Shown one piece after another: positions 1 through 64,000 of a stretch of 64,000 bases of DNA (within the stretch, counting starts at the first letter, position 1; each line of letters opens with the position of its first letter). Where the stretch lies: positions 1 to 64,000 of the forward strand of contig QZKF01000025.1 of NCBI GenBank assembly GCA_003599455.1. The letters run 5' to 3'. The notes under the pieces were generated by a model, which saw only the letters and a program-made list of their open reading frames with translations, had not been told where the DNA came from and ran no database searches. The DNA is from Comamonadaceae bacterium (lineage in GTDB: Bacteria; Pseudomonadota; Gammaproteobacteria; Burkholderiales; Burkholderiaceae_C). The translations under genes were made by a program, and so were the position numbers.

Positions 1-996
1 AAGACCGGCCACTGGGACAAGTACCGCGACAACATGTTCACCACCGAGAGTGAAAAGCGCGACTACGCCTTGAAGCCCATGAACTGCCCGGGCCACATCC
101 TGATCTACAAGCAGGGCATCAAGAGCTACCGCGACCTGCCGCTGCGCTACGGTGAATTCGGCCAGTGCCACCGCAACGAGCCCAGCGGTGGCCTGCACGG
201 CATCATGCGCGTGCGCGGCTTCACGCAGGACGATGGGCACATCTTCTGCACCGAAGAGCAGATCCTGCCCGAGTGCCTGGCCTACACCGCACTCCTGCAG
301 AAGGTCTACGCCGACTTCGGCTTCAAGAACATCATCTACAAGGTGGCCACGCGGCCAGCCGCGCGCATCGGTACCGACGAGGTCTGGGACAAGGCCGAGA
401 ACGCGCTGATGGAAAGCCTGCGCGCTTCGGGTTGCGAGTTCGAGATTTCCCCGGGCGACGGCGCCTTCTACGGGCCGAAGATCGAATACACGCTGAAAGA
501 CGCGATCGGTCGCCAGTGGCAATGCGGCACCATGCAGGTCGACTTCTCCATGCCCGAGCGGCTGGACGCCGAGTACGTGGGTGAGGACGGCGCTCGCCAC
601 CGCCCCGTGATGCTGCACCGCGCCATCGTCGGCAGCCTGGAGCGATTCATCGGCATCCTGATCGAAGAACACGCCGGCGCGCTGCCCACCTGGCTCTCAC
701 CGGTACAGGTGGCGGTGCTCAATATCACCGACGCGCAGGCCGATTACTGTCGGGAAATCGCGAAATCTCTGCAGAATCAAGGGCTTAGGGTCATAACCGA
801 CCTGCGCAACGAGAAAATTACGTATAAAATACGGGAGCACGCGTTGCAAAAGCTGCCTTTCATCGTTGTCGTGGGCGACAAAGAGAAAGAAGCTGGTGCC
901 GTGGCTGTGCGGGCTCGGGGTAACAAAGACCTCGGTGTCATGCCGCTGGAAGCCTTTTCCAAACTCATTGCGGCAGACGTTTCATCCAAAGTTTGA
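1..996 (+). CDS. thrS: Threonyl-tRNA synthetase, C-terminal part (5' end outside window)
   Basis: Attaches threonine to tRNA-Thr in the cytoplasm. The reading frame is open from base 1, so the start and the N-terminal TGS/editing domains lie upstream; 331 residues remain. Visible parts are the class II catalytic core with MNCPGH (the Cys is a zinc ligand in this family), HRNEPSG and [13 protein letters not shown] (motif 2 region), the MLHRA zinc-ligand His, and a C-terminal HGTP anticodon-binding domain starting near QVAVLNITD. It is followed by infC, the arrangement known from many proteobacteria. Identity is secure; only the truncation limits the entry. Confidence 0.97.
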
Positions 997-1105
997 TTTC
1001 AAACGCCAAGGTTGATGCCCCTGCTGCCGCGGTGCACTTCATGTGCATGGTGGCGGCCGGTTGGCCGCCATTCCGCTTGACCAGGCCCACACAAAGGAAC
1101 TCACC
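997..1105 (+). promoter_or_regulatory. thrS-infC intergenic leader with two hairpins
   Basis: Two perfect inverted repeats sit in this gap: TGCAC-TTCAT-GTGCA at 1033-1047, and TGGCGGCC-GGTT-GGCCGCCA at 1051-1070. Neither is followed by a T-run, so they look like leader or processing structures rather than terminators. The infC ribosome-binding site AAAGGA lies at 1094-1099. Role is inferred. Confidence 0.4.
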
Positions 1106-1714
1106 ATAGCTACCAACTTTCGCGACCGCCGCCAACGTGAAGAGCGCGCACACAGACTGAACCGGGAAATCATGGCCCCTGAGGTCCGCCTGAACGGACC
1201 TGAAAACGAGCCGCTCGGCATCGTCAGTCTGCAGGAAGCGCTTCGCATGGCCGGTGAGCTGGATGTGGACCTGGTCGAAATTGCGGCCACCGCCGTCCCT
1301 CCCGTGTGTCGCTTGATGGACTACGGCAAGTTCAAGTACCAGGAGCAGAAGAAGGCGGCGGAAGCCAAGGCCAAGCAGACGGTCATCGAGATCAAGGAAA
1401 TCAAGTTCCGGCCCGGTACCGACGACGGCGACTACAACATCAAGATGCGCAACATCCGGCGCTTTCTGGACGATGGTGACAAGTGCAAGATCACGCTGCG
1501 GTTCCGCGGTCGTGAGATCACCCACCAGGATCTCGGCCTGGCCTTGTTGAACCGCATTCGCGATGAGTTGGCCGATTCGATCATCGTCGAGCAGTTTCCC
1601 AAGCTCGAGGGGCGCCAGATGATCATGATGATCGCCCCCGGACGCAAGAAGGCCGGTGGCGCGGCCAAGCCTGCCGAGGCGGCAACGCCCGCGGCAGGAC
1701 AGCCGGCAGCCTGA
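1106..1714 (+). CDS. infC: Translation initiation factor IF-3
   Basis: IF-3 binds the 30S subunit, blocks premature 50S joining and checks start-codon and initiator-tRNA pairing. The 202-residue product begins (M)[16 protein letters not shown] and carries the standard N-domain ([21 protein letters not shown]) and C-domain ([17 protein letters not shown], then [12 protein letters not shown]). I place the start at an ATA codon at 1106: AAAGGA lies 6-7 bases upstream and the conserved family N-terminus begins there. An in-frame ATG at 1043 would add 21 unrelated residues and falls inside a hairpin. Rare AUU/AUA-type starts are a known autoregulatory feature of infC, because IF-3 discriminates against them. 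The tail is Ala/Pro-rich. Confidence 0.95.
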
Positions 1715-1898
1715 AGGCCGCTGGCACGAAGAACAGCATTGGACGGGCAGGGTAGTCTCCTGCCGGTCCGAGGCGCTGGCTGAAAGGCCAGGCGCCGAAT
1801 CGGAGAGCCGAAAGGCTGTCCATAAAAGTGGCTCGGGGCCAACAAGTCTGCGGAAGGTTCGCAGCGCCTCACGAGCACAAATGAAAAGGAGCATGAAG
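1715..1898 (+). promoter_or_regulatory. infC-rpmI intergenic leader, two stable hairpins
   Basis: A 184-base gap inside an otherwise tight ribosomal operon. Hairpin one, 1741-1769, has an 11-bp stem (GGACGGGCAGG against CCTGCCGGTCC, one mismatch). Hairpin two, 1772-1796, pairs GGCGCTGGC with GCCAGGCGCC around one bulged G. In enterobacteria L20 represses rpmI-rplT by binding structured RNA in this interval. A similar role here is inference from position and structure; I did not identify a specific L20 site. Confidence 0.4.
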
Positions 1899-2102
1899 AT
1901 GCCCAAAATGAAGACCAAGAGCAGCGCGAAGAAGCGTTTTCGCGTTCGTCCCGGTGGCACCGTCAAGCGCGGTCAAGCCTTCAAGCGTCACATCCTGACC
2001 AAGAAGACCACCAAGAACAAGCGCCACCTGCGTGGAGCAGTCACCGTGCATGAGACCAATATGGGTCACATGGCACAGATGCTGCCCGGCATGGGTATTT
2101 GA
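1899..2102 (+). CDS. rpmI: 50S ribosomal protein L35
   Basis: A small basic protein of the large ribosomal subunit. The 67-residue product ([16 protein letters not shown] ... [11 protein letters not shown]) has the usual length and opening of bacterial L35. The start at 1899 is preferred over an in-frame ATG at 1893 because AAAGGAG at 1885-1891 is correctly spaced for 1899 and too close for 1893. It precedes rplT by 24 bases, and the two are normally cotranscribed. Confidence 0.97.
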
Positions 2103-2126
2103 TCAACGACGAACAGGAGAACACAC

Positions 2127-2486
2127 ATGCCTCGCGTCAAACGTGGTGTCACGGCTCGCGCCCGACACAAAAAAGTCCTGGCTCTGGCCAAAGGTTTCCG
2201 CGGCCGCCGCGGCAACGTCTTCCGCATCGCCAAACAGGCGGTGATGAAGGCAGGGCAATATGCCTACCGCGATCGTCGTACCAAGAAGCGCGTCTTCCGT
2301 CAGTTGTGGATTGCCCGTATCAACGCCGGTGCCCGCGCCTGCGGCCTGACGTACAGCCAGTTCGCCAATGGTCTGAAGAAGGCCTCGATCGAAATCGATC
2401 GCAAGGTGCTGGCCGATCTGGCTGTGAACGACCCGGCTGCCTTTGGCAGCATCGTGGAGCAAGTCAAAGCCAAGCTGGCCGCTTGA
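2127..2486 (+). CDS. rplT: 50S ribosomal protein L20
   Basis: L20 binds 23S rRNA early in 50S assembly and represses its own operon in studied bacteria. The 119-residue product opens [18 protein letters not shown] and has the long basic N-terminal helix followed by the globular C-domain ([20 protein letters not shown]). An AGGAG site (2115-2119) precedes the ATG. Length and sequence are typical. The gene is followed by a strong hairpin region separating it from pheS. Confidence 0.98.
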
Positions 2487-2500
2487 TTCACGGCAGGGAT

Positions 2501-2521
2501 GCACCGCGACCACCGCGGTGC
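2501..2521 (+). repeat. Inverted repeat between rplT and pheS
   Basis: A perfect 8-bp stem, GCACCGCG against CGCGGTGC, with a 5-base loop. No T-run follows directly. Together with the terminator-like hairpin just downstream it forms a two-hairpin leader before pheS. Confidence 0.5.
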
Positions 2522-2535
2522 TCCCCAGTCGCTCA

Positions 2536-2585
2536 AAGGGGTTGAGGCTTGAGGGATTCCCTCGCTGGCTTCAACCCCTTTTTTG
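2536..2585 (+). terminator. Rho-independent terminator or attenuator before pheS
   Basis: AAGGGGTTGAGGC at 2536-2548 pairs with GCTTCAACCCCTT at 2568-2580 (13 bp, one G-U) and runs into TTTTTT. It ends the infC-rpmI-rplT unit or attenuates read-through into pheST. No Phe-rich leader peptide is visible, so classical PheL-type attenuation is not supported. Confidence 0.85.
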
Positions 2586-2609
2586 TTTCCCAACGATTCA
2601 AGCACACAC

Positions 2610-3662
2610 ATGAACGAGTTGGACGCACTGGTCGACAGCGCCCGCGCAGGTTTTGCGCAAGCCACCACGCCGGCCGATCTGGAGAACGCCAAAGCCCAGT
2701 ATCTGGGCAAGTCTGGGCGCATCACCGAGTTGATGAAGGGGATGGCCGCGCTGCCCGTGGACGAGAAGAAAAGCCGCGGCGCTGCCATCAACCAGGCCAA
2801 GCAGGCCATCGAGGCCGCTTTGACCGATCGCCGCCAGGCGCTGGCCGATGCCGAGTTGCAGTCACAGCTCAAGGCTGAGGCCCTGGACGTGACCTTGCCT
2901 GGCCGGCAGCGCGGGTCCGGTGGCTTGCATCCGGTGAGTCTCACACTGGAGCGCATCGAGGCGATCTTCGGCTCCATGGGCTTCGAGGTCGCCGATGGGC
3001 CCGAGATCGAGTCGGACTGGTTCAACTTCACCGCGCTCAACACGCCCGAGGACCACCCGGCGCGCTCGATGCACGACACGTTCTACGTGGAGGGAGGGAG
3101 TGCGAAAGCGCCCAACCTGCTGCGCACCCACACCAGCCCGATGCAGATTCGCCATGCGGTGCAACATGTCAAACGCCATCGCGCGGCGCTGGACGCGGGG
3201 CAATCCATGCCCGAGATCCGCGTGATCGCGCCTGGCCGCACCTACCGTGTGGACAGCGACGCCACGCACTCGCCCATGTTCCACCAGTGCGAAGGCCTGT
3301 GGGTGGGCGAAAACGTGAGCTTCAAGGACCTCAAGTTCGTCTTCACCGATTTTTGCCGCACCTTCTTCGAGTCCGATGACCTGGTGCTGCGATTCCGCCC
3401 GAGCTTTTTCCCGTTCACCGAGCCCAGTGCCGAGATCGACATCCAGTTCCAGCAGGGCCCGCTGGCCGGCCGCTGGCTGGAGGTGGCCGGATCGGGTCAG
3501 GTGCACCCGAACGTCGTGCGCAACATGGGTCTGGACCCTGAGCGCTACATCGGCTTTGCCTTCGGCATGGGCCCGGACCGTTTGACCATGTTGCGCTACG
3601 GCGTGAACGATCTGCGCCTGTTCTTCGACGGTGACGTCCGTTTTCTCGCCCAGTTCCGCTGA
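2610..3662 (+). CDS. pheS: Phenylalanyl-tRNA synthetase alpha subunit
   Basis: Catalytic subunit of the alpha2-beta2 enzyme that charges tRNA-Phe. 350 residues: an N-terminal coiled-coil tRNA-binding region (to about residue 90), then the class II core with [36 protein letters not shown] and the motif 3 segment [19 protein letters not shown] chose ATG 2610 (MNELDAL), the usual family N-terminus; a TTG at 2583 would start inside the T-tract of the preceding terminator. pheT follows after 9 bases. Confidence 0.97.
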
Positions 3663-3671
3663 GACCACGAC

Positions 3672-6107
3672 ATGCAATTCCCTGAATCCTGGCTGCGTGC
3701 CTTCTGCAATCCTCCCCTGACCAGCCAGCAACTGGCCGATACGTTGACCATGGCCGGCCTGGAGGTGGAGGAACTCCAACCTGTTGCGCCACCGTTCTCC
3801 CGGGTGGTGGTGGGAGCGATCGTTTCTGCCGAGCAGCACCCGAACGCCGACCGGCTGCGCGTGTGCCAGGTGGACGTGGGGCAGGGCAGCTTGCTCAACA
3901 TCGTGTGCGGTGCGCCGAATGCCCGCGTGGGCATCAAGGTGCCCTGTGCCCTGGTGGGCGCCGAGCTGCCTCCCGGTGAGGATGGCAAACCTTTCCAGAT
4001 CAAGCTGGGCAAGCTGCGCGGCGTGGAAAGCCAGGGCATGCTGTGTTCGGCACGCGAACTCAAACTGTCGGAAGACCATGGTGGTCTGCTGGAGCTCCCG
4101 GCAGATGCCCAACTGGGCCGCGATATCCGCGAGCAACTGTCGCTGGATGACATGCTGTTCACCCTCAAGCTCACGCCCAACCTGGCGCATTGCCTGAGCG
4201 TCCACGGCATTGCGCGTGAGGTGGCCGCGCTCACGGGCGCACCCTTGATCGAACCGGCATACACGGCGGTACCGGTGTCCCTGCAAGACCGCCTGCCAGT
4301 GCAGGTGCAAGCGCCTGACCTGTGTGGTCGTTTCACGGGCCGCATCGTGCGCGGCGTCAACACCCGTGCAACGACCCCTGCCTGGATGGTCGAGCGCCTG
4401 GCTCGTTGCGGCCAACGCAGCGTGTCGCCACTGGTGGACATCTCCAACTATGTGATGTTCGAGCTGGGCCGTCCGTCGCACATCTTCGACCTCGACAAGA
4501 TCCATGGCGGCCTGCAGGTGCGTTGGGGCCGCGAGGGTGAATCGCTCAAACTGCTCAACGGCAATACCGTCACCGTCGATGCGCAGGTGGGTGTGATTGC
4601 CGACGGCGGGAGCGTCGAGTCACTCGCCGGCATCATGGGCGGCGATGCGACGGCGGTGTCTGACGACACGAGGAACATCTACATTGAAGCGGCCTTCTGG
4701 TGGCCCAAGTCGATTGCGGGCCGCTCGCGCCGCTACAACTTCTCCACCGACGCCGGGCACCGCTTCGAGCGCGGTGTTGATCCGTCCACCACGGTCGAAC
4801 ACATCGAGCGCATCACGCTACTGGTGCAGGACATCTGCGGTGGTGAAGCCGGACCGATGGACGATCACGTGGTCAACTTGCCGGTATCCCAGCCAGTGAC
4901 CTTGCGTGTGGCCCGCGCGGTCAAGGTCATCGGCATGCCGCTGACGCAGGCGCAATGCGTGGGCGCCTTGCGCCGGCTCGGTCTTGCGCTGGAGGAGGGC
5001 GAGGGCACCATCACGGTCACGCCGCCCGCGTACCGGTTCGACATCCAGATCGAAGAGGATCTGATCGAGGAAGTCGCGCGCGTTGTGGGCTACAACCAAC
5101 TGCCCGAAACGCCGCCGCTGGCGCCGATCACTGCGAAGATCCGGTCCGAGGCGAAGCGCGGTCCGTTTGCCGTGCGCCGCTTGCTCGCCGGTCTGGGCTA
5201 CCAGGAAACCATCAATTTCAGCTTTGTGGAAGAGCGCTGGGAAGACGAACTGGCCGGCAACCCCGACCCGATTCGCCTGCTCAATCCCATCGCCAGCCAG
5301 ATGAGCGTGATGCGCTCGTCCCTGCTGGGCAGCCTGGTGTCGGTGCTCAAGTTCAATCTGGATCGCCGCGCCGACAGGGTGCGCCTGTTCGAGCTTGGCC
5401 GCGTGTTTTTCAAGGATGCTTCGGTCGTGGACAGCGACACCACCGTGGCCGGCTTCCACCAGCCCATGCGGGTGGCAGGTCTGGCCTATGGCGCAGCCGA
5501 CGCATTGCAGTGGGGTGCGCCTGAGCGCGCCACGGATTATTTCGACCTCAAGGGCGACGTCCAGGCCCTGCTCGCGCCGTATCGGCCCGAGTTTCGGGTG
5601 GCTGAGCACCCGGCCCTGCACCCCGGGCGCTGCGCCAGTGTCTGGTTGCATGATCGGTGCATCGGTCATGTGGGGGAACTGCATCCGCGCTGGCGCCAGG
5701 CCTATGAGTTGACCCAGGCGCCTGTGTTGTTCGAACTGGCGCTGGATGCGATGCTGGACCGTCCGGTGCCGGCCTATCAGGTCGTGAGCCGCCACCAGCC
5801 GGTCGAGCGTGATCTGGCGATCGTGGTCAAGGAGTCGGTACCGTTTGCCGCCGTGCTCGATGCCATCCGTGCGCCTGCCAGTCCCTGGCTGCGAGAGGTC
5901 GTGCTGTTTGACGTGTACCGGCCGAAGAAGCAGGCCACGCAGGACAGCGTGGCCCCCGGAGCGCTGGCAGCCGACGAAAAAAGTCTCGCTGTGCGGCTGG
6001 TCCTCAACCGCGACGACGCTACACTGACCGATGAAGACATTGATGCGACCGTGACGGCTGCCGTTGACTCGGTCGAACAACGCGTGGCCGGGCGGTTGCG
6101 TGCCTGA
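3672..6107 (+). CDS. pheT: Phenylalanyl-tRNA synthetase beta subunit
   Basis: Non-catalytic beta subunit that binds tRNA and edits Tyr-tRNA-Phe. 811 residues, the usual size. Seen in order: an EMAP/OB-type tRNA-binding domain (VGAIVSAEQHPNADRLRVC, residues about 45-65), the B3/B4 editing domain, the B5 domain and degenerate class II core in the middle, and a C-terminal ferredoxin-fold anticodon-binding domain beginning near SRHQPVERDLAIVV. Cotranscribed with pheS; ihfA follows, the same order as pheST-ihfA in E. coli. Confidence 0.97.
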   Translation: MQFPESWLRAFCNPPLTSQQLADTLTMAGLEVEELQPVAPPFSRVVVGAIVSAEQHPNADRLRVCQVDVGQGSLLNIVCGAPNARVGIKVPCALVGAELPPGEDGKPFQIKLGKLRGVESQGMLCSARELKLSEDHGGLLELPADAQLGRDIREQLSLDDMLFTLKLTPNLAHCLSVHGIAREVAALTGAPLIEPAYTAVPVSLQDRLPVQVQAPDLCGRFTGRIVRGVNTRATTPAWMVERLARCGQRSVSPLVDISNYVMFELGRPSHIFDLDKIHGGLQVRWGREGESLKLLNGNTVTVDAQVGVIADGGSVESLAGIMGGDATAVSDDTRNIYIEAAFWWPKSIAGRSRRYNFSTDAGHRFERGVDPSTTVEHIERITLLVQDICGGEAGPMDDHVVNLPVSQPVTLRVARAVKVIGMPLTQAQCVGALRRLGLALEEGEGTITVTPPAYRFDIQIEEDLIEEVARVVGYNQLPETPPLAPITAKIRSEAKRGPFAVRRLLAGLGYQETINFSFVEERWEDELAGNPDPIRLLNPIASQMSVMRSSLLGSLVSVLKFNLDRRADRVRLFELGRVFFKDASVVDSDTTVAGFHQPMRVAGLAYGAADALQWGAPERATDYFDLKGDVQALLAPYRPEFRVAEHPALHPGRCASVWLHDRCIGHVGELHPRWRQAYELTQAPVLFELALDAMLDRPVPAYQVVSRHQPVERDLAIVVKESVPFAAVLDAIRAPASPWLREVVLFDVYRPKKQATQDSVAPGALAADEKSLAVRLVLNRDDATLTDEDIDATVTAAVDSVEQRVAGRLRA

Positions 6108-6133
6108 TCAAAAACAGGATGGAGAAACCCCGT

Positions 6134-6460
6134 ATGGAACTCGCCGTTGAAAGTCTGGAGACCCCGGCTTTGACCAAGGCGCAGCTCGCCGAGTTGCTGT
6201 TCGACCAGATCGGCCTGAACAAGCGCGAGTCCAAGGACATGATCGACGCCTTTTTCGATCTGATCACCGACAGTCTGGTCGATGGGACCGACGTGAAGAT
6301 CTCGGGTTTCGGCAATTTTCAGATTCGCACCAAGGCGCCGCGGCCGGGGCGTAACCCGCGCACAGGCGAACCGGTGGCGATTGAGGCGCGCCGGGTGGTG
6401 ACTTTCCACGCCAGCCCCAAGCTCAAGGAACAGGTTCAGACGGCCGTCATTGGCGGTTGA
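6134..6460 (+). CDS. ihfA: Integration host factor alpha subunit
   Basis: DNA-bending nucleoid protein acting as a heterodimer with IHF-beta in recombination, replication and transcription. 108 residues with the HU/IHF fold: an N-terminal helix pair (LTKAQLAELLFDQIG), GFGNFQIRTKAPRPGRNPRTG forming the beta arm with the intercalating Pro, and a C-terminal helix. I chose ATG 6134, with GGAG about 11 bases upstream; an ATG at 6119 would add five residues but has its AGG directly abutting the codon. Lies just downstream of pheT, as in many proteobacteria. Confidence 0.95.
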   Translation: MELAVESLETPALTKAQLAELLFDQIGLNKRESKDMIDAFFDLITDSLVDGTDVKISGFGNFQIRTKAPRPGRNPRTGEPVAIEARRVVTFHASPKLKEQVQTAVIGG

Positions 6461-6642
6461 TCAAGTGCCCCGGGGGTAGGGGCTCCACGGTTCCCGACTC
6501 TTCGGAATTGCGCCTGAATGGTGCATTCCGGCCCCGCGATGGGGGTGGTTGCAACATTTCACACAGAAATGCCCAATCCCCCGCGCACACCGGCTTGAGT
6601 TAGAGTAAATTTCAAGGTTCGGTCTGTACTGCCTTGATTTTC

Positions 6643-7095
6643 ATGGAAAAAACGCTCCCGCCAATACCAGCCAAACGCTATTTCACCATCGGTGAGGTGG
6701 GCGAGTTGTGTGGTGTCAAGCCACATGTGCTGCGGTACTGGGAGCAAGAATTCACACAGCTCCGCCCGATGAAGCGACGCGGCAACCGGCGGTACTACCA
6801 GCATCATGAGGTGCTCATGATTCGCCGCATACGAGAACTCCTGTATGACCAGGGTTTCACGATCAGCGGTGCGCGCAACAAGCTGCAGGAAATTGTGCAG
6901 GCGGAGCGTGACAAGCGGCGCAACGAGGAAGACGAGGCCATCGACGTGATCGACCTGGACGAGGTGGTTCACGGCGACGTGGTGATTCCCTTCATCGAGG
7001 CCGACTACGCTGCACCCGGTGCTTCGGGCTCGTTGCTGTACGACGTTCGCCGTGAACTGCTGGAAATTCGCGAGCTTCTGAAGCACACGGCCTGA
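6643..7095 (+). CDS. MerR-family transcriptional regulator
   Basis: 150 residues. The N-terminal MerR winged helix-turn-helix is clear: YFTIGEVGELCGVKPHVLRYWEQEF, then GNRRYYQHHEVLMIRRIRELL. An acidic linker (EEDEAIDVIDLDEV) and a short C-terminal helix follow. There is no metal-binding Cys pair, so it is not a metal-responsive MerR. Its place after ihfA is conserved in betaproteobacteria and its target is unknown to me. ATG 6643 is preferred to a TTG three codons earlier. MerR proteins normally bind dyads in overlong promoter spacers; no such site was identified here. Confidence 0.88.
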   Translation: MEKTLPPIPAKRYFTIGEVGELCGVKPHVLRYWEQEFTQLRPMKRRGNRRYYQHHEVLMIRRIRELLYDQGFTISGARNKLQEIVQAERDKRRNEEDEAIDVIDLDEVVHGDVVIPFIEADYAAPGASGSLLYDVRRELLEIRELLKHTA

Positions 7096-7114
7096 TCGCG
7101 ACTGGTTTGGACGC

Positions 7115-7120
7115 TATAAT
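7115..7120 (+). promoter_or_regulatory. -10 element for tRNA-Pro
   Basis: A perfect TATAAT 12 bases before the mature tRNA 5' end, with only a weak -35 (CTGATC, 7092-7097) at 17-bp spacing. Spacing to the tRNA fits a stable-RNA promoter. Confidence 0.6.
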
Positions 7121-7131
7121 TTGAGGCTTGT

Positions 7132-7208
7132 CGGCGTGTAGCGCAGCCTGGTAGCGCACTTGCATGGGGTGCAAGGGGTCGCGAGTTCGAATCCCGCCAC
7201 GCCGACCA
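7132..7208 (+). tRNA. tRNA-Pro (anticodon GGG)
   Basis: 77 bases with an encoded CCA end. The acceptor stem pairs CGGCGTG with CACGCCG. The anticodon stem CTTGC/GCAAG encloses loop ATGGGGT, with U33 followed by anticodon GGG. The T-loop reads GTTCGAATC. The D-arm (GCGCAGCCTGGTAGCGC) and overall sequence resemble enterobacterial tRNA-Pro(GGG). A terminator follows directly, so it is a monocistronic unit. Confidence 0.97.
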
Positions 7209-7217
7209 TTTGTCTGG

Positions 7218-7250
7218 AAGCCCGCAATCGAAAGGTTGCGGGCTTTTCTG
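7218..7250 (+). terminator. Rho-independent terminator after tRNA-Pro
   Basis: Perfect 10-bp stem AAGCCCGCAA (7218-7227) against TTGCGGGCTT (7236-7245), an 8-base loop, then TTTTCTGTTT. Confidence 0.93.
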
Positions 7251-7508
7251 TTTCTGGTGACCGGCCCTGAAAACACCCGCCACCCAGCGACCTCAGGCCA
7301 GACTCCCCGCAGCCTGTCTTGGGTTTGTGGGTGTGCCGCACCCTGCTGGAAAGCGGTTGAAATCGTCAAGCAGGCAATATGCCCGGGTTTTGACACTTAT
7401 TTGCTTACTTTTTGTTGCGAGCACATCTATACTTGACCTACCAAAGATTCAGGCACCCGTTGGGTTCCCGCCAACAACAGGGCTTGTTGCGCAAGAGAGG
7501 TAAGCAAG
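7251..7508 (+). other. AT-richer intergenic region upstream of the kinase cassette
   Basis: About 260 bases with no credible gene. Base composition is visibly lower in GC than the flanks, especially 7388-7435. A TTGACA (7390-7395) and a TATACT (7428-7433) are present but too far apart to form one ordinary promoter. AGAGAGG at 7494-7500 is the ribosome-binding site for the next gene. No repeat of the tRNA 3' end was seen. Confidence 0.5.
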
Positions 7509-8117
7509 ATGATCGATTCTTCACAGTCCCCCTCCCAACCCTCTTCGGGGTCCGATCCTTCAGTTGTGGGCCTGTCCCGGCGCCGTCTTGTGCGTGCAGG
7601 CTTGTCTGCCGCTCCAGTCATGGCCGCCTTGAAGAGCAACAGCGTGCTGGCCGGTGATCACACCTGCATCCGGCCCTCCTCCTTTTCTTCGCTCACTGCG
7701 GCGCACATGAAGATCAGCCAGGGGCGCACGCTCAAAACCGACTACGAATGCAAGTCTCATGGGTATTGGAAGAACCACGAGGTAGGTCTCGCGACGAACT
7801 TCAAGCAAACCAAGTTCCTGTCTGCAACCACAGGTTTTTCGCAAAATCCTGGTCATGCTTACTCCAACAAGACACTACAGCAGGTACTGGATGAGGGGGG
7901 TAATCGCAACAATGCGGCTTTGGCGCGCCATGTGGTGGCGTCTTTCCTGACTGCGACTGCTTTCAACAATGATCCGTCGCGCGTCCTGTTGACCAAGAGT
8001 CAATGCCGGTCCATCTGGAACGGCCAAGGCGTGTGGTCTCCTTTTGCAGGAACGACGTGGACGTTGTCGCAGACGATGGCGTACTTCGACATGGTTTACG
8101 GCCCCGCCTTCCTGTGA
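7509..8117 (+). CDS. Tat-type secreted protein of unknown function, first gene of the kinase cassette
   Basis: I do not recognise a named family. 202 residues. The first 18 are hydrophilic with eight serines (MIDSSQSPSQPSSGSDPS). LSRRRLVRAGL follows, a twin-arginine-like motif, then a short hydrophobic stretch and a plausible SVLA/GDH cleavage site near residue 48. The mature part contains CKSHGYWKNHE, a motif type I associate with secreted proteins, and ends aromatic-rich (YFDMVYGPAFL). Local GC is low: 30 of 60 bases at 7741-7800. Its stop codon overlaps the GTG of the PqqD-like gene, so it is translationally coupled to a recognition protein and a kinase. It is therefore the obvious candidate substrate; that is inference. 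Confidence 0.8.
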   Translation: MIDSSQSPSQPSSGSDPSVVGLSRRRLVRAGLSAAPVMAALKSNSVLAGDHTCIRPSSFSSLTAAHMKISQGRTLKTDYECKSHGYWKNHEVGLATNFKQTKFLSATTGFSQNPGHAYSNKTLQQVLDEGGNRNNAALARHVVASFLTATAFNNDPSRVLLTKSQCRSIWNGQGVWSPFAGTTWTLSQTMAYFDMVYGPAFL

Positions 8118-8404
8118 CCCGGGCCTCGGCCTGGGCCAGCTATCGCTGCACCCGGCCTGCTGATTTCGCGATACACAGTTGGCCCGATGGCGTGGTGGTA
8201 TACGACGATGCGAGCGGTAGCCTGCAAGCTCTGAGCCCGATCGCCGGAGAGGCTTTCGCCCTGATTCGGGCGAAAGAATGCAGTCCGGAAAGCCTTGCCC
8301 GAGCCATGGAACTGGCGGAGCCCGGCCCCGACGACATTGAGATGTTTCAGTCACTTCTGATGCAGTTCGAATCCATGGGCTTGATCGAGTGCATTCAGGG
8401 GTAA
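8114..8404 (+). CDS. PqqD-family protein (RRE-like), HPr-kinase-related system
   Basis: 96 residues if it starts at the GTG overlapping the upstream TGA (GTGA, 8114-8117). The shape is that of PqqD/RiPP recognition elements: a strand-rich front (FAIHSWPDGVVVYDDASGSLQALSP), then helices (AGEAFALIR, SPESLARAMEL, FQSLLMQFESMGLIE). PqqD-type domains bind the leader of a peptide or protein substrate and present it to a modifying enzyme. Neighbours on both sides fit the group I recall being described as an HPr-rel-A system (PqqD-like, HprK-related kinase, nucleotidyltransferase). The fold call is motif-level and should be confirmed by profile search. Confidence 0.75.
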   Translation: MTRASAWASYRCTRPADFAIHSWPDGVVVYDDASGSLQALSPIAGEAFALIRAKECSPESLARAMELAEPGPDDIEMFQSLLMQFESMGLIECIQG

Positions 8405-9318
8405 GGTCTTCCTCGACGGTTTCTGCGCTGTCTCCGACCGAACTGGCAAAACGCCTCCGGTCCCGGGGCATTTTTTTGCGCATCCCGCCCTTTGTCATGC
8501 ACATCCAGAGTCCCATTCCGGTTGTGGCGCATGGCTTGCATGCCTTGTACCCCGACCATGAGCTCATCGAGAGCGATGACCTCTTCGCGGATTTTCATGT
8601 GGCGGTCAAACCCAGACGGCGCCTGCTGAAAACCGTATGCGTGTTCGAGATGGACGGCTTTCAGCCCTTCACGCCCCTGGCCTATGGAGAAGCGTATGCG
8701 TTTCTCGAGTGGGGCATGAACTGGTGCGTGACCAGCTACTGCCACACATGGATCACCATCCACGCCGCCGTGCTTGAAAAGGGTGGTCGTGTGCTGATCC
8801 TGCCGGCGCCACCGGGTTCGGGCAAAAGCACGCTGTGCGCGGCGCTGATGCTCCATGGCTGGCGCCTCTTGTCCGACGAAATGGCCTTGCTCGACCCGGT
8901 ATCGGGTCTCGTGACACCCTCGCCACGGCCTGTGAGTCTGAAGAACGAATCGATCGAGGTGATCCGGCGCCTGGCGCCCGACGCGAACTTCGGACCGGTG
9001 GCCCACGACACCATGAAGGGCACGGTCGCCCACATGCGCATATCGGCCGACAGCCTGGCACGGGCCGACGTGCCGGCCCAGCCGGCCTGGGTGGTCTTCC
9101 CGCAGTTCCAGAAAGGGGCTGGGCTTTCGGTCGATGAGCGACCCAAATCGCGGGCGCTGGTGGATATCGCTGCCAACAGCTTCAATCACCATGTGCACGG
9201 GCGCACCGGATTTCAGGCGCTGGTGGATCTGGTCGATCGATGCGCTTGCCATGACCTGCGATACGGCCATCTCGACGAGGCCATCGCCTGGTTCGACGAA
9301 CTGTCCGCCGCCGCATGA
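8389..9318 (+). CDS. HPr kinase-related protein (HprK-related kinase A type)
   Basis: 309 residues from a GTG that overlaps the PqqD-like gene by 16 bases. A P-loop ILPAPPGSGKSTLC (residues 137-150) is followed by WRLLSDEMALLD (158-169), the Walker-B-like segment of HprK/phosphoenolpyruvate carboxykinase-type kinases, and by a conserved-looking His in ITIHAAVLE (125). There is no HPr/PTS partner nearby, so the target is unlikely to be HPr. HprK-like kinases beside PqqD-like proteins phosphorylate serine in some lasso-peptide clusters of Firmicutes; protein or peptide phosphorylation is therefore the leading idea. The stop overlaps the next ATG (ATGA). Confidence 0.82.
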   Translation: MHSGVRSSSTVSALSPTELAKRLRSRGIFLRIPPFVMHIQSPIPVVAHGLHALYPDHELIESDDLFADFHVAVKPRRRLLKTVCVFEMDGFQPFTPLAYGEAYAFLEWGMNWCVTSYCHTWITIHAAVLEKGGRVLILPAPPGSGKSTLCAALMLHGWRLLSDEMALLDPVSGLVTPSPRPVSLKNESIEVIRRLAPDANFGPVAHDTMKGTVAHMRISADSLARADVPAQPAWVVFPQFQKGAGLSVDERPKSRALVDIAANSFNHHVHGRTGFQALVDLVDRCACHDLRYGHLDEAIAWFDELSAAA

Positions 9319-10415
9319 CCCTGCCACCCATCGACACCCTGGTGGCGGCGCTTCAGCGCCCCGAAGGCCTGGGTGCGCTTGGTCCCACCGCCTGGGATCT
9401 TCTTGTCCGGCAGGGCCGCCAGGCCGACCTGCTGGCCCGTGTAGGTGCCCAGGCTGAGGCCCGGGGCCACTGGGAGCAACTGCCGGTGGAACCACGCCGA
9501 CACCTCGGTTCAGCCATGGGGCTTGCCGCCAGGCAACACACGGAGCTTCGCCACGAGGTGGTGCAGATCGCTCGCGCTCTGGAACCCATCGGCATGCCGG
9601 TGGTGCTGCTCAAGGGGGCCGCCTACACCATGGCAGGTCTGGATGCTTCGCTGGGGCGCATGGTGTCCGACGTGGACATTCTGGTGCCCAGGGCACGCCT
9701 GGCGGATGTGGAGTCGGCGCTCATGATGGGCGGATGGGTGTCCATGAACCGCGACGCCTACGACCAGCGCTACTACCGAACCTGGATGCATGAGTTGCCT
9801 CCGCTCAAGCACATGACGCGGGGCACGGTGCTGGATGTGCACCATGCCATCATGCCGTTGACAGCCCGGCTCAAGCCCGATTCCGATCGGCTGCTGCAGC
9901 GTGCCCGACCTGTTGGCGACGATCCCCGCATCCAGGTGCTGTGTGCACCCGACATGGTGTTGCACAGCGCTGCGCATCTGTTCCACGAAGGTGACCTGGA
10001 ACTTGGCCTGCGCGGACTGGTCGATCTGGACGCCTTGCTGCGCGAATTCGCCGCAGACCCTGGCTTCTGGCCGGAACTGCTGGCGCGGGCCCGCGCGCTG
10101 CAACTGGAATGGCCCTTGCACCAGGCTTTGCGGTATGCGGGGATGTTGCTTCATTCCGCGGTGCCCGCGCACGTCACCGAGGCGCTGCAGCACAGCCCGG
10201 GCGTGCGCATTTCGACCTGGCGCCAGCGCCTCATGGACGCCCTTTTCCTGCGTGCGCTGCGCCCCGCGCACGCGTCGGCGTCGGATGCATGGACACCGGC
10301 GGCCCGGTTCCTTCTGTACCTGCGTGGACACTGGCTGCGCATGCCGCCGGCCATGCTGGTGTGGCACCTGCTGCACAAGCTCGTCAGACCGGTGCAAGCC
10401 GATCCGCAGAAGTGA
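9315..10415 (+). CDS. Nucleotidyltransferase family protein
   Basis: 366 residues. The nucleotidyltransferase signature VVLLKGAAYTMAG (about 96-108) with GRMVSDVDILVPR (114-126) supplies the two-Asp metal site (D119, D121). The rest is helical, with His-rich segments LDVHHAIMP and MVLHSAAHLFHEGD. The fold is that of large uncharacterised nucleotidyltransferases found next to HprK-like kinases in peptide-modification clusters. It starts within the kinase stop codon (ATGA) and is one base from the protease gene, so all five genes form one operon. It may transfer NMP or extend a phosphate placed by the kinase; no direct evidence for either. Confidence 0.8.
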   Translation: MTLPPIDTLVAALQRPEGLGALGPTAWDLLVRQGRQADLLARVGAQAEARGHWEQLPVEPRRHLGSAMGLAARQHTELRHEVVQIARALEPIGMPVVLLKGAAYTMAGLDASLGRMVSDVDILVPRARLADVESALMMGGWVSMNRDAYDQRYYRTWMHELPPLKHMTRGTVLDVHHAIMPLTARLKPDSDRLLQRARPVGDDPRIQVLCAPDMVLHSAAHLFHEGDLELGLRGLVDLDALLREFAADPGFWPELLARARALQLEWPLHQALRYAGMLLHSAVPAHVTEALQHSPGVRISTWRQRLMDALFLRALRPAHASASDAWTPAARFLLYLRGHWLRMPPAMLVWHLLHKLVRPVQADPQK

Positions 10416-10416
10416 C

Positions 10417-11190
10417 ATGAAGCGACGCCTCTTTCACGCCACCTGCCTGTGGGTGTTGAGCCTGACGTGGATGGGCTGCCATGCATGGGCCGGACTGGCC
10501 GAGACCGTTTTGCGCGTGAAGCCCTCGGTGGTTCTGGTCGGTACCTTCAAGACCACCGAAAGCCCGCGGTTTCAGCTCAGGGGTGCGGGTTTTCTCGTGG
10601 CCAGGGGTGACCTTGTGGTGACCAACGCGCATGTGCTGCCGGCCGACCTGGACAAGCCGGATGCGCCCACGCTGGTGGTGCAGGTGCGTTCGGGGCAGGG
10701 CGATTGGCAGATGCGCTCGGTCACCGTGCTGGAAACCGATGTGTTGCGCGACCTGACGCTGCTGCGCATGGAGGGCGCGCCGGGCCCCGTGCTGCGCATC
10801 GGTGACTCCCGGCGCGTGCGCGAGGGCGACTACCTGGCGTTCATGGGTTTCCCCATTGGGGGCTCGCTGGGCTTTTCGCATGTGACACACCGCGCGACCG
10901 TCTCGACCATCACATCGGCCGCGCTGCCCAGCCCTTCGGCCGGGCGTTTGAAGGAGCAGGCCATCCGTGGTCTGCGCAACGGCACTTTCGACATCTTCCA
11001 GCTCGACGCCACTGCCTATCCGGGCAACAGCGGTGGACCGCTTTTCGACCCCGACACGGGCGAGGTGATGGGCGTGATGAACATGGTGCTGATCAAGAAC
11101 ACCCGCGAATCGGCGCTGAGCCAGCCCTCGGGCATCTCCTACGCCATCCCCAGCCGCTATGTGCAGGCGCTGGTGGACCGCCACCGTTGA
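10417..11190 (+). CDS. Secreted trypsin-like serine protease
   Basis: 257 residues. The N-terminal signal peptide ([16 protein letters not shown], cleavage probably after HAWA, about residue 25) predicts export. The chymotrypsin-fold triad is complete: His72 in VVTNAHVLP, Asp112 in [11 protein letters not shown], Ser205 in GNSGGPLF. There is no PDZ domain, unlike DegP/DegQ. It starts one base after the nucleotidyltransferase stop and looks cotranscribed with the kinase cassette. It could mature or degrade the Tat-type protein in the periplasm, or be an independent protease that hitch-hikes on the operon. Confidence 0.85.
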
Positions 11191-11198
11191 GGCCTTTC

Positions 11199-12317
11199 GT
11201 GAGCGCGAATATTGAGCGGGTGGATGCGCTGGTGGTCGGCGCCGGCGTCGTGGGGCTTGCGGTGGCGCGCGCGCTGGCCTTGACTGGCCGCGAGGTGATG
11301 GTGCTGGAGCGAGAGGCGGCCATTGGCACCGGCACCAGCTCGCGCAACAGCGAGGTCATTCACGCCGGCATCTACTACCCGGAAGGCTCTCTCAAGGCAC
11401 AGCTTTGTGTGCAGGGCCGCCTGGCGCTGTACCGTTACTGTGCCGAGCGCGGCGTGGCGCACCAGCGTTGCGGCAAGCTCATCGTGGCCCATACGCCCTC
11501 CCAGCTGGCCGCGCTGCCTGCCATCCTCGACAAGGCCCGTGCCAACGGCGTCGAGGACCTTCGCCTGCTCGACCGGGCCGAGGCTCGCGAGATGGAGCCA
11601 CAGCTGGAATGCCTGGGCGCCGTGCATTCGCCCTCCACCGGCATCGTCGACAGCCATGGCCTGATGCTTTCGCTGCAGGGTGATCTTGAAAACGCGGGTG
11701 GCCTGGTGGCTTGCCACACCGACGTGGAAAAGCTCAGCGTGTCGGCCGCCGGCATCGAGGTATTGACCGCCGACGGCACCCGACTGCTGGCGCGCACGGT
11801 GGTCAATGCGGCGGGCCTGGGCGCCTGCGGGCTGGCGCATCGCGTGGCCGGGCTGGACGCGCGCCATGTACCGCGTGCCTGGTTCGCCAAGGGCAACTAC
11901 TTCACGCTCTCGGGCCGTGCCCCGTTCAACCACCTCATCTACCCGGCCCCTGAGCCCGATAAACACCTCGCGGGTCTGGGTGTGCACCTGACGCTCGATC
12001 TGGGCGGACAGGCCAAGTTCGGACCGGACGTGCAATGGGTGGACGCAGCCGACGACTTGCAGGTGGATCCGGCGCGCGGCGAGGGGTTCTACGCCGAGGT
12101 GCGGCGCTATTGGCCCGGTTTGCCCGACGGTGCCCTGCAGCCGGGCTATGCGGGCATGCGCCCCAAGATCAGCGGGCCGCACGAGCCCGCGGCGGACTTC
12201 CTGATCCAGGGGCCTGCGGTGCACGGGGTGCCCGGGCTGGTCAACCTGTTCGGTATCGAGTCCCCGGGCCTCACCAGCTGCCTTGCGATCGCGGATCGCA
12301 CTGCGGCGCTGGTCTGA
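11199..12317 (+). CDS. FAD-dependent oxidoreductase, L-2-hydroxyglutarate oxidase (LhgO)-like
   Basis: 372 residues of the DAO family. A dinucleotide-binding [14 protein letters not shown] sits near the N-terminus, with [18 protein letters not shown] typical of the LhgO/L2HGDH branch, and a C-terminal FAD-contacting segment ([19 protein letters not shown]). The likely reaction is oxidation of a 2-hydroxy acid, with electrons passed to oxygen or quinone. I chose GTG 11199 with GAGG seven bases upstream; a TTG at 11187 overlapping the protease stop is the alternative. Substrate assignment is by family resemblance only. Convergent with pyrD, with no gap. Confidence 0.82.
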
Positions 12318-13403
12318 TCAGCGGTCCTTGAGTGCCTGGATTGCGCGCGCCGACTCCCACACCAGCGCCGGTCCCTTGTAGATCAGGCCGGTGTAAATCT
12401 GCACCAGGTTGGCACCCGACTGGATCTTGCTCACCGCGTCTTCCGCGCTGAGCACACCGCCCACCCCGATGATGGGGAAGCTCTTGCCCAGGCAGGCACG
12501 CAGCTGGCGTATCACGCGGTTGCTGGCCTGCAGCACCGGTGCCCCGGAAAGACCCCCGGTCTCCTGCGCGTGGGGCAGTCCCGCCACCGCCTCGCGGCTG
12601 AGCGTGGTGTTGGTCGCGATCACGCCGAACGCGCTGGTGGCCTGTCCGTTGCTGTCGGCGCCATAGCGCATCAGCGTGGTGGCGATGATCTCGACCTGGG
12701 TGGCATCGAGGTCGGGCGCGATCTTCACGAAGACCGGCGTCCGCCGTCCATGTCGCTGCGCCAGCAGCTCGCGCCGCTCGGCCACCGCGCCCAGCAGCGC
12801 GTCCAGCGCTTCGTCGCTCTGCAGGCTGCGCAGGTTCTGCGTGTTGGGGCTGGAGATGTTGACGGTGACGTAGTCGGCGTGCGGGTAGACACCTTCGAGG
12901 CAGGTCAGGTAGTCGTCGGTGGCGCGTTCGATCGGCGTGCTCGCGTTCTTGCCGATGTTCAGGCCCAGCAGCATGGGGCTGGCGCCGCTGCCGCTGCGAA
13001 AGCGCGCCCGCTGCACGTTGGCGATGAAGGCGTCCAGGCCCTCGTTGTTGAAGCCCAGCCGGTTGATCAGTGCGTTGGCCTTGGGCAGGCGGAACATGCG
13101 TGGCCTGGGGTTGCCGGCCTGGCCCTTGGGCGTGACGGTGCCGACCTCCACGAAGCCGAAGCCCATGGCGGCCAGGCCATCGATGCAGCGCGCGTTCTTG
13201 TCGAGCCCGGCGGCCAGACCCACGCGGTTGGGAAACTGCAGGCCCGCGAGCGTGCAGGGGTCGTGCACGCGGGGTTCGCTGTACAGGCAGGTCAGTGGCG
13301 AGTGTTGCAGGCGCTCGATCGACTGCAGGGTGAGTTCGTGGGCGGTCTCGGGGTCCAGACCGAACAGGAAGGGGCGTGCGACAGCGTAGGGGAGCAGCGA
13401 CAT
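12318..13403 (-). CDS. pyrD: Dihydroorotate dehydrogenase (quinone)
   Basis: Fourth step of pyrimidine synthesis: oxidises dihydroorotate to orotate, passing electrons to quinone at the inner membrane. 361 residues, with the N-terminal extension of class 2 enzymes ([17 protein letters not shown]) that holds the quinone tunnel. It has the catalytic-Ser segment [15 protein letters not shown], a FMN-binding [11 protein letters not shown] near the end, and [10 protein letters not shown] near residue 60. It is divergent from rpiA across 38 bases, which must hold both promoters. Confidence 0.97.
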
Positions 13404-13441
13404 TGGATAATCCGGCTTGTTGTTTTCACCGATTGTCTCAA

Positions 13442-14113
13442 ATGACCCAAGACGAACTCAAAGCCCTGGTGGGCCAGGCCGCCCTGCAATACGTGACCCC
13501 GGGCGACATCGTCGGCGTGGGCACCGGCTCCACGGTGAACAAGTTCATCGACGCACTGGCCAGCATCAAGGACCAGATCCCCGGTGCGGTGTCCAGCTCG
13601 GAAGCGTCGACCGCGCGCCTGAAGGCGCTCGGCATTGCCGTGTTCGAGGCCAACGAGGTCGGTGAACTCTCCGTGTACATCGATGGCGCGGACGAAATCG
13701 ATGCCCGGGGCCACATGGTCAAGGGCGGTGGCGCGGCGCTCACGCGCGAGAAGATCGTGGCCGCGCAGTCGCGCCGTTTCGTCTGCATCGCCGACGAATC
13801 CAAGCTGGTCAAGGTGCTGGGGGCCTTCCCGCTGCCGGTGGAGGTGATTCCCATGGCCACGGCCCGTCTTGTCCGCCAGTTCGCGGCCCTGGGTGGCACG
13901 GCCCGGGTGCGCCTGAAGGATGGCGCTGCGCTCGTCACCGACAACGGCCAGCACATCCTGGATGTGACCGGCCTGCAGATTGCCGATCCGCTGGCGTTCG
14001 AGAGCCAGGTCAACCAGTGGCCGGGCGTGGTGACGGTGGGTGTGTTCGCCCACCAGAAAGCCGGCGTGTGCCTGCTGGGCACGCCGGATGGGGTGAAGAC
14101 GTTGACGTTCTGA
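13442..14113 (+). CDS. rpiA: Ribose-5-phosphate isomerase A
   Basis: Interconverts ribose 5-phosphate and ribulose 5-phosphate in the pentose phosphate pathway. 223 residues. Substrate loops are plain: [38 protein letters not shown] (catalytic Asp region) and [13 protein letters not shown]. It starts with [15 protein letters not shown], a typical family opening. The gene ends inside an inverted repeat shared with the convergent neighbour. Confidence 0.97.
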
Positions 14114-14141
14114 GCCGGGCCCGGGCGGGCCGCGCTCAGAA
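14108..14141. terminator. Inverted repeat spanning two convergent stop codons
   Basis: TTCTGAG (14108-14114) and CTCAGAA (14135-14141) form a perfect 7-bp stem around a GC-rich loop that itself contains GGGCCC and GGGCGGGCC. The repeat contains the last codon and stop (TTC TGA) of both rpiA and the minus-strand neighbour. A bidirectional terminator is plausible, but no T-run follows on either side. Confidence 0.45.
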
Positions 14142-14786
14142 GCGGATGCCGGCCGGGTTCTGCGCGGGCGGCGTCACCGGGATTTCGGCAGGGGCCGCCG
14201 GACCGGGCGCGGATTGCGCGGTCGTCGGCGCTGCCGCACCCTCGGCCCTCACCGCCACCAGCGGTGTCGCCGCCGGGCGAACGTAGTTCGAGGGCAGCAC
14301 CGATTGCCTGGGGTAGCCGGCCGCGTTGAGGAATTGCGTCCACTCGGTGTCGGAATAGCCCTTGATCTGCTGGCTGCCGATGGTCAGGAACGGCAGTGAG
14401 GCTTCGCCGCTGAGTCGCTTGAGGGCCTCGCCATCCTGCGGCGTTTCAATGGTCTTTTCGGTGTACGGAATGCCGCGCGCGTTGAGCAGGTTGCGACCGC
14501 TGTTGCAGGGTGCGCAGTCGCGGCTGGTGTACAGGGTGACCGGGTAGCGGCCGCTGACCTGGCGCAGCTCGAACGGCAACTGGGCGCCAGCGCCGGCAGC
14601 GGACGCGCCAGCCGTGGTGTTGCCCACGGGCCGGGTCGCTGCGCTGGGCGGCGGTTGATCGGAGAAGGTGACCTTGCCGTCCGGGCCCACGATGCGGTAG
14701 ACGCCTTGCGCGAACGCGGGCGCGGCCAGCAGACCAGCCAGCAAAGCCAGGGCCAGCAGTCGGGGTGTGGGGTGGGTAGCGTTCAT
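14136..14786 (-). CDS. Exported DUF4124-glutaredoxin-like fusion protein
   Basis: 216 residues. A signal peptide (LLALALLAGLLAAPAFA) is followed by a short DUF4124-type segment (VYRIVGPDGKVTFSDQPP). Then comes a glutaredoxin-like thioredoxin fold with active-site CAPC (VTLYTSRDCAPCNSGRN), a TLPFLTI-like cis-Pro region (SLPFLTIGSQ) and GYSDTEWTQFLNAAGY. The Pro/Ala-rich tail looks disordered. It is probably a periplasmic thiol-redox protein; its partner is unknown. I chose ATG 14786 (MNATHPTP) because an upstream start would place ten charged residues before the signal peptide. Confidence 0.85.
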   Translation of the reverse strand: MNATHPTPRLLALALLAGLLAAPAFAQGVYRIVGPDGKVTFSDQPPPSAATRPVGNTTAGASAAGAGAQLPFELRQVSGRYPVTLYTSRDCAPCNSGRNLLNARGIPYTEKTIETPQDGEALKRLSGEASLPFLTIGSQQIKGYSDTEWTQFLNAAGYPRQSVLPSNYVRPAATPLVAVRAEGAAAPTTAQSAPGPAAPAEIPVTPPAQNPAGIRF

Positions 14787-14822
14787 GACGGTTCCTATCG
14801 GCAGGCCACGGGACAAATCAAA

Positions 14823-16904
14823 TCAAGCCATGCCCTGGTGGCGCAACAGGGCGTCAATGCTCGGCTCGCGGCCCCGGAAGGCCTTGAACGACTCCATGGC
14901 GGGTCGGCTGCCGCCGGCCTCCAGGATCGCCTGACGATAGCGGCGCCCCGTGGCCACGTCCAGCGTGCTGTGGCCATTTTGCCGCGCCGCTTCTTCGAAC
15001 GCGGCATAGGCGTCGGCCGACAGCACCTCGGCCCACTTGTAGCTGTAGTAACCGGCCGAATACCCGCCGGCAAAGATGTGGCTGAAGGTGTGCGGCGTGC
15101 GGCTGTAGGCCGGTGGCTGCAGCACCGCCACCTCGTCGCGCACCTGCTGTTGCAGCGCCAGGATGGCCGCGCCGCTGGTGGCGGGCTCGGGCAGGCTGTG
15201 CAGCAGCATGTCGAACAGCGAAAACTCCACCTGGCGCAGCGTCTGCAGGCCGCTCTGGTAGTTCTTCGCGGCGAGCATCTTGTCGAACAGCGCGCGCGGC
15301 AGTGGCTCGCCGGTGTCCACATGGGCGGTCATGTGCTTGAGCACGTCCCATTCCCAGCAGAAGTTTTCCATGAACTGGCTCGGCAGCTCGACCGCGTCCC
15401 ACTCGACACCGCTGATGCCCGAGACGTCGCGCTCGTTCACCTGCGTGAGCATGTGGTGCAGGCCGTGGCCGAACTCGTGGAAGAGGGTGATGACATCGTC
15501 GTGCGTGAGCAGCGCGGGCTTGCCGTTCACGCCCTCGGCGAAGTTGCAGACCAGGTGCGCGACCGGCGTCTGCAATGTGCCGGTGTCAGGGCGCAGCCAG
15601 CGGGCACGCACATCGTCCATCCAGGCGCCGCCGCGCTTGCCGGTGCGCGCGGCCGGGTCCAGGTAGAACTGGCCCACGAGTTCGGTGCCCTTCGGGCCGG
15701 TGCGTTCGATGCGGTAGAACTCCACGCCCGGGTTCCACACCGGGGCCTGGTCGCGGCGGATTGCCACCTCGAACAGGGTTTCGACGATCTGGAACAGGCC
15801 GGCCAGCACCTTGGGTGCGGTGAAGTAGGGTTTGACTTCCTGCTCGCTGAAGGCGTAGCGGGCTTCCTTCAGCTTTTCGCCGATGTAGGGCCAGTCCCAG
15901 GCTTGCGGATCGTTCAGGCCCAACTCGCTGGCAGCGAAAGAGCGCAGGTCGGCCAGGTCTTTCTCGGCATGTGGCCGCGCCTTGGCCGCCAGGTCGCGCA
16001 GGAAGGTGATGACCTGCTCGGGCGACTCGGCCATCTTGGGCACCAGCGAGACGTCGGCATAGTGGCGGTAGCCCAGCAGGCGGGCTTCTTCATGGCGCAG
16101 GGCCAGCAACTCGCCCATGATGGCCGTGTTGTCGAACTTCGCGGCATCGCCCGCCGCCTGGTCGCTTGCGCGGGTGGCATAGGCGCGGTAGAGCTGTTCG
16201 CGCAGCGGGCTGCTGTGGGCGAACTGCATGACCGGCAGGTAGCAAGGCATCTTCAGCGTGAGCTTGTGGCCGGTCTTGCCTTCGGCCTGGGCCGCCGCCG
16301 CCGTGGACTGGATCACGTCCTCGGGCACGCCCGCGAGCTCGGCACGGTCGACGTACAGGGCAAACGCGTCGGTTGCGTCCAGCGCGTTTTCACTGAACTT
16401 CTGGCCCAGCTCGGCCTGACGCTCCTGCAGCCAGGCGAAACGGGTCTTGGCCTCGCCCTGCAGGTCGGCGCCGCCGAGCACGAAGCCGCGCATGGCGTTG
16501 TGGTGCGCGCGCGCCTGCTCGGCATTCAAAGCTGTGGGGTCCATGGCCTTGTATTTGGCGTACAGGCGCTCGTCGGCCCCCAGCCGGGTCCAGAACTCGG
16601 TGACCTTGGGCAAGGCCTCGTTGTAGGCGGCGCGCAATTCGGGCGTGTCGGCCACGCCGTTGAGGTGGTTCACCGCGCCCCAGGCGCGTGACAGGCGCTC
16701 GGCGGGCACGTCCAGCGTCAGGGAGATGCGCGTCCAGTCGCTCGGGAAGTCGGGCGCGGTGACGACCTCCAGTGCGGCGCTCGCCGCCTGCAGCAGGCTG
16801 TCGATCGCCGGGCCCACCGTGGCCGGGGTGATCGCGTCGAACAGCGGCAGGTCGCCGAAGTCGAGCAGGGGATTGAGGGCGGAGGGAGCAGAGCGGTCGT
16901 TCAT
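14823..16904 (-). CDS. prlC: Oligopeptidase A (M3 family metallopeptidase)
   Basis: Cytoplasmic zinc peptidase that degrades short peptides, including cleaved signal peptides. 693 residues, the usual family length, with the zinc motif HEFGH at 476-480 (LFHEFGHGLHHMLTQ), the downstream Glu segment GISGVEWDAVELPSQFMENF and the C-terminal YYSYKWAEVLSADAYAAFEE. It starts MNDRSAPSALNPLLDF. It is the last gene of a minus-strand run, with yhbY 76 bases upstream. Confidence 0.95.
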   Translation of the reverse strand: MNDRSAPSALNPLLDFGDLPLFDAITPATVGPAIDSLLQAASAALEVVTAPDFPSDWTRISLTLDVPAERLSRAWGAVNHLNGVADTPELRAAYNEALPKVTEFWTRLGADERLYAKYKAMDPTALNAEQARAHHNAMRGFVLGGADLQGEAKTRFAWLQERQAELGQKFSENALDATDAFALYVDRAELAGVPEDVIQSTAAAAQAEGKTGHKLTLKMPCYLPVMQFAHSSPLREQLYRAYATRASDQAAGDAAKFDNTAIMGELLALRHEEARLLGYRHYADVSLVPKMAESPEQVITFLRDLAAKARPHAEKDLADLRSFAASELGLNDPQAWDWPYIGEKLKEARYAFSEQEVKPYFTAPKVLAGLFQIVETLFEVAIRRDQAPVWNPGVEFYRIERTGPKGTELVGQFYLDPAARTGKRGGAWMDDVRARWLRPDTGTLQTPVAHLVCNFAEGVNGKPALLTHDDVITLFHEFGHGLHHMLTQVNERDVSGISGVEWDAVELPSQFMENFCWEWDVLKHMTAHVDTGEPLPRALFDKMLAAKNYQSGLQTLRQVEFSLFDMLLHSLPEPATSGAAILALQQQVRDEVAVLQPPAYSRTPHTFSHIFAGGYSAGYYSYKWAEVLSADAYAAFEEAARQNGHSTLDVATGRRYRQAILEAGGSRPAMESFKAFRGREPSIDALLRHQGMA

Positions 16905-16980
16905 GCGTTCTCAGATGTGGCACTGGGAGGGAAGTTCAAGGCGGGGCCGTGAACGAACGAGAAGCCGCTGGCTGCCGCGG

Positions 16981-17457
16981 CTATTGGGACTGGGCGCTCT
17001 TCTTCACGCTCTTTTTCATGACCTTGGCGCGCTTGATCTGCCCGCCGGTGGTGAGGCGCTGGTTGCCCAGCACGCGCACCACCTTGACCTCGGGCCGCTG
17101 GCCGCCGCGCTTGCTGAACTTGAGCACCTTCACGTCGCGCGGGCCCGGCTTGCGCTCTTCGTCGACCACTTTTTCCTTCTCGGGCATTGGCCGCCAGAGC
17201 ACCAGCAGCTTGCCGATGTGCTGGATCGGCGCGGCGTGCAGCTCTTCGGCCAGGGTCTGCAGCATGGCCTCGCGCGCGGCCCGGTCGTCGTTCAGGACCC
17301 GGATCTTGATCAGGCCATGGGCCTTGAGCGCGGCGTCGGCCTCTTTCTTGACCGCCGCGCTCAGGCCGTCGCCACCGATGTGGACGACGGGATCGAGGTG
17401 GTGGGCCTCGGCTCGGTGGACTTTGCGCTGGGCGGGGGTGAGTGTGATCTGGGGCAT
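16981..17457 (-). CDS. yhbY: YhbY family RNA-binding protein
   Basis: 158 residues. The N-terminal about 95 form the CRS1/YhbY (CRM) domain: MPQITLTPAQRKVHRAEAHH, HIGGDGLSAAVKKEADAALK, GLIKIRV. In E. coli YhbY associates with pre-50S particles. The C-terminal about 60 residues are a basic extension (VMKKSVKKSAQSQ) not found in the E. coli protein. I chose ATG 17457; an upstream in-frame codon would add 11 unrelated residues. Divergent from rlmE, the usual neighbourhood near ftsH. Confidence 0.92.
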   Translation of the reverse strand: MPQITLTPAQRKVHRAEAHHLDPVVHIGGDGLSAAVKKEADAALKAHGLIKIRVLNDDRAAREAMLQTLAEELHAAPIQHIGKLLVLWRPMPEKEKVVDEERKPGPRDVKVLKFSKRGGQRPEVKVVRVLGNQRLTTGGQIKRAKVMKKSVKKSAQSQ

Positions 17458-17495
17458 GGGACAATTATCGTTTACACGGACCTCAGGCAACCCTC

Positions 17496-18173
17496 ATGGG
17501 CATGAAAGTCAAAACCCAGAGCAAAAAGGTCAACAAGGCCTGGCTCAACCAGCACGTGAACGACCCCTACGTTCGCCTGGCGAAGAAAGACGGCTACCGC
17601 GCGCGCGCCGCCTACAAGCTCAAGGAGCTCGACGAAACCCTCGGCCTGATCCGTCCTGGCGACTGCGTGGTGGACCTGGGATCGGCGCCGGGCGCCTGGA
17701 GCCAGTACGCGCGACGCCGCCTGAGCCCGCAGGGCGCGGCGGTGGGCGAGCTGCACGGCACCATCATCGCGCTGGACATGCTGCCCATGGAGGATGTGGA
17801 GGGCGTGCATTTCATCCTGGGCGACTTCCGGGAGGCGGCCGTGCTGGCCGAGCTGGAGCAGGCGTTGACGGACCGCGGCGTGCACCAGGTCGATGTGGTG
17901 ATCTCCGACATGGCGCCCAACCTCTCGGGCATCGGCATGAGCGATGCCGCGCGCATCACCGATCTGGTGGAGCTGGCGGTGGATTTTTCGGTCAAACACC
18001 TCAAAACCGACGGTGCGCTGGTGGTCAAACTGTTCCACGGCGGCGCCTACGACCCCATGGTGGCCCTGTTTCGACAGACATTTCGCACGGTCAAGGCCGT
18101 CAAACCCAAGGCGTCGAGGGACAAATCGTCTGAAACCTTTCTGGTTGGCCTGGGTCTGAAAAAGGCCGAATGA
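17496..18173 (+). CDS. rlmE: 23S rRNA (uridine-2'-O-)-methyltransferase
   Basis: FtsJ/RrmJ-type enzyme that methylates U2552 in the 23S A-loop late in 50S assembly. 225 residues, starting MGMKVKTQSKKVNKAW (ATG 17502 is the alternative). The SAM site is VVDLGSAPGAWSQYARR. The catalytic K-D-K-E set is represented by AYKLKELDE, VISDMAPNLSG and LVVKLFHGG. It lies immediately upstream of ftsH, as in E. coli, where the pair is heat-induced. Confidence 0.96.
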   Translation: MGMKVKTQSKKVNKAWLNQHVNDPYVRLAKKDGYRARAAYKLKELDETLGLIRPGDCVVDLGSAPGAWSQYARRRLSPQGAAVGELHGTIIALDMLPMEDVEGVHFILGDFREAAVLAELEQALTDRGVHQVDVVISDMAPNLSGIGMSDAARITDLVELAVDFSVKHLKTDGALVVKLFHGGAYDPMVALFRQTFRTVKAVKPKASRDKSSETFLVGLGLKKAE

Positions 18174-18251
18174 ACACCCGGGCGTCGCACACCGGGAAAA
18201 TGCCCGACCCCTCCATTGACATTGCCTCGTCATGCCCAAGGGGCAAGGGGG

Positions 18252-18279
18252 CTTGAAAGTCCTAGAATGGGGAACATAT
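18252..18279 (+). promoter_or_regulatory. Candidate sigma-32 (heat-shock) promoter for ftsH
   Basis: CTTGAAA at 18252-18258 matches the sigma-32 -35 element exactly. AACATAT (18273-18279) matches the CATnT core of the -10 at a 14-base spacing. The predicted start lies about 30 bases before the TTG start of ftsH. Confidence 0.5.
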
Positions 18280-18315
18280 GCCTTTGACAGTCACTATCGT
18301 CTCCAGGAGCTGCAC

Positions 18316-20235
<1,920 letters not shown>

Positions 20236-20258
20236 GCGGCCCGGGATTGTCATTCCAC

Positions 20259-20276
20259 ACGGGGCTTCGGCCCCGT
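20259..20276 (+). terminator. TTCG-loop hairpin after ftsH
   Basis: ACGGGGC-TTCG-GCCCCGT, a perfect 7-bp stem with a stable tetraloop, followed by TGTCGTTTCT. The short, broken T-run makes it a weak terminator or an RNA-stabilising structure before folP. Confidence 0.5.
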
Positions 20277-20305
20277 TGTCGTTTCTACCGTTTCCCCGGA
20301 TTTCC

Positions 20306-21136
20306 ATGCATTGGCAGACCACACGCTTCGAGATGGACCTGACGAGCCCTCGCGTCATGGGCATCGTCAATGTCACGCCCGATTCGTTTTCCGACGGCGG
20401 ACAGCACGCCAGCACCGCGGCGGCGCTCCAGCACTGCGAGCGGCTGCTCAAGGACGGTGCCCACGTCCTGGACATCGGCGGTGAGTCCACCCGCCCGGGC
20501 AGCCCCGCCGTGCCACTGGACGAGGAGCTCGCCCGTGTGCTGCCCGTGGTGCGTGGGGCGGTGAAGCTCGGCGTGCCGGTCTCGGTGGACACCTACAAGC
20601 CCGAGCTGATGCAGGCCGTGCTCGACGCCGGGGCCGATATCGTCAACGACATCTGGGCACTGCGCCGGGGCGATGCCCTGCGCGTGGTCGCTGCGCACCC
20701 GCGCTGTGGCGTCTGCCTGATGCACATGCACCGCGACCCGCAGACCATGCAGGTGGCGCCGATGGAGGGCGATGTGCTGCCCGATGTGGTCGACTTCCTG
20801 CGCGCGCGGGCCGAGGCCCTGACGGCACTGGGCGTGGCGCGCGAGCGCATCGTGCTCGACCCGGGCATCGGCTTCGGCAAGACGGTGGCGCAGAACCTGA
20901 GCCTGCTGGCGCGCCAGGCCGAGCTGTCGTCGCTGGGCTTTGCGTTGCTGGCGGGCTGGTCGCGCAAGTCGACGCTGGGCGCGGTCACGGGTCGCGAGCT
21001 GTCGGCCGAACGCGTGGCGGCCAGCGTGGCGGCGGCGGTGCTGGCGGTGGAGCGCGGCGCGCGCGTGGTGCGCGTGCACGACGTGCGCGAGACGGTCGAC
21101 GCACTCAAGGTCTGGCAGGCGATCCAGGCCGCGTGA
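20306..21136 (+). CDS. folP: Dihydropteroate synthase
   Basis: Folate pathway enzyme joining p-aminobenzoate to the pterin pyrophosphate; the sulfonamide target. 276 residues, opening [12 protein letters not shown]. It has the TIM-barrel signatures [16 protein letters not shown] and [15 protein letters not shown], then [29 protein letters not shown] and [15 protein letters not shown] 20306 is chosen over a TTG at 20276 that lies in the hairpin. The ftsH-folP-glmM order matches E. coli and most proteobacteria. Confidence 0.97.
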
Positions 21137-21203
21137 ACCAGGCGTTGGCGCCGCGATAATGGGCGTACGCAGGTTTCGACACAACAAGAGAGAGGACACG
21201 CAC

Positions 21204-22547
21204 ATGGCACGCATCTACTTTGGCACCGACGGTATCCGCGGCACCGTGGGCCAGGCGCCCATCACCCCCGACTTCGTGCTGCGCCTGGCGCACGCCGTGG
21301 GCCGCGTGCTGCGCCGCACCGAGGCGCACCCCACGGTGCTGATCGGCAAGGACACTCGCATTTCGGGCTACATGCTGGAGTCGGCGCTCGAATCGGGCTT
21401 CAACTCGGCGGGGGTGGACGTGGTCCTGCTCGGCCCGGTGCCCACGCCGGCCGTGGCCTACCTCACGCGGGCCCAGCGCGCCAGCCTGGGCGTGGTGATC
21501 TCGGCCAGCCACAACCCGTTTGCCGACAACGGCATCAAATTTTTCAGCGCCCAGGGCGCCAAGTTGCCGGACGACTGGGAACTGGCGGTCGAGGCCGCGC
21601 TGCAGGAGCCGCCGGTGTGGGTGGAATCGGCCCAGCTCGGCAAGTCACGCCGGCTCGACGATGCGGCCGGGCGCTACATCGAATTCTGCAAGAGCACCTG
21701 CGCCCACGACCTCACGCTCAAGGGCCTGAAGATCGTGGTGGACGGCGCCAACGGCGCGGCCTACCAGATCGCGCCCGCGGTGTTCCACGAACTCGGTGCC
21801 GAGGTGATCAAGATCGGCTGCACACCCGACGGCCTGAACATCAACCAGGGGGTGGGCGCGACACACCCGCAAGCCCTGCTGGACGCGGTGAAGGCGCATG
21901 GCGCGGACTACGGCATTGCGCTCGATGGCGACGCCGACCGCATCCAGATGGCCGACGCCCATGGTCGCCTCTACAACGGCGACGAGCTGCTGTACCTGAT
22001 CGTGGCCGACCGCCTCTCGCGCGACGAGGATGTGCCCGGCGTGGTGGGCACGCTCATGACCAACATGGCGGTGGAGGTGGCGCTCAAGGCGCGCGGCGTG
22101 AGGTTCGTACGCGCCAGGGTCGGTGACCGCTACGTGCTCGAAGAGCTCGAAAAGCACGGCTGGATCCTGGGCGGCGAAGGCTCGGGCCACCTGCTGGTGC
22201 TGGACCGCCACACCACCGGCGACGGCCTGGTGTCGGCGCTGCAGGTGTTGCACGCCTGCGTGGACAGTGGCAAGACCATGGCGCAGCTGCTGGCCGACGT
22301 GACGCTGTTCCCGCAGACGCTGATCAATGTGCGCCTGCAGGCCGGCCAGGACTGGAAGACCAACAGCTTCCTGGCCGAAGAGACGCGCGCGGTGGAGGCC
22401 GAGCTCGGCGAGGCCGGCCGTGTGCTGATCCGCGCCAGCGGCACCGAGCCGCTGCTGCGCGTGATGGTGGAAGCGCGCGACGCGAAGCACGCGCAGGCCT
22501 GTGCCGAGCGTCTGGTGGCGGCGGTGCGGGCGCAGGTGCCGGCGTGA
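21204..22547 (+). CDS. glmM: Phosphoglucosamine mutase
   Basis: Converts glucosamine 6-phosphate to glucosamine 1-phosphate for peptidoglycan and LPS precursors. 447 residues. Opening [11 protein letters not shown]; phosphoserine loop [14 protein letters not shown] with Ser102; metal loop [13 protein letters not shown]; sugar loop [10 protein letters not shown]-terminal phosphate loop [22 protein letters not shown] lies upstream of the ATG. The last codon overlaps the GTG of the next gene. Confidence 0.97.
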
Positions 22548-23044
22548 GCGTGATCGACACCGGGGGCATCACCACACTGCGCGCCGACTACGCCAACCCG
22601 TCGCACGCGGCCGCGCTGGTGATGCTGCTCGATGCCTATGCCAGCGACCCGGCCGGCGGTGGCCAGGGCCTGTCGGACTTCGCCAGGGCGAACCTCGTGC
22701 CCGGCCTGGCTGCGCGACCACAGGCGTACAGCGTGCTCGCCTTCGACGGCGATCAAGCCGTGGGCCTGGTGAACTGCATCGAGGGTTTTTCCACCTTTGC
22801 CTGCAAGCCGCTGGTGAACGTGCACGACGTGGCCGTACTGGCCAGCCACCGCGGGCGCGGCATCGCCGAACAGATGCTGGCCGAGGCCGAGCGCATCGCG
22901 CGCGAGCGCGGCGCCGTGAAGCTCACGCTGGAGGTCTTGTCGGGCAACCTGAGCGCGATGCGCCTGTACGAACGCATCGGCTTTGCCGGCTACCAGCTCG
23001 ACCCGGCCATGGGCACGGCGCAGTTCCTGCAGAAGTGGCTTTGA
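22544..23044 (+). CDS. GNAT family N-acetyltransferase
   Basis: 166 residues, starting at a GTG that overlaps the glmM stop (GTGA), so it is translationally coupled to glmM. Acetyl-CoA-binding motif A is clear: [27 protein letters not shown], with motif [17 protein letters not shown]. Overall length is typical of a single GNAT domain. The substrate is unknown; an amino-sugar or cell-wall link suggested by glmM is speculation. It converges on the next minus-strand gene with a 4-base gap. Confidence 0.88.
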
Positions 23045-23048
23045 GGCT

Positions 23049-24251
23049 TCAGTACAGCAGGCAGGGCTGGCGCACCACGGCCCACGCGGCTTCATCGGCG
23101 GCCGCAGCGGCCTCCAGCACCTCGGGCGCGGCCGACGCATCGTCCACCCACTCGCGCAGCAGCGGCCCGCCGTTGATGAGGTCGATCGCCAGTCGGTCGT
23201 GCTCGTACTCGTAGGCGAAGTCGCGCCACAGCGGGTAGCCGGGGGACTGCAGGCGCAGGGCGCGAAACGCCAGCGCCTGCAGGCGCCAGGGCTTGAAGGC
23301 GGCGTGGTCGTAGTGCGCCGGGTCTTCCACATGGATCTGCACGCCCGCGCAAAGCTGGCCCGCGTGCTTGTGGAAGGTGGGTTCGAAGAAGCACTCACGC
23401 AGCACGCAGCCCTGCAGCCACTGCGGCGCGATCGCGCGCATGTCGGCCAGCAGGCGGCGTGTGTCGATGCCGGGTGCGCCGAACAGCTCCAGCGGTCGCG
23501 TGGTGCCGCGGCCCTCGCTGAGCGTGGTGCCCTCCAGCATCACGGTGCCGGCGTAGGCGCGCGCCATCGAGAGATTGGCCGCGTTCGGGCTGGGGTTGAC
23601 CCAGGTGCGCCCGGCCGGCCAGCCAAAGCCGGGCGCCGCGTCGGGTTCCCAGCCTGCCATGGTGACGACGCGGTATTCCAGCTGCAGGCCCAGGGTGGCG
23701 ATGAACCAGTGGCCCAGCTCGCCCATGGTCATGCCGTGGCGCATGGGCATGGGGCCGGCGCCCACGAAGCTCTCCCAGCCCGCGCGCAGCGTGAGGCCTT
23801 CGATGGGGCGGCCCGCCGGGTTGGGGCGGTCGAGCACCCACACCGCCTTGCCGTGCCGCGCGGCGGCTTCCAGCACGTAGCGCAGCGTGGTGATGAAGGT
23901 GTAGATGCGGCAGCCGAGGTCCTGCAGGTCGACCAGCAGCACGTCGAAGCTGTCCATCATCGCGTCGGTCGGTCGGCGCACCGTGCCGTAGAGGCTGAAC
24001 ACCGGGATGCCCAGACGCGGGTCGTTGTAGTCGGGTGACTCGATCATGTTGTCCTGCTTGTCGCCGCGCAGGCCGTGCTGCGGGCCGAAGGCCGCGCTGA
24101 GTTGCACGTCGGGCAGGGCCGCCAGGGCATCCAGCGAATGGGTCAGGTCGCGCGTGACCGAGGCGGGGTGGGCCAGCAGGGCCACGCGGCGGCCTTGCAG
24201 CGGTGCGCGCAGGGCCGGGTCTTGCAGGAAACGTTCGAGGCCGAATTGCAT
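23049..24251 (-). CDS. DUF1343 / NamZ-like exo-beta-N-acetylmuramidase
   Basis: 400 residues related to Bacillus NamZ (YbbC), which removes terminal N-acetylmuramic acid from peptidoglycan fragments. Recognisable segments are AFGPQHGLRGDKQDNM, PVFSLYGTVRRPTDAMM, VLLVDLQDLGCRIYTFITTL, WVLDRPNPAGRPIEG and MAGTTLSEGRGTT-like LEGTTLSEGRGTTRP. No signal peptide is evident, so it would act in the cytoplasm on recycled muropeptides, unlike secreted NamZ. Eight bases downstream of the DOMON-like gene and probably cotranscribed with it. Confidence 0.85.
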   Translation of the reverse strand: MQFGLERFLQDPALRAPLQGRRVALLAHPASVTRDLTHSLDALAALPDVQLSAAFGPQHGLRGDKQDNMIESPDYNDPRLGIPVFSLYGTVRRPTDAMMDSFDVLLVDLQDLGCRIYTFITTLRYVLEAAARHGKAVWVLDRPNPAGRPIEGLTLRAGWESFVGAGPMPMRHGMTMGELGHWFIATLGLQLEYRVVTMAGWEPDAAPGFGWPAGRTWVNPSPNAANLSMARAYAGTVMLEGTTLSEGRGTTRPLELFGAPGIDTRRLLADMRAIAPQWLQGCVLRECFFEPTFHKHAGQLCAGVQIHVEDPAHYDHAAFKPWRLQALAFRALRLQSPGYPLWRDFAYEYEHDRLAIDLINGGPLLREWVDDASAAPEVLEAAAAADEAAWAVVRQPCLLY

Positions 24252-24259
24252 GGGATGGG

Positions 24260-24832
24260 TCAGTTCGAAGGCGCGGCCAGGCGCAGGGCGCGGCCGTCGC
24301 GGTGGTGGAAATCGGGGCGCTCTTTCGGGTGGTGCAGCGCCCAGTAGCTCAGGTGGCCGTTGCCTTCCTCGATCACCGCGCTCAGGCCGATGCACAGGGC
24401 GGACAGGCCGCGCGCCGGTGCGGCGAAGGGAACGCGGGCCGTGAGCACGAGCGTGTCGGGCGCCACGACGGTGTGCGGTGCTTCCAGCGACACGGGGTGG
24501 CGCGATTCGCCCGGCGCATCGCGCTCGCGTTCGGCGGCGAACCGGTAGGCCGCCCACTGGCCCGAGGGGGAGAAGTTGAACTCGCGGTAGGCCGCTTCGC
24601 CCTCGTTGGCCACGAACGCCTCGAAGCAGGTGTGTTGCCACAGGCCGTCGGCCGGGCCGGGGGCGGTGGGTTCGGGGATGCGCAGGGCCGCGACCTCGCC
24701 GCGCAGCACGTAGCGCAGCCGCAGTGCCTCGCCCAGCGGATGCACCTCCACCGACAGCGCCAGGGCCACGCCGGCCGGCGTGGCGGGATGGCAGCGCAGC
24801 AGCGCATGAAGGGGGGCAGGGCTGGAGATCAC
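24260..24832 (-). CDS. DOMON-like domain-containing protein
   Basis: 190 residues, almost all beta-strand in appearance: ALALSVEVHPLGEALRLRYVLRG, GLWQHTCFEAFVANEGEAAYREFNFSPSGQWAAYRF, GNGHLSYWALHHPKERPDFHHRDG. The WQHTCFEAF / REFNFSPSGQWAAY pattern marks the DOMON-like family, a sugar- or haem-binding type fold. There is no signal peptide. Its tight pairing with the NamZ-like gene suggests a carbohydrate-related role; function is unknown. Confidence 0.8.
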   Translation of the reverse strand: MISSPAPLHALLRCHPATPAGVALALSVEVHPLGEALRLRYVLRGEVAALRIPEPTAPGPADGLWQHTCFEAFVANEGEAAYREFNFSPSGQWAAYRFAAERERDAPGESRHPVSLEAPHTVVAPDTLVLTARVPFAAPARGLSALCIGLSAVIEEGNGHLSYWALHHPKERPDFHHRDGRALRLAAPSN

Positions 24833-24932
24833 AGCTTCGTATTCTGGCAGGCCGCTTCAGGCGACCCGATGTCACCAAAACTTCATGCGACTGCCATGTG
24901 AGGGTCACTCCCGGTTCGCACACTACCTGTTC

Positions 24933-25835
24933 ATGACCACAGCTTCATTCTCTACCGCGCCCGTGTCGGGCGCACCGCTGCAGGAGCCCGCCATGAAAGA
25001 ATTGCCCACCCCCACGCTGGACCTCTCGCCGGTCTCTCTGCCACGGGGGTCACTTCATCCCCGCCCGATTTTCACGCCCGCGCCCCAGCCAGTCCGCGGG
25101 GGTATCGAGGTTTCCTGGGCGCGGCATCTGGACGAGATTCGTGAAGCGCAGCGACTGAGGTTCAACGTGTTCGCCACCGAGATGGGCGCGCGCCTGCCCC
25201 AGCCGGTGCCGGGCCATGACGTGGACCTGTTCGACGACTTCTGTGAACACCTGCTGGTGCGCGACAGCGCGAGCCGCGAGGTGATCGGCACCTACCGTGT
25301 GCTCACGCCGGCACAGGCCCTGCGCGTGGGCAGCACCTACAGCGACACCGAGTTCGACCTCACCCGCCTGCGCGCTGTGCGCGAGCGCATGGTCGAGCTG
25401 GGTCGCAGCTGCGTGCACCGCGACCACCGCCATGGCGGTGTGATCATGGCGCTGTGGGGCGCGCTCGCCGAGTTCATGGTGCGCAACCAGCTCGACACCA
25501 TGATCGGCTGCGCCAGCATCCCGATGCAGTACGAAGGCCCGCACGGTGTGGTGGGCGGCGGCCATGCCGCGGCGAGCATCTGGCGCCAGGTGAAGGAAAC
25601 GCACCTCGCTCCGATCGACTTTCACGTGCGCCCGCGCCTGCCGCTGCCGGTCGAGCGGCTCGACGACACGCTCGACGTGGAGCCGCCCGCGCTCATCAAG
25701 GGCTACCTGCGCCTGGGCGCCAAGGTGCTGGGCCCTCCGGCCTGGGACCCGGACTTCAACGCAGCCGACCTGCCCATGCTCATGCGCATCTCGGACCTGC
25801 CGGCGCGCTACCGCAAGCACTTCCTGGGGGCCTGA
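24933..25835 (+). CDS. OlsB-like GNAT acyltransferase
   Basis: 300 residues. After a Pro-rich 55-residue front comes an autoinducer-synthase/OlsB type acyltransferase domain: EAQRLRFNVFATEMGARLP, DVDLFDDFCEHLLVRD, VIGTYRVLTPAQA, ELGRSCVHRDHRHGGVIMALWGALAEFM. Families with this pattern make lyso-ornithine lipid or transfer acyl groups from acyl-ACP. No olsA-type gene is adjacent; instead an LpxH-like phosphatase starts on the last base of its stop (TGATG). Start 24933 (MTTASFS) is favoured over an in-frame codon 48 bases upstream. Confidence 0.8.
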   Translation: MTTASFSTAPVSGAPLQEPAMKELPTPTLDLSPVSLPRGSLHPRPIFTPAPQPVRGGIEVSWARHLDEIREAQRLRFNVFATEMGARLPQPVPGHDVDLFDDFCEHLLVRDSASREVIGTYRVLTPAQALRVGSTYSDTEFDLTRLRAVRERMVELGRSCVHRDHRHGGVIMALWGALAEFMVRNQLDTMIGCASIPMQYEGPHGVVGGGHAAASIWRQVKETHLAPIDFHVRPRLPLPVERLDDTLDVEPPALIKGYLRLGAKVLGPPAWDPDFNAADLPMLMRISDLPARYRKHFLGA

Positions 25836-26755
25836 TGCGCGCCGCGCTCGACGTTCTCGGTGGCTGGGCGCTCAAGTCCGGCCTGCCGGATGCGGGTGGT
25901 GTGTGGGCTGGCGGCGGCAACGGTGGCGACGACGACAGCCACGAACCGCACGAACGCGCCCGCTACCGGGCCGTTTTCATTTCCGACCTGCACCTGGGCA
26001 CCGCGGGCTGCCAGGCCCGGCCGCTGCTGGACTTCCTCAAGCACCACCCGAGCCACACGCTGTACCTGGTGGGCGACATCATCGATGGCTGGCAACTGCG
26101 CCGCAAATGGTATTGGCCGCAGGCGCACAACGACGTGGTGCAGAAGCTGCTGCGCCGCTCGCGCAAGGGCTGCCGCGTGGTCTTCGTGCCGGGCAACCAC
26201 GACGAGTTCGCGCGCCAGTTCGACGGCCACAACTTCGGTGGCATCGAGGTGGCCAACGAGGCGGTGCACACCCTGGCCGACGGCCGGCGCCTGTGGGTGG
26301 TGCACGGGGACCATTTCGACGGCGTGATCCAGTGCGCCAAGTGGCTGGCCTACCTGGGCGACAACGCCTACGAACTCACGCTGCGGCTGAACCGCCACCT
26401 CAACTCCCTGCGCGCGCGCCTGGGCCTGCCGTACTGGTCGCTCTCGCAGTACCTCAAGCACAAGGTCAAGAGCGCGCTGAACTACGTGACCGATTTCGAG
26501 CGCGCCGTGGCCGCCGAGGCACGGCAGCGCGGCTACCAGGGTGTGGTCTGCGGCCACATCCACCGGGCGGAAATGCGCCAGATCGACGGCACGCTGTACT
26601 GCAACGACGGGGATTGGGTGGAGAGCCTCACGGCACTGGTCGAGCACCTGGACGGCCGGCTCGAGCTCGTGCACTGGAGCAACGGAAACGAAACACAGCT
26701 GTCACACGCCACCGAGCGGTCGCCAGAACCGCAGACCGAAAGCCAGGTGTCCTGA
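25835..26755 (+). CDS. LpxH-like UDP-2,3-diacylglucosamine diphosphatase family metallophosphoesterase
   Basis: 306 residues of the calcineurin-like metallophosphoesterase fold with the full metal-binding set: DLHLG (51-55), GDIID, GNHDE, VHGDHFD and CGHIHRAEM. Similar to LpxH2-type enzymes that hydrolyse UDP-diacylglucosamine in lipid A synthesis, but with an extra glycine-rich N-terminal 40 residues. Coupling to an OlsB-like acyltransferase upstream and a glycosyltransferase downstream suggests it cleaves a lipid-linked intermediate in a dedicated envelope pathway rather than being the main LpxH. Confidence 0.85.
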   Translation: MRAALDVLGGWALKSGLPDAGGVWAGGGNGGDDDSHEPHERARYRAVFISDLHLGTAGCQARPLLDFLKHHPSHTLYLVGDIIDGWQLRRKWYWPQAHNDVVQKLLRRSRKGCRVVFVPGNHDEFARQFDGHNFGGIEVANEAVHTLADGRRLWVVHGDHFDGVIQCAKWLAYLGDNAYELTLRLNRHLNSLRARLGLPYWSLSQYLKHKVKSALNYVTDFERAVAAEARQRGYQGVVCGHIHRAEMRQIDGTLYCNDGDWVESLTALVEHLDGRLELVHWSNGNETQLSHATERSPEPQTESQVS

Positions 26756-26783
26756 GCCCGTGGGCATCCCCGGGGAGACAAGC

Positions 26784-27893
26784 ATGAAGATCCTGATCGT
26801 GACCGACGCCTGGCAACCCCAGGCCCATGGCGTGGTGACCACGCTGGTCGAGCTGGTGCGCCAGCTGCAGGCCAGCGGTCACGAGGTGGTGGTGATCCAG
26901 CCTGGCCAGTTCCGCACCTGGCCCTGTCCGGGGCACCGCGACGTGCACCTGGCGCTGTTCCCCGGCCGCCGCCTGCGCGAGCTGATGGATGCGGCCGAAC
27001 CCGACGCGATCCACATCGCCACCGAAGGCCCGCTGGGCTGGGCCGCGCGGCGCCACTGCCTGCGCCGCAAGCTCGCGTTCACCACGGGCTTTCACACCCG
27101 GCTTCCCGATCTCCTGCGCGCCGCGCTCGGCGTCCCGCTGTCCTGGGGCTACGCGCTGCTGCGCTGGTTTCACCGCCCAAGCCGCGGCGTGATGGTGCCC
27201 ACCCAGCACACGCTCGACATGCTCAAGGCGCGTGGCTTGCGCCACTTGCGCGCCTGGACGCACGGGGTCGACACGCGCCTGTTTGCGCTGGCCGACGCGC
27301 CCGTGGTCTATCCCCCCCTGGGGCCGCTGGCCCACCCGGTCAGCCTCTACGTGGGCCAGGTGTCGGGTGAACGGAACATCGGTGCCTTCCTTGAGCTCGA
27401 CGTGCCGGGCAGCAAGGTGGTGTGTGGCGCGGGTCCCTTGCGATCGGCGCTGCGCCTGCGCTACCCCAATGTGCACTGGCTGGGCGTGCTGCCGCGCCAC
27501 GAACTGGCGCAGGTCTACGCCGCAGCCGACGTGTTCGTGTTTCCCAGCCGCAGCGACAGCCAGGGCCGGGTGATGCTCGAGGCCATGGCCAGCGGCGTGC
27601 CGGTGGCGGCCTACCCGGTGGACGGACCGCTGCAGGTGATCGGCGAGAGCCGCGCCGGCGCCCTGCGCGACGACCTGCGCGAAGCCTGGAGCGAGGCGTT
27701 GAAGGTCAAGCGCCACGAGGCGCGCGACCGCGCGCTGCAGTTCGGTTGGGGCAGGGCGGCCACGCTGTTCGTGTCGCACCTCAGCGTGATGCCCCGGCCA
27801 CGCCGCCAGCGGTCCAAGGGTCTGCCGCGCCTCGGCGTCGAGGCCGCAGGCGCACCGAATCTGTCACACAAACGTCATCAGGTCGTTGAATAA
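26784..27893 (+). CDS. GT4-type glycosyltransferase
   Basis: 369 residues with a GT-B fold: N-domain MKILIVTDAWQPQAHGVVTTL, PDAIHIATEGPLGWAARR, FTTGFHTRLPDLL; C-domain WLGVLPRHELAQVYAAADVFVFPSRSDSQGRVMLEAMASGVPVAAYPV. It resembles the sulfolipid-type/alpha-mannosyl transferases acting on diacylglycerol-like acceptors. GGGGAGA precedes the ATG. It closes the OlsB-like/LpxH-like/GT trio. The ppk1 Pho box lies within its last codons, so ppk1 regulation overlaps this gene. Confidence 0.87.
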   Translation: MKILIVTDAWQPQAHGVVTTLVELVRQLQASGHEVVVIQPGQFRTWPCPGHRDVHLALFPGRRLRELMDAAEPDAIHIATEGPLGWAARRHCLRRKLAFTTGFHTRLPDLLRAALGVPLSWGYALLRWFHRPSRGVMVPTQHTLDMLKARGLRHLRAWTHGVDTRLFALADAPVVYPPLGPLAHPVSLYVGQVSGERNIGAFLELDVPGSKVVCGAGPLRSALRLRYPNVHWLGVLPRHELAQVYAAADVFVFPSRSDSQGRVMLEAMASGVPVAAYPVDGPLQVIGESRAGALRDDLREAWSEALKVKRHEARDRALQFGWGRAATLFVSHLSVMPRPRRQRSKGLPRLGVEAAGAPNLSHKRHQVVE

Positions 27894-27894
27894 T
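27861..27894 (+). promoter_or_regulatory. Pho box and -10 element upstream of ppk1
   Basis: CTGTCAC-ACAA-ACGTCAT (27861-27878) is two 7-base PhoB half-sites at the canonical 11-base period. AATAAT follows at 27889-27894, ten bases after the box, the usual PhoB-to--10 spacing. It lies inside the 3' end of the upstream glycosyltransferase gene. Confidence 0.7.
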
Positions 27895-27969
27895 CGACAC
27901 ATGGTGCGCCAGGGAACACCGGCCGGGAACGGCGGGCGGCGGGCGGACCCCCCGATTCCAGCGGCATCC

Positions 27970-30048
27970 ATGAGCGGCAATACCCAGAACCACAAGCTTC
28001 CCCTTCTCGACCGCGACCACAGCATCCTCGCCTTCAACGAACGCGTTATGGATTGGGCGCGCCGGCCGGACGTGCCCTTGCTGGAGCGACTGCGCTACCT
28101 GAGCATCGTTTCCAGCAACCTGGACGAGTTCTTCGAGGTCCGCGTCGCCCCGCACCTCACCGCTGCGCGCACCAACGAGCAGCGCGGCCTCTACACCGCG
28201 CAGAGCTTCGAGCAGCTCTCCGAAGAGGTGCATGCGCTGGTGGCCCAGCAGTACGCGATCTACAACGACGAGCTGCTGCCGCTGCTCGAGAAAAAGGGCA
28301 TCAAGCTGATCTCGCACGGCGAACGCAATGTGCGCCAGCGCCGCTGGGTGAAGGAGTTCTTCGTCAAGGAAGTGCAGCCGCTGCTGATGCCGGTGGGGCT
28401 GGACCCGGCGCATCCGTTCCCGCAGGTGGCCAACAAGTCGCTCAACTTCATCGTGCGCCTGACCGGCAAGGACGCCTTTGGCCGCGAGAACGAGATCGCC
28501 ATCGTGAAGGTGCCGCGCATCCTGCCGCGTTTTTTCCGCATGCCACCCGTCAAGGGTTCGAAGCAGACGCACTTCGTTTCCATCTCCAGCCTGATCCGTT
28601 CGCACCTGGGCGACCTGTTCCCGGGCCGCCAGGTCACCGAGTTCTCGCAGTTCCGCGTCACGCGCCATTCCGATCTCGCGGTGGACGAGGAAGAGGTGAA
28701 GAACCTGCGCACCGCGCTGCGCAAGGGCTTGCAGCAGCGCCACTACGGCCAGGCGCTACGCCTGGAGGTCTCGGCGGGTTGTTCCGTCTACCTGTCCAAC
28801 TTCCTGCTTGAGCAGTTTGCCTTGCCCGAGCGAGCGCTGTACCGCGTGCCTGGTCCGGTCAATCTGGTGCGGCTGAACCAGCTGATCGACAAGGTCGACG
28901 CGCCCGCGCTGCGCTTCGAAAGCTACAACGCGGGCTGGCCGGCGCAGCTCACGCCCGGGCAGTCGTACTTCGAGCGGCTGCAGCAGGGCGACGTGCTGAT
29001 CCACCAGCCCTACGAGAGCTTCGACGCGGTGCTGGCCTTCCTGCGCGAGGCGGTGGAAGACCCGGACGTGCTGGCCATCAAGCAGACCATCTACCGCACC
29101 GGCGCCAAGTCGGAGCTGATGGACCTGCTGCGCGAGGCGGTGCGCCGGGGCAAGGAAGTGACGGCGGTGGTGGAACTCAAGGCGCGCTTCGACGAAGAGG
29201 CCAACATCAATTACGCCGAGCGGCTGGAGTCGGTCGGCGCGCAGGTGGTGTACGGCGTGGTGGGTCTCAAGACACACGCCAAGATGCTGCTGGTGACGCG
29301 CCGCGAACCCGCCGGGCTCAAGCGCTACGCGCACCTGTCCACCGGCAACTACAACCCCGGCACGGCGCGCCTGTACACCGACCTGAGCTACCTCACGGCC
29401 GACGACGCGCTCACCGCCGACCTGGAGCAGATCTTCCTGCACCTGGCCAGCCAGAACCGCCTGCCCCGGCTCAACAAGGCACTGATCGCGCCGTTCCACC
29501 TGCACAAGGCCATGCTCGACAAGGTCGAGGCCGCGGGCGCCGCAGCCCGGGCCGGGCAGGACGCCCGCATCATCCTCAAGATGAACGCGCTGACCGACGA
29601 GCCGATGGCGCGCGCGCTCGCTGCGGCCTCGCAGCACGGCGCAAAGATCGATCTCATCATTCGGGGCGCCTGCATCCTGCCGGCGCAGGTGCCGGGCTTC
29701 ACCGACAACGTACGCATCCGCTCGGTGATCGGGCGGTTGCTCGAGCACTCGCGGGTGTTCTATTTCCGCACCGGCGAGGTCGAGGAGCTCTGGCTCTCAA
29801 GCGCCGACTGGATGAACCGCAACATGCTGCGCCGCATCGAGCTGGCCTGGCCGGTGACCGATGCCGCGCTGCGCCACCGCATCATGGACGAATGCCTCTC
29901 GGCCTACCTGCACGACAGCAAGGACGCCTGGCTGCTGCAACCCGATGGCCGCTACGTGCCGGCCGGTGGTGCGGGCGGTGGCCGCAACCGCACCGTGCTG
30001 CATTCGGCGCAGTCCAGCCTCATGGCCCGCTATGGAAGCAAAGGCTGA
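27970..30048 (+). CDS. ppk1: Polyphosphate kinase 1
   Basis: Makes and degrades inorganic polyphosphate using ATP; peripheral inner-membrane enzyme. 692 residues, family-typical. N-domain with RYLSIVSSNLDEFFEVRVA; catalytic core with VTAVVELKARFDEEANINYAERLE, VGLKTHAKMLLVTRR and HLSTGNYNPGTARLYTD, which hold the phospho-His loop; C-terminal phospholipase-D-like half with FTDNVRIRSVIGRLLEHSR. I chose ATG 27970 (MSGNTQNHK); earlier in-frame codons would add 28 non-conserved residues and overlap the promoter. Its Pho box predicts induction by phosphate limitation. Confidence 0.96.
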   Translation: MSGNTQNHKLPLLDRDHSILAFNERVMDWARRPDVPLLERLRYLSIVSSNLDEFFEVRVAPHLTAARTNEQRGLYTAQSFEQLSEEVHALVAQQYAIYNDELLPLLEKKGIKLISHGERNVRQRRWVKEFFVKEVQPLLMPVGLDPAHPFPQVANKSLNFIVRLTGKDAFGRENEIAIVKVPRILPRFFRMPPVKGSKQTHFVSISSLIRSHLGDLFPGRQVTEFSQFRVTRHSDLAVDEEEVKNLRTALRKGLQQRHYGQALRLEVSAGCSVYLSNFLLEQFALPERALYRVPGPVNLVRLNQLIDKVDAPALRFESYNAGWPAQLTPGQSYFERLQQGDVLIHQPYESFDAVLAFLREAVEDPDVLAIKQTIYRTGAKSELMDLLREAVRRGKEVTAVVELKARFDEEANINYAERLESVGAQVVYGVVGLKTHAKMLLVTRREPAGLKRYAHLSTGNYNPGTARLYTDLSYLTADDALTADLEQIFLHLASQNRLPRLNKALIAPFHLHKAMLDKVEAAGAAARAGQDARIILKMNALTDEPMARALAAASQHGAKIDLIIRGACILPAQVPGFTDNVRIRSVIGRLLEHSRVFYFRTGEVEELWLSSADWMNRNMLRRIELAWPVTDAALRHRIMDECLSAYLHDSKDAWLLQPDGRYVPAGGAGGGRNRTVLHSAQSSLMARYGSKG

Positions 30049-30067
30049 CGCCATGGAGGGCCGGACC

Positions 30068-30550
30068 ATGGACCTGATTCTGTGGCGGCATGCCGAGGCG
30101 CATGAGCATCCTGAACTTCTGACCAGCCGGCCGGGTGATGCGCTCGATCTGGCGCGCCGGCTGACGCCACGCGGCGAGAAACAGGCCGCGCGCATGGCCG
30201 CCTGGCTGGACCGGCAGTTGCCCGACGGCGCGCGCATCTGGAGCAGCCCGGCCGTGCGCTGCGAGCAGACCGCCCTGGCGCTGGGCCGCAAGTTCAAGCT
30301 GCGCGAGGAACTCGCACCCGAAGGCGACCCGCAGGCGCTGCTGGAACTGGTGCAGTGGCCAATGGGCAAATCGCCGGTGGTGGTGGTCGGCCACCAGCCC
30401 ACGCTGGGCCGGGTGGTGGCCCGCTTGCTGGGCCTCGCGGAAGCAGACTGCTCGGTCAAGAAGGGCGCCGTGTGGTGGCTGCGCCACCGCGACCGCGGAA
30501 GCGCGGGCCAGACCGTGGTGGTCACCGTGCAGACGCCCGAACTCATCTGA
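30068..30550 (+). CDS. sixA: Phosphohistidine phosphatase SixA
   Basis: Histidine-phosphatase superfamily member that removes phosphate from phosphohistidine proteins, for example NPr of the nitrogen PTS in E. coli. 160 residues: RHAEAHE (catalytic His8), TPRGEKQAARMAAWL, WSSPAVRCEQTA and VVVGHQPTLGRVV with the second catalytic His. GGAGG lies eight bases before ATG 30068, which is preferred to ATG 30053. It follows ppk1 by 19 bases and is probably cotranscribed. A role acting on a phosphohistidine partner within this phosphate locus is untested. Confidence 0.9.
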   Translation: MDLILWRHAEAHEHPELLTSRPGDALDLARRLTPRGEKQAARMAAWLDRQLPDGARIWSSPAVRCEQTALALGRKFKLREELAPEGDPQALLELVQWPMGKSPVVVVGHQPTLGRVVARLLGLAEADCSVKKGAVWWLRHRDRGSAGQTVVVTVQTPELI

Positions 30551-30577
30551 ACACCCGCGCGCAGGCGGGTGCGCGCC

Positions 30578-31036
30578 TCAGGCGGTTTTCTTGGCGGGCG
30601 CGGCGCGGCGCACGCCAGGGCGCCGTGCGGCGGCGGTCTTGCTCGAGGGTGCTGCCTTCCTGGCCACGGTCTTTGTGGTTGCCTTGGCGGCCACCTTTGC
30701 AGCCACCTTCACCACAGGCTTTGCAGCCTTGGGAGCGACAGGATTGGCGGCCGCCTTCGCAGCGGGCTTCGCCGCCGGCTTCTTGTCTCCGCCAGTGGGG
30801 CGGCCCGTCTTGAGCGCGGGCACCGCCGACAACGCGGCTTTGTAGGCGGCATCGCTCAGACCCTGCAGCACCATCAGGCCCGCGCGCAGCAGTTCGCTCT
30901 TCTTGACACTGGAACCCAGTGCGATGGCGCGCGTCTTGAGCGCGTCGATGGCCGCGAACTCGGTCTTCGGGATGGTGAAGCTGTCCCGCACCAGCTTGGG
31001 TTTCTTGGGGCTGGGGTTGCTGCTCTGACTGGCCAT
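30578..31036 (-). CDS. Ribbon-helix-helix-like protein with histone H1-like Lys/Ala/Pro tail
   Basis: 152 residues in two halves. Residues about 14-70 (VRDSFTIPKTEF, then AIDALKTRAIAL, then KKSELLRAGLMVLQGL) have the strand-helix-helix outline of ribbon-helix-helix DNA binders. The rest is low-complexity KPAAKAAANP-type sequence like bacterial histone H1 analogues. A nucleoid-associated or repressor role is inferred. It sits between sixA (convergent) and ppx (upstream, same strand). The promoter region carries tandem repeats that could be its own operator. I do not recognise a named gene. Confidence 0.78.
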   Translation of the reverse strand: MASQSSNPSPKKPKLVRDSFTIPKTEFAAIDALKTRAIALGSSVKKSELLRAGLMVLQGLSDAAYKAALSAVPALKTGRPTGGDKKPAAKPAAKAAANPVAPKAAKPVVKVAAKVAAKATTKTVARKAAPSSKTAAARRPGVRRAAPAKKTA

Positions 31037-31067
31037 GTATGCACTCCGTGATGGTGAAAAGGGGTGC

Positions 31068-31092
31068 AGTATAAACCGTATATACCGTTTAA
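31068..31092 (-). promoter_or_regulatory. -10 element with tandem 9-bp repeat, candidate operator
   Basis: On the minus strand TATACT (31073-31068) is a good -10 about 32 bases before the start codon. Directly upstream, the plus strand reads ACCGTATAT-ACCGTTTAA (31075-31092): two head-to-tail copies sharing ACCGT at a 9-base period, in the promoter spacer where a repressor would bind. The -35 is poorly defined. Confidence 0.5.
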
Positions 31093-31159
31093 TTTCCTAC
31101 TGTGAAATTATGACAATGTCGTGACATGAAGGTCCGGCATGCGCTGCACGCCGCCGACC

Positions 31160-32644
31160 TCACCGGATGTCGGCGGTGAATTTCCAGGCCGATTTCTGCC
31201 AGGCCACCACTTCCTCGCCCAGCAGCCAGGCCGACTGCGGGTAGCGCCGGGCCCAGCCCGGGTTGGTGGAGAGCTTGAAGGCGCGCGACTTGTAGCTCAG
31301 CTTGACCGATTCGTGCTCGGGCATCTGGCGCGCATGGCACAGCAGCACCGCCAGGCGCAGCGCCATGAGCTGCTTGGCAAACAGCTCGTCCATCAGCGCC
31401 TCTTCGAGCTTGCGCAGCTTGCCGCGTTGGCCCATCACCAGCTGGCTCATGCGGTGCAGCTCGGGCAGCGAAAAACCGCGCGCGTCCACGTTGTCCAGGA
31501 TGTAGGCGCCGTGGTGGTGCGAGCGCTCGTGCGAGATGTGGGTGCCGATCTCGTGCAGCCGCGCGGCCCAGGCGAGCTTCTGCGAATAGCGTTCGTTCTG
31601 CGCGTCGAGCGCGGCGATCTGGGAGAACAGGGCGGTGCTGACGTCGCTCACCCGCTTGCCCTGCGCCTCATCGGCTGAAAAGCGGCTGGCCAGCCAGCGC
31701 ACCGTGCGCTCGCGCACGTCGCCGCCATCGGTGTCGCGGTCGATCAGGTCGTACAGCGCGCCGTGGCGCAGCGCACCCTGGGCGGGCACCATCTGCTCGA
31801 TGCCGAACAGGTCGAAGATCGCGCGCAGCACGCTCAAACCGCCACCGATGACCGGGCGCCGGTCGTCCTTCAGGCCCTCGATGCGCAACTGGTCGGCGCT
31901 GCCGGCCTTGATCAGTCGCTCGGTCAGCCAGTCCAGCCCCGAACGCGTGACCACGCCGGTGGCCCAGCCGTTGGCGCCCAGCATGTCGGCCACCGCGCCC
32001 ACGGTGCCGGAGGAACCGTAGGCCACGGTCCATTCGGCCGGAGGAAACTTGTCCAGCGCCTCGTCGATCACGGCCTTGGCGGCCACCTCGGCGGTCTTGA
32101 ACGCGGCGGCGCTGAACTGGTTGCGCGGGAAGTAGCGCGTGGACCAGGCCACGCTGCCCAGACGGTAGGACTCCATGGTGCGGGCCGAATAGCCCTGACC
32201 GAGGATCATTTCGGTCGAGCGCCCGCCGATGTCGACCACCAGCCGCTTTTCGTCCGAGTGCGGCAGCAGTCGCGACACGCCCTGGTAGATCAGCCGCGCT
32301 TCTTCGTAGCCCGACACCACGTCGATCGAAAACCCCAGGATGGCCTGGGCGTTGCGCAGGAATTCGTCGCGGTTCTTCGCCTCGCGCAGGGTCTGCGTGG
32401 CGACCGCGCGCACCTGCTGCTTCTTGAAGCCGTGCAGGCGCTCGGCGAACCGGGCCAGGCATTCCCAGCCACGCTCCATCGCGGCCTGGCTCAGGTTTTT
32501 CTCCTCGTCCAGCCCGTTGCCCTGGCGCACGGTTTCCTTGAGGTATTCGATGCGCTCGATGTGCCCCGAGTGGTAGCGGCCGATTTCCAGCCGGAAACTG
32601 TTGGAGCCGAGGTCGATGGCGGCGAGGAGGGTTCCGTTTTGCAT
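31160..32644 (-). CDS. ppx: Exopolyphosphatase, Ppx/GppA family
   Basis: Releases phosphate from polyphosphate chain ends (and may hydrolyse pppGpp). 494 residues. The ASKHA ATPase-fold phosphate loops are LLAAIDLGSNSFRLEIGR at the start and KRLVVDIGGRSTEMILG near residue 145. A C-terminal HD-like region (RLHEIGTHISHERSHHHGAYI) follows, as in full-length Ppx. It is divergent from pstS and lies opposite ppk1, giving synthesis and breakdown genes on either side of sixA. Confidence 0.94.
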   Translation of the reverse strand: MQNGTLLAAIDLGSNSFRLEIGRYHSGHIERIEYLKETVRQGNGLDEEKNLSQAAMERGWECLARFAERLHGFKKQQVRAVATQTLREAKNRDEFLRNAQAILGFSIDVVSGYEEARLIYQGVSRLLPHSDEKRLVVDIGGRSTEMILGQGYSARTMESYRLGSVAWSTRYFPRNQFSAAAFKTAEVAAKAVIDEALDKFPPAEWTVAYGSSGTVGAVADMLGANGWATGVVTRSGLDWLTERLIKAGSADQLRIEGLKDDRRPVIGGGLSVLRAIFDLFGIEQMVPAQGALRHGALYDLIDRDTDGGDVRERTVRWLASRFSADEAQGKRVSDVSTALFSQIAALDAQNERYSQKLAWAARLHEIGTHISHERSHHHGAYILDNVDARGFSLPELHRMSQLVMGQRGKLRKLEEALMDELFAKQLMALRLAVLLCHARQMPEHESVKLSYKSRAFKLSTNPGWARRYPQSAWLLGEEVVAWQKSAWKFTADIR

Positions 32645-32779
32645 GCGAGGCGGTGGGAGGCAGGGGCGGCGGGGCCCGGGTAACGCGATGGAAGGTGGGG
32701 TATGGATTGTGACGCATGCCCATTCAGGACCCCATCTGGCACACGCCTGCCGGGGCGTTCGTTCTGTGACAGTTCATTC

Positions 32780-32813
32780 GTGTCATGAGCTTGTCACATT
32801 GCCTGCCTAGAGT
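32780..32813 (+). promoter_or_regulatory. Pho box and -10 element upstream of pstS
   Basis: GTGTCAT-GAGC-TTGTCAC (32780-32797) gives two PhoB half-sites at an 11-base period; TAGAGT at 32808-32813 follows after ten bases. The same geometry as the ppk1 site supports PhoB control of the pst operon. Confidence 0.75.
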
Positions 32814-32851
32814 CCTTCTTGTTACGTTTTCCCAACCGCAAGGAGCTTCCG

Positions 32852-33883
32852 ATGATCACCAAACGCATTTTCCTCAAGACCGTGGCCGCTGCCGCCATGG
32901 CCACCGCCGGCATGGGCTCCGCACTCGCCGCCGACATCACCGGCGCCGGCGCTACCTTCCCCTTCCCGATCTACGCCAAGTGGGCCGAGGCCTACAAGAA
33001 GGAAACGGGTACCGGCCTGAACTACCAGTCCATCGGTTCTTCCGGTGGCATCCGCCAGATCCGCGCCAAGACCGTGGCCTTTGGCGCCACCGACGCGCCC
33101 GTGCCCGGTGCCGACCTCGACAAGGACGGCATGGTGCAGTTCCCTGCCATCATCGGCGGCACCGTGCCCGTGATCAACCTCGACGGCTTCAAGCCGGGTG
33201 AACTGCGCGTGACCGGCCCCGTGCTGGCCGAGATGTTCCTGGGCAAGATCACCAAGTGGAACGACGCCAAGCTGGTGGCCCTGAACCCCGGCAAGACCCT
33301 GCCCGACGCCAACATCACCGTGGTGCACCGCGCCGACGGTTCGGGCACCACCTTCAACTGGACCGACTACCTGACCGTGGTCAGCAAGGAATGGGCCGAC
33401 ACCGTGGGCAAGGGCGCTGCCGTGAAGTGGCCGGCACCGTCGTCCGTCGGTGGCAAGGGCAACGAAGGCGTGGCCGCCAACGTGAACCGTGTCAAGGGCG
33501 CGCTGGGCTATGTGGAATACGCCTACGTGAAGAAGAACAACATGAACTTCCTGCAGCTGCAGAACGCCGACGGCAAGTATGTGAGCCCGGACGACACCGC
33601 TTTCGCCGCCGCCGCCGCCAGCGCCGACTGGTTCAGCGCACCCGGCATGGGCATCTCGATGGTGAACGCCAAGGGTGCGCAGAGCTGGCCCGTGAGCACG
33701 GCCTCCTTCATCCTGATGTACAAGGACCCGGCCGACAAGGCGCAGTCCGCCGAAGTGCTGAAGTTCTTCGACTGGGCCTTCAAGAACGGCAAGGGCCTGG
33801 CTTCCGAGCTGGACTACGTGCCGCTGCCCGACGCGCTGACGGCCCAGATCCGCTCCAAGGTTTGGACGCAGATCGCCAAGTAA
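32852..33883 (+). CDS. pstS: Phosphate ABC transporter substrate-binding protein
   Basis: Periplasmic high-affinity phosphate receptor. 343 residues with a signal peptide (KRIFLKTVAAAAMATAGMGS, cleavage near ALAA/DITG). The phosphate-binding segments are GAGATFPFPIYAKW, SIGSSGGIRQI, FGATDAPV and RADGSGTTFNWTDYL. AAGGAG precedes ATG 32852 by eight to nine bases. First gene of pstSCAB-phoU-phoBR, under a Pho box; a hairpin after the stop may raise its expression above that of the membrane components. Confidence 0.97.
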   Translation: MITKRIFLKTVAAAAMATAGMGSALAADITGAGATFPFPIYAKWAEAYKKETGTGLNYQSIGSSGGIRQIRAKTVAFGATDAPVPGADLDKDGMVQFPAIIGGTVPVINLDGFKPGELRVTGPVLAEMFLGKITKWNDAKLVALNPGKTLPDANITVVHRADGSGTTFNWTDYLTVVSKEWADTVGKGAAVKWPAPSSVGGKGNEGVAANVNRVKGALGYVEYAYVKKNNMNFLQLQNADGKYVSPDDTAFAAAAASADWFSAPGMGISMVNAKGAQSWPVSTASFILMYKDPADKAQSAEVLKFFDWAFKNGKGLASELDYVPLPDALTAQIRSKVWTQIAK

Positions 33884-33904
33884 GTTAGGCTGCCCCTGAA
33901 AGCG

Positions 33905-33945
33905 CATCCGTCGGCTGGCGCGGTCTGGCCGGCGGATGTGGTTTT
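33905..33945 (+). terminator. Intra-operon hairpin with T-run between pstS and pstC
   Basis: CATCCGTCGGC (33905-33915) pairs with GCCGGCGGATG (33928-33938) over 11 positions with one G-U, followed by TGGTTTT. It looks like a leaky terminator or mRNA-stabilising stem that sets pstS above pstCAB. Confidence 0.65.
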
Positions 33946-33977
33946 ATGGGGCCGGTATCAGCCGGATGGGAGTCAAC

Positions 33978-34976
33978 ATGAGCCTGGGAACCACGATGAG
34001 TTCGCAACCCGTGTCCGTTGCTTCGGACAACCCCAACATGGAGTCGATTGCCAGGAAGCAGCGACTGCAGGACGTCTTTTTTCACCGTGTCACCCAGAGT
34101 TTTTCGCTGCTGGTGCTGGTTGCCCTGATGGGCATCATCGTCTCGCTGTTCATCAACGCGTGGCCGACCTTCCAGAAGTTCGGTGTCCAGTTCATCTGGC
34201 GCGTCGAGTGGGACATCATCAACGAAGAATTCGGTGCGGCGATCGCCATCGTGGGCACGCTGGCCAGCGCGGGCATCGCCCTGCTGATCGCGGTGCCGCT
34301 GGCCTTCGGCATCGCGCTGTTCCTGACCGAGACCTGCCCGGTGTGGCTGCGCCGCCCGCTGGGCACCGCGGTCGAGCTGCTGGCGGCGGTGCCGTCCATC
34401 ATCTACGGCATGTTCGGCCTGTTCGTGTTCGCACCGTTGTTTGCCGACTACTTCCAGGTGCCGGTGCAGCAGATGCTGGGTGGGATGCCGCTGGTGGGCT
34501 TCCTGTTCGGTGGCAGCACCAACGGCTTCGGCATCCTGGCCGCCGGCATCGTGCTGGCCTTCATGGTGCTGCCCTTCGTGGCCGCCGTGATGCGCGACGT
34601 GTTCGAGATCGTGCCGCCCATCCTGCGCGAATCGGCCTACGGCCTGGGCTGCACGACCTGGGAGGTGGTGCGCCGCGTGGTGCTGCCCTACACGCAGAAG
34701 GGCGTGATCGGCGGGATCATGCTCGGTCTGGGCCGTGCCCTGGGTGAGACCATGGCGGTCACTTTCGTGATCGGCAACGCCAACCGCATGCCGACCTCGC
34801 TGTTCTCGCCCGGCACCTCGATCGCCTCGACACTGGCCAACGAGTTCGGCGAAGCGGCTGACTTCCACCTCTCCACGCTGTTCGCGCTCGGCTTCCTGCT
34901 GTTCGTGATCACCTTCATCGTGCTGTCGGCGGCCAAGATCATGCTGCTGCGCGCCGAGAAGGCCAAGGGCCTCTGA
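33978..34976 (+). CDS. pstC: Phosphate ABC transporter permease PstC
   Basis: Inner-membrane channel subunit, paired with PstA. 332 residues with about six membrane segments, the first at [19 protein letters not shown]. The permease signatures are [19 protein letters not shown] and the EAA-type loop [20 protein letters not shown], followed by [20 protein letters not shown] 33978 is favoured by GGGAG five bases upstream; ATG 33966 and 33996 are alternatives. pstA follows after 13 bases. Confidence 0.95.
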
Positions 34977-34989
34977 AACGGACATCACC

Positions 34990-35844
34990 ATGGAATTCAA
35001 CCAATCCCTCTACAAGAGCCGCCAGCGCTCCAACGCAATCGGGCTGACCCTGTCCATGGGCGCCATGGTGCTCGGCCTGTGCGTGCTGCTCTGGATCCTG
35101 ACCGTGTTGTTCAGCAACGGCTTTGCCGCGCTGGACTGGAACATGTTCACGCAGTCCACCCCGGCGCCCGGCAGCGAAGGCGGCGGCCTGGCCAACGCCA
35201 TCGTGGGCAGCCTGATGATGGTCGGCTTTGCCGTGCTGGTGTCCACGCCCATCGGCGTGTTTGCCGGGGTGTACCTGGCCGAGTACGGCGACACCAGCAA
35301 GACCGCCGAGCTCACCCGCTTCGTGACCGACATCATGCTGTCGGCTCCCTCCATCGTGCTCGGCCTGTTCGTCTACGCCATCGCGGTGGCCACGGTGGGC
35401 AACTTCTCCGGCTGGGCCGGTAGCCTGGCCCTGTCGCTGATCGCCGTGCCGGTGGTCGTGCGCACCACGGAAAACATGCTGCGCCTGGTGCCGGGCAGCC
35501 TGCGCGAGGCGGCCTTCGCCCTCGGTGCCCCGCGCTGGAAGGTCGCCACACTGGTGACGCTGCGCGCGGCCAAGAGCGGTGTCATGACCGGCCTGCTGCT
35601 CGCAGTGGCCCGCATCAGCGGCGAAACCGCACCGCTGCTGTTCACCGCGCTCAACAACCAGTTCTTCAGCACCGACATGGGTTCGCCCATGGCCAACCTG
35701 CCGGTGGTGATCTTCCAGTTCGCCCTGAGCCCCTACGACAACTGGATCCGCCTGGCCTGGGGCGGTGCACTGATCATCACGCTCTCCGTGCTGGTGCTCA
35801 ACATCGTCGCGCGGGTGTTCCTGCGCGAGAAAACCACCGGCTGA
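34990..35844 (+). CDS. pstA: Phosphate ABC transporter permease PstA
   Basis: Second membrane subunit of the Pst importer. 284 residues, about six membrane helices, starting [19 protein letters not shown]. Shows the periplasmic loop [35 protein letters not shown], and the EAA loop [20 protein letters not shown] that docks on Pst[17 protein letters not shown] is typical. pstB begins 38 bases downstream. Confidence 0.95.
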
Positions 35845-35882
35845 GCCGCCACCCCATCCTTCCATCCCGAAGCATCAACGAT

Positions 35883-36689
35883 ATGGACATGACCATGCCG
35901 AACGTCGCCACCGCAGCCCAGCCTGCCGCCAACGCCAAAAACGCGCTGGAGCTGCGCAACCTGAACTTCTTCTACGGCAAGTTCCAGGGTCTGAAGAACG
36001 TCAACATGAACATCGAGGAACGCAAGGTGACGGCCTTCATCGGGCCGTCGGGCTGCGGCAAGTCCACGCTGCTGCGCACGCTCAACCGCATGTACAGCCT
36101 GTACCCCGGCCAGCGTGCCGAGGGCCAGATCAATTTCTACGGCCAGAACATCCTGGACGCCAAGCAGGACATCAACCTGCTGCGCGCGCGCATCGGCATG
36201 GTGTTCCAGAAGCCCACACCCTTTCCCATGTCGATCTACGACAACATCGCGTTCGGGGTGAAGCTGTACGAAGACCTCAGCCGTGGCGAGATGGACGACC
36301 GCGTCGAATGGGCGCTGTCCAAGGCGGCGCTGTGGAACGAGGTGAAAGACAAGCTGAACCAGAGCGGCCTGTCGCTCTCCGGCGGCCAGCAACAGCGCCT
36401 GTGCATCGCGCGCAGCGTGGCGGTCAAGCCCTCGGTGCTGCTGCTCGACGAGCCCACCTCGGCGCTGGACCCGATCTCCACCGGCAAGGTGGAGGAACTG
36501 GTGCACGAACTCAAGCAGGACTACACCATCGCCATCGTGACGCACAACATGCAGCAGGCCGCGCGCTGCAGCGACTACACCGCCTACATGTACCTGGGCG
36601 AGCTGATCGAGTTCGGCTCGACCGAGCAGATCTTCTTCAAGCCGAACAAGACCGAGACGGAAGACTACATCACAGGAAGGTTTGGTTAA
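35883..36689 (+). CDS. pstB: Phosphate ABC transporter ATP-binding protein
   Basis: Energises Pst uptake and signals with PhoU/PhoR. 268 residues. Walker [11 protein letters not shown]-loop [18 protein letters not shown] signature [14 protein letters not shown], Walker [14 protein letters not shown] and H-loop [11 protein letters not shown]. The N-terminal 20 residues are Ala-rich and variable, so an internal ATG (35889 or 35895) is possible. phoU starts three bases after the stop. Confidence 0.97.
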
Positions 36690-36691
36690 AC

Positions 36692-37393
36692 ATGAGCGAC
36701 AAACACATCTCCAGCCAGTTCGACGCCGAACTGAACTCGATCTCCACGCACGTGCTCGAAATGGGCGGCCTGGTCGAGTCCCAGCTGCACCAGGCGGTCT
36801 ACGCGTTGATCCACATGAGCCTCGAATCGGCCGAACAGGTGCTGGAGAACGAGAACCGCATCAACCAGATGGAAGTGCAGATCGATCACGAGATCATCTC
36901 CACCATCGGCCGGCGCCAGCCCACCGCGCGCGACCTGCGTTTCCTGATGGCGATCTCGCGCACCACGCAGAACCTGGAGCGCGCCGGCGACGAGGTGGCC
37001 CGCATTGCGCGCATGGTCAAGTCCATCATCCAGAACGGTTCGCCGCGCAACCTGCCCAGTTCGGAACTGCGCATGGCCGCCGACCTGGCCGCGGCCCTGC
37101 TGCGCAAGACGCTGGATTCGTTCGCCCGCCTCGACACCGCCATGGCGGTGGCGATCATCAAGGGCGATGATGCGATCGACCATGAGTACAACGGCTTCCT
37201 GCGCAAGCTCATCACCTACATGATGGAAGACCCGCGCACCATCTCGCCCAGCCTGGACCTGCTGTTCCTGGCCAAGTCGATCGAGCGCGTGGGCGACCAC
37301 GCCAAGAACATCGCCGAGCAGATCATCTTCATCGTCAAGGGCGAAGATGTGCGCCACGCCCCGATGTCGGAAGTGGAGTCGGTGGTCGGATGA
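36692..37393 (+). CDS. phoU: Phosphate signalling regulator PhoU
   Basis: Negative regulator linking the Pst transporter to PhoR; keeps the regulon off when phosphate is ample. 233 residues with two PhoU helical-bundle repeats, each with an E/D-rich metal motif: ENRINQMEVQIDHEI, RTTQNLERAGDEVARIAR, then DAIDHEYNGFLRK and SIERVGDHAKNIAEQI. The start matches MSDKHISSQFDAELN. It overlaps phoB by four bases (ATGA), so regulator and transporter are coupled. Confidence 0.97.
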   Translation: MSDKHISSQFDAELNSISTHVLEMGGLVESQLHQAVYALIHMSLESAEQVLENENRINQMEVQIDHEIISTIGRRQPTARDLRFLMAISRTTQNLERAGDEVARIARMVKSIIQNGSPRNLPSSELRMAADLAAALLRKTLDSFARLDTAMAVAIIKGDDAIDHEYNGFLRKLITYMMEDPRTISPSLDLLFLAKSIERVGDHAKNIAEQIIFIVKGEDVRHAPMSEVESVVG

Positions 37394-38121
37394 GAAAACT
37401 CCCTCGCGTTCTGGTGGTCGAGGACGAACCCTCGATTGCCGAACTGATTGCCGTCAACCTGCGCCACAACGGTTTTGCGCCCACGGTGGTGTTCGACGGC
37501 GCCGCCGCCCAGCGCGAGGTGGACGCGGTGCTGCCCGATGTGATCCTGCTCGACTGGATGCTGCCCGGCGAGAGTGGTGCGGTGCTGGCGCGCCAGTGGC
37601 GCAAGAACGAACGCACCAAGACCGTACCCATCCTCATGCTCACCGCGCGCAGCGACGAGAGCGACAAGGTGCAGGGCCTGGACGCCGGTGCCGATGACTA
37701 CATCACCAAGCCGTTCTCCACCCAGGAGCTGCTCGCGCGCATCCGCGCGGTGCTGCGCCGGCGCGCGCCCGAGATCATCAATGATTCGGTGCAGGTCGGT
37801 GAACTCGCGCTGGACGCGGCGACCTACCGGGTCACGTTCCGCGGTGCCGAACTCAAGGTCGGACCGACCGAGTTCAAGTTGCTGCACTACCTCATGAAAC
37901 ACGCCGAGCGGGTGCACACCCGTGGTACGCTGCTTGACAAGGTCTGGGGAGACCATGTCTTCATCGAGGAGCGTACCGTGGACGTGCATGTCAAGCGACT
38001 GAGGGAATCACTGGGTGAAGCGTCCGGCATGGTGGAAACGGTGCGCGGCGCCGGCTACCGGCTCACGGCGATGAACCACACCGGAAAACCGGCGCAGGGC
38101 ACCCCGATCTCGGCCGCATGA
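37390..38121 (+). CDS. phoB: Phosphate regulon response regulator PhoB
   Basis: OmpR-type activator of phosphate-starvation genes. 243 residues. Receiver domain with VLVVEDEPSIAE, phospho-acceptor Asp55 in VILLDWMLPGE, and MLTARSDESDKV plus DDYITKPFS (conserved Thr and Lys). C-terminal winged helix with VGPTEFKLLHYLM and VFIEERTVDVHVKRLRESL. It would bind the two Pho boxes noted in this window. The stop overlaps phoR (ATGA). Confidence 0.97.
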   Translation: MRKLPRVLVVEDEPSIAELIAVNLRHNGFAPTVVFDGAAAQREVDAVLPDVILLDWMLPGESGAVLARQWRKNERTKTVPILMLTARSDESDKVQGLDAGADDYITKPFSTQELLARIRAVLRRRAPEIINDSVQVGELALDAATYRVTFRGAELKVGPTEFKLLHYLMKHAERVHTRGTLLDKVWGDHVFIEERTVDVHVKRLRESLGEASGMVETVRGAGYRLTAMNHTGKPAQGTPISAA

Positions 38122-39437
38122 CCCGGCGCGCGATCGAACTGCTGCTCCTGGTTGCTCTGGGAGCGGTTTGGGGCTGGACGCAGGATTCCCCCGCTTTCAC
38201 GTTTGCCGGCGGGCTGGTGGGTGCGCTGGTCTGGTCCATTTTCGACGGGCTGCGCGCGCGCCGCGTGCTGCGCTGGCTCAACAAGGCCGAGGCCACGCGC
38301 GCGCCCAACCTCAGCGGCGCCTGGGGCGAACTGGTCGAGCGCTGCCGCAAACTCATCAAGAAGCTGGAGAAGAAGGCGCAGAGCAGCGACGCGCGCCTGG
38401 AAGACTTCCTGGCCGCGATCCAGGCCTCGCCCAATGGCGTGGTGCTGCTCGATTCGTCCGGGCGCATCGAGTGGTCCAACCTCACCGCGGCCAACCACCT
38501 GGGCTTTGACCCGCAGCGCGACCTGGGCCAGTACGTGCGCAACCTGGTGCGCAACCCGGCCTTCACCGCCTACCTCGCCGGTGGTGATTTCGGCCACGAG
38601 ATCCAGATCGACGGCCCCGGGCCACGGCCCTCGCAGCCGACCAAGATTTCCCTGCAGGTGCACCCCTATGGCAAGAAGCGCAAGCTGATGCTGACGCGCG
38701 ACGTCACGGCCGTGCAGCTGGCCGAAACCATGCGGCGCGACTTCGTGGCCAATGTGTCGCACGAGATCCGCACGCCGCTGACCGTGCTCAGCGGCTTCGT
38801 GGAAACCATGCAGAGCATCCCGCTGGAAGAGGCCGACCGCAGCCGGTATCTGGACCTGATGAGCCAGCAGGCGCACCGCATGCAGACCCTGGTGAGCGAC
38901 CTGTTGACGCTCTCGCGCCTGGAGGGCAGCCCTGCGCCCGGTCCGGGTGAATGGATCGACGGTGAGGAACTGCTGAGCCACGCGGTGCAGGAAGCCCGGG
39001 GTCTGACGCAGGCGATCTCGCCGACGCCGCACGTGATCGAGCCTTTGCCCGGGCCGGATCTCTGGGTGTCGGGCGCCAAGACCGAGTTGCTCAGCGCCAT
39101 GTCGAACCTGTTGAGCAACGCGGTGCGCTACACGCCGGGCGGGGGCCGGATCCGCTCGGGCTGGCGCATGCGGGCCGACGGCGGGGCGGAGTTTTTCGTC
39201 GCCGACACCGGGCCGGGCATCGCCGCGGAGCACCTGCCACGGCTGACCGAGCGCTTCTACCGCGTGGACCGCAGCCGCTCGCGCGAGACCGGCGGCACCG
39301 GCCTGGGGCTGGCCATCGTCAAGCACGTGGCGCAGCGCCACGGCGGGCACATCGACGTGCAGAGCACGCTGGGTGAGGGATCGACCTTCACGATCGCACT
39401 GCCACCGTCGAGGGTGCGCGAGCGGGTCAGCGGCTGA
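38118..39437 (+). CDS. phoR: Phosphate regulon sensor histidine kinase PhoR
   Basis: Membrane kinase that phosphorylates PhoB. 439 residues. Two N-terminal membrane helices (about 7-20 and 27-43), a PAS domain (about 95-195, FLAAIQASPNGVVLLDSSGRIEWSN), the HisKA helix with His215 (FVANVSHEIRTPLTVL), and a HATPase_c domain with N-box LLSNAVRYTPGGG, G1 DTGPGIAAEHLPRLTERFYR and G2 GGTGLGLAIVKHVA. There is no periplasmic sensor domain, as expected for PhoR. Its 3' end overlaps the convergent gene by 11 bases. Confidence 0.96.
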   Translation: MTRRAIELLLLVALGAVWGWTQDSPAFTFAGGLVGALVWSIFDGLRARRVLRWLNKAEATRAPNLSGAWGELVERCRKLIKKLEKKAQSSDARLEDFLAAIQASPNGVVLLDSSGRIEWSNLTAANHLGFDPQRDLGQYVRNLVRNPAFTAYLAGGDFGHEIQIDGPGPRPSQPTKISLQVHPYGKKRKLMLTRDVTAVQLAETMRRDFVANVSHEIRTPLTVLSGFVETMQSIPLEEADRSRYLDLMSQQAHRMQTLVSDLLTLSRLEGSPAPGPGEWIDGEELLSHAVQEARGLTQAISPTPHVIEPLPGPDLWVSGAKTELLSAMSNLLSNAVRYTPGGGRIRSGWRMRADGGAEFFVADTGPGIAAEHLPRLTERFYRVDRSRSRETGGTGLGLAIVKHVAQRHGGHIDVQSTLGEGSTFTIALPPSRVRERVSG

Positions 39438-41154
39438 TCCGCTGGTAGACCAGCAGGCTTTCCTTGCTGTCGGTGAGCCGCCGCACGGTGGCCTTGAAGG
39501 CCCATTGCGTGAGGTCCACGCGCCGGTCCAGCGTGGGCTGGCTTTCTGGCGCCACCACCAGGCTGCGGCAGCTGCTTTCGTCCGCCGCACCGGTGCGCAC
39601 CAGCTCCAGCCGGCCGTGGTACTGCAGCGCCGCAATCTGGGCCTGGCTCAGACCATCGGCCAGCACACAGCTCTGCGGGGCCACCAGGCTGGCGATGCCG
39701 CGCGAGATCGGGCCGTAGCTGCGGCCGAAGTCCAGCAGCGGCAACCACAAGGTCATGAGCAGCAGCCAGCACAGCGTGCTGCCCGCCGCCGGCAGCACCA
39801 GGCTCTTCCAGAGCGCCTGGCGGTGCTTGCCGACGCGCCAGGCCACCAGCCAGATCCAGGCGCCGGTGGCGATGGCGCCCAGCGCGAACAGGATGAAGGA
39901 GAACTCGGGCACGAAGCCGGGCGCCAGCTTGGCCACGTTGGCCGCGGGCTTGGCGGGCACACCGGTCTGCATGGCGACCCAGATCACCCAGATCACCAAT
40001 GCGCAGCCCGAGAAGAACACCAGGGTGAACCAGTCGACCAGGGCCGTGACGCTGCGCCGCAGGGTCGGCAAGGCGAAGGCCGCCAGCGCCGCGAGCGCGG
40101 GCAGGCCGAGCAGCAGGGCGCGGTCGCGTTCGCCCGACAGCGCGCTGTCTCCCACGCTCACCATCGCGGCCCACAAGGGCAGGGCGACGTGCGGTCGCAG
40201 CAGCTGATGGCGCCAGCGCCACAGGGTCCAGAGCACCAGCGGCCAGGCCGGCCAGGTGAACCACAGCAGCAGCTTGCCCCAGCTGCGCCACTCCACCTGG
40301 GCCAGCTGCGTCTGCAATGCCGGCTGGGGCACCAGCCCGGCATAAGCCGTGGCGGCGAACACGCCGGCCAGCAGCACCGCAGACCACAGGAGCGGGTCGC
40401 GCACCGAAACCGGCGCCTCCAGCAGCCAGCCGGTTTCGGGTGCGGGCGCATCGCGGCGCGAGCGCCAGAGGATCAGCAGCAGTCCGCTGCCCAGCAGGAC
40501 AGCGATCCAGGGGGCGCCGCTGAACACCAGCGACAGCGCCGCCAGGCCCCAGAAGAACACCCCGCGCCCGGGCTGGCGGCTGCCCGCGTGGGCCAGCCGG
40601 GCCGCGGAGAACAGCATCAGCGAGACCAGGGCCAGGCGCGCCAGGTCGGGCGTGGTCTCGTGCGAGAGCTGGGCCAGGCCCAGGCAGGCCATCAGCGCCA
40701 GCAGCCCGGCGTCGGCCAGGGCGCGTGCGTAGTCGGTGGGCTGGGCCTCGCCGCCGAAGGCAAAGGCCACCGGCTGGGCCGCGGGCTGGCGGGCCAGATG
40801 GTAGACGGTGTACCAGGTGCAGACCAGTGTGAGGGCAAGCAACAGCGCAAACGGGATGCGCACCGCGAACTCGGGCGAGACGAAGGGCAGCAGCTTGATG
40901 AAGACCGCGCCCAGCCAGTAGGGCAATGGGCCGGCCTCGTCCACCGACACCCCGAGCACCTGCGGGTTCCACCAACCGCTGTGGCCGGCGGCCATTTCCA
41001 GCATCACGCCAAAGGCCGACACATCGGCGTTCTTCCAGGGCTCGCGACCGAGGAAGCCCGGCAGCACGTAGGCGGCGCAGAACAGGAAGAGTGCGAGCCG
41101 CGGCAGGCGGCGCACGGCCGACTGGGTGACGATGGCGGGGGTGGGCTGGTTCAC
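39427..41154 (-). CDS. PMT/ArnT-like polytopic membrane glycosyltransferase
   Basis: 575 residues with at least ten hydrophobic helices. The N-terminal loop FLGREPWKNADVSAFGVMLEMA and DEAGPLPYWLGAVFIKLLP resemble the first periplasmic loops of GT83/GT39 enzymes that move sugars from polyprenyl-phosphate carriers. The C-terminal about 100 residues are soluble (periplasmic). I start it at GTG 41154 (VNQPTPAIVTQS); the frame stays open further upstream but that sequence is Arg/Pro-rich, unlike a membrane protein, and crosses the rpmE2 terminator. Donor and acceptor are unknown. Confidence 0.75.
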   Translation of the reverse strand: MNQPTPAIVTQSAVRRLPRLALFLFCAAYVLPGFLGREPWKNADVSAFGVMLEMAAGHSGWWNPQVLGVSVDEAGPLPYWLGAVFIKLLPFVSPEFAVRIPFALLLALTLVCTWYTVYHLARQPAAQPVAFAFGGEAQPTDYARALADAGLLALMACLGLAQLSHETTPDLARLALVSLMLFSAARLAHAGSRQPGRGVFFWGLAALSLVFSGAPWIAVLLGSGLLLILWRSRRDAPAPETGWLLEAPVSVRDPLLWSAVLLAGVFAATAYAGLVPQPALQTQLAQVEWRSWGKLLLWFTWPAWPLVLWTLWRWRHQLLRPHVALPLWAAMVSVGDSALSGERDRALLLGLPALAALAAFALPTLRRSVTALVDWFTLVFFSGCALVIWVIWVAMQTGVPAKPAANVAKLAPGFVPEFSFILFALGAIATGAWIWLVAWRVGKHRQALWKSLVLPAAGSTLCWLLLMTLWLPLLDFGRSYGPISRGIASLVAPQSCVLADGLSQAQIAALQYHGRLELVRTGAADESSCRSLVVAPESQPTLDRRVDLTQWAFKATVRRLTDSKESLLVYQRISR

Positions 41155-41214
41155 TGCGGCGAATATACAGGGGCTGTGCCGGCGGGCACGGCCGCGGGCG
41201 GGTGGGAACGGGCG

Positions 41215-41246
41215 AAAAAAAAGCAGCCGGTGCTGGCTGCTTTCTC
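41215..41246 (-). terminator. Rho-independent terminator after rpmE2
   Basis: On the minus strand AAAGCAGCC and GGCTGCTTT (41243-41220) form a 9-bp stem with a 6-base loop, running into eight T's. Confidence 0.92.
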
Positions 41247-41290
41247 TGTGCGGGGCGCCGGATCCTGTGGGGTCCCGGGCCGCAGTCCGC

Positions 41291-41554
41291 TCACTTGGCG
41301 GCGGGCGTGCCCTTGCCGTAGCGGTTGCGGAAGCGCTCCACGCGACCACCCATGTTGTCCACGCTCTTTTGCGTGCCGGTGTAGAAGGGGTGCGATTCGC
41401 TGGAGGTGTCCAGCTTGTACAGCGGCAGCTCGCGGCCGTCTTCCATCTTGATCATCTCTTTCGTGTTCGCGCAGGAGCGGGTCACGAATTTGAAGCCGTT
41501 GGAGAGGTCCTGGAAGCAGATTTCGCGGTAGTTGGGGTGAATGCCGTCTTTCAT
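41291..41554 (-). CDS. rpmE2: 50S ribosomal protein L31, type B
   Basis: 87 residues: [49 protein letters not shown]. It lacks the CxxC zinc motif of type A L31, so it is the zinc-independent paralogue. In gammaproteobacteria type B is induced by zinc starvation; here no Zur box was identified, and it may be the only L31. It lies downstream of rho, has its own terminator, and is probably in the trxA-rho-rpmE2 direction. Confidence 0.95.
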
Positions 41555-41640
41555 GACGATTCCTTCAGGTCAGGTGCGGCAGCCGCAGGGAAACCGTTTC
41601 CCTGTACTTGTCGCGATTTGCAAAGCCTCGGATTATAGCC

Positions 41641-42903
41641 TTAACCGCCGCGGCGCATCATGTCGAAGAACTCGGAGTTGTTCTTGGTCGACTTCATGCT
41701 CTTGAGCACCATCTCCATGGCCTCGATCTCGTCCATGTTGTACATGAACTGGCGCAGGATGCGGGTCTTTTGCAGGATCTCCGGCTGCAGCAGCAGTTCT
41801 TCGCGGCGCGTGCCGCTGCGGTTGAGCTGGATCGAAGGGAAGACGCGTTTTTCGTACAGGCGGCGGTCGAGGTGGATTTCGCAGTTGCCGGTGCCCTTGA
41901 ACTCTTCGAAGATCACCTCGTCCATGCGGCTGCCGGTGTCGACCAGCGCGGTGGCGATGATGGTGAGCGAGCCGCCTTCTTCAATTTTGCGGGCGGCACC
42001 GAAGAAGCGCTTGGGACGCTGCAGGGCGTTGGCGTCCACACCACCGGTGAGCACCTTGCCGCTGGAGGGCAGCACGTTGTTGTAGGCGCGGGCCAGGCGG
42101 GTGATGGAGTCGAGCATGATCACCACGTCCTTGCCGAGTTCGACCAGGCGCTTGGCGCGCTCGATCACCATCTCGGCCACGTGCACGTGGCGCGCGGCGG
42201 GCTCGTCAAACGTGGAGGCAATGACCTCGCCGCGCACGGTGCGCTGCATCTCGGTCACTTCTTCCGGGCGCTCGTCGACCAGCAGCACCATGAGTTCCAC
42301 CTCGGGGTGGTTGGCGGAAATGGCGTGGCAGATGTGCTGCATCATGACCGTCTTGCCGCTCTTGGGCGGCGCCACGATCAGCGCGCGCTGGCCGCGGCCG
42401 ATGGGCGCAATGATGTCGATCACACGACCGGTGATGTTCTCTTCGCTCTTGATGTCGCGTTCCAGGCGCATCTGTTCCTTGGGGAACAGCGGCGTCAGGT
42501 TCTCAAACATGATCTTGTGCTTGTTGTCCTCCGGGGGCAGGCCGTTGATCTTGTCGAGCTTGTTGAGCGCGAAGTAGCGCTCGCCGTCCTTGGGGATGCG
42601 CACCTCGCCCTCGATCATGTCGCCGGTGTGCAGGTTGAAGCGGCGGATCTGGCTGGGCGAGATGTAGATGTCGTCGGTGCTGGCGGTGTAGCTGGTGTCC
42701 GGCGCGCGCAGGAAGCCGAAACCGTCGGGCAGCACTTCCAGCACACCGTCGGCATACACCAGTTCGCCACCCTTGGCGCGCTTCTTGATGATGGCGAACA
42801 TCAGCTCCTGCTTGCGCATGCGGCCGGTGTTTTCGATCTCAAGCGCTTCGGCCTGCTTGAGGACTTCAGACACGTGCAGTGCCTTGAGTTCGTTGAGGTG
42901 CAT
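41641..42903 (-). CDS. rho: Transcription termination factor Rho
   Basis: Hexameric RNA helicase that ends transcription. 420 residues, starting [17 protein letters not shown] (GGAG about nine bases upstream; a GTG three codons earlier is less likely). RNA-binding cold-shock-like domain DGFGFLRAP and [13 protein letters not shown]; Walker A APPKSGKT (178-185); Walker [19 protein letters not shown]-loop/R-loop region [20 protein letters not shown]. Its trxA-rho order is shared with E. coli. Confidence 0.97.
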
Positions 42904-43050
42904 GGAATTCACTCCGAGAGGGAGTTGAGTCAGAAACCGGGGGAGGGGGCGCCGGCGTCCGGGTGGCGGACGGTGCGCGGAAAGAAGGGCGGGTGTCTGT
43001 CAGGCCCGCTGGCGCAAATTATGACAGGAAATAAGGGGGCGGGGAAACGA

Positions 43051-43073
43051 TGCCCGGGCGTTGCACCCGGGCA
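43051..43073 (-). terminator. Hairpin between trxA and rho
   Basis: TGCCCGGG and CCCGGGCA form a perfect 8-bp stem with a 7-base loop eighteen bases after the trxA stop. On the minus strand it is followed by TCGTTTCC, a poor T-run. It may be a weak terminator or part of a rho leader. Confidence 0.5.
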
Positions 43074-43089
43074 CCCCTCAGCACAGGCC

Positions 43090-43422
43090 TCAGGCCAGTT
43101 GCTGGTCGATGAATGCGGTGAGCTGCGCCTTGCTCACAGCACCCACCTTGGTGGCGGCGAGCTGGCCGTCCTTGAACAGCATCAGCGTGGGGATGCCGCG
43201 GATGCCGAACTTGGCGGGCACGTCGCGGTTGTCGTCCACATTGAGCTTGGCGATCTTGAGCTTGCCGTCGTAGGAACCGGCCACCTCATCGAGGATGGGC
43301 GCAATCATCTTGCAGGGGCCGCACCACTCGGCCCAGAAGTCCACCAGCACCGGCGCTCCGGCCTCCAGCACATCGGCCTGGAAGCTGGCATCGGAAACGT
43401 GTTTGATCAGGTCGCTGGCCAT
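43090..43422 (-). CDS. trxA: Thioredoxin 1
   Basis: General cytoplasmic thiol-disulfide reductase. 110 residues, family-typical: active site WCGPC with Cys34 and Cys37 ([14 protein letters not shown]), [28 protein letters not shown] including the cis-Pro. It is transcribed towards rho and is divergent from the AddB-like gene across 38 bases. Confidence 0.97.
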
Positions 43423-43460
43423 GATTCATCCTAAAAATCGTTGACAGGGGAGGTTACAGT

Positions 43461-46178
43461 TTGGGGCACATGCCAGCAGTTCAAGGTGTTCTCACACCCT
43501 CTGAGCGCACGGTCCGCACCATTGTGACAGAAACACCCATTTCCATGCCGCCTGTAAGCCCGGACCTCGATTCGGGTGGGCCCGCGGCGCGTGCGGACCA
43601 TCCAGCGCATCGCGGTTGGTCGTTGCTGGTGGAGCGCATCCAGCGCACCCTGCAAGACCGCTCGGTGCCTGCTGGACGCGCGGTGGTGCTGGTGCCTTAC
43701 GCCCAGTTGATGGACGTGGGACGGCGGGCCTGGGCCCGTGCGCACCCCAACGGCTTTGCGCCGCGCTTCGAGTCCAGCCGCAACTGGGCCGCGAGCTTGC
43801 GGCCTTTCGTGCCCGGCCCTGGCGACCTCAGCATGGACATGGCGCGCGACAGCCTGATGGCGTCGGCCCTGATCGACCGCGTGGCGCCCGCACGCGCCGA
43901 CGCGGCCCTGCGCGCGGTCATGGTCAACCGTTTGGTGGAGGCGGCCCGACAGCTCGCACCGCTGGCCGCGGCCGTGCCGCCCGAGCAGCGCCTGGCCTGG
44001 GCCGAGCCGCTGCGGCAGTCGATGGCACCGGGTGCACAGTCGCTGCACTGGGAAGGCCTGCTGGCCACGCTGGCCCTGACCTGGGTGAGCACGTCGGCCT
44101 ATGCCACCGACGTGTTGTGGTCGCCGCTGGCGCAGTCGGGTGCCCACGCCGACCTGCTGGTGGTGCTGCAGGGTTTTCAGCAAGATCCGCTCGCCGCGGC
44201 GCTGGCCGCGCGCTGGGGTGATCAGGCCCTCGTGCTGCCCCTGAGCGAGATGGGTGCGGGTGGGAGCCCCGCGTGGCAACTGCACGCCTGTGGCGATGCC
44301 GAGGACGAGGCCCAGCGCGCCGCGGCCTGCGTGATCGCGCAGGTCAACAGTGGCCGCGTGCCCGTCGCATTGGTCGCCAACGACCGCGTGCTGACCCGCC
44401 GGGTGAGCGCGATGCTGCAGGGTGCGGGCGTGGTGGTGCGCGACGAGACCGGCTGGAAACTCTCCACCACCCATGCCGCCGCGCAGTTCATGAGCCTGCT
44501 GCGCGCCGCCGACGCGCGTGCGTCCATGGACGACGTGCTGGACCTGCTCAAGCAGGCCTCCACCTGGCCCGAGGCGCAGGTGCTGCAGCTGGAGCAGCTC
44601 GTGCGCGAAGCCGGCGTGTCGCGCTGGCGGGCGGCGCTGCAACAGGCGCGGCTTGCTCCCGCGCTGCCCGAAGGCCTGGCGGCCTTGCTCGAAGGTCTGC
44701 AGGCGGGCCGGCCGTTGACTTCGTGGCTGGGCGACCTGGGCCATGCGCTCAAGGCATGCGGCCTGTGGGCCTCGCTCGAGGCCGACCCGGCCGGGCAGCA
44801 ACTGATGCAGGCGCTGCGCCTGGGCGAAGGCGCGGCGATGGAGCTGGCCGGCGTGGCCGACGCCATTGCCGGGGCCGGTGCCTCGCGCGGCGGCGCGCGC
44901 ATCTCGCTCGCGGCGTTCACGGCCTGGGTGCGGGACGTGCTCGAAGGCGCGAGCTTCATGCCCCGAAGCACGGGCGAGGCCACGGTGGTGGTCCTCCCCC
45001 TGGCGCAACTGCTCGGGCGTGCCTTTGCCGCCACCGTGGTGCCGGGTTGCGACGAGGCGCACCTGAGCCCCAGCCCGGAGCCGCCAGGCGAATGGACGGC
45101 GGCGCAGCGCGAGCTGCTGGGCTTGCCCTCGCGCGAAGTGCTGGCCCAGGCCGCCGCGAGCGCCTGGCAGGCCACGCTGGCCCTGCCGCAGCTCGATGTC
45201 TTGTGGCGCACGCAGGACCGGGGCGAGGCCGTGCTGCCCAGCGCCTGGGTGCAGGCCCTGCCGGCGCAGCCCGGCGAAGACCCGCGAGAGCAGCGCGCGC
45301 TGACCGCGTCGCCGCCACCCCGGCCCCAGCCGTCGGCGGGTGACGTGTTGCCCGAATCGCTGTCCGCCAGCGCCTACCAGGACCTGCGCGACTGCCCCTA
45401 CCGCTTTTTTGCGATGCGCCAGCTGCGCCTGATCGACGCGCCTGAACTCGAGGCCGAGCCCGACCAGCGCGACATGGGCAACTGGCTGCACGCCGTGCTG
45501 CGCGCCTTCCACGAACAGCGCGCCGACACCCGACCCGGGCGCGACGCGGACCGTGCCCGGCTCGACCAGCTCGCCGACGAGACCGCCGCCGCCATGGGCC
45601 TCAACGCGGGCGAGGGCGGCGCTGGCTTCCTGCCCTACCAGGCGGTGTGGCCGGCGCTGCGCGAGGGCTATCTCGACTGGTTGCCCGGCTTCGAAGCGGG
45701 CGCAGGCGGCCCCGGTCCGCGTTTCGTGCAGGCCGAAGCCGCGCTCTCCGCCCGCACCGGGCCGTGGCAGCTCTACGGCAAGCTCGACCGCATCGACGTG
45801 CAGGACAGCCCCGAAGGCCCGATTCCCTTCGTGATCGACTACAAGACCGAGAGCCGGGTCAAGACCACCGAGCGCGTGAAGGAGCCGCTGGAAGACACGC
45901 AGCTCGCGTTCTACGCCGCGCTGCTGCCCGACGAGAACCTGCGCGCGGCCTACCTCAGCATCACCGACAAGCGCGGCGATGCGGCCCGGGACACGCCGAC
46001 GCTGCTGATCGAGCAGCCCGAGGTGCTGATGGCGCGCGAGCAGCTGCGCGAGGGTCTTGCTCACGACATGGCGCGCGTGGCCGCGGGCCAGCCCATGCCG
46101 GCGCTGGGCGAGGGCCGCGTGTGCGACTTCTGCGCCGCGCGCGGCCTGTGCCGCAAAGACTTCTGGGCGGTCGAATGA
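43461..46178 (+). CDS. AddB-like subunit of helicase-nuclease (PD-(D/E)XK family)
   Basis: 905 residues. The N-terminal about 600 resemble an inactivated helicase lacking an obvious Walker A. The C-terminal 260 form a RecB-type nuclease domain: GKLDRIDVQ, then FVIDYKTES (Asp793, Lys795). Four cysteines, C645 (DCPYRFFAMRQL) and C888/C891/C897 (CDFCAARGLC), match the iron-sulfur cluster pattern of AddB. With AddA it would resect double-strand breaks for RecA. Start uncertain: TTG 43461 has GGGAGG eight bases upstream, but ATG 43470 or 43545 are possible. It overlaps addA by four bases. Confidence 0.85.
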   Translation: MGHMPAVQGVLTPSERTVRTIVTETPISMPPVSPDLDSGGPAARADHPAHRGWSLLVERIQRTLQDRSVPAGRAVVLVPYAQLMDVGRRAWARAHPNGFAPRFESSRNWAASLRPFVPGPGDLSMDMARDSLMASALIDRVAPARADAALRAVMVNRLVEAARQLAPLAAAVPPEQRLAWAEPLRQSMAPGAQSLHWEGLLATLALTWVSTSAYATDVLWSPLAQSGAHADLLVVLQGFQQDPLAAALAARWGDQALVLPLSEMGAGGSPAWQLHACGDAEDEAQRAAACVIAQVNSGRVPVALVANDRVLTRRVSAMLQGAGVVVRDETGWKLSTTHAAAQFMSLLRAADARASMDDVLDLLKQASTWPEAQVLQLEQLVREAGVSRWRAALQQARLAPALPEGLAALLEGLQAGRPLTSWLGDLGHALKACGLWASLEADPAGQQLMQALRLGEGAAMELAGVADAIAGAGASRGGARISLAAFTAWVRDVLEGASFMPRSTGEATVVVLPLAQLLGRAFAATVVPGCDEAHLSPSPEPPGEWTAAQRELLGLPSREVLAQAAASAWQATLALPQLDVLWRTQDRGEAVLPSAWVQALPAQPGEDPREQRALTASPPPRPQPSAGDVLPESLSASAYQDLRDCPYRFFAMRQLRLIDAPELEAEPDQRDMGNWLHAVLRAFHEQRADTRPGRDADRARLDQLADETAAAMGLNAGEGGAGFLPYQAVWPALREGYLDWLPGFEAGAGGPGPRFVQAEAALSARTGPWQLYGKLDRIDVQDSPEGPIPFVIDYKTESRVKTTERVKEPLEDTQLAFYAALLPDENLRAAYLSITDKRGDAARDTPTLLIEQPEVLMAREQLREGLAHDMARVAAGQPMPALGEGRVCDFCAARGLCRKDFWAVE

Positions 46179-49100
46179 CGGCGCCCGCCTACCGCATCAA
46201 CGGCGCACCGGCCGCGCGAGCGGCCTTCTACGCGCTCGCCTGCGACCCCGCGCGCAGCATCGCGGTCGAAGCCTGCGCCGGCGCGGGCAAGACCTGGATG
46301 CTGGTCTCGCGCATCCTGCGCGCGCTGCTCGACGGCTGCGCGCCACAGGACATCCTGGCCATCACCTTCACCAAGAAGGCGGCTGGCGAAATGCGCGACC
46401 GGCTCAATGCCGAGTTGCGCCGATGGGCCGCGCTGCCCGACGAGACGCTCGCGGGTGAACTGCGCGCGCGCGGGCTCAGCGAAGACGATGCCCGGCGGCG
46501 CGTGCCCGACGCCCGCAGCCTGCACGCGCGTGTCAGCGCCCTGGGCCGCCCGGTGCAGGTGCGCACCTTCCACGGCTGGTTCGCCGCCTTGCTGCGCGGC
46601 GCGCCGCTGTCGGTGCTGCAGGAGCTGCAGTTGCCGGTGCAGTACGAATTGCTCGAGGACGACGCGCAGGCCATCGTCCAGGTGTGGCCGCGTTTCTACG
46701 CCGCGCTCACGAACCACCCGGCCGAGCGGCAGGATTTCATGGACACCGTGGCCGAGCACGGCCGCCACCAGACGCTGGCGGCGCTGAAGAAGGCGCTGGA
46801 CAAGCGCGTGGAATTCGCGCTCGCCGATGCGGCCGGTGTGGTGGACACGTCGGTGGAAGCTTTTGCCGCACGCTACCTGGCGCTGGCCGACCTGGAGCGC
46901 CCCGAGCTGGCGTTGTTGCGCCCGGGTGTGCGCGCGCGCTGGCTGGCGTGGGCCCAAGCCCTGGGCATCGAGGCCAACAAGACGCCCCGGGAAAGCGCGC
47001 GGCAGGTGATCGATGCCTTCGGGCTGGCCGACGAAGCCGCGCTCATGCCACAGCGGCTGGCGCTGTTGCGCAAGGCCTTCCTGGTCGCCGACGAGGACCG
47101 CCTGAACAGCCGCCTGGCGAAATTCGAAGCGGCCCAGGCGGCCGAGGCCGAACTGGTCGAGCTCTGCGGCGCTGTGCGCCAGCACAAGGCCTGGGCCCAC
47201 CACCAGCGGCTGGCGCGGCTTGCCCGCGTGCTGCTGGCCAGCTTCGCGGCCTTCAAGCGCGAGCGCGGCTGGGTCGACATGAACGACGTCGAGGGCGCGG
47301 CGCGCCGGTTGCTGGGTGACGCGGAGCTCTCGGGCTGGTTGCAGCAGCGGCTGGACGCGCGCCTTCGCCACGTGCTGATCGACGAGTTCCAGGACACCAA
47401 CCCGCTGCAGTGGCAGGCGCTCTACGGCTGGCTATCGGCCTACGCGGGCGCGGGGTCGGGCGAGGCGCCCTGCGTGTTCCTGGTGGGTGATCCCAAACAA
47501 TCGATCTACCGCTTCCGCCGCGCCGAGCCGCAGGTGTTCAAGGCCGCGCAGGCTTTCGTGGTGCAGGGCCTTTCAGGCGCGCTGCTGAGTTGCGACCACA
47601 CGCGGCGCTGTGCGCCGGCGGTGGTGGAGGCGCTCAACGCCGCCATGGGCGCGGCGGTGCAGGCCGGCGAGTACAGCAGCGACTACCGCGCCCACACCAC
47701 CGAAAGCACGGCGCCCGGCGAGGTGCTGTGCCTGCCTCAGTTGCCGCGCAGCCTGCGCGACCGCGGCAACGCGGCGGGCGGCGGCGAGCCGGTGTGGCGC
47801 GACAGCCTGACCACGCCGCGCGTGCTGCCCGAAGACAGCATGGCCGCGCTCGAAGCCGCGCAGGCGGCCGACTGGGTGGCGCTGCAGATCGCCGATGGCC
47901 GTGTGCAGGCGGGCGACATCATGGTGCTGGCGCGTCGGCGCGAGCGCCTGGCCTGGATGCACGAGGCCTTGCGTGAACGCGGCATCACGAGCGAGCAGCC
48001 CGAGAAGCTTGAGCTGGGCGAAGCCCCTGCCGTGCTGGACGTGGTGGCCCTGCTGGACGCCCTGGTGTCGACCCGGCACGACCTGAGCCTGGCGCGCGCG
48101 CTGAAGTCGCCGCTGTGTGGCTGGAGCGATGACGACCTGGCCCAGCTGGCGCGCCTGCGCCTGCGCTGGACGCCGCCCCGGGAAGAGGGCGCCATCGCGC
48201 CGCAGGCCAGGCCGTCGTGGTGGGACGTATTGCAGCGTTTCGCCGGTCTGCCACAGGACGAGCAGGCCGCGCTCTCGCAGACGGCGGACCAGGCCGCGCT
48301 GTTCAGCGGCACCGCGCAGCGCCTGGCCTTGTACCGCGGCTGGTTGCACAGCCTGCCGCCACACGACGCGCTCTCGGCCCTCTACGACCATGGTGACGTG
48401 CTGGCGCGCTTCGCGCAGGCCGTGTCCGCGAGCCAGCGCGCCGCGGTGCTGGCCCCCTTGCGGGATCTGCTGACCCAGTCGCTCGCGCAGGACGGTGGGC
48501 GTTTCCTCACGCCCTACCGCCTGGTGCGCGCGCTCAAGGCCGGTGGCATCAAGGCCACGCCGGTGCAGACGCCGGGCGCCGTGCGCCTGCTCACCATCCA
48601 CGGCGCCAAGGGGCTGGAGGCGCACACCGTGCTGATGCTGGACACCGACACCGGCAGCGCCCGACCCGAGAGCATGGGCGTGCTGGTGGACTGGCCGGGT
48701 GAAGACCCGCTGCCGCGCCGCTTCGTGTTCCTGGCGAGCGAGAAGTCGCCTCCCGCCTGTGCGGCGGACGCGCTGTTGCAGGAGCAGCAGGCGCGTTCGC
48801 TGGAAGAACTCAACGCGCTCTACGTGGCGCTCACGCGGGCCGAGTTGCGGCTGGTGGTCTCCAGCTTCGAGCCGCACCAGCGCAACACCACCACCTGGTA
48901 CCAGCGCCTGCAGACGCTCGCCACGGCGGTGGACGCACCACCTCCCGCCGCCGATGCCGCCGTGCCGGCACCCCACGGCGACGAGGTGTTCAGTCTGCCC
49001 TGCCTGCCCGCCGTCACGGCCGTGAACGCGCCAGTCCCGGCGGCCCCGGTCGAACCCGCCGCCGACGACGCCGCCACCCGCATCGGCCTGGCCTTGCACC

Positions 49101-49540
49101 GCCTGCTGCAATGGCGGCCCACGCCGCTTCAGGGCTTCGACTGGACCACCGAGCACACGCAGGCCGTGGCGCGCGAGTTCGCGCTCGATGGGACGCAGGC
49201 GGGGGAGTGCCTGGCCATGGCGCGCCGCATCGTGGCCGGCGAGGCCGCCTGGGCCTGGGACGCCGGCGTGCTGGATCACTGGGGCAACGAGGTGGAGCTG
49301 TTCCACCAGGGCGAGCTGCTGCGGCTCGACCGCCTGGTGCGTCGGCGCGACAGCGGCGACTGGTGGGTGCTGGACTACAAGAGCGCGGCGCACCCCGAGC
49401 GCCAGCCCGAGCTGCTTGCGCAGATGCGCGGCTACCGACAGGCCATGGCCGAGGCCCGGCCGGGCGAGCCGGTGCGGCTGGCCTTCATCAGCGCACAAGG
49501 TCGGCTCATCGAGCTGGCCGAAGCGCAGCTGTCCTCATGA
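46175..49540 (+). CDS. AddA-like UvrD/Rep-family helicase-nuclease
   Basis: 1121 residues, starting inside the AddB stop (ATGA). SF1A helicase motifs in order: Walker A EACAGAGKTWM (33-43), Ia AITFTKKAAGEMRDRL, Walker B LIDEFQDTNPLQW, III VGDPKQSIYRFRRAEP, V RLLTIHGAKGLEAHTV and VI LYVALTRAELRLVV. A C-terminal nuclease domain carries WWVLDYKSA (Asp1067, Lys1069). Both subunits having nuclease motifs makes this AddAB-type rather than RecBCD. Function in recombination repair is inferred from family. Confidence 0.9.
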   Translation: MTAPAYRINGAPAARAAFYALACDPARSIAVEACAGAGKTWMLVSRILRALLDGCAPQDILAITFTKKAAGEMRDRLNAELRRWAALPDETLAGELRARGLSEDDARRRVPDARSLHARVSALGRPVQVRTFHGWFAALLRGAPLSVLQELQLPVQYELLEDDAQAIVQVWPRFYAALTNHPAERQDFMDTVAEHGRHQTLAALKKALDKRVEFALADAAGVVDTSVEAFAARYLALADLERPELALLRPGVRARWLAWAQALGIEANKTPRESARQVIDAFGLADEAALMPQRLALLRKAFLVADEDRLNSRLAKFEAAQAAEAELVELCGAVRQHKAWAHHQRLARLARVLLASFAAFKRERGWVDMNDVEGAARRLLGDAELSGWLQQRLDARLRHVLIDEFQDTNPLQWQALYGWLSAYAGAGSGEAPCVFLVGDPKQSIYRFRRAEPQVFKAAQAFVVQGLSGALLSCDHTRRCAPAVVEALNAAMGAAVQAGEYSSDYRAHTTESTAPGEVLCLPQLPRSLRDRGNAAGGGEPVWRDSLTTPRVLPEDSMAALEAAQAADWVALQIADGRVQAGDIMVLARRRERLAWMHEALRERGITSEQPEKLELGEAPAVLDVVALLDALVSTRHDLSLARALKSPLCGWSDDDLAQLARLRLRWTPPREEGAIAPQARPSWWDVLQRFAGLPQDEQAALSQTADQAALFSGTAQRLALYRGWLHSLPPHDALSALYDHGDVLARFAQAVSASQRAAVLAPLRDLLTQSLAQDGGRFLTPYRLVRALKAGGIKATPVQTPGAVRLLTIHGAKGLEAHTVLMLDTDTGSARPESMGVLVDWPGEDPLPRRFVFLASEKSPPACAADALLQEQQARSLEELNALYVALTRAELRLVVSSFEPHQRNTTTWYQRLQTLATAVDAPPPAADAAVPAPHGDEVFSLPCLPAVTAVNAPVPAAPVEPAADDAATRIGLALHRLLQWRPTPLQGFDWTTEHTQAVAREFALDGTQAGECLAMARRIVAGEAAWAWDAGVLDHWGNEVELFHQGELLRLDRLVRRRDSGDWWVLDYKSAAHPERQPELLAQMRGYRQAMAEARPGEPVRLAFISAQGRLIELAEAQLSS

Positions 49541-50799
49541 ACGAAATCAAGTCCTCTTTGTCGGTCGATGTGGCCATCATCGGCGGTGGCCCGGCCGGCT
49601 TGATGGCCGCCGAGGTGCTGGGCCGCGCCGGCGTGGCGGTGCACCTGTTCGACGCCATGCCTTCGGTGGGGCGCAAATTCCTGCTGGCCGGCAAGGGCGG
49701 CATGAACCTCACGCACGCCGAAGCGCTGCCCGCTTTCGTGGGCCGCTACGGCGCACAGGCCGAACGGCTTCGCCCGCTGCTCGACGCGTTCGGCCCGCAG
49801 GCCGTGCGCGACTGGGCCGCCGGGCTGGGCATCGACACTTTCGTGGGCAGCTCGCAGCGCGTGTTTCCCACCGACATGAAGGCCGCGCCGCTGCTGCGCG
49901 CCTGGCTGCAGCGGCTGCGCCATCCCGGGCTCGGCGGCGTACCGGTGGCCTTCCACATGCGCCACCGCTGGACGGGCTGGGACGGCACGGCCCTGGGCTT
50001 CGACACGCCACAAGGCCCGCTGCGGGTGCAGGCCCGCGCCACCGTGCTCGCGCTCGGCGGCGCAAGCTGGGCGCGGCTGGGTTCCGACGGCGCGTGGCTG
50101 CCCTGGCTGCAGGCCGCGGGCATCGATGTGGCACCGCTGCAGCCGAGCAACTGCGGCTTCGACGTGGCCGGCGGATGGAGCCCGTTTTTTGCCGAGCGCT
50201 TCGCGGGCCAGCCCTTCAAGTCGGTCGCGATCCGCGCCACCGACAGCCTGGGCCAGGGCTTTCACCGCAAGGGCGAGTTCGTGGCCACGGCCACCGGCGT
50301 CGAAGGCAGCGTGGTCTATGCGGCGTCCAGCCTGCTGCGCGACGAGATCACCCGCAACGGCCAGGCCACATTCGAGCTCGACCTGCTGCCCGACCGCAGT
50401 GCCGAGCAGGTGCTGGCGCAGGTGGCGCACCCACGCGGCTCGCGCAGCCTCTCCAGCCACCTCAAGAGCCGGCTCGGGCTGGAGGGCATCAAGATGGCCA
50501 TCGTCAACGAGCGGGTGGACAAGGCCACGATGCACGACCCCGCGCGGCTGGCCGCTGCCCTCAAGGCCATTCCCGTCACGCTGGTGGCGGCGCGCCCGAT
50601 CGACGAGGCCATCAGCAGCGCCGGTGGGGTGCGCTGGGAAGCGCTGGACGGCGGCCTGATGGTGAAGCAGCGGCCCGGGCTGTTCTGCGCCGGCGAGATG
50701 CTGGACTGGGAAGCGCCCACCGGCGGCTACCTGCTCACAGCCTGCCTGGCGAGTGGTGTGGTCGCGGGGGAAGGCGTGCGCCGCTGGCTGGCGGTTTAG
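49537..50799 (+). CDS. HI0933-like flavoprotein (TIGR03862-type NAD(P)/FAD oxidoreductase)
   Basis: 420 residues. N-terminal FAD motif VAIIGGGPAGLMAAEVLG; GRKFLLAGKGGMNLTHAE, characteristic of the HI0933/YhiN flavoprotein group; C-terminal SSAGGVRWEALDGGLMVKQRPGLFCAGEMLDWEAPTGGYLL. The catalysed reaction is not known for this family. It is translationally coupled to addA (ATGA), although a link to recombination is not established. Its last four bases overlap the convergent next gene. Confidence 0.88.
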   Translation: MNEIKSSLSVDVAIIGGGPAGLMAAEVLGRAGVAVHLFDAMPSVGRKFLLAGKGGMNLTHAEALPAFVGRYGAQAERLRPLLDAFGPQAVRDWAAGLGIDTFVGSSQRVFPTDMKAAPLLRAWLQRLRHPGLGGVPVAFHMRHRWTGWDGTALGFDTPQGPLRVQARATVLALGGASWARLGSDGAWLPWLQAAGIDVAPLQPSNCGFDVAGGWSPFFAERFAGQPFKSVAIRATDSLGQGFHRKGEFVATATGVEGSVVYAASSLLRDEITRNGQATFELDLLPDRSAEQVLAQVAHPRGSRSLSSHLKSRLGLEGIKMAIVNERVDKATMHDPARLAAALKAIPVTLVAARPIDEAISSAGGVRWEALDGGLMVKQRPGLFCAGEMLDWEAPTGGYLLTACLASGVVAGEGVRRWLAV

Positions 50800-51146
50800 C
50801 TCAGCACGCTCAGATCGAGTGTGTAGGACTTGCCCAGCCAGAGCGCACCATCGCGGTGGTCGCTGAGTTCGTCGCCGGTGTTGGGGTGGATCAGCACGTC
50901 GAGCGCGCCGTGGTTGAGCGAGAGCCAACCCACGACGTACGCGAATTCGGTGGCATCGAAGGCCAGCTGGTAGGTCCAGGCCGGGTGCGGCCCGACCGGC
51001 TTTTCATGGAAGCGCCCGATCTCGACGCGTGGGGCGAGTTCGGTGGTGATGACCTCGCGCAGGGCCCAGGCCGCGTCGCGGCTGTCGGCACCGAAGTACA
51101 CGTGCGCGTGCCAGCTGGAGATGGTTGCGGGGTCGCGCACGGGCAT
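50796..51146 (-). CDS. DOPA 4,5-dioxygenase family protein
   Basis: 116 residues: SSWHAHVYFGADSRD, RFHEKPVGPHPAWTYQLAF, VLIHPNTGDELSDHRDGALWLG. The His-rich set (HAH, GPHP, HPNTGDELxDH) is the metal-site pattern of the small DOPA/aromatic-diol extradiol dioxygenase family known from fungi and many proteobacteria. The bacterial substrate is uncertain. It is monocistronic, with the SRP RNA gene immediately upstream on the same strand. Confidence 0.87.
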   Translation of the reverse strand: MPVRDPATISSWHAHVYFGADSRDAAWALREVITTELAPRVEIGRFHEKPVGPHPAWTYQLAFDATEFAYVVGWLSLNHGALDVLIHPNTGDELSDHRDGALWLGKSYTLDLSVLS

Positions 51147-51162
51147 GGCGAAATTGAAAAAG

Positions 51163-51260
51163 GTGACGAGCCTCTACCCCGGCACTGGATTCACAGTTAG
51201 GGCTGCTTGGTTCCCCACCTGACCCGGTTGGCCGCTTCACCATGCGGGAAGGCCCGTCGG
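51163..51260 (-). ncRNA. ffs: Signal recognition particle RNA (4.5S, small bacterial type)
   Basis: Read on the minus strand, the apical helix 8 is GTCAGGTGGGGAACCAAGCAG, with a GGAA tetraloop and the internal-loop bases that bind Ffh. The terminal stem pairs GACGGGCCT (51258-51250) with AGGCTCGTC (51173-51165). TTTTT follows at 51161-51157. Length near 95-100 bases fits the small SRP RNA; exact ends are estimated. It guides Ffh to signal sequences on ribosomes. It lies divergent to dnaX. Confidence 0.88.
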
Positions 51261-51331
51261 GGTGAATTGTAGGCCATGCGGCCGCGCGGCGTGGGGAAGC
51301 TGGCGATACCCCGCCGCTTAGAATCGTTGGC

Positions 51332-53251
51332 ATGTCCTATGTCGTCCTGGCCCGCAAATACCGCCCGCGCAACTTCACCGAAATGGTGGGGCAGGGCCAT
51401 GTGGTGCAGGCCTTGTCGAACGCGCTGACGACGCAACGCCTGCACCATGCCTACCTGTTCACCGGCACGCGCGGCGTGGGCAAGACCACGGTCTCGCGCA
51501 TCCTGGCCAAGTCGCTCAACTGCCTGGGCACCGACGGGCAGGGCGGCATCACCGCCGAGCCCTGCGGCGTGTGCCAGGCCTGCACCGACATCGACAGCGG
51601 CCGCTTCGTCGACTACACCGAGCTCGACGCCGCCTCCAACCGGGGCGTGGACGAGGTGCAGGCCTTGCTTGAGCAGGCGGTCTACAAGCCGGTGCAGGGC
51701 CGCTTCAAGGTCTTCATGATCGACGAGGTCCACATGCTGACCAACACGGCCTTCAACGCCATGTTGAAGACGCTGGAAGAGCCGCCCGAGTACCTCAAGT
51801 TCGTGCTCGCCACGACCGACCCGCAGAAGGTGCCGGTGACGGTGCTCTCGCGCTGCCTGCAGTTCAACCTGCGGCCGATGGCGCCTGAAACCGTGCTCGA
51901 GCATTTGCAACAGGTGTTGCAAGCCGAACAGGTGCCGGCCGACGTGCAGGCGCTGCGCCTGATCTCGCGCGCCGCGCGAGGCTCCATGCGCGACGCGCTC
52001 TCGCTCACCGACCAGGCGATCGCCTTTGGCGGTGGCCAGCTGCAGGAAGCGACCGTGCGCCAGATGCTGGGCGCGGTCGACCGCTCCTATGTGCTGCGCC
52101 TGATCGACGCGCTGGCCCGCGCCGACGGCGCTGCGGTGGTCGACACCATCGACACGCTGCGCCTGAACGGCCTGAACGCCGCGTCCACGCTGGAAGAAAT
52201 GACCGGTGTGCTGCAGCGCATGGCGGTGCTGCAGGCGGTGCCCGGTCGCGCGCAGGCCGAGGGCCTGGACGATCCCGATGAAGCGCAGATCGCGCAGCTC
52301 GCGCAGAGCCTGCCCGCCGACGAGACGCAGCTGCTCTACAGCCTCTGCCTGCACGGCCGCGGCGAGCTGGGCCTGGCACCCGACGAATACGCCGCGCTCA
52401 CCATGGTGTTGCTGCGGCTCATGGCCTTCAAGCCCGCCGGTGCGGCCAGCGCCACGGCGGAAAAAAAAACACTGAAAACCGCTGAGGCGCCTGTCGTCCC
52501 TGCCGTCGCCACGGTGGCCGCAGCGACGCCGGCACCCAGGCCCATGGTGGACCTGCCCGTGGTGGCCCCATCGCGTGCGCCCGTGGTGCAGCAGTCTGCG
52601 GTGCGCGCTCCCACGGCCGCGCCCACTGCCGCCCCGGTGCAGTCGCCCACACCACCCGCGGTGGTGAGAGCCCAGGACGAACCGGTGGACGAGGCCCCGT
52701 GGCCCGAAGACGACGGCCCGCCCTGGGAAGAGGCCGAGCCGGCACCGAGCCGCGTGCTGGCCATCCCGGTGCGCGACGCGGGCGAGCCAGGGCCGCTGGA
52801 CCAGCCTCAGCCGCGCGCCGAGCCCGGCACGCAAACCGTGCTGCCGGCCGCGCCGGGCGGCAGCGTCGAAGGCGACTTCTGGTTCGAGACCGTCATCCAG
52901 CTCGTGCGCGCCGAGGCCATCACCGCGCTGGTGCGCGAACTGGGCCTGCAGTCGCAACTGGTGGCGCGCGACGCCGACCAGTGGTTGCTGCGCGTGGAGC
53001 GCAGTTCGCTCAACCAGGGCAACAGCCGCGAGCGGCTGGCCACCGCGCTGCAGACGCTGGGTCACGGCGTGCGCCTGGTGGTCGAGATCGGCAGCGTGAG
53101 CGACTCGCCGGCGCGCCGCCTGGCCGCCGAGGCCGCGCGCCGCCAGCGCGAAGCCGAAGCGCAGATCCTGGGCGATCCCTTCGTGCAGAGCATGATCCGC
53201 GACTTTGGCGGCAAAATCGTGCCCGGCACGCTCAAGGCCACGGCCGCCTGA
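51332..53251 (+). CDS. dnaX: DNA polymerase III subunits tau and gamma
   Basis: Clamp-loader ATPase of the replisome. 639 residues for tau. AAA domain: [13 protein letters not shown], Walker [10 protein letters not shown], zinc Cys set CLGTDG...[15 protein letters not shown], sensor-1 region [19 protein letters not shown]. Residues about 365-490 are a Pro/Ala linker and the end is the tau C-domain ([12 protein letters not shown]). A run of nine A's at codons 377-380 could yield a truncated gamma form. ybaB and recR follow, the standard dnaX-ybaB-recR order. Confidence 0.97.
52460..52485 (+). promoter_or_regulatory. A9 slippage site producing DnaX gamma
   Basis: Nine consecutive A's at 52461-52469 within GAA AAA AAA ACA. 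The -1 frame meets TGA at 52483-52485 and the +1 frame meets TGA at 52473-52475. Ribosomal or transcriptional slippage in either direction would therefore end the protein about 380 residues in, after the ATPase domains. Confidence 0.7.
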
Positions 53252-53286
53252 CATCCCTCTTTTCATTCAGAACCTCAAGGAAGACC

Positions 53287-53619
53287 ATGTTCAACAAAGG
53301 ACAACTCGCCGGCCTCATGAAGCAGGCCCAGGCCATGCAGGACAACCTGAAGAAGGCGCAGGACGAGCTGGCCTTCATCGAAGTCACGGGCGAATCCGGC
53401 GCCGGCCTGGTGAAGGTGCTCATGACCTGCAAGCACGACGTGAAGCGTGTGATCATCGACCCCAGCCTGCTGGCCGACGACAAGGACATGCTCGAAGACC
53501 TGGTGGCTGCCGCCTTCAATGCCGCGGTGCGCAAGGCCGAGGAGACCTCGGCCGAAAAGATGGGCAAGCTCACGGCCGGTATGCCCGGCCTCCCGGGCGG
53601 CATGAAATTCCCGTTCTGA
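53287..53619 (+). CDS. ybaB: YbaB/EbfC family nucleoid-associated protein
   Basis: 110-residue DNA-binding dimer of the YbaB/EbfC family: [27 protein letters not shown] (long helix), [10 protein letters not shown]-like [32 protein letters not shown], and a Gly/Met/Pro-rich tail. AGGAAGACC precedes the ATG. Located between dnaX and recR as in most bacteria. Confidence 0.95.
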
Positions 53620-53655
53620 GCGCCGCTGTCGCCCCGCGGGTGAGGCCCCAGGCAG

Positions 53656-54264
53656 ATGGCTGAAAACCACTCGCTCGAACTGCTCGTCCAGGCCCTGCGC
53701 CGTCTGCCCGGTGTGGGCGTGAAGTCGGCGCAGCGCATGGCCTTCCACCTGCTGCAGCACGACCGCGAGGGCGCCCGGCAACTGGCGCGTGCGCTGGAAC
53801 ACGCCGCGGACTCGGTGAAGCACTGCAGCCTGTGCCACACCTTCACCGAAGACGAGCTGTGCCACACCTGCCGCGACCCGCGGCGCGACCGCAGCCAGCT
53901 CTGCGTGGTGGAGACACCGGCCGACCAGGCGGCGATGGAGCGCACCGGCGCCTACAAGGGCCTGTTCTTCGTGCTCATGGGCAAGCTCAGCCCGCTCGAC
54001 GGGGTGGGCCCGCGCGACATCGGCCTGCAGAAGCTGTTCGACCGCATCGCCGCGCCCGCGACCGAGGGCGAACCAGCGCTGCGCGAGGTGATCCTGGCGA
54101 CCAACTTCACCGCCGAGGGCGAGACCACGGCGCATGTGATTGCCCAGGCGCTCAAGGGCCGCGACGTGCAGGTGACCCGGCTGGCGCGCGGGGTACCGGT
54201 GGGCAGCGAACTCGAATACGTGGACCTGGGCACCATCGCCCATGCCCTGGTGGACCGGCGCTGA
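53656..54264 (+). CDS. recR: Recombination mediator RecR
   Basis: Helps RecF/RecO load RecA on gapped DNA. 202 residues: helix-hairpin-helix [20 protein letters not shown]4 zinc finger [16 protein letters not shown], Toprim domain [28 protein letters not shown], and C-terminal [26 protein letters not shown]. Length and order are typical. Confidence 0.97.
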
Positions 54265-54298
54265 TCGGCGCCATTTTTTTTGTGGAAAGCGCTGCTTC

Positions 54299-54703
54299 AT
54301 GAAACTGGCTGGATTGACCGTGGCTTACTGGTCCGTGGTGGCGGCTGCCCTGTTGCCCATCGGGTGCGCGTGGCTGGCCAAGTGGGGCTCGTTCGGCAAA
54401 CCACGCCGCGAGGGGGGATACGACAACCACGCGCCGCGCGCCTGGCTGGCGCGCCAGAGCGACTGGCGCGCGCGCGCCAACGCGGCGCAGGCCAACAGCT
54501 TCGAAGCGCTGCCGTTCTTCATCGGCGCGGTGATCATTGCCCACCAGCTCGGTGCCTCCCAGATGCGGCTCGACGTGCTGGCCTTCCTGTTCGTCGTGCT
54601 GCGCGTGCTCTACGTCCTGATGTACGTGGCCGACATGGCCACCGCGCGCAGCCTGGTCTGGACCGTGGCGCTGGTGGTGAACGTCGCGATCCTGTTCGTC
54701 TGA
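54299..54703 (+). CDS. MAPEG-like integral membrane protein
   Basis: 134 residues with four hydrophobic segments: near 5-27, 68-85, 91-111 and 116-134. It contains YDNHAPRAWLARQSDWRARANAAQANSFEALPFF, the N-rich loop and Glu region typical of the MAPEG/eicosanoid-glutathione group in bacteria. No catalytic function can be assigned. It starts 34 bases after recR and is probably on the same transcript. Confidence 0.8.
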   Translation: MKLAGLTVAYWSVVAAALLPIGCAWLAKWGSFGKPRREGGYDNHAPRAWLARQSDWRARANAAQANSFEALPFFIGAVIIAHQLGASQMRLDVLAFLFVVLRVLYVLMYVADMATARSLVWTVALVVNVAILFV

Positions 54704-54751
54704 CGCGCGCCGCGCCCGCGCCGTTACATCAGCTTGCATTTGCTCGGTACA

Positions 54752-54782
54752 AACCCGCTCGGGATTGGTCCCGATGCGGGTT
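54752..54782. repeat. Strong hairpin upstream of the solute-binding protein gene
   Basis: AACCCGC-TCGGGA, loop TTGG, then TCCCGA-T-GCGGGTT: a 13-bp stem with a single bulged T. No T-run follows on either side. It lies between the MAPEG-like stop and the next ribosome-binding site (AGAGAGGAAAA). Confidence 0.55.
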
Positions 54783-54848
54783 CGGCGTCCCGCCCCTAGT
54801 CTCAAGGCTCATCCAAAAAAGAATGTGCCAAGAGAGGAAAACCGGGTC

Positions 54849-55922
54849 ATGTGGAGTCGCCGAAACTGGGGTCGGATCTGTGCGCTGGGCGTGGTCGCGG
54901 TGGCCGTGCCGTCCCTGCGTGCCCAGACGGCGCCTGCCACCTCCGCACCCGCTGCGCCGCCCGCACCGCGCCCTGGCGCCACGCGCCTGGCGATCGCGGT
55001 CAGCAACCGCGCCTCGTTCTGCTACCTGCCACTGACCATCGCCGATCGCCTGGGCTTCTTCGCCCAGGAGGGGCTCGATGTCGAGGTGCGCGAATTCCCC
55101 GACGCGGGCCAAGCGCTGCAGGCGGTGCAGGGCGGCGCGGCACACGTGCTGTCGGGACCGTACAGCAGCACCATCGCGCTGCAGGCGCGGGGCCAGAACC
55201 TGCAGTCCTTCGTGCTGCAGGGCCGTGCGCCGCAGGTCGTGCTGGGGGTGTCGCGGGAAACCATGGCGCACTACCGCACGCTGAACGACCTGAGAGGCCG
55301 GCGCGTGGGTGTCACGGCCACCGGCTCGGCCTCGCACCGCGTGGCCAGCCTGGTGCTGGCCAAGGTGGGCCTTCGGGCGGCGGACGTGCAGTACGTGCCG
55401 CTGGCCAATGCCGCGGCCGCGGTGCAGGCGTTTCGCCGTGGTGAGCTCGACGCCATCAGCTACACCGACCCGACGGTCACGCAGCTGGAACAGCTCGGTG
55501 CGCTCCGGGTGGTGGCCGACACGCGCAGCACCCGGGGCACGGCCGAGGTCTTCGGCGGGCCCATGCCGTCGGGCTGCCTGTGCGCGCCGGGCGATTTCCT
55601 CACGCAGTACCCCAAGGCGAGCCAGGCCATGACGGATGCCATGGTGCACGCGCTCAAGTGGCTGCAGACGGCGGGTCCGTCCGACATCATCAAGGCTGTG
55701 CCCGAGCGCTATTTCCAGGGCGATCGCGCGCTCTACCTCGCGGCGTTCGCCCGGGTGCGCGAGGCCTGGACGGCCGACGGCCTGATGCCCGAAACAGGGC
55801 CCGCCACCGCGGCGCGCATGCTGGCGCAGTTCGAGGAGCCCGACGCGCTGCAGCGCGTGGACCTGGCGCGCACCTTCACCAACGAATTCGCGCGCAAGTC
55901 CAAGCTCCGCTTCCGGGCCTGA
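54849..55922 (+). CDS. SsuA/NMT1-like ABC transporter solute-binding protein
   Basis: 357 residues. The signal region begins MWSRRNWGR, a twin-Arg-like motif, and ends near PSLRA/QTAP. The mature protein is a NitT/TauT-type binding protein: SFCYLPLTIADRLGFFAQEGLDVEV, GGAAHVLSGPYSSTIALQARGQ, LRGRRVGVTATGSASHRVASLVLAKVGL, RRGELDAISYTDPTVTQLEQLG. Ligands of the family include sulfonates, nitrate-like anions and pyrimidine precursors; this one is unassigned. No permease or ATPase gene is adjacent, so it is an orphan here. ATG 54849 is supported by AGAGAGG upstream. Confidence 0.85.
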   Translation: MWSRRNWGRICALGVVAVAVPSLRAQTAPATSAPAAPPAPRPGATRLAIAVSNRASFCYLPLTIADRLGFFAQEGLDVEVREFPDAGQALQAVQGGAAHVLSGPYSSTIALQARGQNLQSFVLQGRAPQVVLGVSRETMAHYRTLNDLRGRRVGVTATGSASHRVASLVLAKVGLRAADVQYVPLANAAAAVQAFRRGELDAISYTDPTVTQLEQLGALRVVADTRSTRGTAEVFGGPMPSGCLCAPGDFLTQYPKASQAMTDAMVHALKWLQTAGPSDIIKAVPERYFQGDRALYLAAFARVREAWTADGLMPETGPATAARMLAQFEEPDALQRVDLARTFTNEFARKSKLRFRA

Positions 55923-55940
55923 GCCGCGCGCCGCGGGATC

Positions 55941-57560
55941 TCAGGGCTTCCTGTCCGGCTTGCCGGTGGTGGCCACGCGCGTCTTGCTGGCGGTGGCCCT
56001 GGCCTTCACTTTCGCGGTGGTGCGGCCGGGTTTGTTCGCCACCTTCCTGGCGCCGGCTTTGGGCCCCGCCGCCTTCGCCACGCCGACCCGCTGGGGCAGC
56101 AGCAGCGTGACGCGCTGACCAGGCTTGAGCGCCGCGTTCACGGCCAGCTTGTTCCAGCCCGCCGCGCTCACCGCGCTCACGCCGTGGCGTTGCGCGAGCC
56201 GCGCGAGGTTGTCGCCCTTGCGCGCGCGCACCGTGGTGCGCTTGAGAATCGCCTCGGGCTGCAGGCTGAGCTGGCCGTTGTCGGCCACGTGCACGGGCAC
56301 GTCGCGGTTGCGCTGGTCGGTGCGTGGCACCAGCAGGCTGGAGCCGGCGCGCACGCTCATGCGGGGCGGGATGTTGTTCACGGCACGCAGTTCCGATTCG
56401 TTCATGCCCACCTTGGCCGCGGCCTGCGCCGCCGTCATCGTGGTGGGCACGACCCAGGCGGTCCAGCTGGCCAGCGGCCCGGTGTGGTCCTGCAGGTTGC
56501 GCTGGAAGATCACCGCGTTGTCCCAGGGCAGCAGCACGTGGGGCGTGCCCGCGGCCATCACCACCGGCTGGCGCAGCGAAGGATTGAGCGCGCGGAAGTC
56601 CTTTTCCTCGACCTCGGCCAGGCGCGCGATGACGGCCACGTCCATGTCGCGCTGCAGGGTGACGGTGTCGAAGAACGGGTGGTTGCCGATCAGGGGCAGG
56701 GTGGTGTTGAAGGCCTGGGGCCGCGCCAGGATGTTCTTCACCGCCTGCAGCTTGGGCACGTACATGCGGGTTTCCAGCGGCATGCTCAGGTCGGTGTAGC
56801 CGGTGGGCTGGCCCAGGCGCTGGTTGCGGGTGATGGCGCGGTTGACGTTGCCCTGGCCCCAGTTGTAGGCCGCCAGCGCCAGGTGCCAGTCGCCGAAGCG
56901 GCCGTGCAACTGCTGCAGGTAGTCGAGCGCGGCGCGCGTGGAGGCGAGCACGTCGCGCCGGTCGTCGCGGAAGGCGTTCTGCTTGAGGTCGAACGACTGG
57001 CCGGTGGCCGGCATGAACTGCCACATGCCGGCGGCGCGCGCGCTGGAAACCGCTTGCGGGTTGAAGGCGCTTTCAATGAAGGGCAGCAGCGCCAGCTCCA
57101 TCGGCATGTTGCGGCGCTCGATCTCTTCAACGATGTGGAACAGGTAGCGGCTGGAGCGCTCGGTCATGCGCTGCATGTAGTCGGGTCGCGTGGCGTACCA
57201 CTGCTCGCGGTCGCGCACCAGGTCGCCTTCGAGGTCGGGCATGGCGAAGCCGCGGCGGATGCGGTCCCACAAGTCGGTGGGCGCGTCCAGCGTGGTCACG
57301 CCGGGCAGGCTGGTGTCCGCGGTGGCGATCTCGCTGAGCGGCACGTCGGCGGGCAGGCGGTAGGAAGGCAGGCTGGGTGCCGGCGTTCTGGCGGCCGCGG
57401 TGGGAGCACCGGGTGCGCCCGCGGGTTCTGGCGCCACGGTGGTGGCACAACCGGACACCAGCAGCCCCACGGCGGCAGCGGTCAGCAGCAGCCATCGGCG
57501 CACCGGCCCGGGGTCGAGGTGTGGGAGGGCGGGCGGAGCAATCGGGAAGGCAAGGGTCAT
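55941..57560 (-). CDS. mltD: Membrane-bound lytic murein transglycosylase D
   Basis: Cleaves peptidoglycan glycan strands from the outer membrane. 539 residues. Lipoprotein signal with lipobox LVSG-Cys38; SLT domain with catalytic Glu163 (LLPFIESAFNPQAVSSARAAGMWQFMP and ALAAYNWGQGNVNRAI). It is followed by LysM-type repeats (TVRARKGDNLARLAQRHGVS near residue 440) and a basic Lys/Ala tail. The start overlaps the gloB stop (ATGA); an ATG 18 bases earlier is an alternative. Confidence 0.94.
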   Translation of the reverse strand: MTLAFPIAPPALPHLDPGPVRRWLLLTAAAVGLLVSGCATTVAPEPAGAPGAPTAAARTPAPSLPSYRLPADVPLSEIATADTSLPGVTTLDAPTDLWDRIRRGFAMPDLEGDLVRDREQWYATRPDYMQRMTERSSRYLFHIVEEIERRNMPMELALLPFIESAFNPQAVSSARAAGMWQFMPATGQSFDLKQNAFRDDRRDVLASTRAALDYLQQLHGRFGDWHLALAAYNWGQGNVNRAITRNQRLGQPTGYTDLSMPLETRMYVPKLQAVKNILARPQAFNTTLPLIGNHPFFDTVTLQRDMDVAVIARLAEVEEKDFRALNPSLRQPVVMAAGTPHVLLPWDNAVIFQRNLQDHTGPLASWTAWVVPTTMTAAQAAAKVGMNESELRAVNNIPPRMSVRAGSSLLVPRTDQRNRDVPVHVADNGQLSLQPEAILKRTTVRARKGDNLARLAQRHGVSAVSAAGWNKLAVNAALKPGQRVTLLLPQRVGVAKAAGPKAGARKVANKPGRTTAKVKARATASKTRVATTGKPDRKP

Positions 57561-58330
57561 CGGAACACGTTTTTCCATTCGCGAAGCGTGGCGAAGACCG
57601 TCACGGCATCGGTGGGGCTGCCCGGCTCGCGGGCCTGGGCGGACTGCACGACGGCGGCTTCGCCGGTGCGCAGAAAGGGGTTGATCTGTTTCTCCAGTCC
57701 GATGGAGCTGGGCAGGGTGGGAAAGTTCTGCGCGCGTTGCGCCTGGCAGCGCGCGGTGTAGGCCGCCAGCGCGGCGTTGTCGGGCTCGACCGCCTGCGCG
57801 AACTTCAGGTTGGACAGCGTGTATTCGTGGGTGCAGCAGACGCGGGTGTCGGCGGGCAGCGCGGCCAGCCGGGTGAGTGAGTCCAGCATCTGGGCCGGCG
57901 TGCCTTCGAACAGGCGGCCACAACCGCCCGAGAACAGCGTGTCGCCGCAGAACAGCAGCGGCGCGCCGTCGATGTCGGGCGTGTAGTAGGCGATGTGGCC
58001 GGCCGTGTGGCCCGGCACTTCCATCACCGCGAAGCGCAGGCCCAGCACCTCGACCTCATCGCCCGCGCCCACGCGCTGCAGCGGCTCGGGCATGGGCTCG
58101 TACGCCGGACCGACCACGCGCGCGCCGGTGGCCTCGCGCAGCGCGGCCACGCCGCCGGTGTGGTCGGCGTGGTGGTGGGTGATCAGGATGGTGTCGAGTT
58201 GCAGGCCCTCCCGCGCGAGCCACGCGGCCACACCGTCGGACTCGCCGGGGTCGACCACCAGGGCCTTGCGCCCGTCGTGCAGGGCCCAGATGTAGTTGTC
58301 GCTGAAAGCCGGGAGGGGGAAGAGATGCAT
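57557..58330 (-). CDS. gloB: Hydroxyacylglutathione hydrolase (glyoxalase II)
   Basis: Second enzyme of methylglyoxal detoxification: hydrolyses S-lactoylglutathione. 257 residues. Metallo-beta-lactamase fold with THHHADHTGG (His52, His54, Asp56, His57), VPGHTAGHIAYY, FCGDTLFSGGCGRLFEGTP and CCTHEYTLSNLKFA. C-terminal NPFLRTGEAAV and REWKNVFR are typical of GloB. Divergent from the yafS-like gene; cotranscribed with mltD. Confidence 0.97.
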   Translation of the reverse strand: MHLFPLPAFSDNYIWALHDGRKALVVDPGESDGVAAWLAREGLQLDTILITHHHADHTGGVAALREATGARVVGPAYEPMPEPLQRVGAGDEVEVLGLRFAVMEVPGHTAGHIAYYTPDIDGAPLLFCGDTLFSGGCGRLFEGTPAQMLDSLTRLAALPADTRVCCTHEYTLSNLKFAQAVEPDNAALAAYTARCQAQRAQNFPTLPSSIGLEKQINPFLRTGEAAVVQSAQAREPGSPTDAVTVFATLREWKNVFR

Positions 58331-58432
58331 GGCGCGGATTTCGGGTGGGGGCGTGTAGAGTGCGGGCTGGCCTTCCCGGTGGTTTGCAGTGTCGCAGACT
58401 TCCACCCGGGACCGGTACTTGCCCCACACCAC

Positions 58433-59227
58433 ATGACCGCAAAAATTATAGGGTTGACCGAGTGGTTCGCCACCGCGCCCGGCCAGTACCTGCTGGCCTG
58501 GGAGCAGGCCCAGTTCGACCTCGCGGTGACCGACCTGTTCGGCTACAACGCCCTGCAGCTGGGTCTGCCCGAGCTCGATGCGCTGCAGGCCAACCGCATG
58601 CCGCACCGCTGGCTGGCCTTGCCCGAGGTGTTGCCGCCCGCGGCGCCCACGGGCGCGGGGGGTGGCCTGGCGCCGCGCGTGGCGCTGATCACCAACGCGG
58701 CCGCGCTGCCGTTTCCCGAGGCCAGCCTGGACCTGGTGGTGCTGCCGCACACGCTGGAGTTCAGCGCCGACCCGCACCACGTGCTGCGCGAGGTGGAGCG
58801 CGTGCTGGTGCCCGAAGGGCGCGTGGTGATCTCGGGCTTCAACCCGGCCAGCCTGTGGGGCCTGCGCCAGCGGCGCGGGCGGCTGTGCGGCCAGGTCGGC
58901 CTCAACGCGCTGGGTGCCTCCAGCCTGTACCTGCCCGAGGCGGGTGAATTCATCGGCCCCTGGCGGCTGCGCGACTGGCTGCGGCTGCTGAGTTTTGAAG
59001 TAGAGTCGGACCGCTTCGGCTGCTACCGCCCGGCGATGCGCACCGAAGCCTGGCTGCAGCGCTACGCGTGGCTGGACCGCGCCGGCGCGCGCTGGTGGCC
59101 CATTTTTGGCGCGGTGTATTTCGTGGTGGCGGTCAAGCGCGTGCGCGGCATGCGCCTGCTCGGCCCCGCCTGGAAACCGCGCCGCGCCACCTCGGCCGCG
59201 CCGGTGTCGGTGGCGAACCGGCACTGA
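58433..59227 (+). CDS. YafS-like class I methyltransferase
   Basis: 264 residues. The second half of a Rossmann methyltransferase is clear: [50 protein letters not shown]. The usual glycine-rich SAM motif I (DxGxGxG) is missing; the matching stretch reads [16 protein letters not shown]. It is flanked by gloB and rnhA exactly as yafS is in E. coli, so orthology is likely. Activity and substrate are unknown. Confidence 0.85.
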
Positions 59228-59277
59228 GGCCCTCGCGGCCCTTCTTTACCCCGTCTTTACATTCAGGAGTTGTGTCT

Positions 59278-59712
59278 TTGAACCATGTGGTGATCTACAC
59301 CGACGGTGCCTGCAAGGGCAACCCGGGACCCGGCGGCTGGGGCGTGTACCTGAAGTCCGGCGGCGTCGAAAAGGAGCTCTGCGGCGGCGAGCGCGAGACC
59401 ACCAACAACCGCATGGAACTCACCGCCGTGATCGAGGCGCTGACCGCGCTCAAGCGGCCCTGCCGGGTGTCGCTGTATCTCGACAGCGAGTACGTGCGCA
59501 AGGGCATCACCGAGTGGATCCACGGCTGGAAGCGCAAGGGCTGGACCACGGCGGCCAAGCAACCGGTGAAAAACGCCGACCTCTGGCAGAAGCTCGACGC
59601 CCTGGTGCACGGCGGCGTGCACCAGATCGAATGGCACTGGGTCAAGGGCCATGCGGGCGATCCGGGCAACGAGCGCGCCGACGCCCTGGCCAACCGCGGC
59701 GTGCCGGGTTGA
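59278..59712 (+). CDS. rnhA: Ribonuclease HI
   Basis: Degrades the RNA strand of RNA-DNA hybrids. 144 residues. The catalytic carboxylates are Asp9 ([17 protein letters not shown]), Glu47 ([13 protein letters not shown]), Asp69 ([12 protein letters not shown]) and Asp135 ([12 protein letters not shown]). The start is TTG 59278 with AGGAG eight bases upstream; a GTG at 59272 would sit too close to that site. Follows the yafS-like gene; dnaQ, the next gene in E. coli, is absent here. Confidence 0.95.
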
Positions 59713-59822
59713 GCCCTCAACCCGCCTGCGGGGTCGGATAGCGGGAACTTCCGCTGCCGGGCGACTGTCAGCACTGCTACATTTCGTTTCTTTGACCTGT
59801 TCCATGCCCACCGGGGCGGGGA

Positions 59823-61007
59823 ATGCATTTCCAGGCTGTCGAATCCATGGCGAACAAAGCGCTCTACGTGTGGGTGGCCGTTGCAGGCCTGGCACTGGCC
59901 TCCGGTGGCGCCTGGTGGCTGCAGAACCGGGCCGCCTCCAGCGCCAGCCCGACCGCCGTGGCCGCTCCGACGCCCCAGCGGGCCGCCGGCGGCGCACCCA
60001 GCGTGGAGGTGGCCAAGGTCAAGACCATGGCGCTGCGCGACTACGCACAGGCCGTGGGTTCGCTGCGCTCGCGCCAGAGCGTCACGCTCAAACCCGAGAC
60101 CGCGGGCCGCGTGGCCCGCATCGCGTTTGCCGATGGCGCCCAGGTGCGCCAGGGCCAGTTGCTGGTGCAGCTCGACGACACCCTGCAGCGCGCCGAACTC
60201 AGCCAGGCGCAGGCGCAGCTCTCGATCGCGCGCGCCAACCTCAAGCGCAACCAGGAACTCGTGGCCCAGGGTTTCGTGGCCCAGCGTGTGGTCGACGAGA
60301 GCCAGGCCAACCTGCAGGTAGCCGAGGCCCAGGTGGCGCTGGCCGAAGCGCGCCTGCAGCGCATGCGCATCACGGCACCATTCGCTGGCACGGTCGGCCT
60401 GCGCAGCATCAACCTGGGCCAGTACGTGAAGGATGGCGACGACCTGGTGAACCTGGAAGACACCTCGGTGCTGACGGTCGACTTCCGGTTGCCCGAGCGT
60501 TACCAGACCCGGCTGGCGTCAGGGCAGCCGGTGCAGGTGCAGCTCGATGCCCTGCCAGGAAAATCCTTCGAGGCCAGGGTGCTCGCGGTCGACCCGCTGC
60601 TCGACGCCAACGGCCGCTCGATCGGGGTGCGCGCGGTGATGCCGCGCACGCCGGGCGCCGAACTGCGCCCGGGCATGTTCGCCCGCGTGCTCATCCTGTT
60701 TTCGGTGAACGACAGCGCGCTCGTGGTGCCTGAAGAGGCCATGGTGCCGCAGGCGGGCAAGCAGTTCGTGTATCTGCTGGAAGAGCAGGGTCAGGGCGAC
60801 GCGAAGAAAATGGTGTCGCGCCGCGTCGAGGTGGAGCTCGGTGTGCGCCGGGGTGCCGAGGTCGAGGTCGTCAAGGGGCTCGCGGCGGGCGCCACGGTGG
60901 TGGTCGCCGGTCAGCAGCGCCTGCAGCGCGATGGCACCGTGGTGCGTGTGGTCGACATGGCCCGTGCCGCGGCGCCGGCCGCCGCGGCCTCGAAGCCGGC
61001 GCAGTGA
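59823..61007 (+). CDS. RND efflux periplasmic adaptor (membrane fusion protein)
   Basis: 394 residues. An N-terminal membrane anchor (ALYVWVAVAGLALASGG), a lipoyl/barrel-sandwich domain (ETAGRVARIAFADGAQVRQGQLLVQLDD), an alpha-helical hairpin (SQAQAQLSIARANLKRNQELVAQG, AEAQVALAEARLQRMRITAPFAGTVG) and a beta-barrel. ATG 59847 (MANKALYV) is an alternative start. With the RND pump 24 bases downstream it would form an efflux system needing a TolC-type outer-membrane protein encoded elsewhere. No regulator gene is adjacent. Confidence 0.9.
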   Translation: MHFQAVESMANKALYVWVAVAGLALASGGAWWLQNRAASSASPTAVAAPTPQRAAGGAPSVEVAKVKTMALRDYAQAVGSLRSRQSVTLKPETAGRVARIAFADGAQVRQGQLLVQLDDTLQRAELSQAQAQLSIARANLKRNQELVAQGFVAQRVVDESQANLQVAEAQVALAEARLQRMRITAPFAGTVGLRSINLGQYVKDGDDLVNLEDTSVLTVDFRLPERYQTRLASGQPVQVQLDALPGKSFEARVLAVDPLLDANGRSIGVRAVMPRTPGAELRPGMFARVLILFSVNDSALVVPEEAMVPQAGKQFVYLLEEQGQGDAKKMVSRRVEVELGVRRGAEVEVVKGLAAGATVVVAGQQRLQRDGTVVRVVDMARAAAPAAAASKPAQ

Positions 61008-61031
61008 TCCCCCAACCGGACAGGAGTCTCC

Positions 61032-64000
61032 GTGCAACTGCCTGAAATTGCCATCCGCCGTCCGGTCTTCGCCTCGGTGCTGTCCCTGCTCATCCTGCTG
61101 GTGGGCTTCGTGTCGTTCAACGGGCTCTCGGTGCGCGAGTACCCGCGCATCGACGAACCGACCGTCACCGTCACCACGCGCTTCGCAGGTGCGTCCAGCG
61201 AGGTCATCGAGTCCCAGGTCACCAAGGTGCTGGAAGACTCGCTCGCCGGCATCGAGGGTGTGGACATCATCACCTCGATCAGCCGGCAGGAACAGAGCCA
61301 GATCACCGTGCGCTTCAAGCTCGAGCGCGACCCCGATTCCGCCGCCGCCGACGTGCGCGACAAGGTCAGCCGGGTGCGCCAGCGCCTGCCGGACGACGTG
61401 GACGAGCCGACGATTGCCAAGGTGGAGGCCGATGCCACGCCCGTGATCTGGCTGGCACTCAACGCCGACACCATCTCGCCGCTGGAGCTCAGCGACCTGG
61501 CCAACCGCCTGATCAAGCCCCGGCTGCAGACCGCGCCCGGCGCGGCCGATGTGCGCGTCTGGGGCGAGCGCCGCTTCTCGATGCGCATCTGGCTCGACCC
61601 CGACCGGCTGGCCGCCTACAGCCTCACCGTGCAGGACGTGGAGGACGCGCTGCGCCGCTCCAACCTGGAGGTGCCGGCCGGGCGCATCGAAAGTTCGCTG
61701 CGCGAGTTCAACGTGACCGCCGCCACCGACGTACAGACACCAGAGCAGTTCCGCGCCATCGGCATCCGGACCGCCAATGGCCAGACCATCCGCATCGACG
61801 ACGTGGCGCGCGTGGAGCAGGCGCCGCAAGACGAGCGCACCTCGGTGCGCTACAACGGTCGCGACGCCATTTCACTGGGTGTGATCCGCCAGGCCACGGC
61901 GAACCCGCTGGAGCTCTCGGCCGCGGTGCAGGAGATGCTGCCTCGCATCGTGGAGGAACTGCCCGAAGGCGTGAGCATCGAGGTGGCGAACGACAACTCG
62001 ATCTTCATCGACCGCTCGATCAAGGCCGTGTACACCACCATCGCCGAGGCGGCGGTGCTGGTGGCGCTGGTGATCTTCGTTTTCCTGCGCACCGTGCGCG
62101 CTTCCATCATCCCGCTGATCACCATCCCGGTGAGCCTGATCGGCTCGTTCGCGCTCATGGCGCTGTTCGGCTTCTCCATCAACACCCTCACGCTGCTGGC
62201 GCTGGTGCTGGCCATCGGCCTGGTGGTGGACGACGCGATCGTGATGCTGGAGAACATCTACCGGCACATCGAGGAGGGTATGAAGCCGTTCGAGGCCGCG
62301 ATCAAGGGCGCCCGGGAGATCGGCTTTGCCATCGTTGCGATGACACTCACGCTGGCCGCGGTGTACGCGCCGCTGGCCTTCACGCCGGGACGCACCGGCC
62401 GCCTGTTTGCCGAGTTCGCGCTCGCGCTGGCGGGCGCCGTGGTGGTCTCGGGTTTCGTGGCGCTCACGCTCTCGCCCATGATGTGCTCCAAGCTGCTGCG
62501 CCATGTGGAAAAGCCAGGCCGCTTCGACCGCTTCATGGAGTTGGTGCTGACACGGATGAACAACGGCTACGACCGCGCCCTGAGCCGCTCGCTCAACGTG
62601 CGCTGGCTGGTGGTGGCGGTGATGCTCGCCAGCGCCGCCGGCAGTTTCTGGCTGCTGCAGGGCACGCGGTCCGAGCTCGCGCCCATGGAAGACCGCGGCG
62701 TGGTGCTGGCCAACATCAATGGACCCGATGGCGCCACCCTGGCCTACACGCGCCGCTATGCCGAAGCCATCGAAAAGATGGCGATGGCGCAGCCCGAGTT
62801 CGACCGCATCTTCACCATCGTGGGCAATCCCTCGGTGGCCCAGGGCAGCGTGGTGATGCGGGGCAAGGCCTGGGAGGAACGCGACCGCACCACCATGGAG
62901 ATCGCGGGCAAGATGGCGCCGGCTATGGCCGCGCTGCCGGGCATCAGCGCCTACCCGATCACGCCGCCCTCGCTGGGCCAGGGTTTCCGCGAGCGGCCGG
63001 TGAACTTCATCATCGTCACCAGCGACAGCTACGAGAACCTGTCGACCATGGTGCGCCAGTTCCAGGAGCGCATGGCGCAGAACCCGGGCCTGGTGCAGGT
63101 GGACACCGACCTGCGCCTGAACAAACCCGAGATCCGCATGGACGTGGACCGCGAGCGCGCGGCCGACATGGGCGTGAGCGTGGACACCATCGCGCGCACC
63201 GTCGAGACCATGCTGGGTGGCCGCACGGTGACGCGCTACAAGCGCGACGGCGAACAGTACGACGTGGTGGTGCAGACCGTGTCGGCCAACCGCAGCACCC
63301 CCGAGGACATCGACCGGTTGTTCGTGCGCGGCCGCGGCGACGCGATGATTCCGCTGGCCTCGCTGGTCACCACCCGCGAGGTGGTGGTGCCGCGCGAGCT
63401 CAATCACTTCGGCCAGCGCCGCAGCGCCTCGATCACGGCCAACATTGGCGCCGGTTACTCGCTGGGCGAGGCGCTGACGTTCATGGAGGAGACGGCGGCC
63501 GAGATCCTGCCGGCGGGTTACGCCACCGACCTCAACGGCCAGAGCCGCGAGTTCCGCAATTCGTCGGGGTCGCTGGCGCTGGTGTTCGTGCTCTCGCTGC
63601 TGTTCATCTACCTGGTGCTCTCCGCGCAGTTCGAGAGTTTCGTCGACCCGCTGATCATCATGCTTTCGGTGCCGCTGTCCATGCTGGGTGCCTTGCTGGC
63701 GCTCAAGTTCACGGGTGGCACGCTCAACGTGTTCAGCCAGATCGGATTGATCACGCTTGTGGGCCTGATCACCAAGCACGGCATCCTGATCGTGGAGTTT
63801 GCCAACCAGCTGCGCGAGCAGGGCATGGAGAAGATCGCGGCCGTCAAGCGGGCGGCCGGTCTGCGCCTGCGTCCCATCATGATGACCACGGGCGCCATGG
63901 TGCTGGGCGCGTTGCCGCTCGCGATGGCCTCCGGGGCGGGGGCCGAGAGCCGCCAGCAGATCGGGTGGGTCATTGTCGGGGGCATGTCGATCGGCACGCT
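61032..64000 (+). CDS. RND (HAE1-type) multidrug efflux transporter, 3' end outside window
   Basis: Proton-driven inner-membrane pump. The frame runs open from GTG 61032 (AGGAG six to ten bases upstream) to the window end, giving 989 residues of an expected 1020-1040. Start QLPEIAIRRPVFASVLSLLILLVG is the first membrane helix; NDNSIFIDRSIKAV and LVVDDAIVMLENIYRHIEEG mark the proton-relay region (adjacent Asp pair in TM4); then LSPMMCSKLL and GLITKHGILIVEFANQLREQG. Substrates cannot be inferred. It is paired with the adaptor gene upstream. Confidence 0.93.
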   Translation, partial: MQLPEIAIRRPVFASVLSLLILLVGFVSFNGLSVREYPRIDEPTVTVTTRFAGASSEVIESQVTKVLEDSLAGIEGVDIITSISRQEQSQITVRFKLERDPDSAAADVRDKVSRVRQRLPDDVDEPTIAKVEADATPVIWLALNADTISPLELSDLANRLIKPRLQTAPGAADVRVWGERRFSMRIWLDPDRLAAYSLTVQDVEDALRRSNLEVPAGRIESSLREFNVTAATDVQTPEQFRAIGIRTANGQTIRIDDVARVEQAPQDERTSVRYNGRDAISLGVIRQATANPLELSAAVQEMLPRIVEELPEGVSIEVANDNSIFIDRSIKAVYTTIAEAAVLVALVIFVFLRTVRASIIPLITIPVSLIGSFALMALFGFSINTLTLLALVLAIGLVVDDAIVMLENIYRHIEEGMKPFEAAIKGAREIGFAIVAMTLTLAAVYAPLAFTPGRTGRLFAEFALALAGAVVVSGFVALTLSPMMCSKLLRHVEKPGRFDRFMELVLTRMNNGYDRALSRSLNVRWLVVAVMLASAAGSFWLLQGTRSELAPMEDRGVVLANINGPDGATLAYTRRYAEAIEKMAMAQPEFDRIFTIVGNPSVAQGSVVMRGKAWEERDRTTMEIAGKMAPAMAALPGISAYPITPPSLGQGFRERPVNFIIVTSDSYENLSTMVRQFQERMAQNPGLVQVDTDLRLNKPEIRMDVDRERAADMGVSVDTIARTVETMLGGRTVTRYKRDGEQYDVVVQTVSANRSTPEDIDRLFVRGRGDAMIPLASLVTTREVVVPRELNHFGQRRSASITANIGAGYSLGEALTFMEETAAEILPAGYATDLNGQSREFRNSSGSLALVFVLSLLFIYLVLSAQFESFVDPLIIMLSVPLSMLGALLALKFTGGTLNVFSQIGLITLVGLITKHGILIVEFANQLREQGMEKIAAVKRAAGLRLRPIMMTTGAMVLGALPLAMASGAGAESRQQIGWVIVGGMSIGT

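Follow-up and report, generated by a model that had tools for sequence, protein, structure and literature searches.

We identified a cassette of five genes that probably, though not securely, makes a post-translationally modified protein for export by the Tat pathway. The cassette lies in a 64,000-nucleotide stretch of a Comamonadaceae genome, which is the whole stretch that we analyzed and which we call the window. From its sequence, we read the product of the first gene (gene 1) as the substrate, which a PqqD-like protein, a kinase, and a nucleotidyltransferase would recognize and modify. The features, whose gene positions we confirmed, are:

7132..7208, + strand: tRNA-Pro(ggg) (ARAGORN)
7509..8117, + strand: gene 1, presumed substrate, 202 amino acids, with a Tat-type leader (homologs are upstream of the kinase in relatives)
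7677..7691, + strand: Ser57-x3-Ser61 motif at the N-terminus of mature gene 1, where we predict the modification (conservation)
7761..8114, + strand: mature domain of gene 1, from the GYWKNH motif at residues 85-90 (AlphaFold2)
8114..8404, + strand: PqqD-like or RiPP recognition element (RRE)-like protein, 96 amino acids (weak TIGR04353 match)
8389..9318, + strand: HprK-related kinase A, 309 amino acids (TIGR04352)
9315..10415, + strand: PF14907 nucleotidyltransferase-fold protein, 366 amino acids (PF14907)
10417..11190, + strand: accessory trypsin-like protease, DegP-like, no PDZ domain reported (Trypsin_2)

An earlier sequence-only reading described five genes on one strand, just after tRNA-Pro and joined by short overlaps, and the coordinates bear this out. 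Gene 1 starts 300 bases after the tRNA. The PqqD-like gene has a GTG start and a 4-base overlap with the stop of gene 1 (the mechanical ORF runs from 8003). The kinase gene overlaps the PqqD-like gene by 16 bases, the nucleotidyltransferase gene overlaps the kinase gene by 4 bases, and the protease gene follows after a gap of 1 base. The same reading placed the cassette in a stretch of lower GC, which is true of 7251-8750 (0.56-0.60 in 500-base windows) but not of 8751-12500 (0.65-0.70). Also, low GC is not peculiar to the cassette, because the sequence just before it (6251-7500) is equally low, at 0.56-0.60.

The tRNA-Pro(ggg) is the left border of a variable slot that holds the cassette. In one congener (G029), an oxidoreductase gene lies about 60 bases past the same tRNA-Pro, and the cassette is absent between them. 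In the window, the ORF after the protease encodes an FAD-dependent oxidoreductase, which starts with TTG at 11187 or GTG at 11200 and so overlaps or closely trails the protease gene. We considered this gene (11187-12317) as a sixth part of the cassette and rejected it: homologs are found in 32/36 genomes of the genus, as compared to 10/36 for the kinase, so most genus genomes with a homolog lack the kinase. A search for defense systems with PADLOC matched the protease only.

To describe the conservation of the cassette, we use 80 named loci (L042-L121), which are the best 80 of at least 545 confirmed relatives and hence lean to close relatives. All locus counts are raw, with kinship ignored, and start codons were picked by script. 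The first four genes do occur together, as the sequence-only reading expected: they are collinear in 78 of these best 80 of at least 545 loci, which is more than chance. Homologs of gene 1 are upstream of the kinase in 79/80 (by profile; the gene-1 and PqqD profiles were trained partly on loci that were later counted with them), and the nucleotidyltransferase gene is present in 80/80. Our own profiles detected neither gene 1 nor the PqqD-like gene in L107, and did not detect the PqqD-like gene in L095.

For the protease, the expectation held within the genus (G000-G035), where it is found in 10/10 genomes with the kinase and in 1/26 others, but not more broadly: it is found in just 23 of the best 80 of at least 545 loci. 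It was not found in the stretch that we fetched for the other 57, some of which are short. The protease is accessory and is present in some lineages only.

Across 398 sampled genomes of the phylum, 61 contain HprK_rel_A above its cut-off and 28 contain homologs of gene 1. By a count of coordinates, 20 of these 28 have an HprK_rel_A match no more than 2 kb away; the other 8 are away from the kinase. Among 40 further loci, which are a subset of the 61, profiles (E up to 0.05) placed a gene with a Tat leader ahead of the kinase in 24, and inspection by eye added 9; in many of the 40, the mature part does not resemble that of gene 1. Within the fetched stretches, 7 of the 40 lack gene 1, 10 lack the PqqD-like gene, and 5 lack the nucleotidyltransferase.

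Gene 1 was described as Tat-like, and its leader (SRRRLVRAGLSAAPVMAALKSNSVLA, residues 23-48) fits this, with the motif SRRRLVR and an invariant Arg25. A profile of the leader scores 29.2 bits on the window's gene 1 and at most 14.9 bits on the six further genome regions with a weak match to the gene-1 profile. The proteins are otherwise strongly divergent: Arg25 and Ser61 are the sole invariant residues in two alignments (58 and 61 rows), and Ser57 is conserved in at least 90% of rows. "Invariant" holds for the rows of these alignments, because part of the 79 gene-1 loci was left out (near duplicates, fragments at contig ends, mis-set starts, and Aquabacterium-type and other divergent sequences).

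The motif S-x3-S occurs within 25 residues after the leader in 76/79 proteins, as compared to 8.1% of 25-residue windows elsewhere. This count covers the window and L042-L121 (80 proteins; best 80 of at least 545 loci), less L073, in which no leader was found. The motif is missing from three proteins (L051, L114, and L121), apparently because the gene is truncated or the start is mis-set. In a set of 87 proteins that counts some loci twice (L022-L035 repeat some named loci), serine accounts for 19.5% of the first 20 positions behind the leader and for 7.5% of the rest, while threonine is not enriched (6.7% vs. 8.4%). Serine can also be enriched behind signal peptides for other reasons.

The AlphaFold2 model of gene 1 is confident from about residue 81 (mean pLDDT of 76-93 in ten-residue blocks over 81-200), and this part of the protein is also conserved in close relatives. 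Gene 1 matches no family in Pfam or NCBIfam, and 61 gene-1 proteins had no match to PEP-CTERM or any other NCBIfam model. Comparisons to the PDB found no match for the sequence profile, a best E of 2.8 for the fold with Foldseek, and 0/31 chains at Z of 2 or more with VIA-align, which does not show that the fold is new.

These features of gene 1 bear on whether the cassette is a cryptic RiPP pathway, in which the protease would release a small modified peptide from the gene-1 N-terminus and the folded C-terminal domain would serve as a carrier. The RRE-like protein, the lasso-type tailoring enzymes, the serine-rich stretch directly behind the leader, and the protease in a subset of loci would all suit such a pathway. 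However, a disposable carrier need not be conserved in close relatives or confidently modeled, the protease was not found in those 57 loci, and the lasso B2 gene (a transglutaminase-type leader peptidase, PF13471) was not found in the window's own genome (95.14% complete, 106 contigs). We consider a RiPP pathway very improbable.

The PqqD-like protein matches TIGR04353 (PqqD_rel_X) across the full length of the profile (1-74 of 74; E = 8.7e-5), in agreement with the sequence-only reading, but its score (23.4 bits) is under the curated cut-off of 35 bits. All 52 of the aligned syntenic PqqD-like proteins, the window's included, match TIGR04353 (best E = 7.6e-22). PF05402 (PqqD) is matched by 13 of the 52, and the window's protein is not among them. 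The best PDB sequence matches were weak and were to the lasso RREs TfuB1 (E = 0.038) and TbiB1 (E = 0.075).

The next two genes had been read as an HprK-like kinase and a nucleotidyltransferase, and both are above the family cut-offs and keep the motif residues. The kinase scores 364.6 bits against TIGR04352 (HprK_rel_A; cut-off 200). It has a P-loop (PAPPGSGKSTLC), H125, K146, and D163-E164; these last four residues are invariant in the kinase alignment (34 rows), and H125, K146, and D163 may correspond to HprK residues. It is a relative of HprK and is not filed as an HPr kinase, because it scores 11.3 bits against TIGR00679 (hpr-ser; cut-off 240). The nucleotidyltransferase scores 188.9 bits against PF14907 (cut-off 31.2; E = 1.5e-55), a family that is described as uncharacterized. 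It contains LLKGAA...SDVDILV, with K100, G101, D119, and D121 invariant (32 rows). Profiles of these two proteins matched no PDB sequence. The fifth gene does encode a protease, as had been proposed: it scores 85 bits against Trypsin_2 (cut-off 27.6; E = 1.1e-23) and has an N-terminal signal-like segment.

The model of the kinase (pLDDT 94.8) is nearest, among the matches listed, to ATP-dependent PEP carboxykinase (residues 9-309, Z = 15.8, 280 aligned, rmsd 4.5). HprK/P is a weak match with Foldseek (best E = 4.6e-3) and is absent among the 50 VIA-align matches listed. Because the model is closer to PEP carboxykinase than to HprK, the substrate might be a small molecule. For instance, the kinase might form a sugar phosphate that the PF14907 protein converts to a nucleotide sugar for exopolysaccharide, with gene 1 merely a co-regulated secreted protein. 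PEP carboxykinase is itself a small-molecule enzyme, and genes for exopolysaccharide sugar transferases are near some of the cassettes. This idea leaves unexplained the PqqD-like protein, the linkage of gene 1 (79 of the best 80 of at least 545 loci), and the presence of an invariant serine in an otherwise variable gene 1. We view small-molecule substrates as rather unlikely.

In the mechanism that we favor, the PqqD-like protein would bind the conserved leader of gene 1 in the cytoplasm, and the same leader would double as the Tat signal. The HprK-related kinase would phosphorylate a serine near the start of mature gene 1 (Ser61, or perhaps Ser57). The PF14907 protein would then add a nucleotide to the phosphate, or else a hexose, as is reported for its presumed relative PsmN. 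Tat would export the modified protein and the leader would be removed. Where it is present, the periplasmic protease may trim gene 1 or remove unmodified copies. The sequences themselves show the gene order and its co-conservation, the leader, the invariant serines, the intact motif residues, and, in relatives, the sigma-54-like elements and adjacent Prs genes; the binding partners, the reactions and their succession, and any role in aggregation are inferred.

Alternatively, the PqqD-like protein could act mainly as a chaperone in Tat proofreading, with export regulated by the kinase and nucleotidyltransferase through reversible phosphorylation near the signal and no lasting modification made. 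HprK relatives are reversible kinases, and the conserved region of gene 1 is the Tat signal plus the residues right behind it. On the other hand, we know of no ordinary Tat chaperones that are PqqD-like, and the presence of the nucleotidyltransferase in all of the best 80 of at least 545 loci suggests a stable adduct. Export control without a lasting modification seems unlikely to us.

Returning to modification of gene 1, we speculate, tentatively, that an RRE reads the Tat signal as a leader and retains the protein until an N-terminal glycosyl- or nucleotidyl-phosphoserine is built by a kinase with the PEP carboxykinase fold and an enzyme with the nucleotidyltransferase fold. The protein would then be released to Tat as a surface protein of biofilms or flocs, under the control of sigma-54 and PrsR in many lineages. 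This would be an undescribed class of export-coupled modification.

The conserved serines of gene 1 go beyond the sequence-only reading, as does the sigma-54, PrsK-PrsR, and exopolysaccharide context in relatives. A sigma-54-like -24/-12 element (at least 10/12 matches) is upstream of gene 1 in 47/75 loci, all of them named loci (best 80 of at least 545), as compared to 58/1292 control ORFs, which are mechanical ORFs and many of which are not genes. (A tally of 54/89 counts some loci twice, as L022-L035 repeat some named loci.) XrtA/PEP-CTERM genes (PrsT or EpsB2) are confirmed beside 28 of the best 80 of at least 545 cassettes. This is a hand count of the union of 20 PrsT and 10 EpsB_2 loci, to which PrsR and PrsK add no confirmed locus, and it replaces an uncorrected union of 42/80. 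A scan of 50 members of the PrsK, PrsT, and EpsB2 clusters, which left out 7 EpsB2-cluster pieces at the ends of loci, found 20 PrsT, 17 PrsK, and 10 EpsB_2 at E of 1e-60 or better. The PrsR similarity cluster (28 proteins from 27 loci) was inflated: 8 members are NtrC and just 15 are TIGR02915, so we take the count of PrsR neighbors as 15. In six congeners, roughly 4 kb separate PrsR from the kinase gene; four of these have a 10-of-12 sigma-54 site and two have 9.

Many relatives' cassettes are probably run by sigma-54 as part of the PrsK/PrsR exopolysaccharide-floc program. This does not apply to the window's copy, because PrsR was not found in its genome and the best site upstream of its gene 1 has just 8/12 matches.

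If our mechanism is correct, then the product of the system is gene 1, and the target residue is narrowed to one or two serines. Also, a PqqD-like recognition protein would be linked to the Tat export of a folded protein instead of a small peptide. Many relatives' cassettes sit with genes for floc formation (the floc link is from PMC9850573), which makes them relevant to activated sludge.

The closest known system is HPr-rel-A in NCBIfam, which already names the recognition and kinase parts: TIGR04352 (HprK-related kinase A) and TIGR04353 (PqqD family peptide chaperone) are the same gene pair. The likeness is well above the cut-off for the window's kinase and spans the full length of its PqqD-like protein, which differs in being under the cut-off. 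The model names do not include the substrate family, invariant serine, Tat leader, sigma-54/Prs context, or accessory protease that we describe. Literature searches on these names found no paper that describes the system or accounts for its product.

The SynChlorMet cassette (ScmC and ScmD) also pairs HprK-related and PqqD-related proteins. The window's kinase is weakly similar to ScmC (E = 1.4e-5; 24.6 bits, cut-off 125), and ScmD is matched by 1/52 PqqD-like proteins. SynChlorMet has radical SAM partners, which were not among the six window proteins that we scanned.

The XrtA/PEP-CTERM and PrsK-PrsR-RpoN floc regulon shares its neighborhood and sigma-54-like elements with many relatives; its RpoN-dependent pepA has the -24/-12 elements TGGCAC and CTGCTT, according to PMC9850573. 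The gene-1 proteins differ in having a Tat leader and no PEP-CTERM match (61 proteins), and the window's genome has an exosortase but, as noted, no PrsR that we could find.

Finally, PMC9266682 reports that lasso kinases phosphorylate a conserved serine of the precursor, and that the addition of hexoses to the phosphoserine requires PsmN, which is annotated as a nucleotidyltransferase. As described there, these systems (paeninodin PadeK and pseudomycoidin PsmK/PsmN) resemble the cassette in having an RRE-like protein, an HprK-like kinase that contains H, K, and D residues, a homolog of the nucleotidyltransferase, and a conserved serine in the precursor. The sequence-only reading held that lasso roles do not explain the cassette, which is supported in that PF13471 was not found in the 95.14% complete genome. 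Neither the five cassette genes nor the gene that follows them encodes the lasso cyclase (asparagine-synthetase-like C protein). The kinase has DE at what may be the position of the DD that PMC9266682 gives for lasso kinases. The cassette's presumed substrate is about 200 amino acids long and has a Tat leader, and its conserved serine is at the mature N-terminus and not, as in lasso precursors, at the C-terminus.

The cassette that follows tRNA-Pro(ggg) is predicted from its sequence to be a conserved, widely spread protein-modification cassette, and its product is very probably the protein encoded by its first gene. As the sequence-only reading had described, five genes lie in an array on the same strand; the first four overlap their neighbors by 4, 16, and 4 bases in turn, and a single base separates the fourth from the fifth:

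7509-8117, + strand, gene 1, a protein with a Tat leader; no family was assigned in our family-model searches
8114-8404, + strand, PqqD-like protein; matches TIGR04353 below that model's cut-off
8389-9318, + strand, HprK-related kinase; matches HprK_rel_A (TIGR04352) at 364.6 bits (cut-off 200)
9315-10415, + strand, nucleotidyltransferase (PF14907)
10417-11190, + strand, Trypsin_2 protease

The protease also has moderate matches to two PADLOC profiles (RT-Protease type XI and PDC-M35A), which probably reflect the common trypsin-like fold. The cassette had also been said to lie in a stretch of lower GC. GC content is indeed 0.56-0.60 over 7251-8750, but it is equally 0.56-0.60 over 6251-7500, ahead of the cassette, and it is 0.65-0.70 over 8751-12500.

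The genes had been read as a single system, and for the first four this is borne out. We scanned an alignment of the kinase against named genomes and took the best 80 of at least 545 confirmed relatives. Using profiles that we built for gene 1, the PqqD-like protein, the kinase, and the nucleotidyltransferase, we found the kinase and the nucleotidyltransferase in 80/80 of these best loci, gene 1 in 79/80, and the PqqD-like protein in 78/80; all four genes are collinear in 78 of the best 80. The protease belongs to the unit in only some lineages: it lies within the fetched stretch in 23/80 named loci (21/60 of those with ample flanks). Within the genus, the kinase is present in 10/36 genomes and the protease in 11/36, and all 10 genomes with the kinase have the protease. 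Protease and cassette also occur together in two additional genomes, G452 and G453. In the 2.2 Mb genome of a congener (G016, contig C13, locus L164), a protease match that starts at residue 67-68 lies beside PyrD, without the cassette; as it lacks the first ~66 residues, it is perhaps a remnant. At another locus (L135, G241:C392), the kinase and nucleotidyltransferase profiles both match one 706-residue open reading frame, so these two proteins may be fused there.

Across the phylum, HprK_rel_A is above its cut-off in 61/398 genomes. Homologs of gene 1 were found in 28 of the 398, and in 20 of these 28 genomes an HprK_rel_A match lies no more than 2 kb away. By profile search, gene 1 is single-copy in its own genome: six other stretches match the profile at 11.6-15.2 bits, and five of these lie in open reading frames of 493-938 amino acids.

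Homologs of gene 1 are variable, with a mean column identity of 21-22% in two alignments. In both alignments, only Arg25 (in the twin-arginine motif) and Ser61 are invariant, while Arg24, Ser43, Cys53, Ser57, and Phe103 reach 90% conservation or more. The spacing of the leader (residues 23-48), from the arginines to the serine five residues before the terminal Ala/Gly, is 18 or 19 positions in 56/80 proteins, as read with a simple pattern that 16/80 did not match. A profile of the leader gives 29.2 bits for gene 1 and at most 14.9 bits at the loci of those six other stretches of the same genome. In the 20 residues that follow the leader, serine accounts for 19.5% versus 7.5% beyond, and threonine for 6.7% versus 8.4% (87 proteins, some counted twice). 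An S-x3-S pattern follows the leader in 76/79 proteins, versus 8.1% of 25-residue windows elsewhere. At 40 further loci, drawn from the 61 above the cut-off, a Tat-leader gene lies upstream of the kinase in 24 by profile and in another 9 by eye, and was not found in 7; many of these Tat-leader proteins have unrelated mature parts. A constant leader with a changeable body, beside a relative of RiPP recognition elements (RREs) and a relative of serine kinases, would be the look expected of a modification substrate.

Three homologs of gene 1 (at L050, L052, and L063) are rich in cysteine (13, 15, and 11 residues), and in them the GYWKNH motif (residues 85-90 of the window's own protein) is missing or varied. 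The mature-domain portion of the gene 1 profile also matches open reading frames of 760 amino acids (L167, G396:C23) and 299 amino acids (L168, G339:C2). Neither of these genomes, both in the 398-genome sample, has HprK_rel_A above its cut-off, and the GYWKNH-type domain may therefore occur in other proteins.

Upstream of gene 1, a sigma-54-like -24/-12 element (at least 10 of 12 consensus bases) was found in 47/75 named loci, versus 58/1292 other mechanically called open reading frames of the same loci. Counting 89 loci (some twice), 54 have the element, versus 1.6 expected from shuffles. Genes linked to XrtA/PEP-CTERM systems occur next to the cassette: PrsR at 15 loci, PrsT at 20, PrsK at 17 (confirmed), and EpsB_2 at 10 (confirmed). 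By hand count, 28 of the best 80 of at least 545 loci have at least one confirmed gene of this kind beside the cassette. HprK_rel_A is above its cut-off in 23/44 genomes with PrsR versus 61/398 overall (raw counts that ignore kinship); 38 of these 61 genomes have no PrsR.

Within the genus, PrsR is in 6/36 genomes, all of which have the kinase, with PrsR ~4 kb from the kinase gene. The sigma-54 site matches at 10 of 12 bases in four of these six and at 9 in the other two. The site matches at 8 or fewer in the four kinase-bearing genomes without PrsR, which include the window's, and at 9 and 8 in G452 and G453. The window's genome has an exosortase but we found no PrsR in it, so the regulation of this copy must differ. 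In Aquincola, mutants with transposon insertions in prsT, epsB2, or prsK were floc-deficient; the prsT and epsB2 mutants were complemented, the prsK mutant was not, and one PEP-CTERM gene was RpoN-dependent (PMC9850573).

The stretch from tRNA-Pro(ggg) to the oxidoreductase gene (7209-11186) is a variable slot. That gene (11187-12317) encodes an FAD-dependent oxidoreductase whose nearest model is L-2-hydroxyglutarate oxidase (224.2 bits, under the cut-off of 299), and it adjoins the cassette in 9/9 congener loci examined. The cassette lies between the tRNA and the oxidoreductase gene in the window and in G452. In G011 it is flanked by the oxidoreductase gene and by the MerR gene that the window has as well. 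In other congeners it adjoins the same oxidoreductase gene, away from that MerR gene. In one of a pair of congeners (L162/L163), G029, the oxidoreductase gene follows the tRNA gene by ~60 bases and the cassette is absent; in the other, G003, a 349-residue open reading frame with no assigned identity occupies the slot. The cassette therefore comes and goes as a block.

Parts of the cassette were already named in NCBIfam, and our search of the open-access literature by family names and their combinations found no paper on it. What we add is a putative substrate with its predicted serines, a protease as an accessory part, and the link to sigma-54 and Prs genes.

How do the enzymes compare with known ones? 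PEP carboxykinases and HprK/P are relatives. The kinase model (pLDDT 94.8) matches PEP carboxykinases over nearly its whole length, and better than HprK/P: the alignment to the ATP-dependent PEP carboxykinases spans residues 9-309 (280 residues, Z 15.8, rmsd 4.5, 13% identity), and HprK/P structures rank after these, with weak Foldseek scores. Among the PqqD-like proteins, 52/52 match TIGR04353 and 13/52 match PF05402, and the two best matches in PDB sequences are lasso RREs (both weak). The PF14907 protein keeps K100, G101, D119, and D121 (32 rows). In the pseudomycoidin pathway, PsmK phosphorylates the C-terminal serine, and PsmN, an annotated nucleotidyltransferase, is required for the hexoses on phosphoserine, with nucleotidylation left open (PMC9266682). 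For lasso kinases, the same source lists His, Lys, Asp, and Asp, whereas H125, K146, D163, and E164 are invariant in our kinase family (34 rows), so the fourth residue may be glutamate in this kinase.
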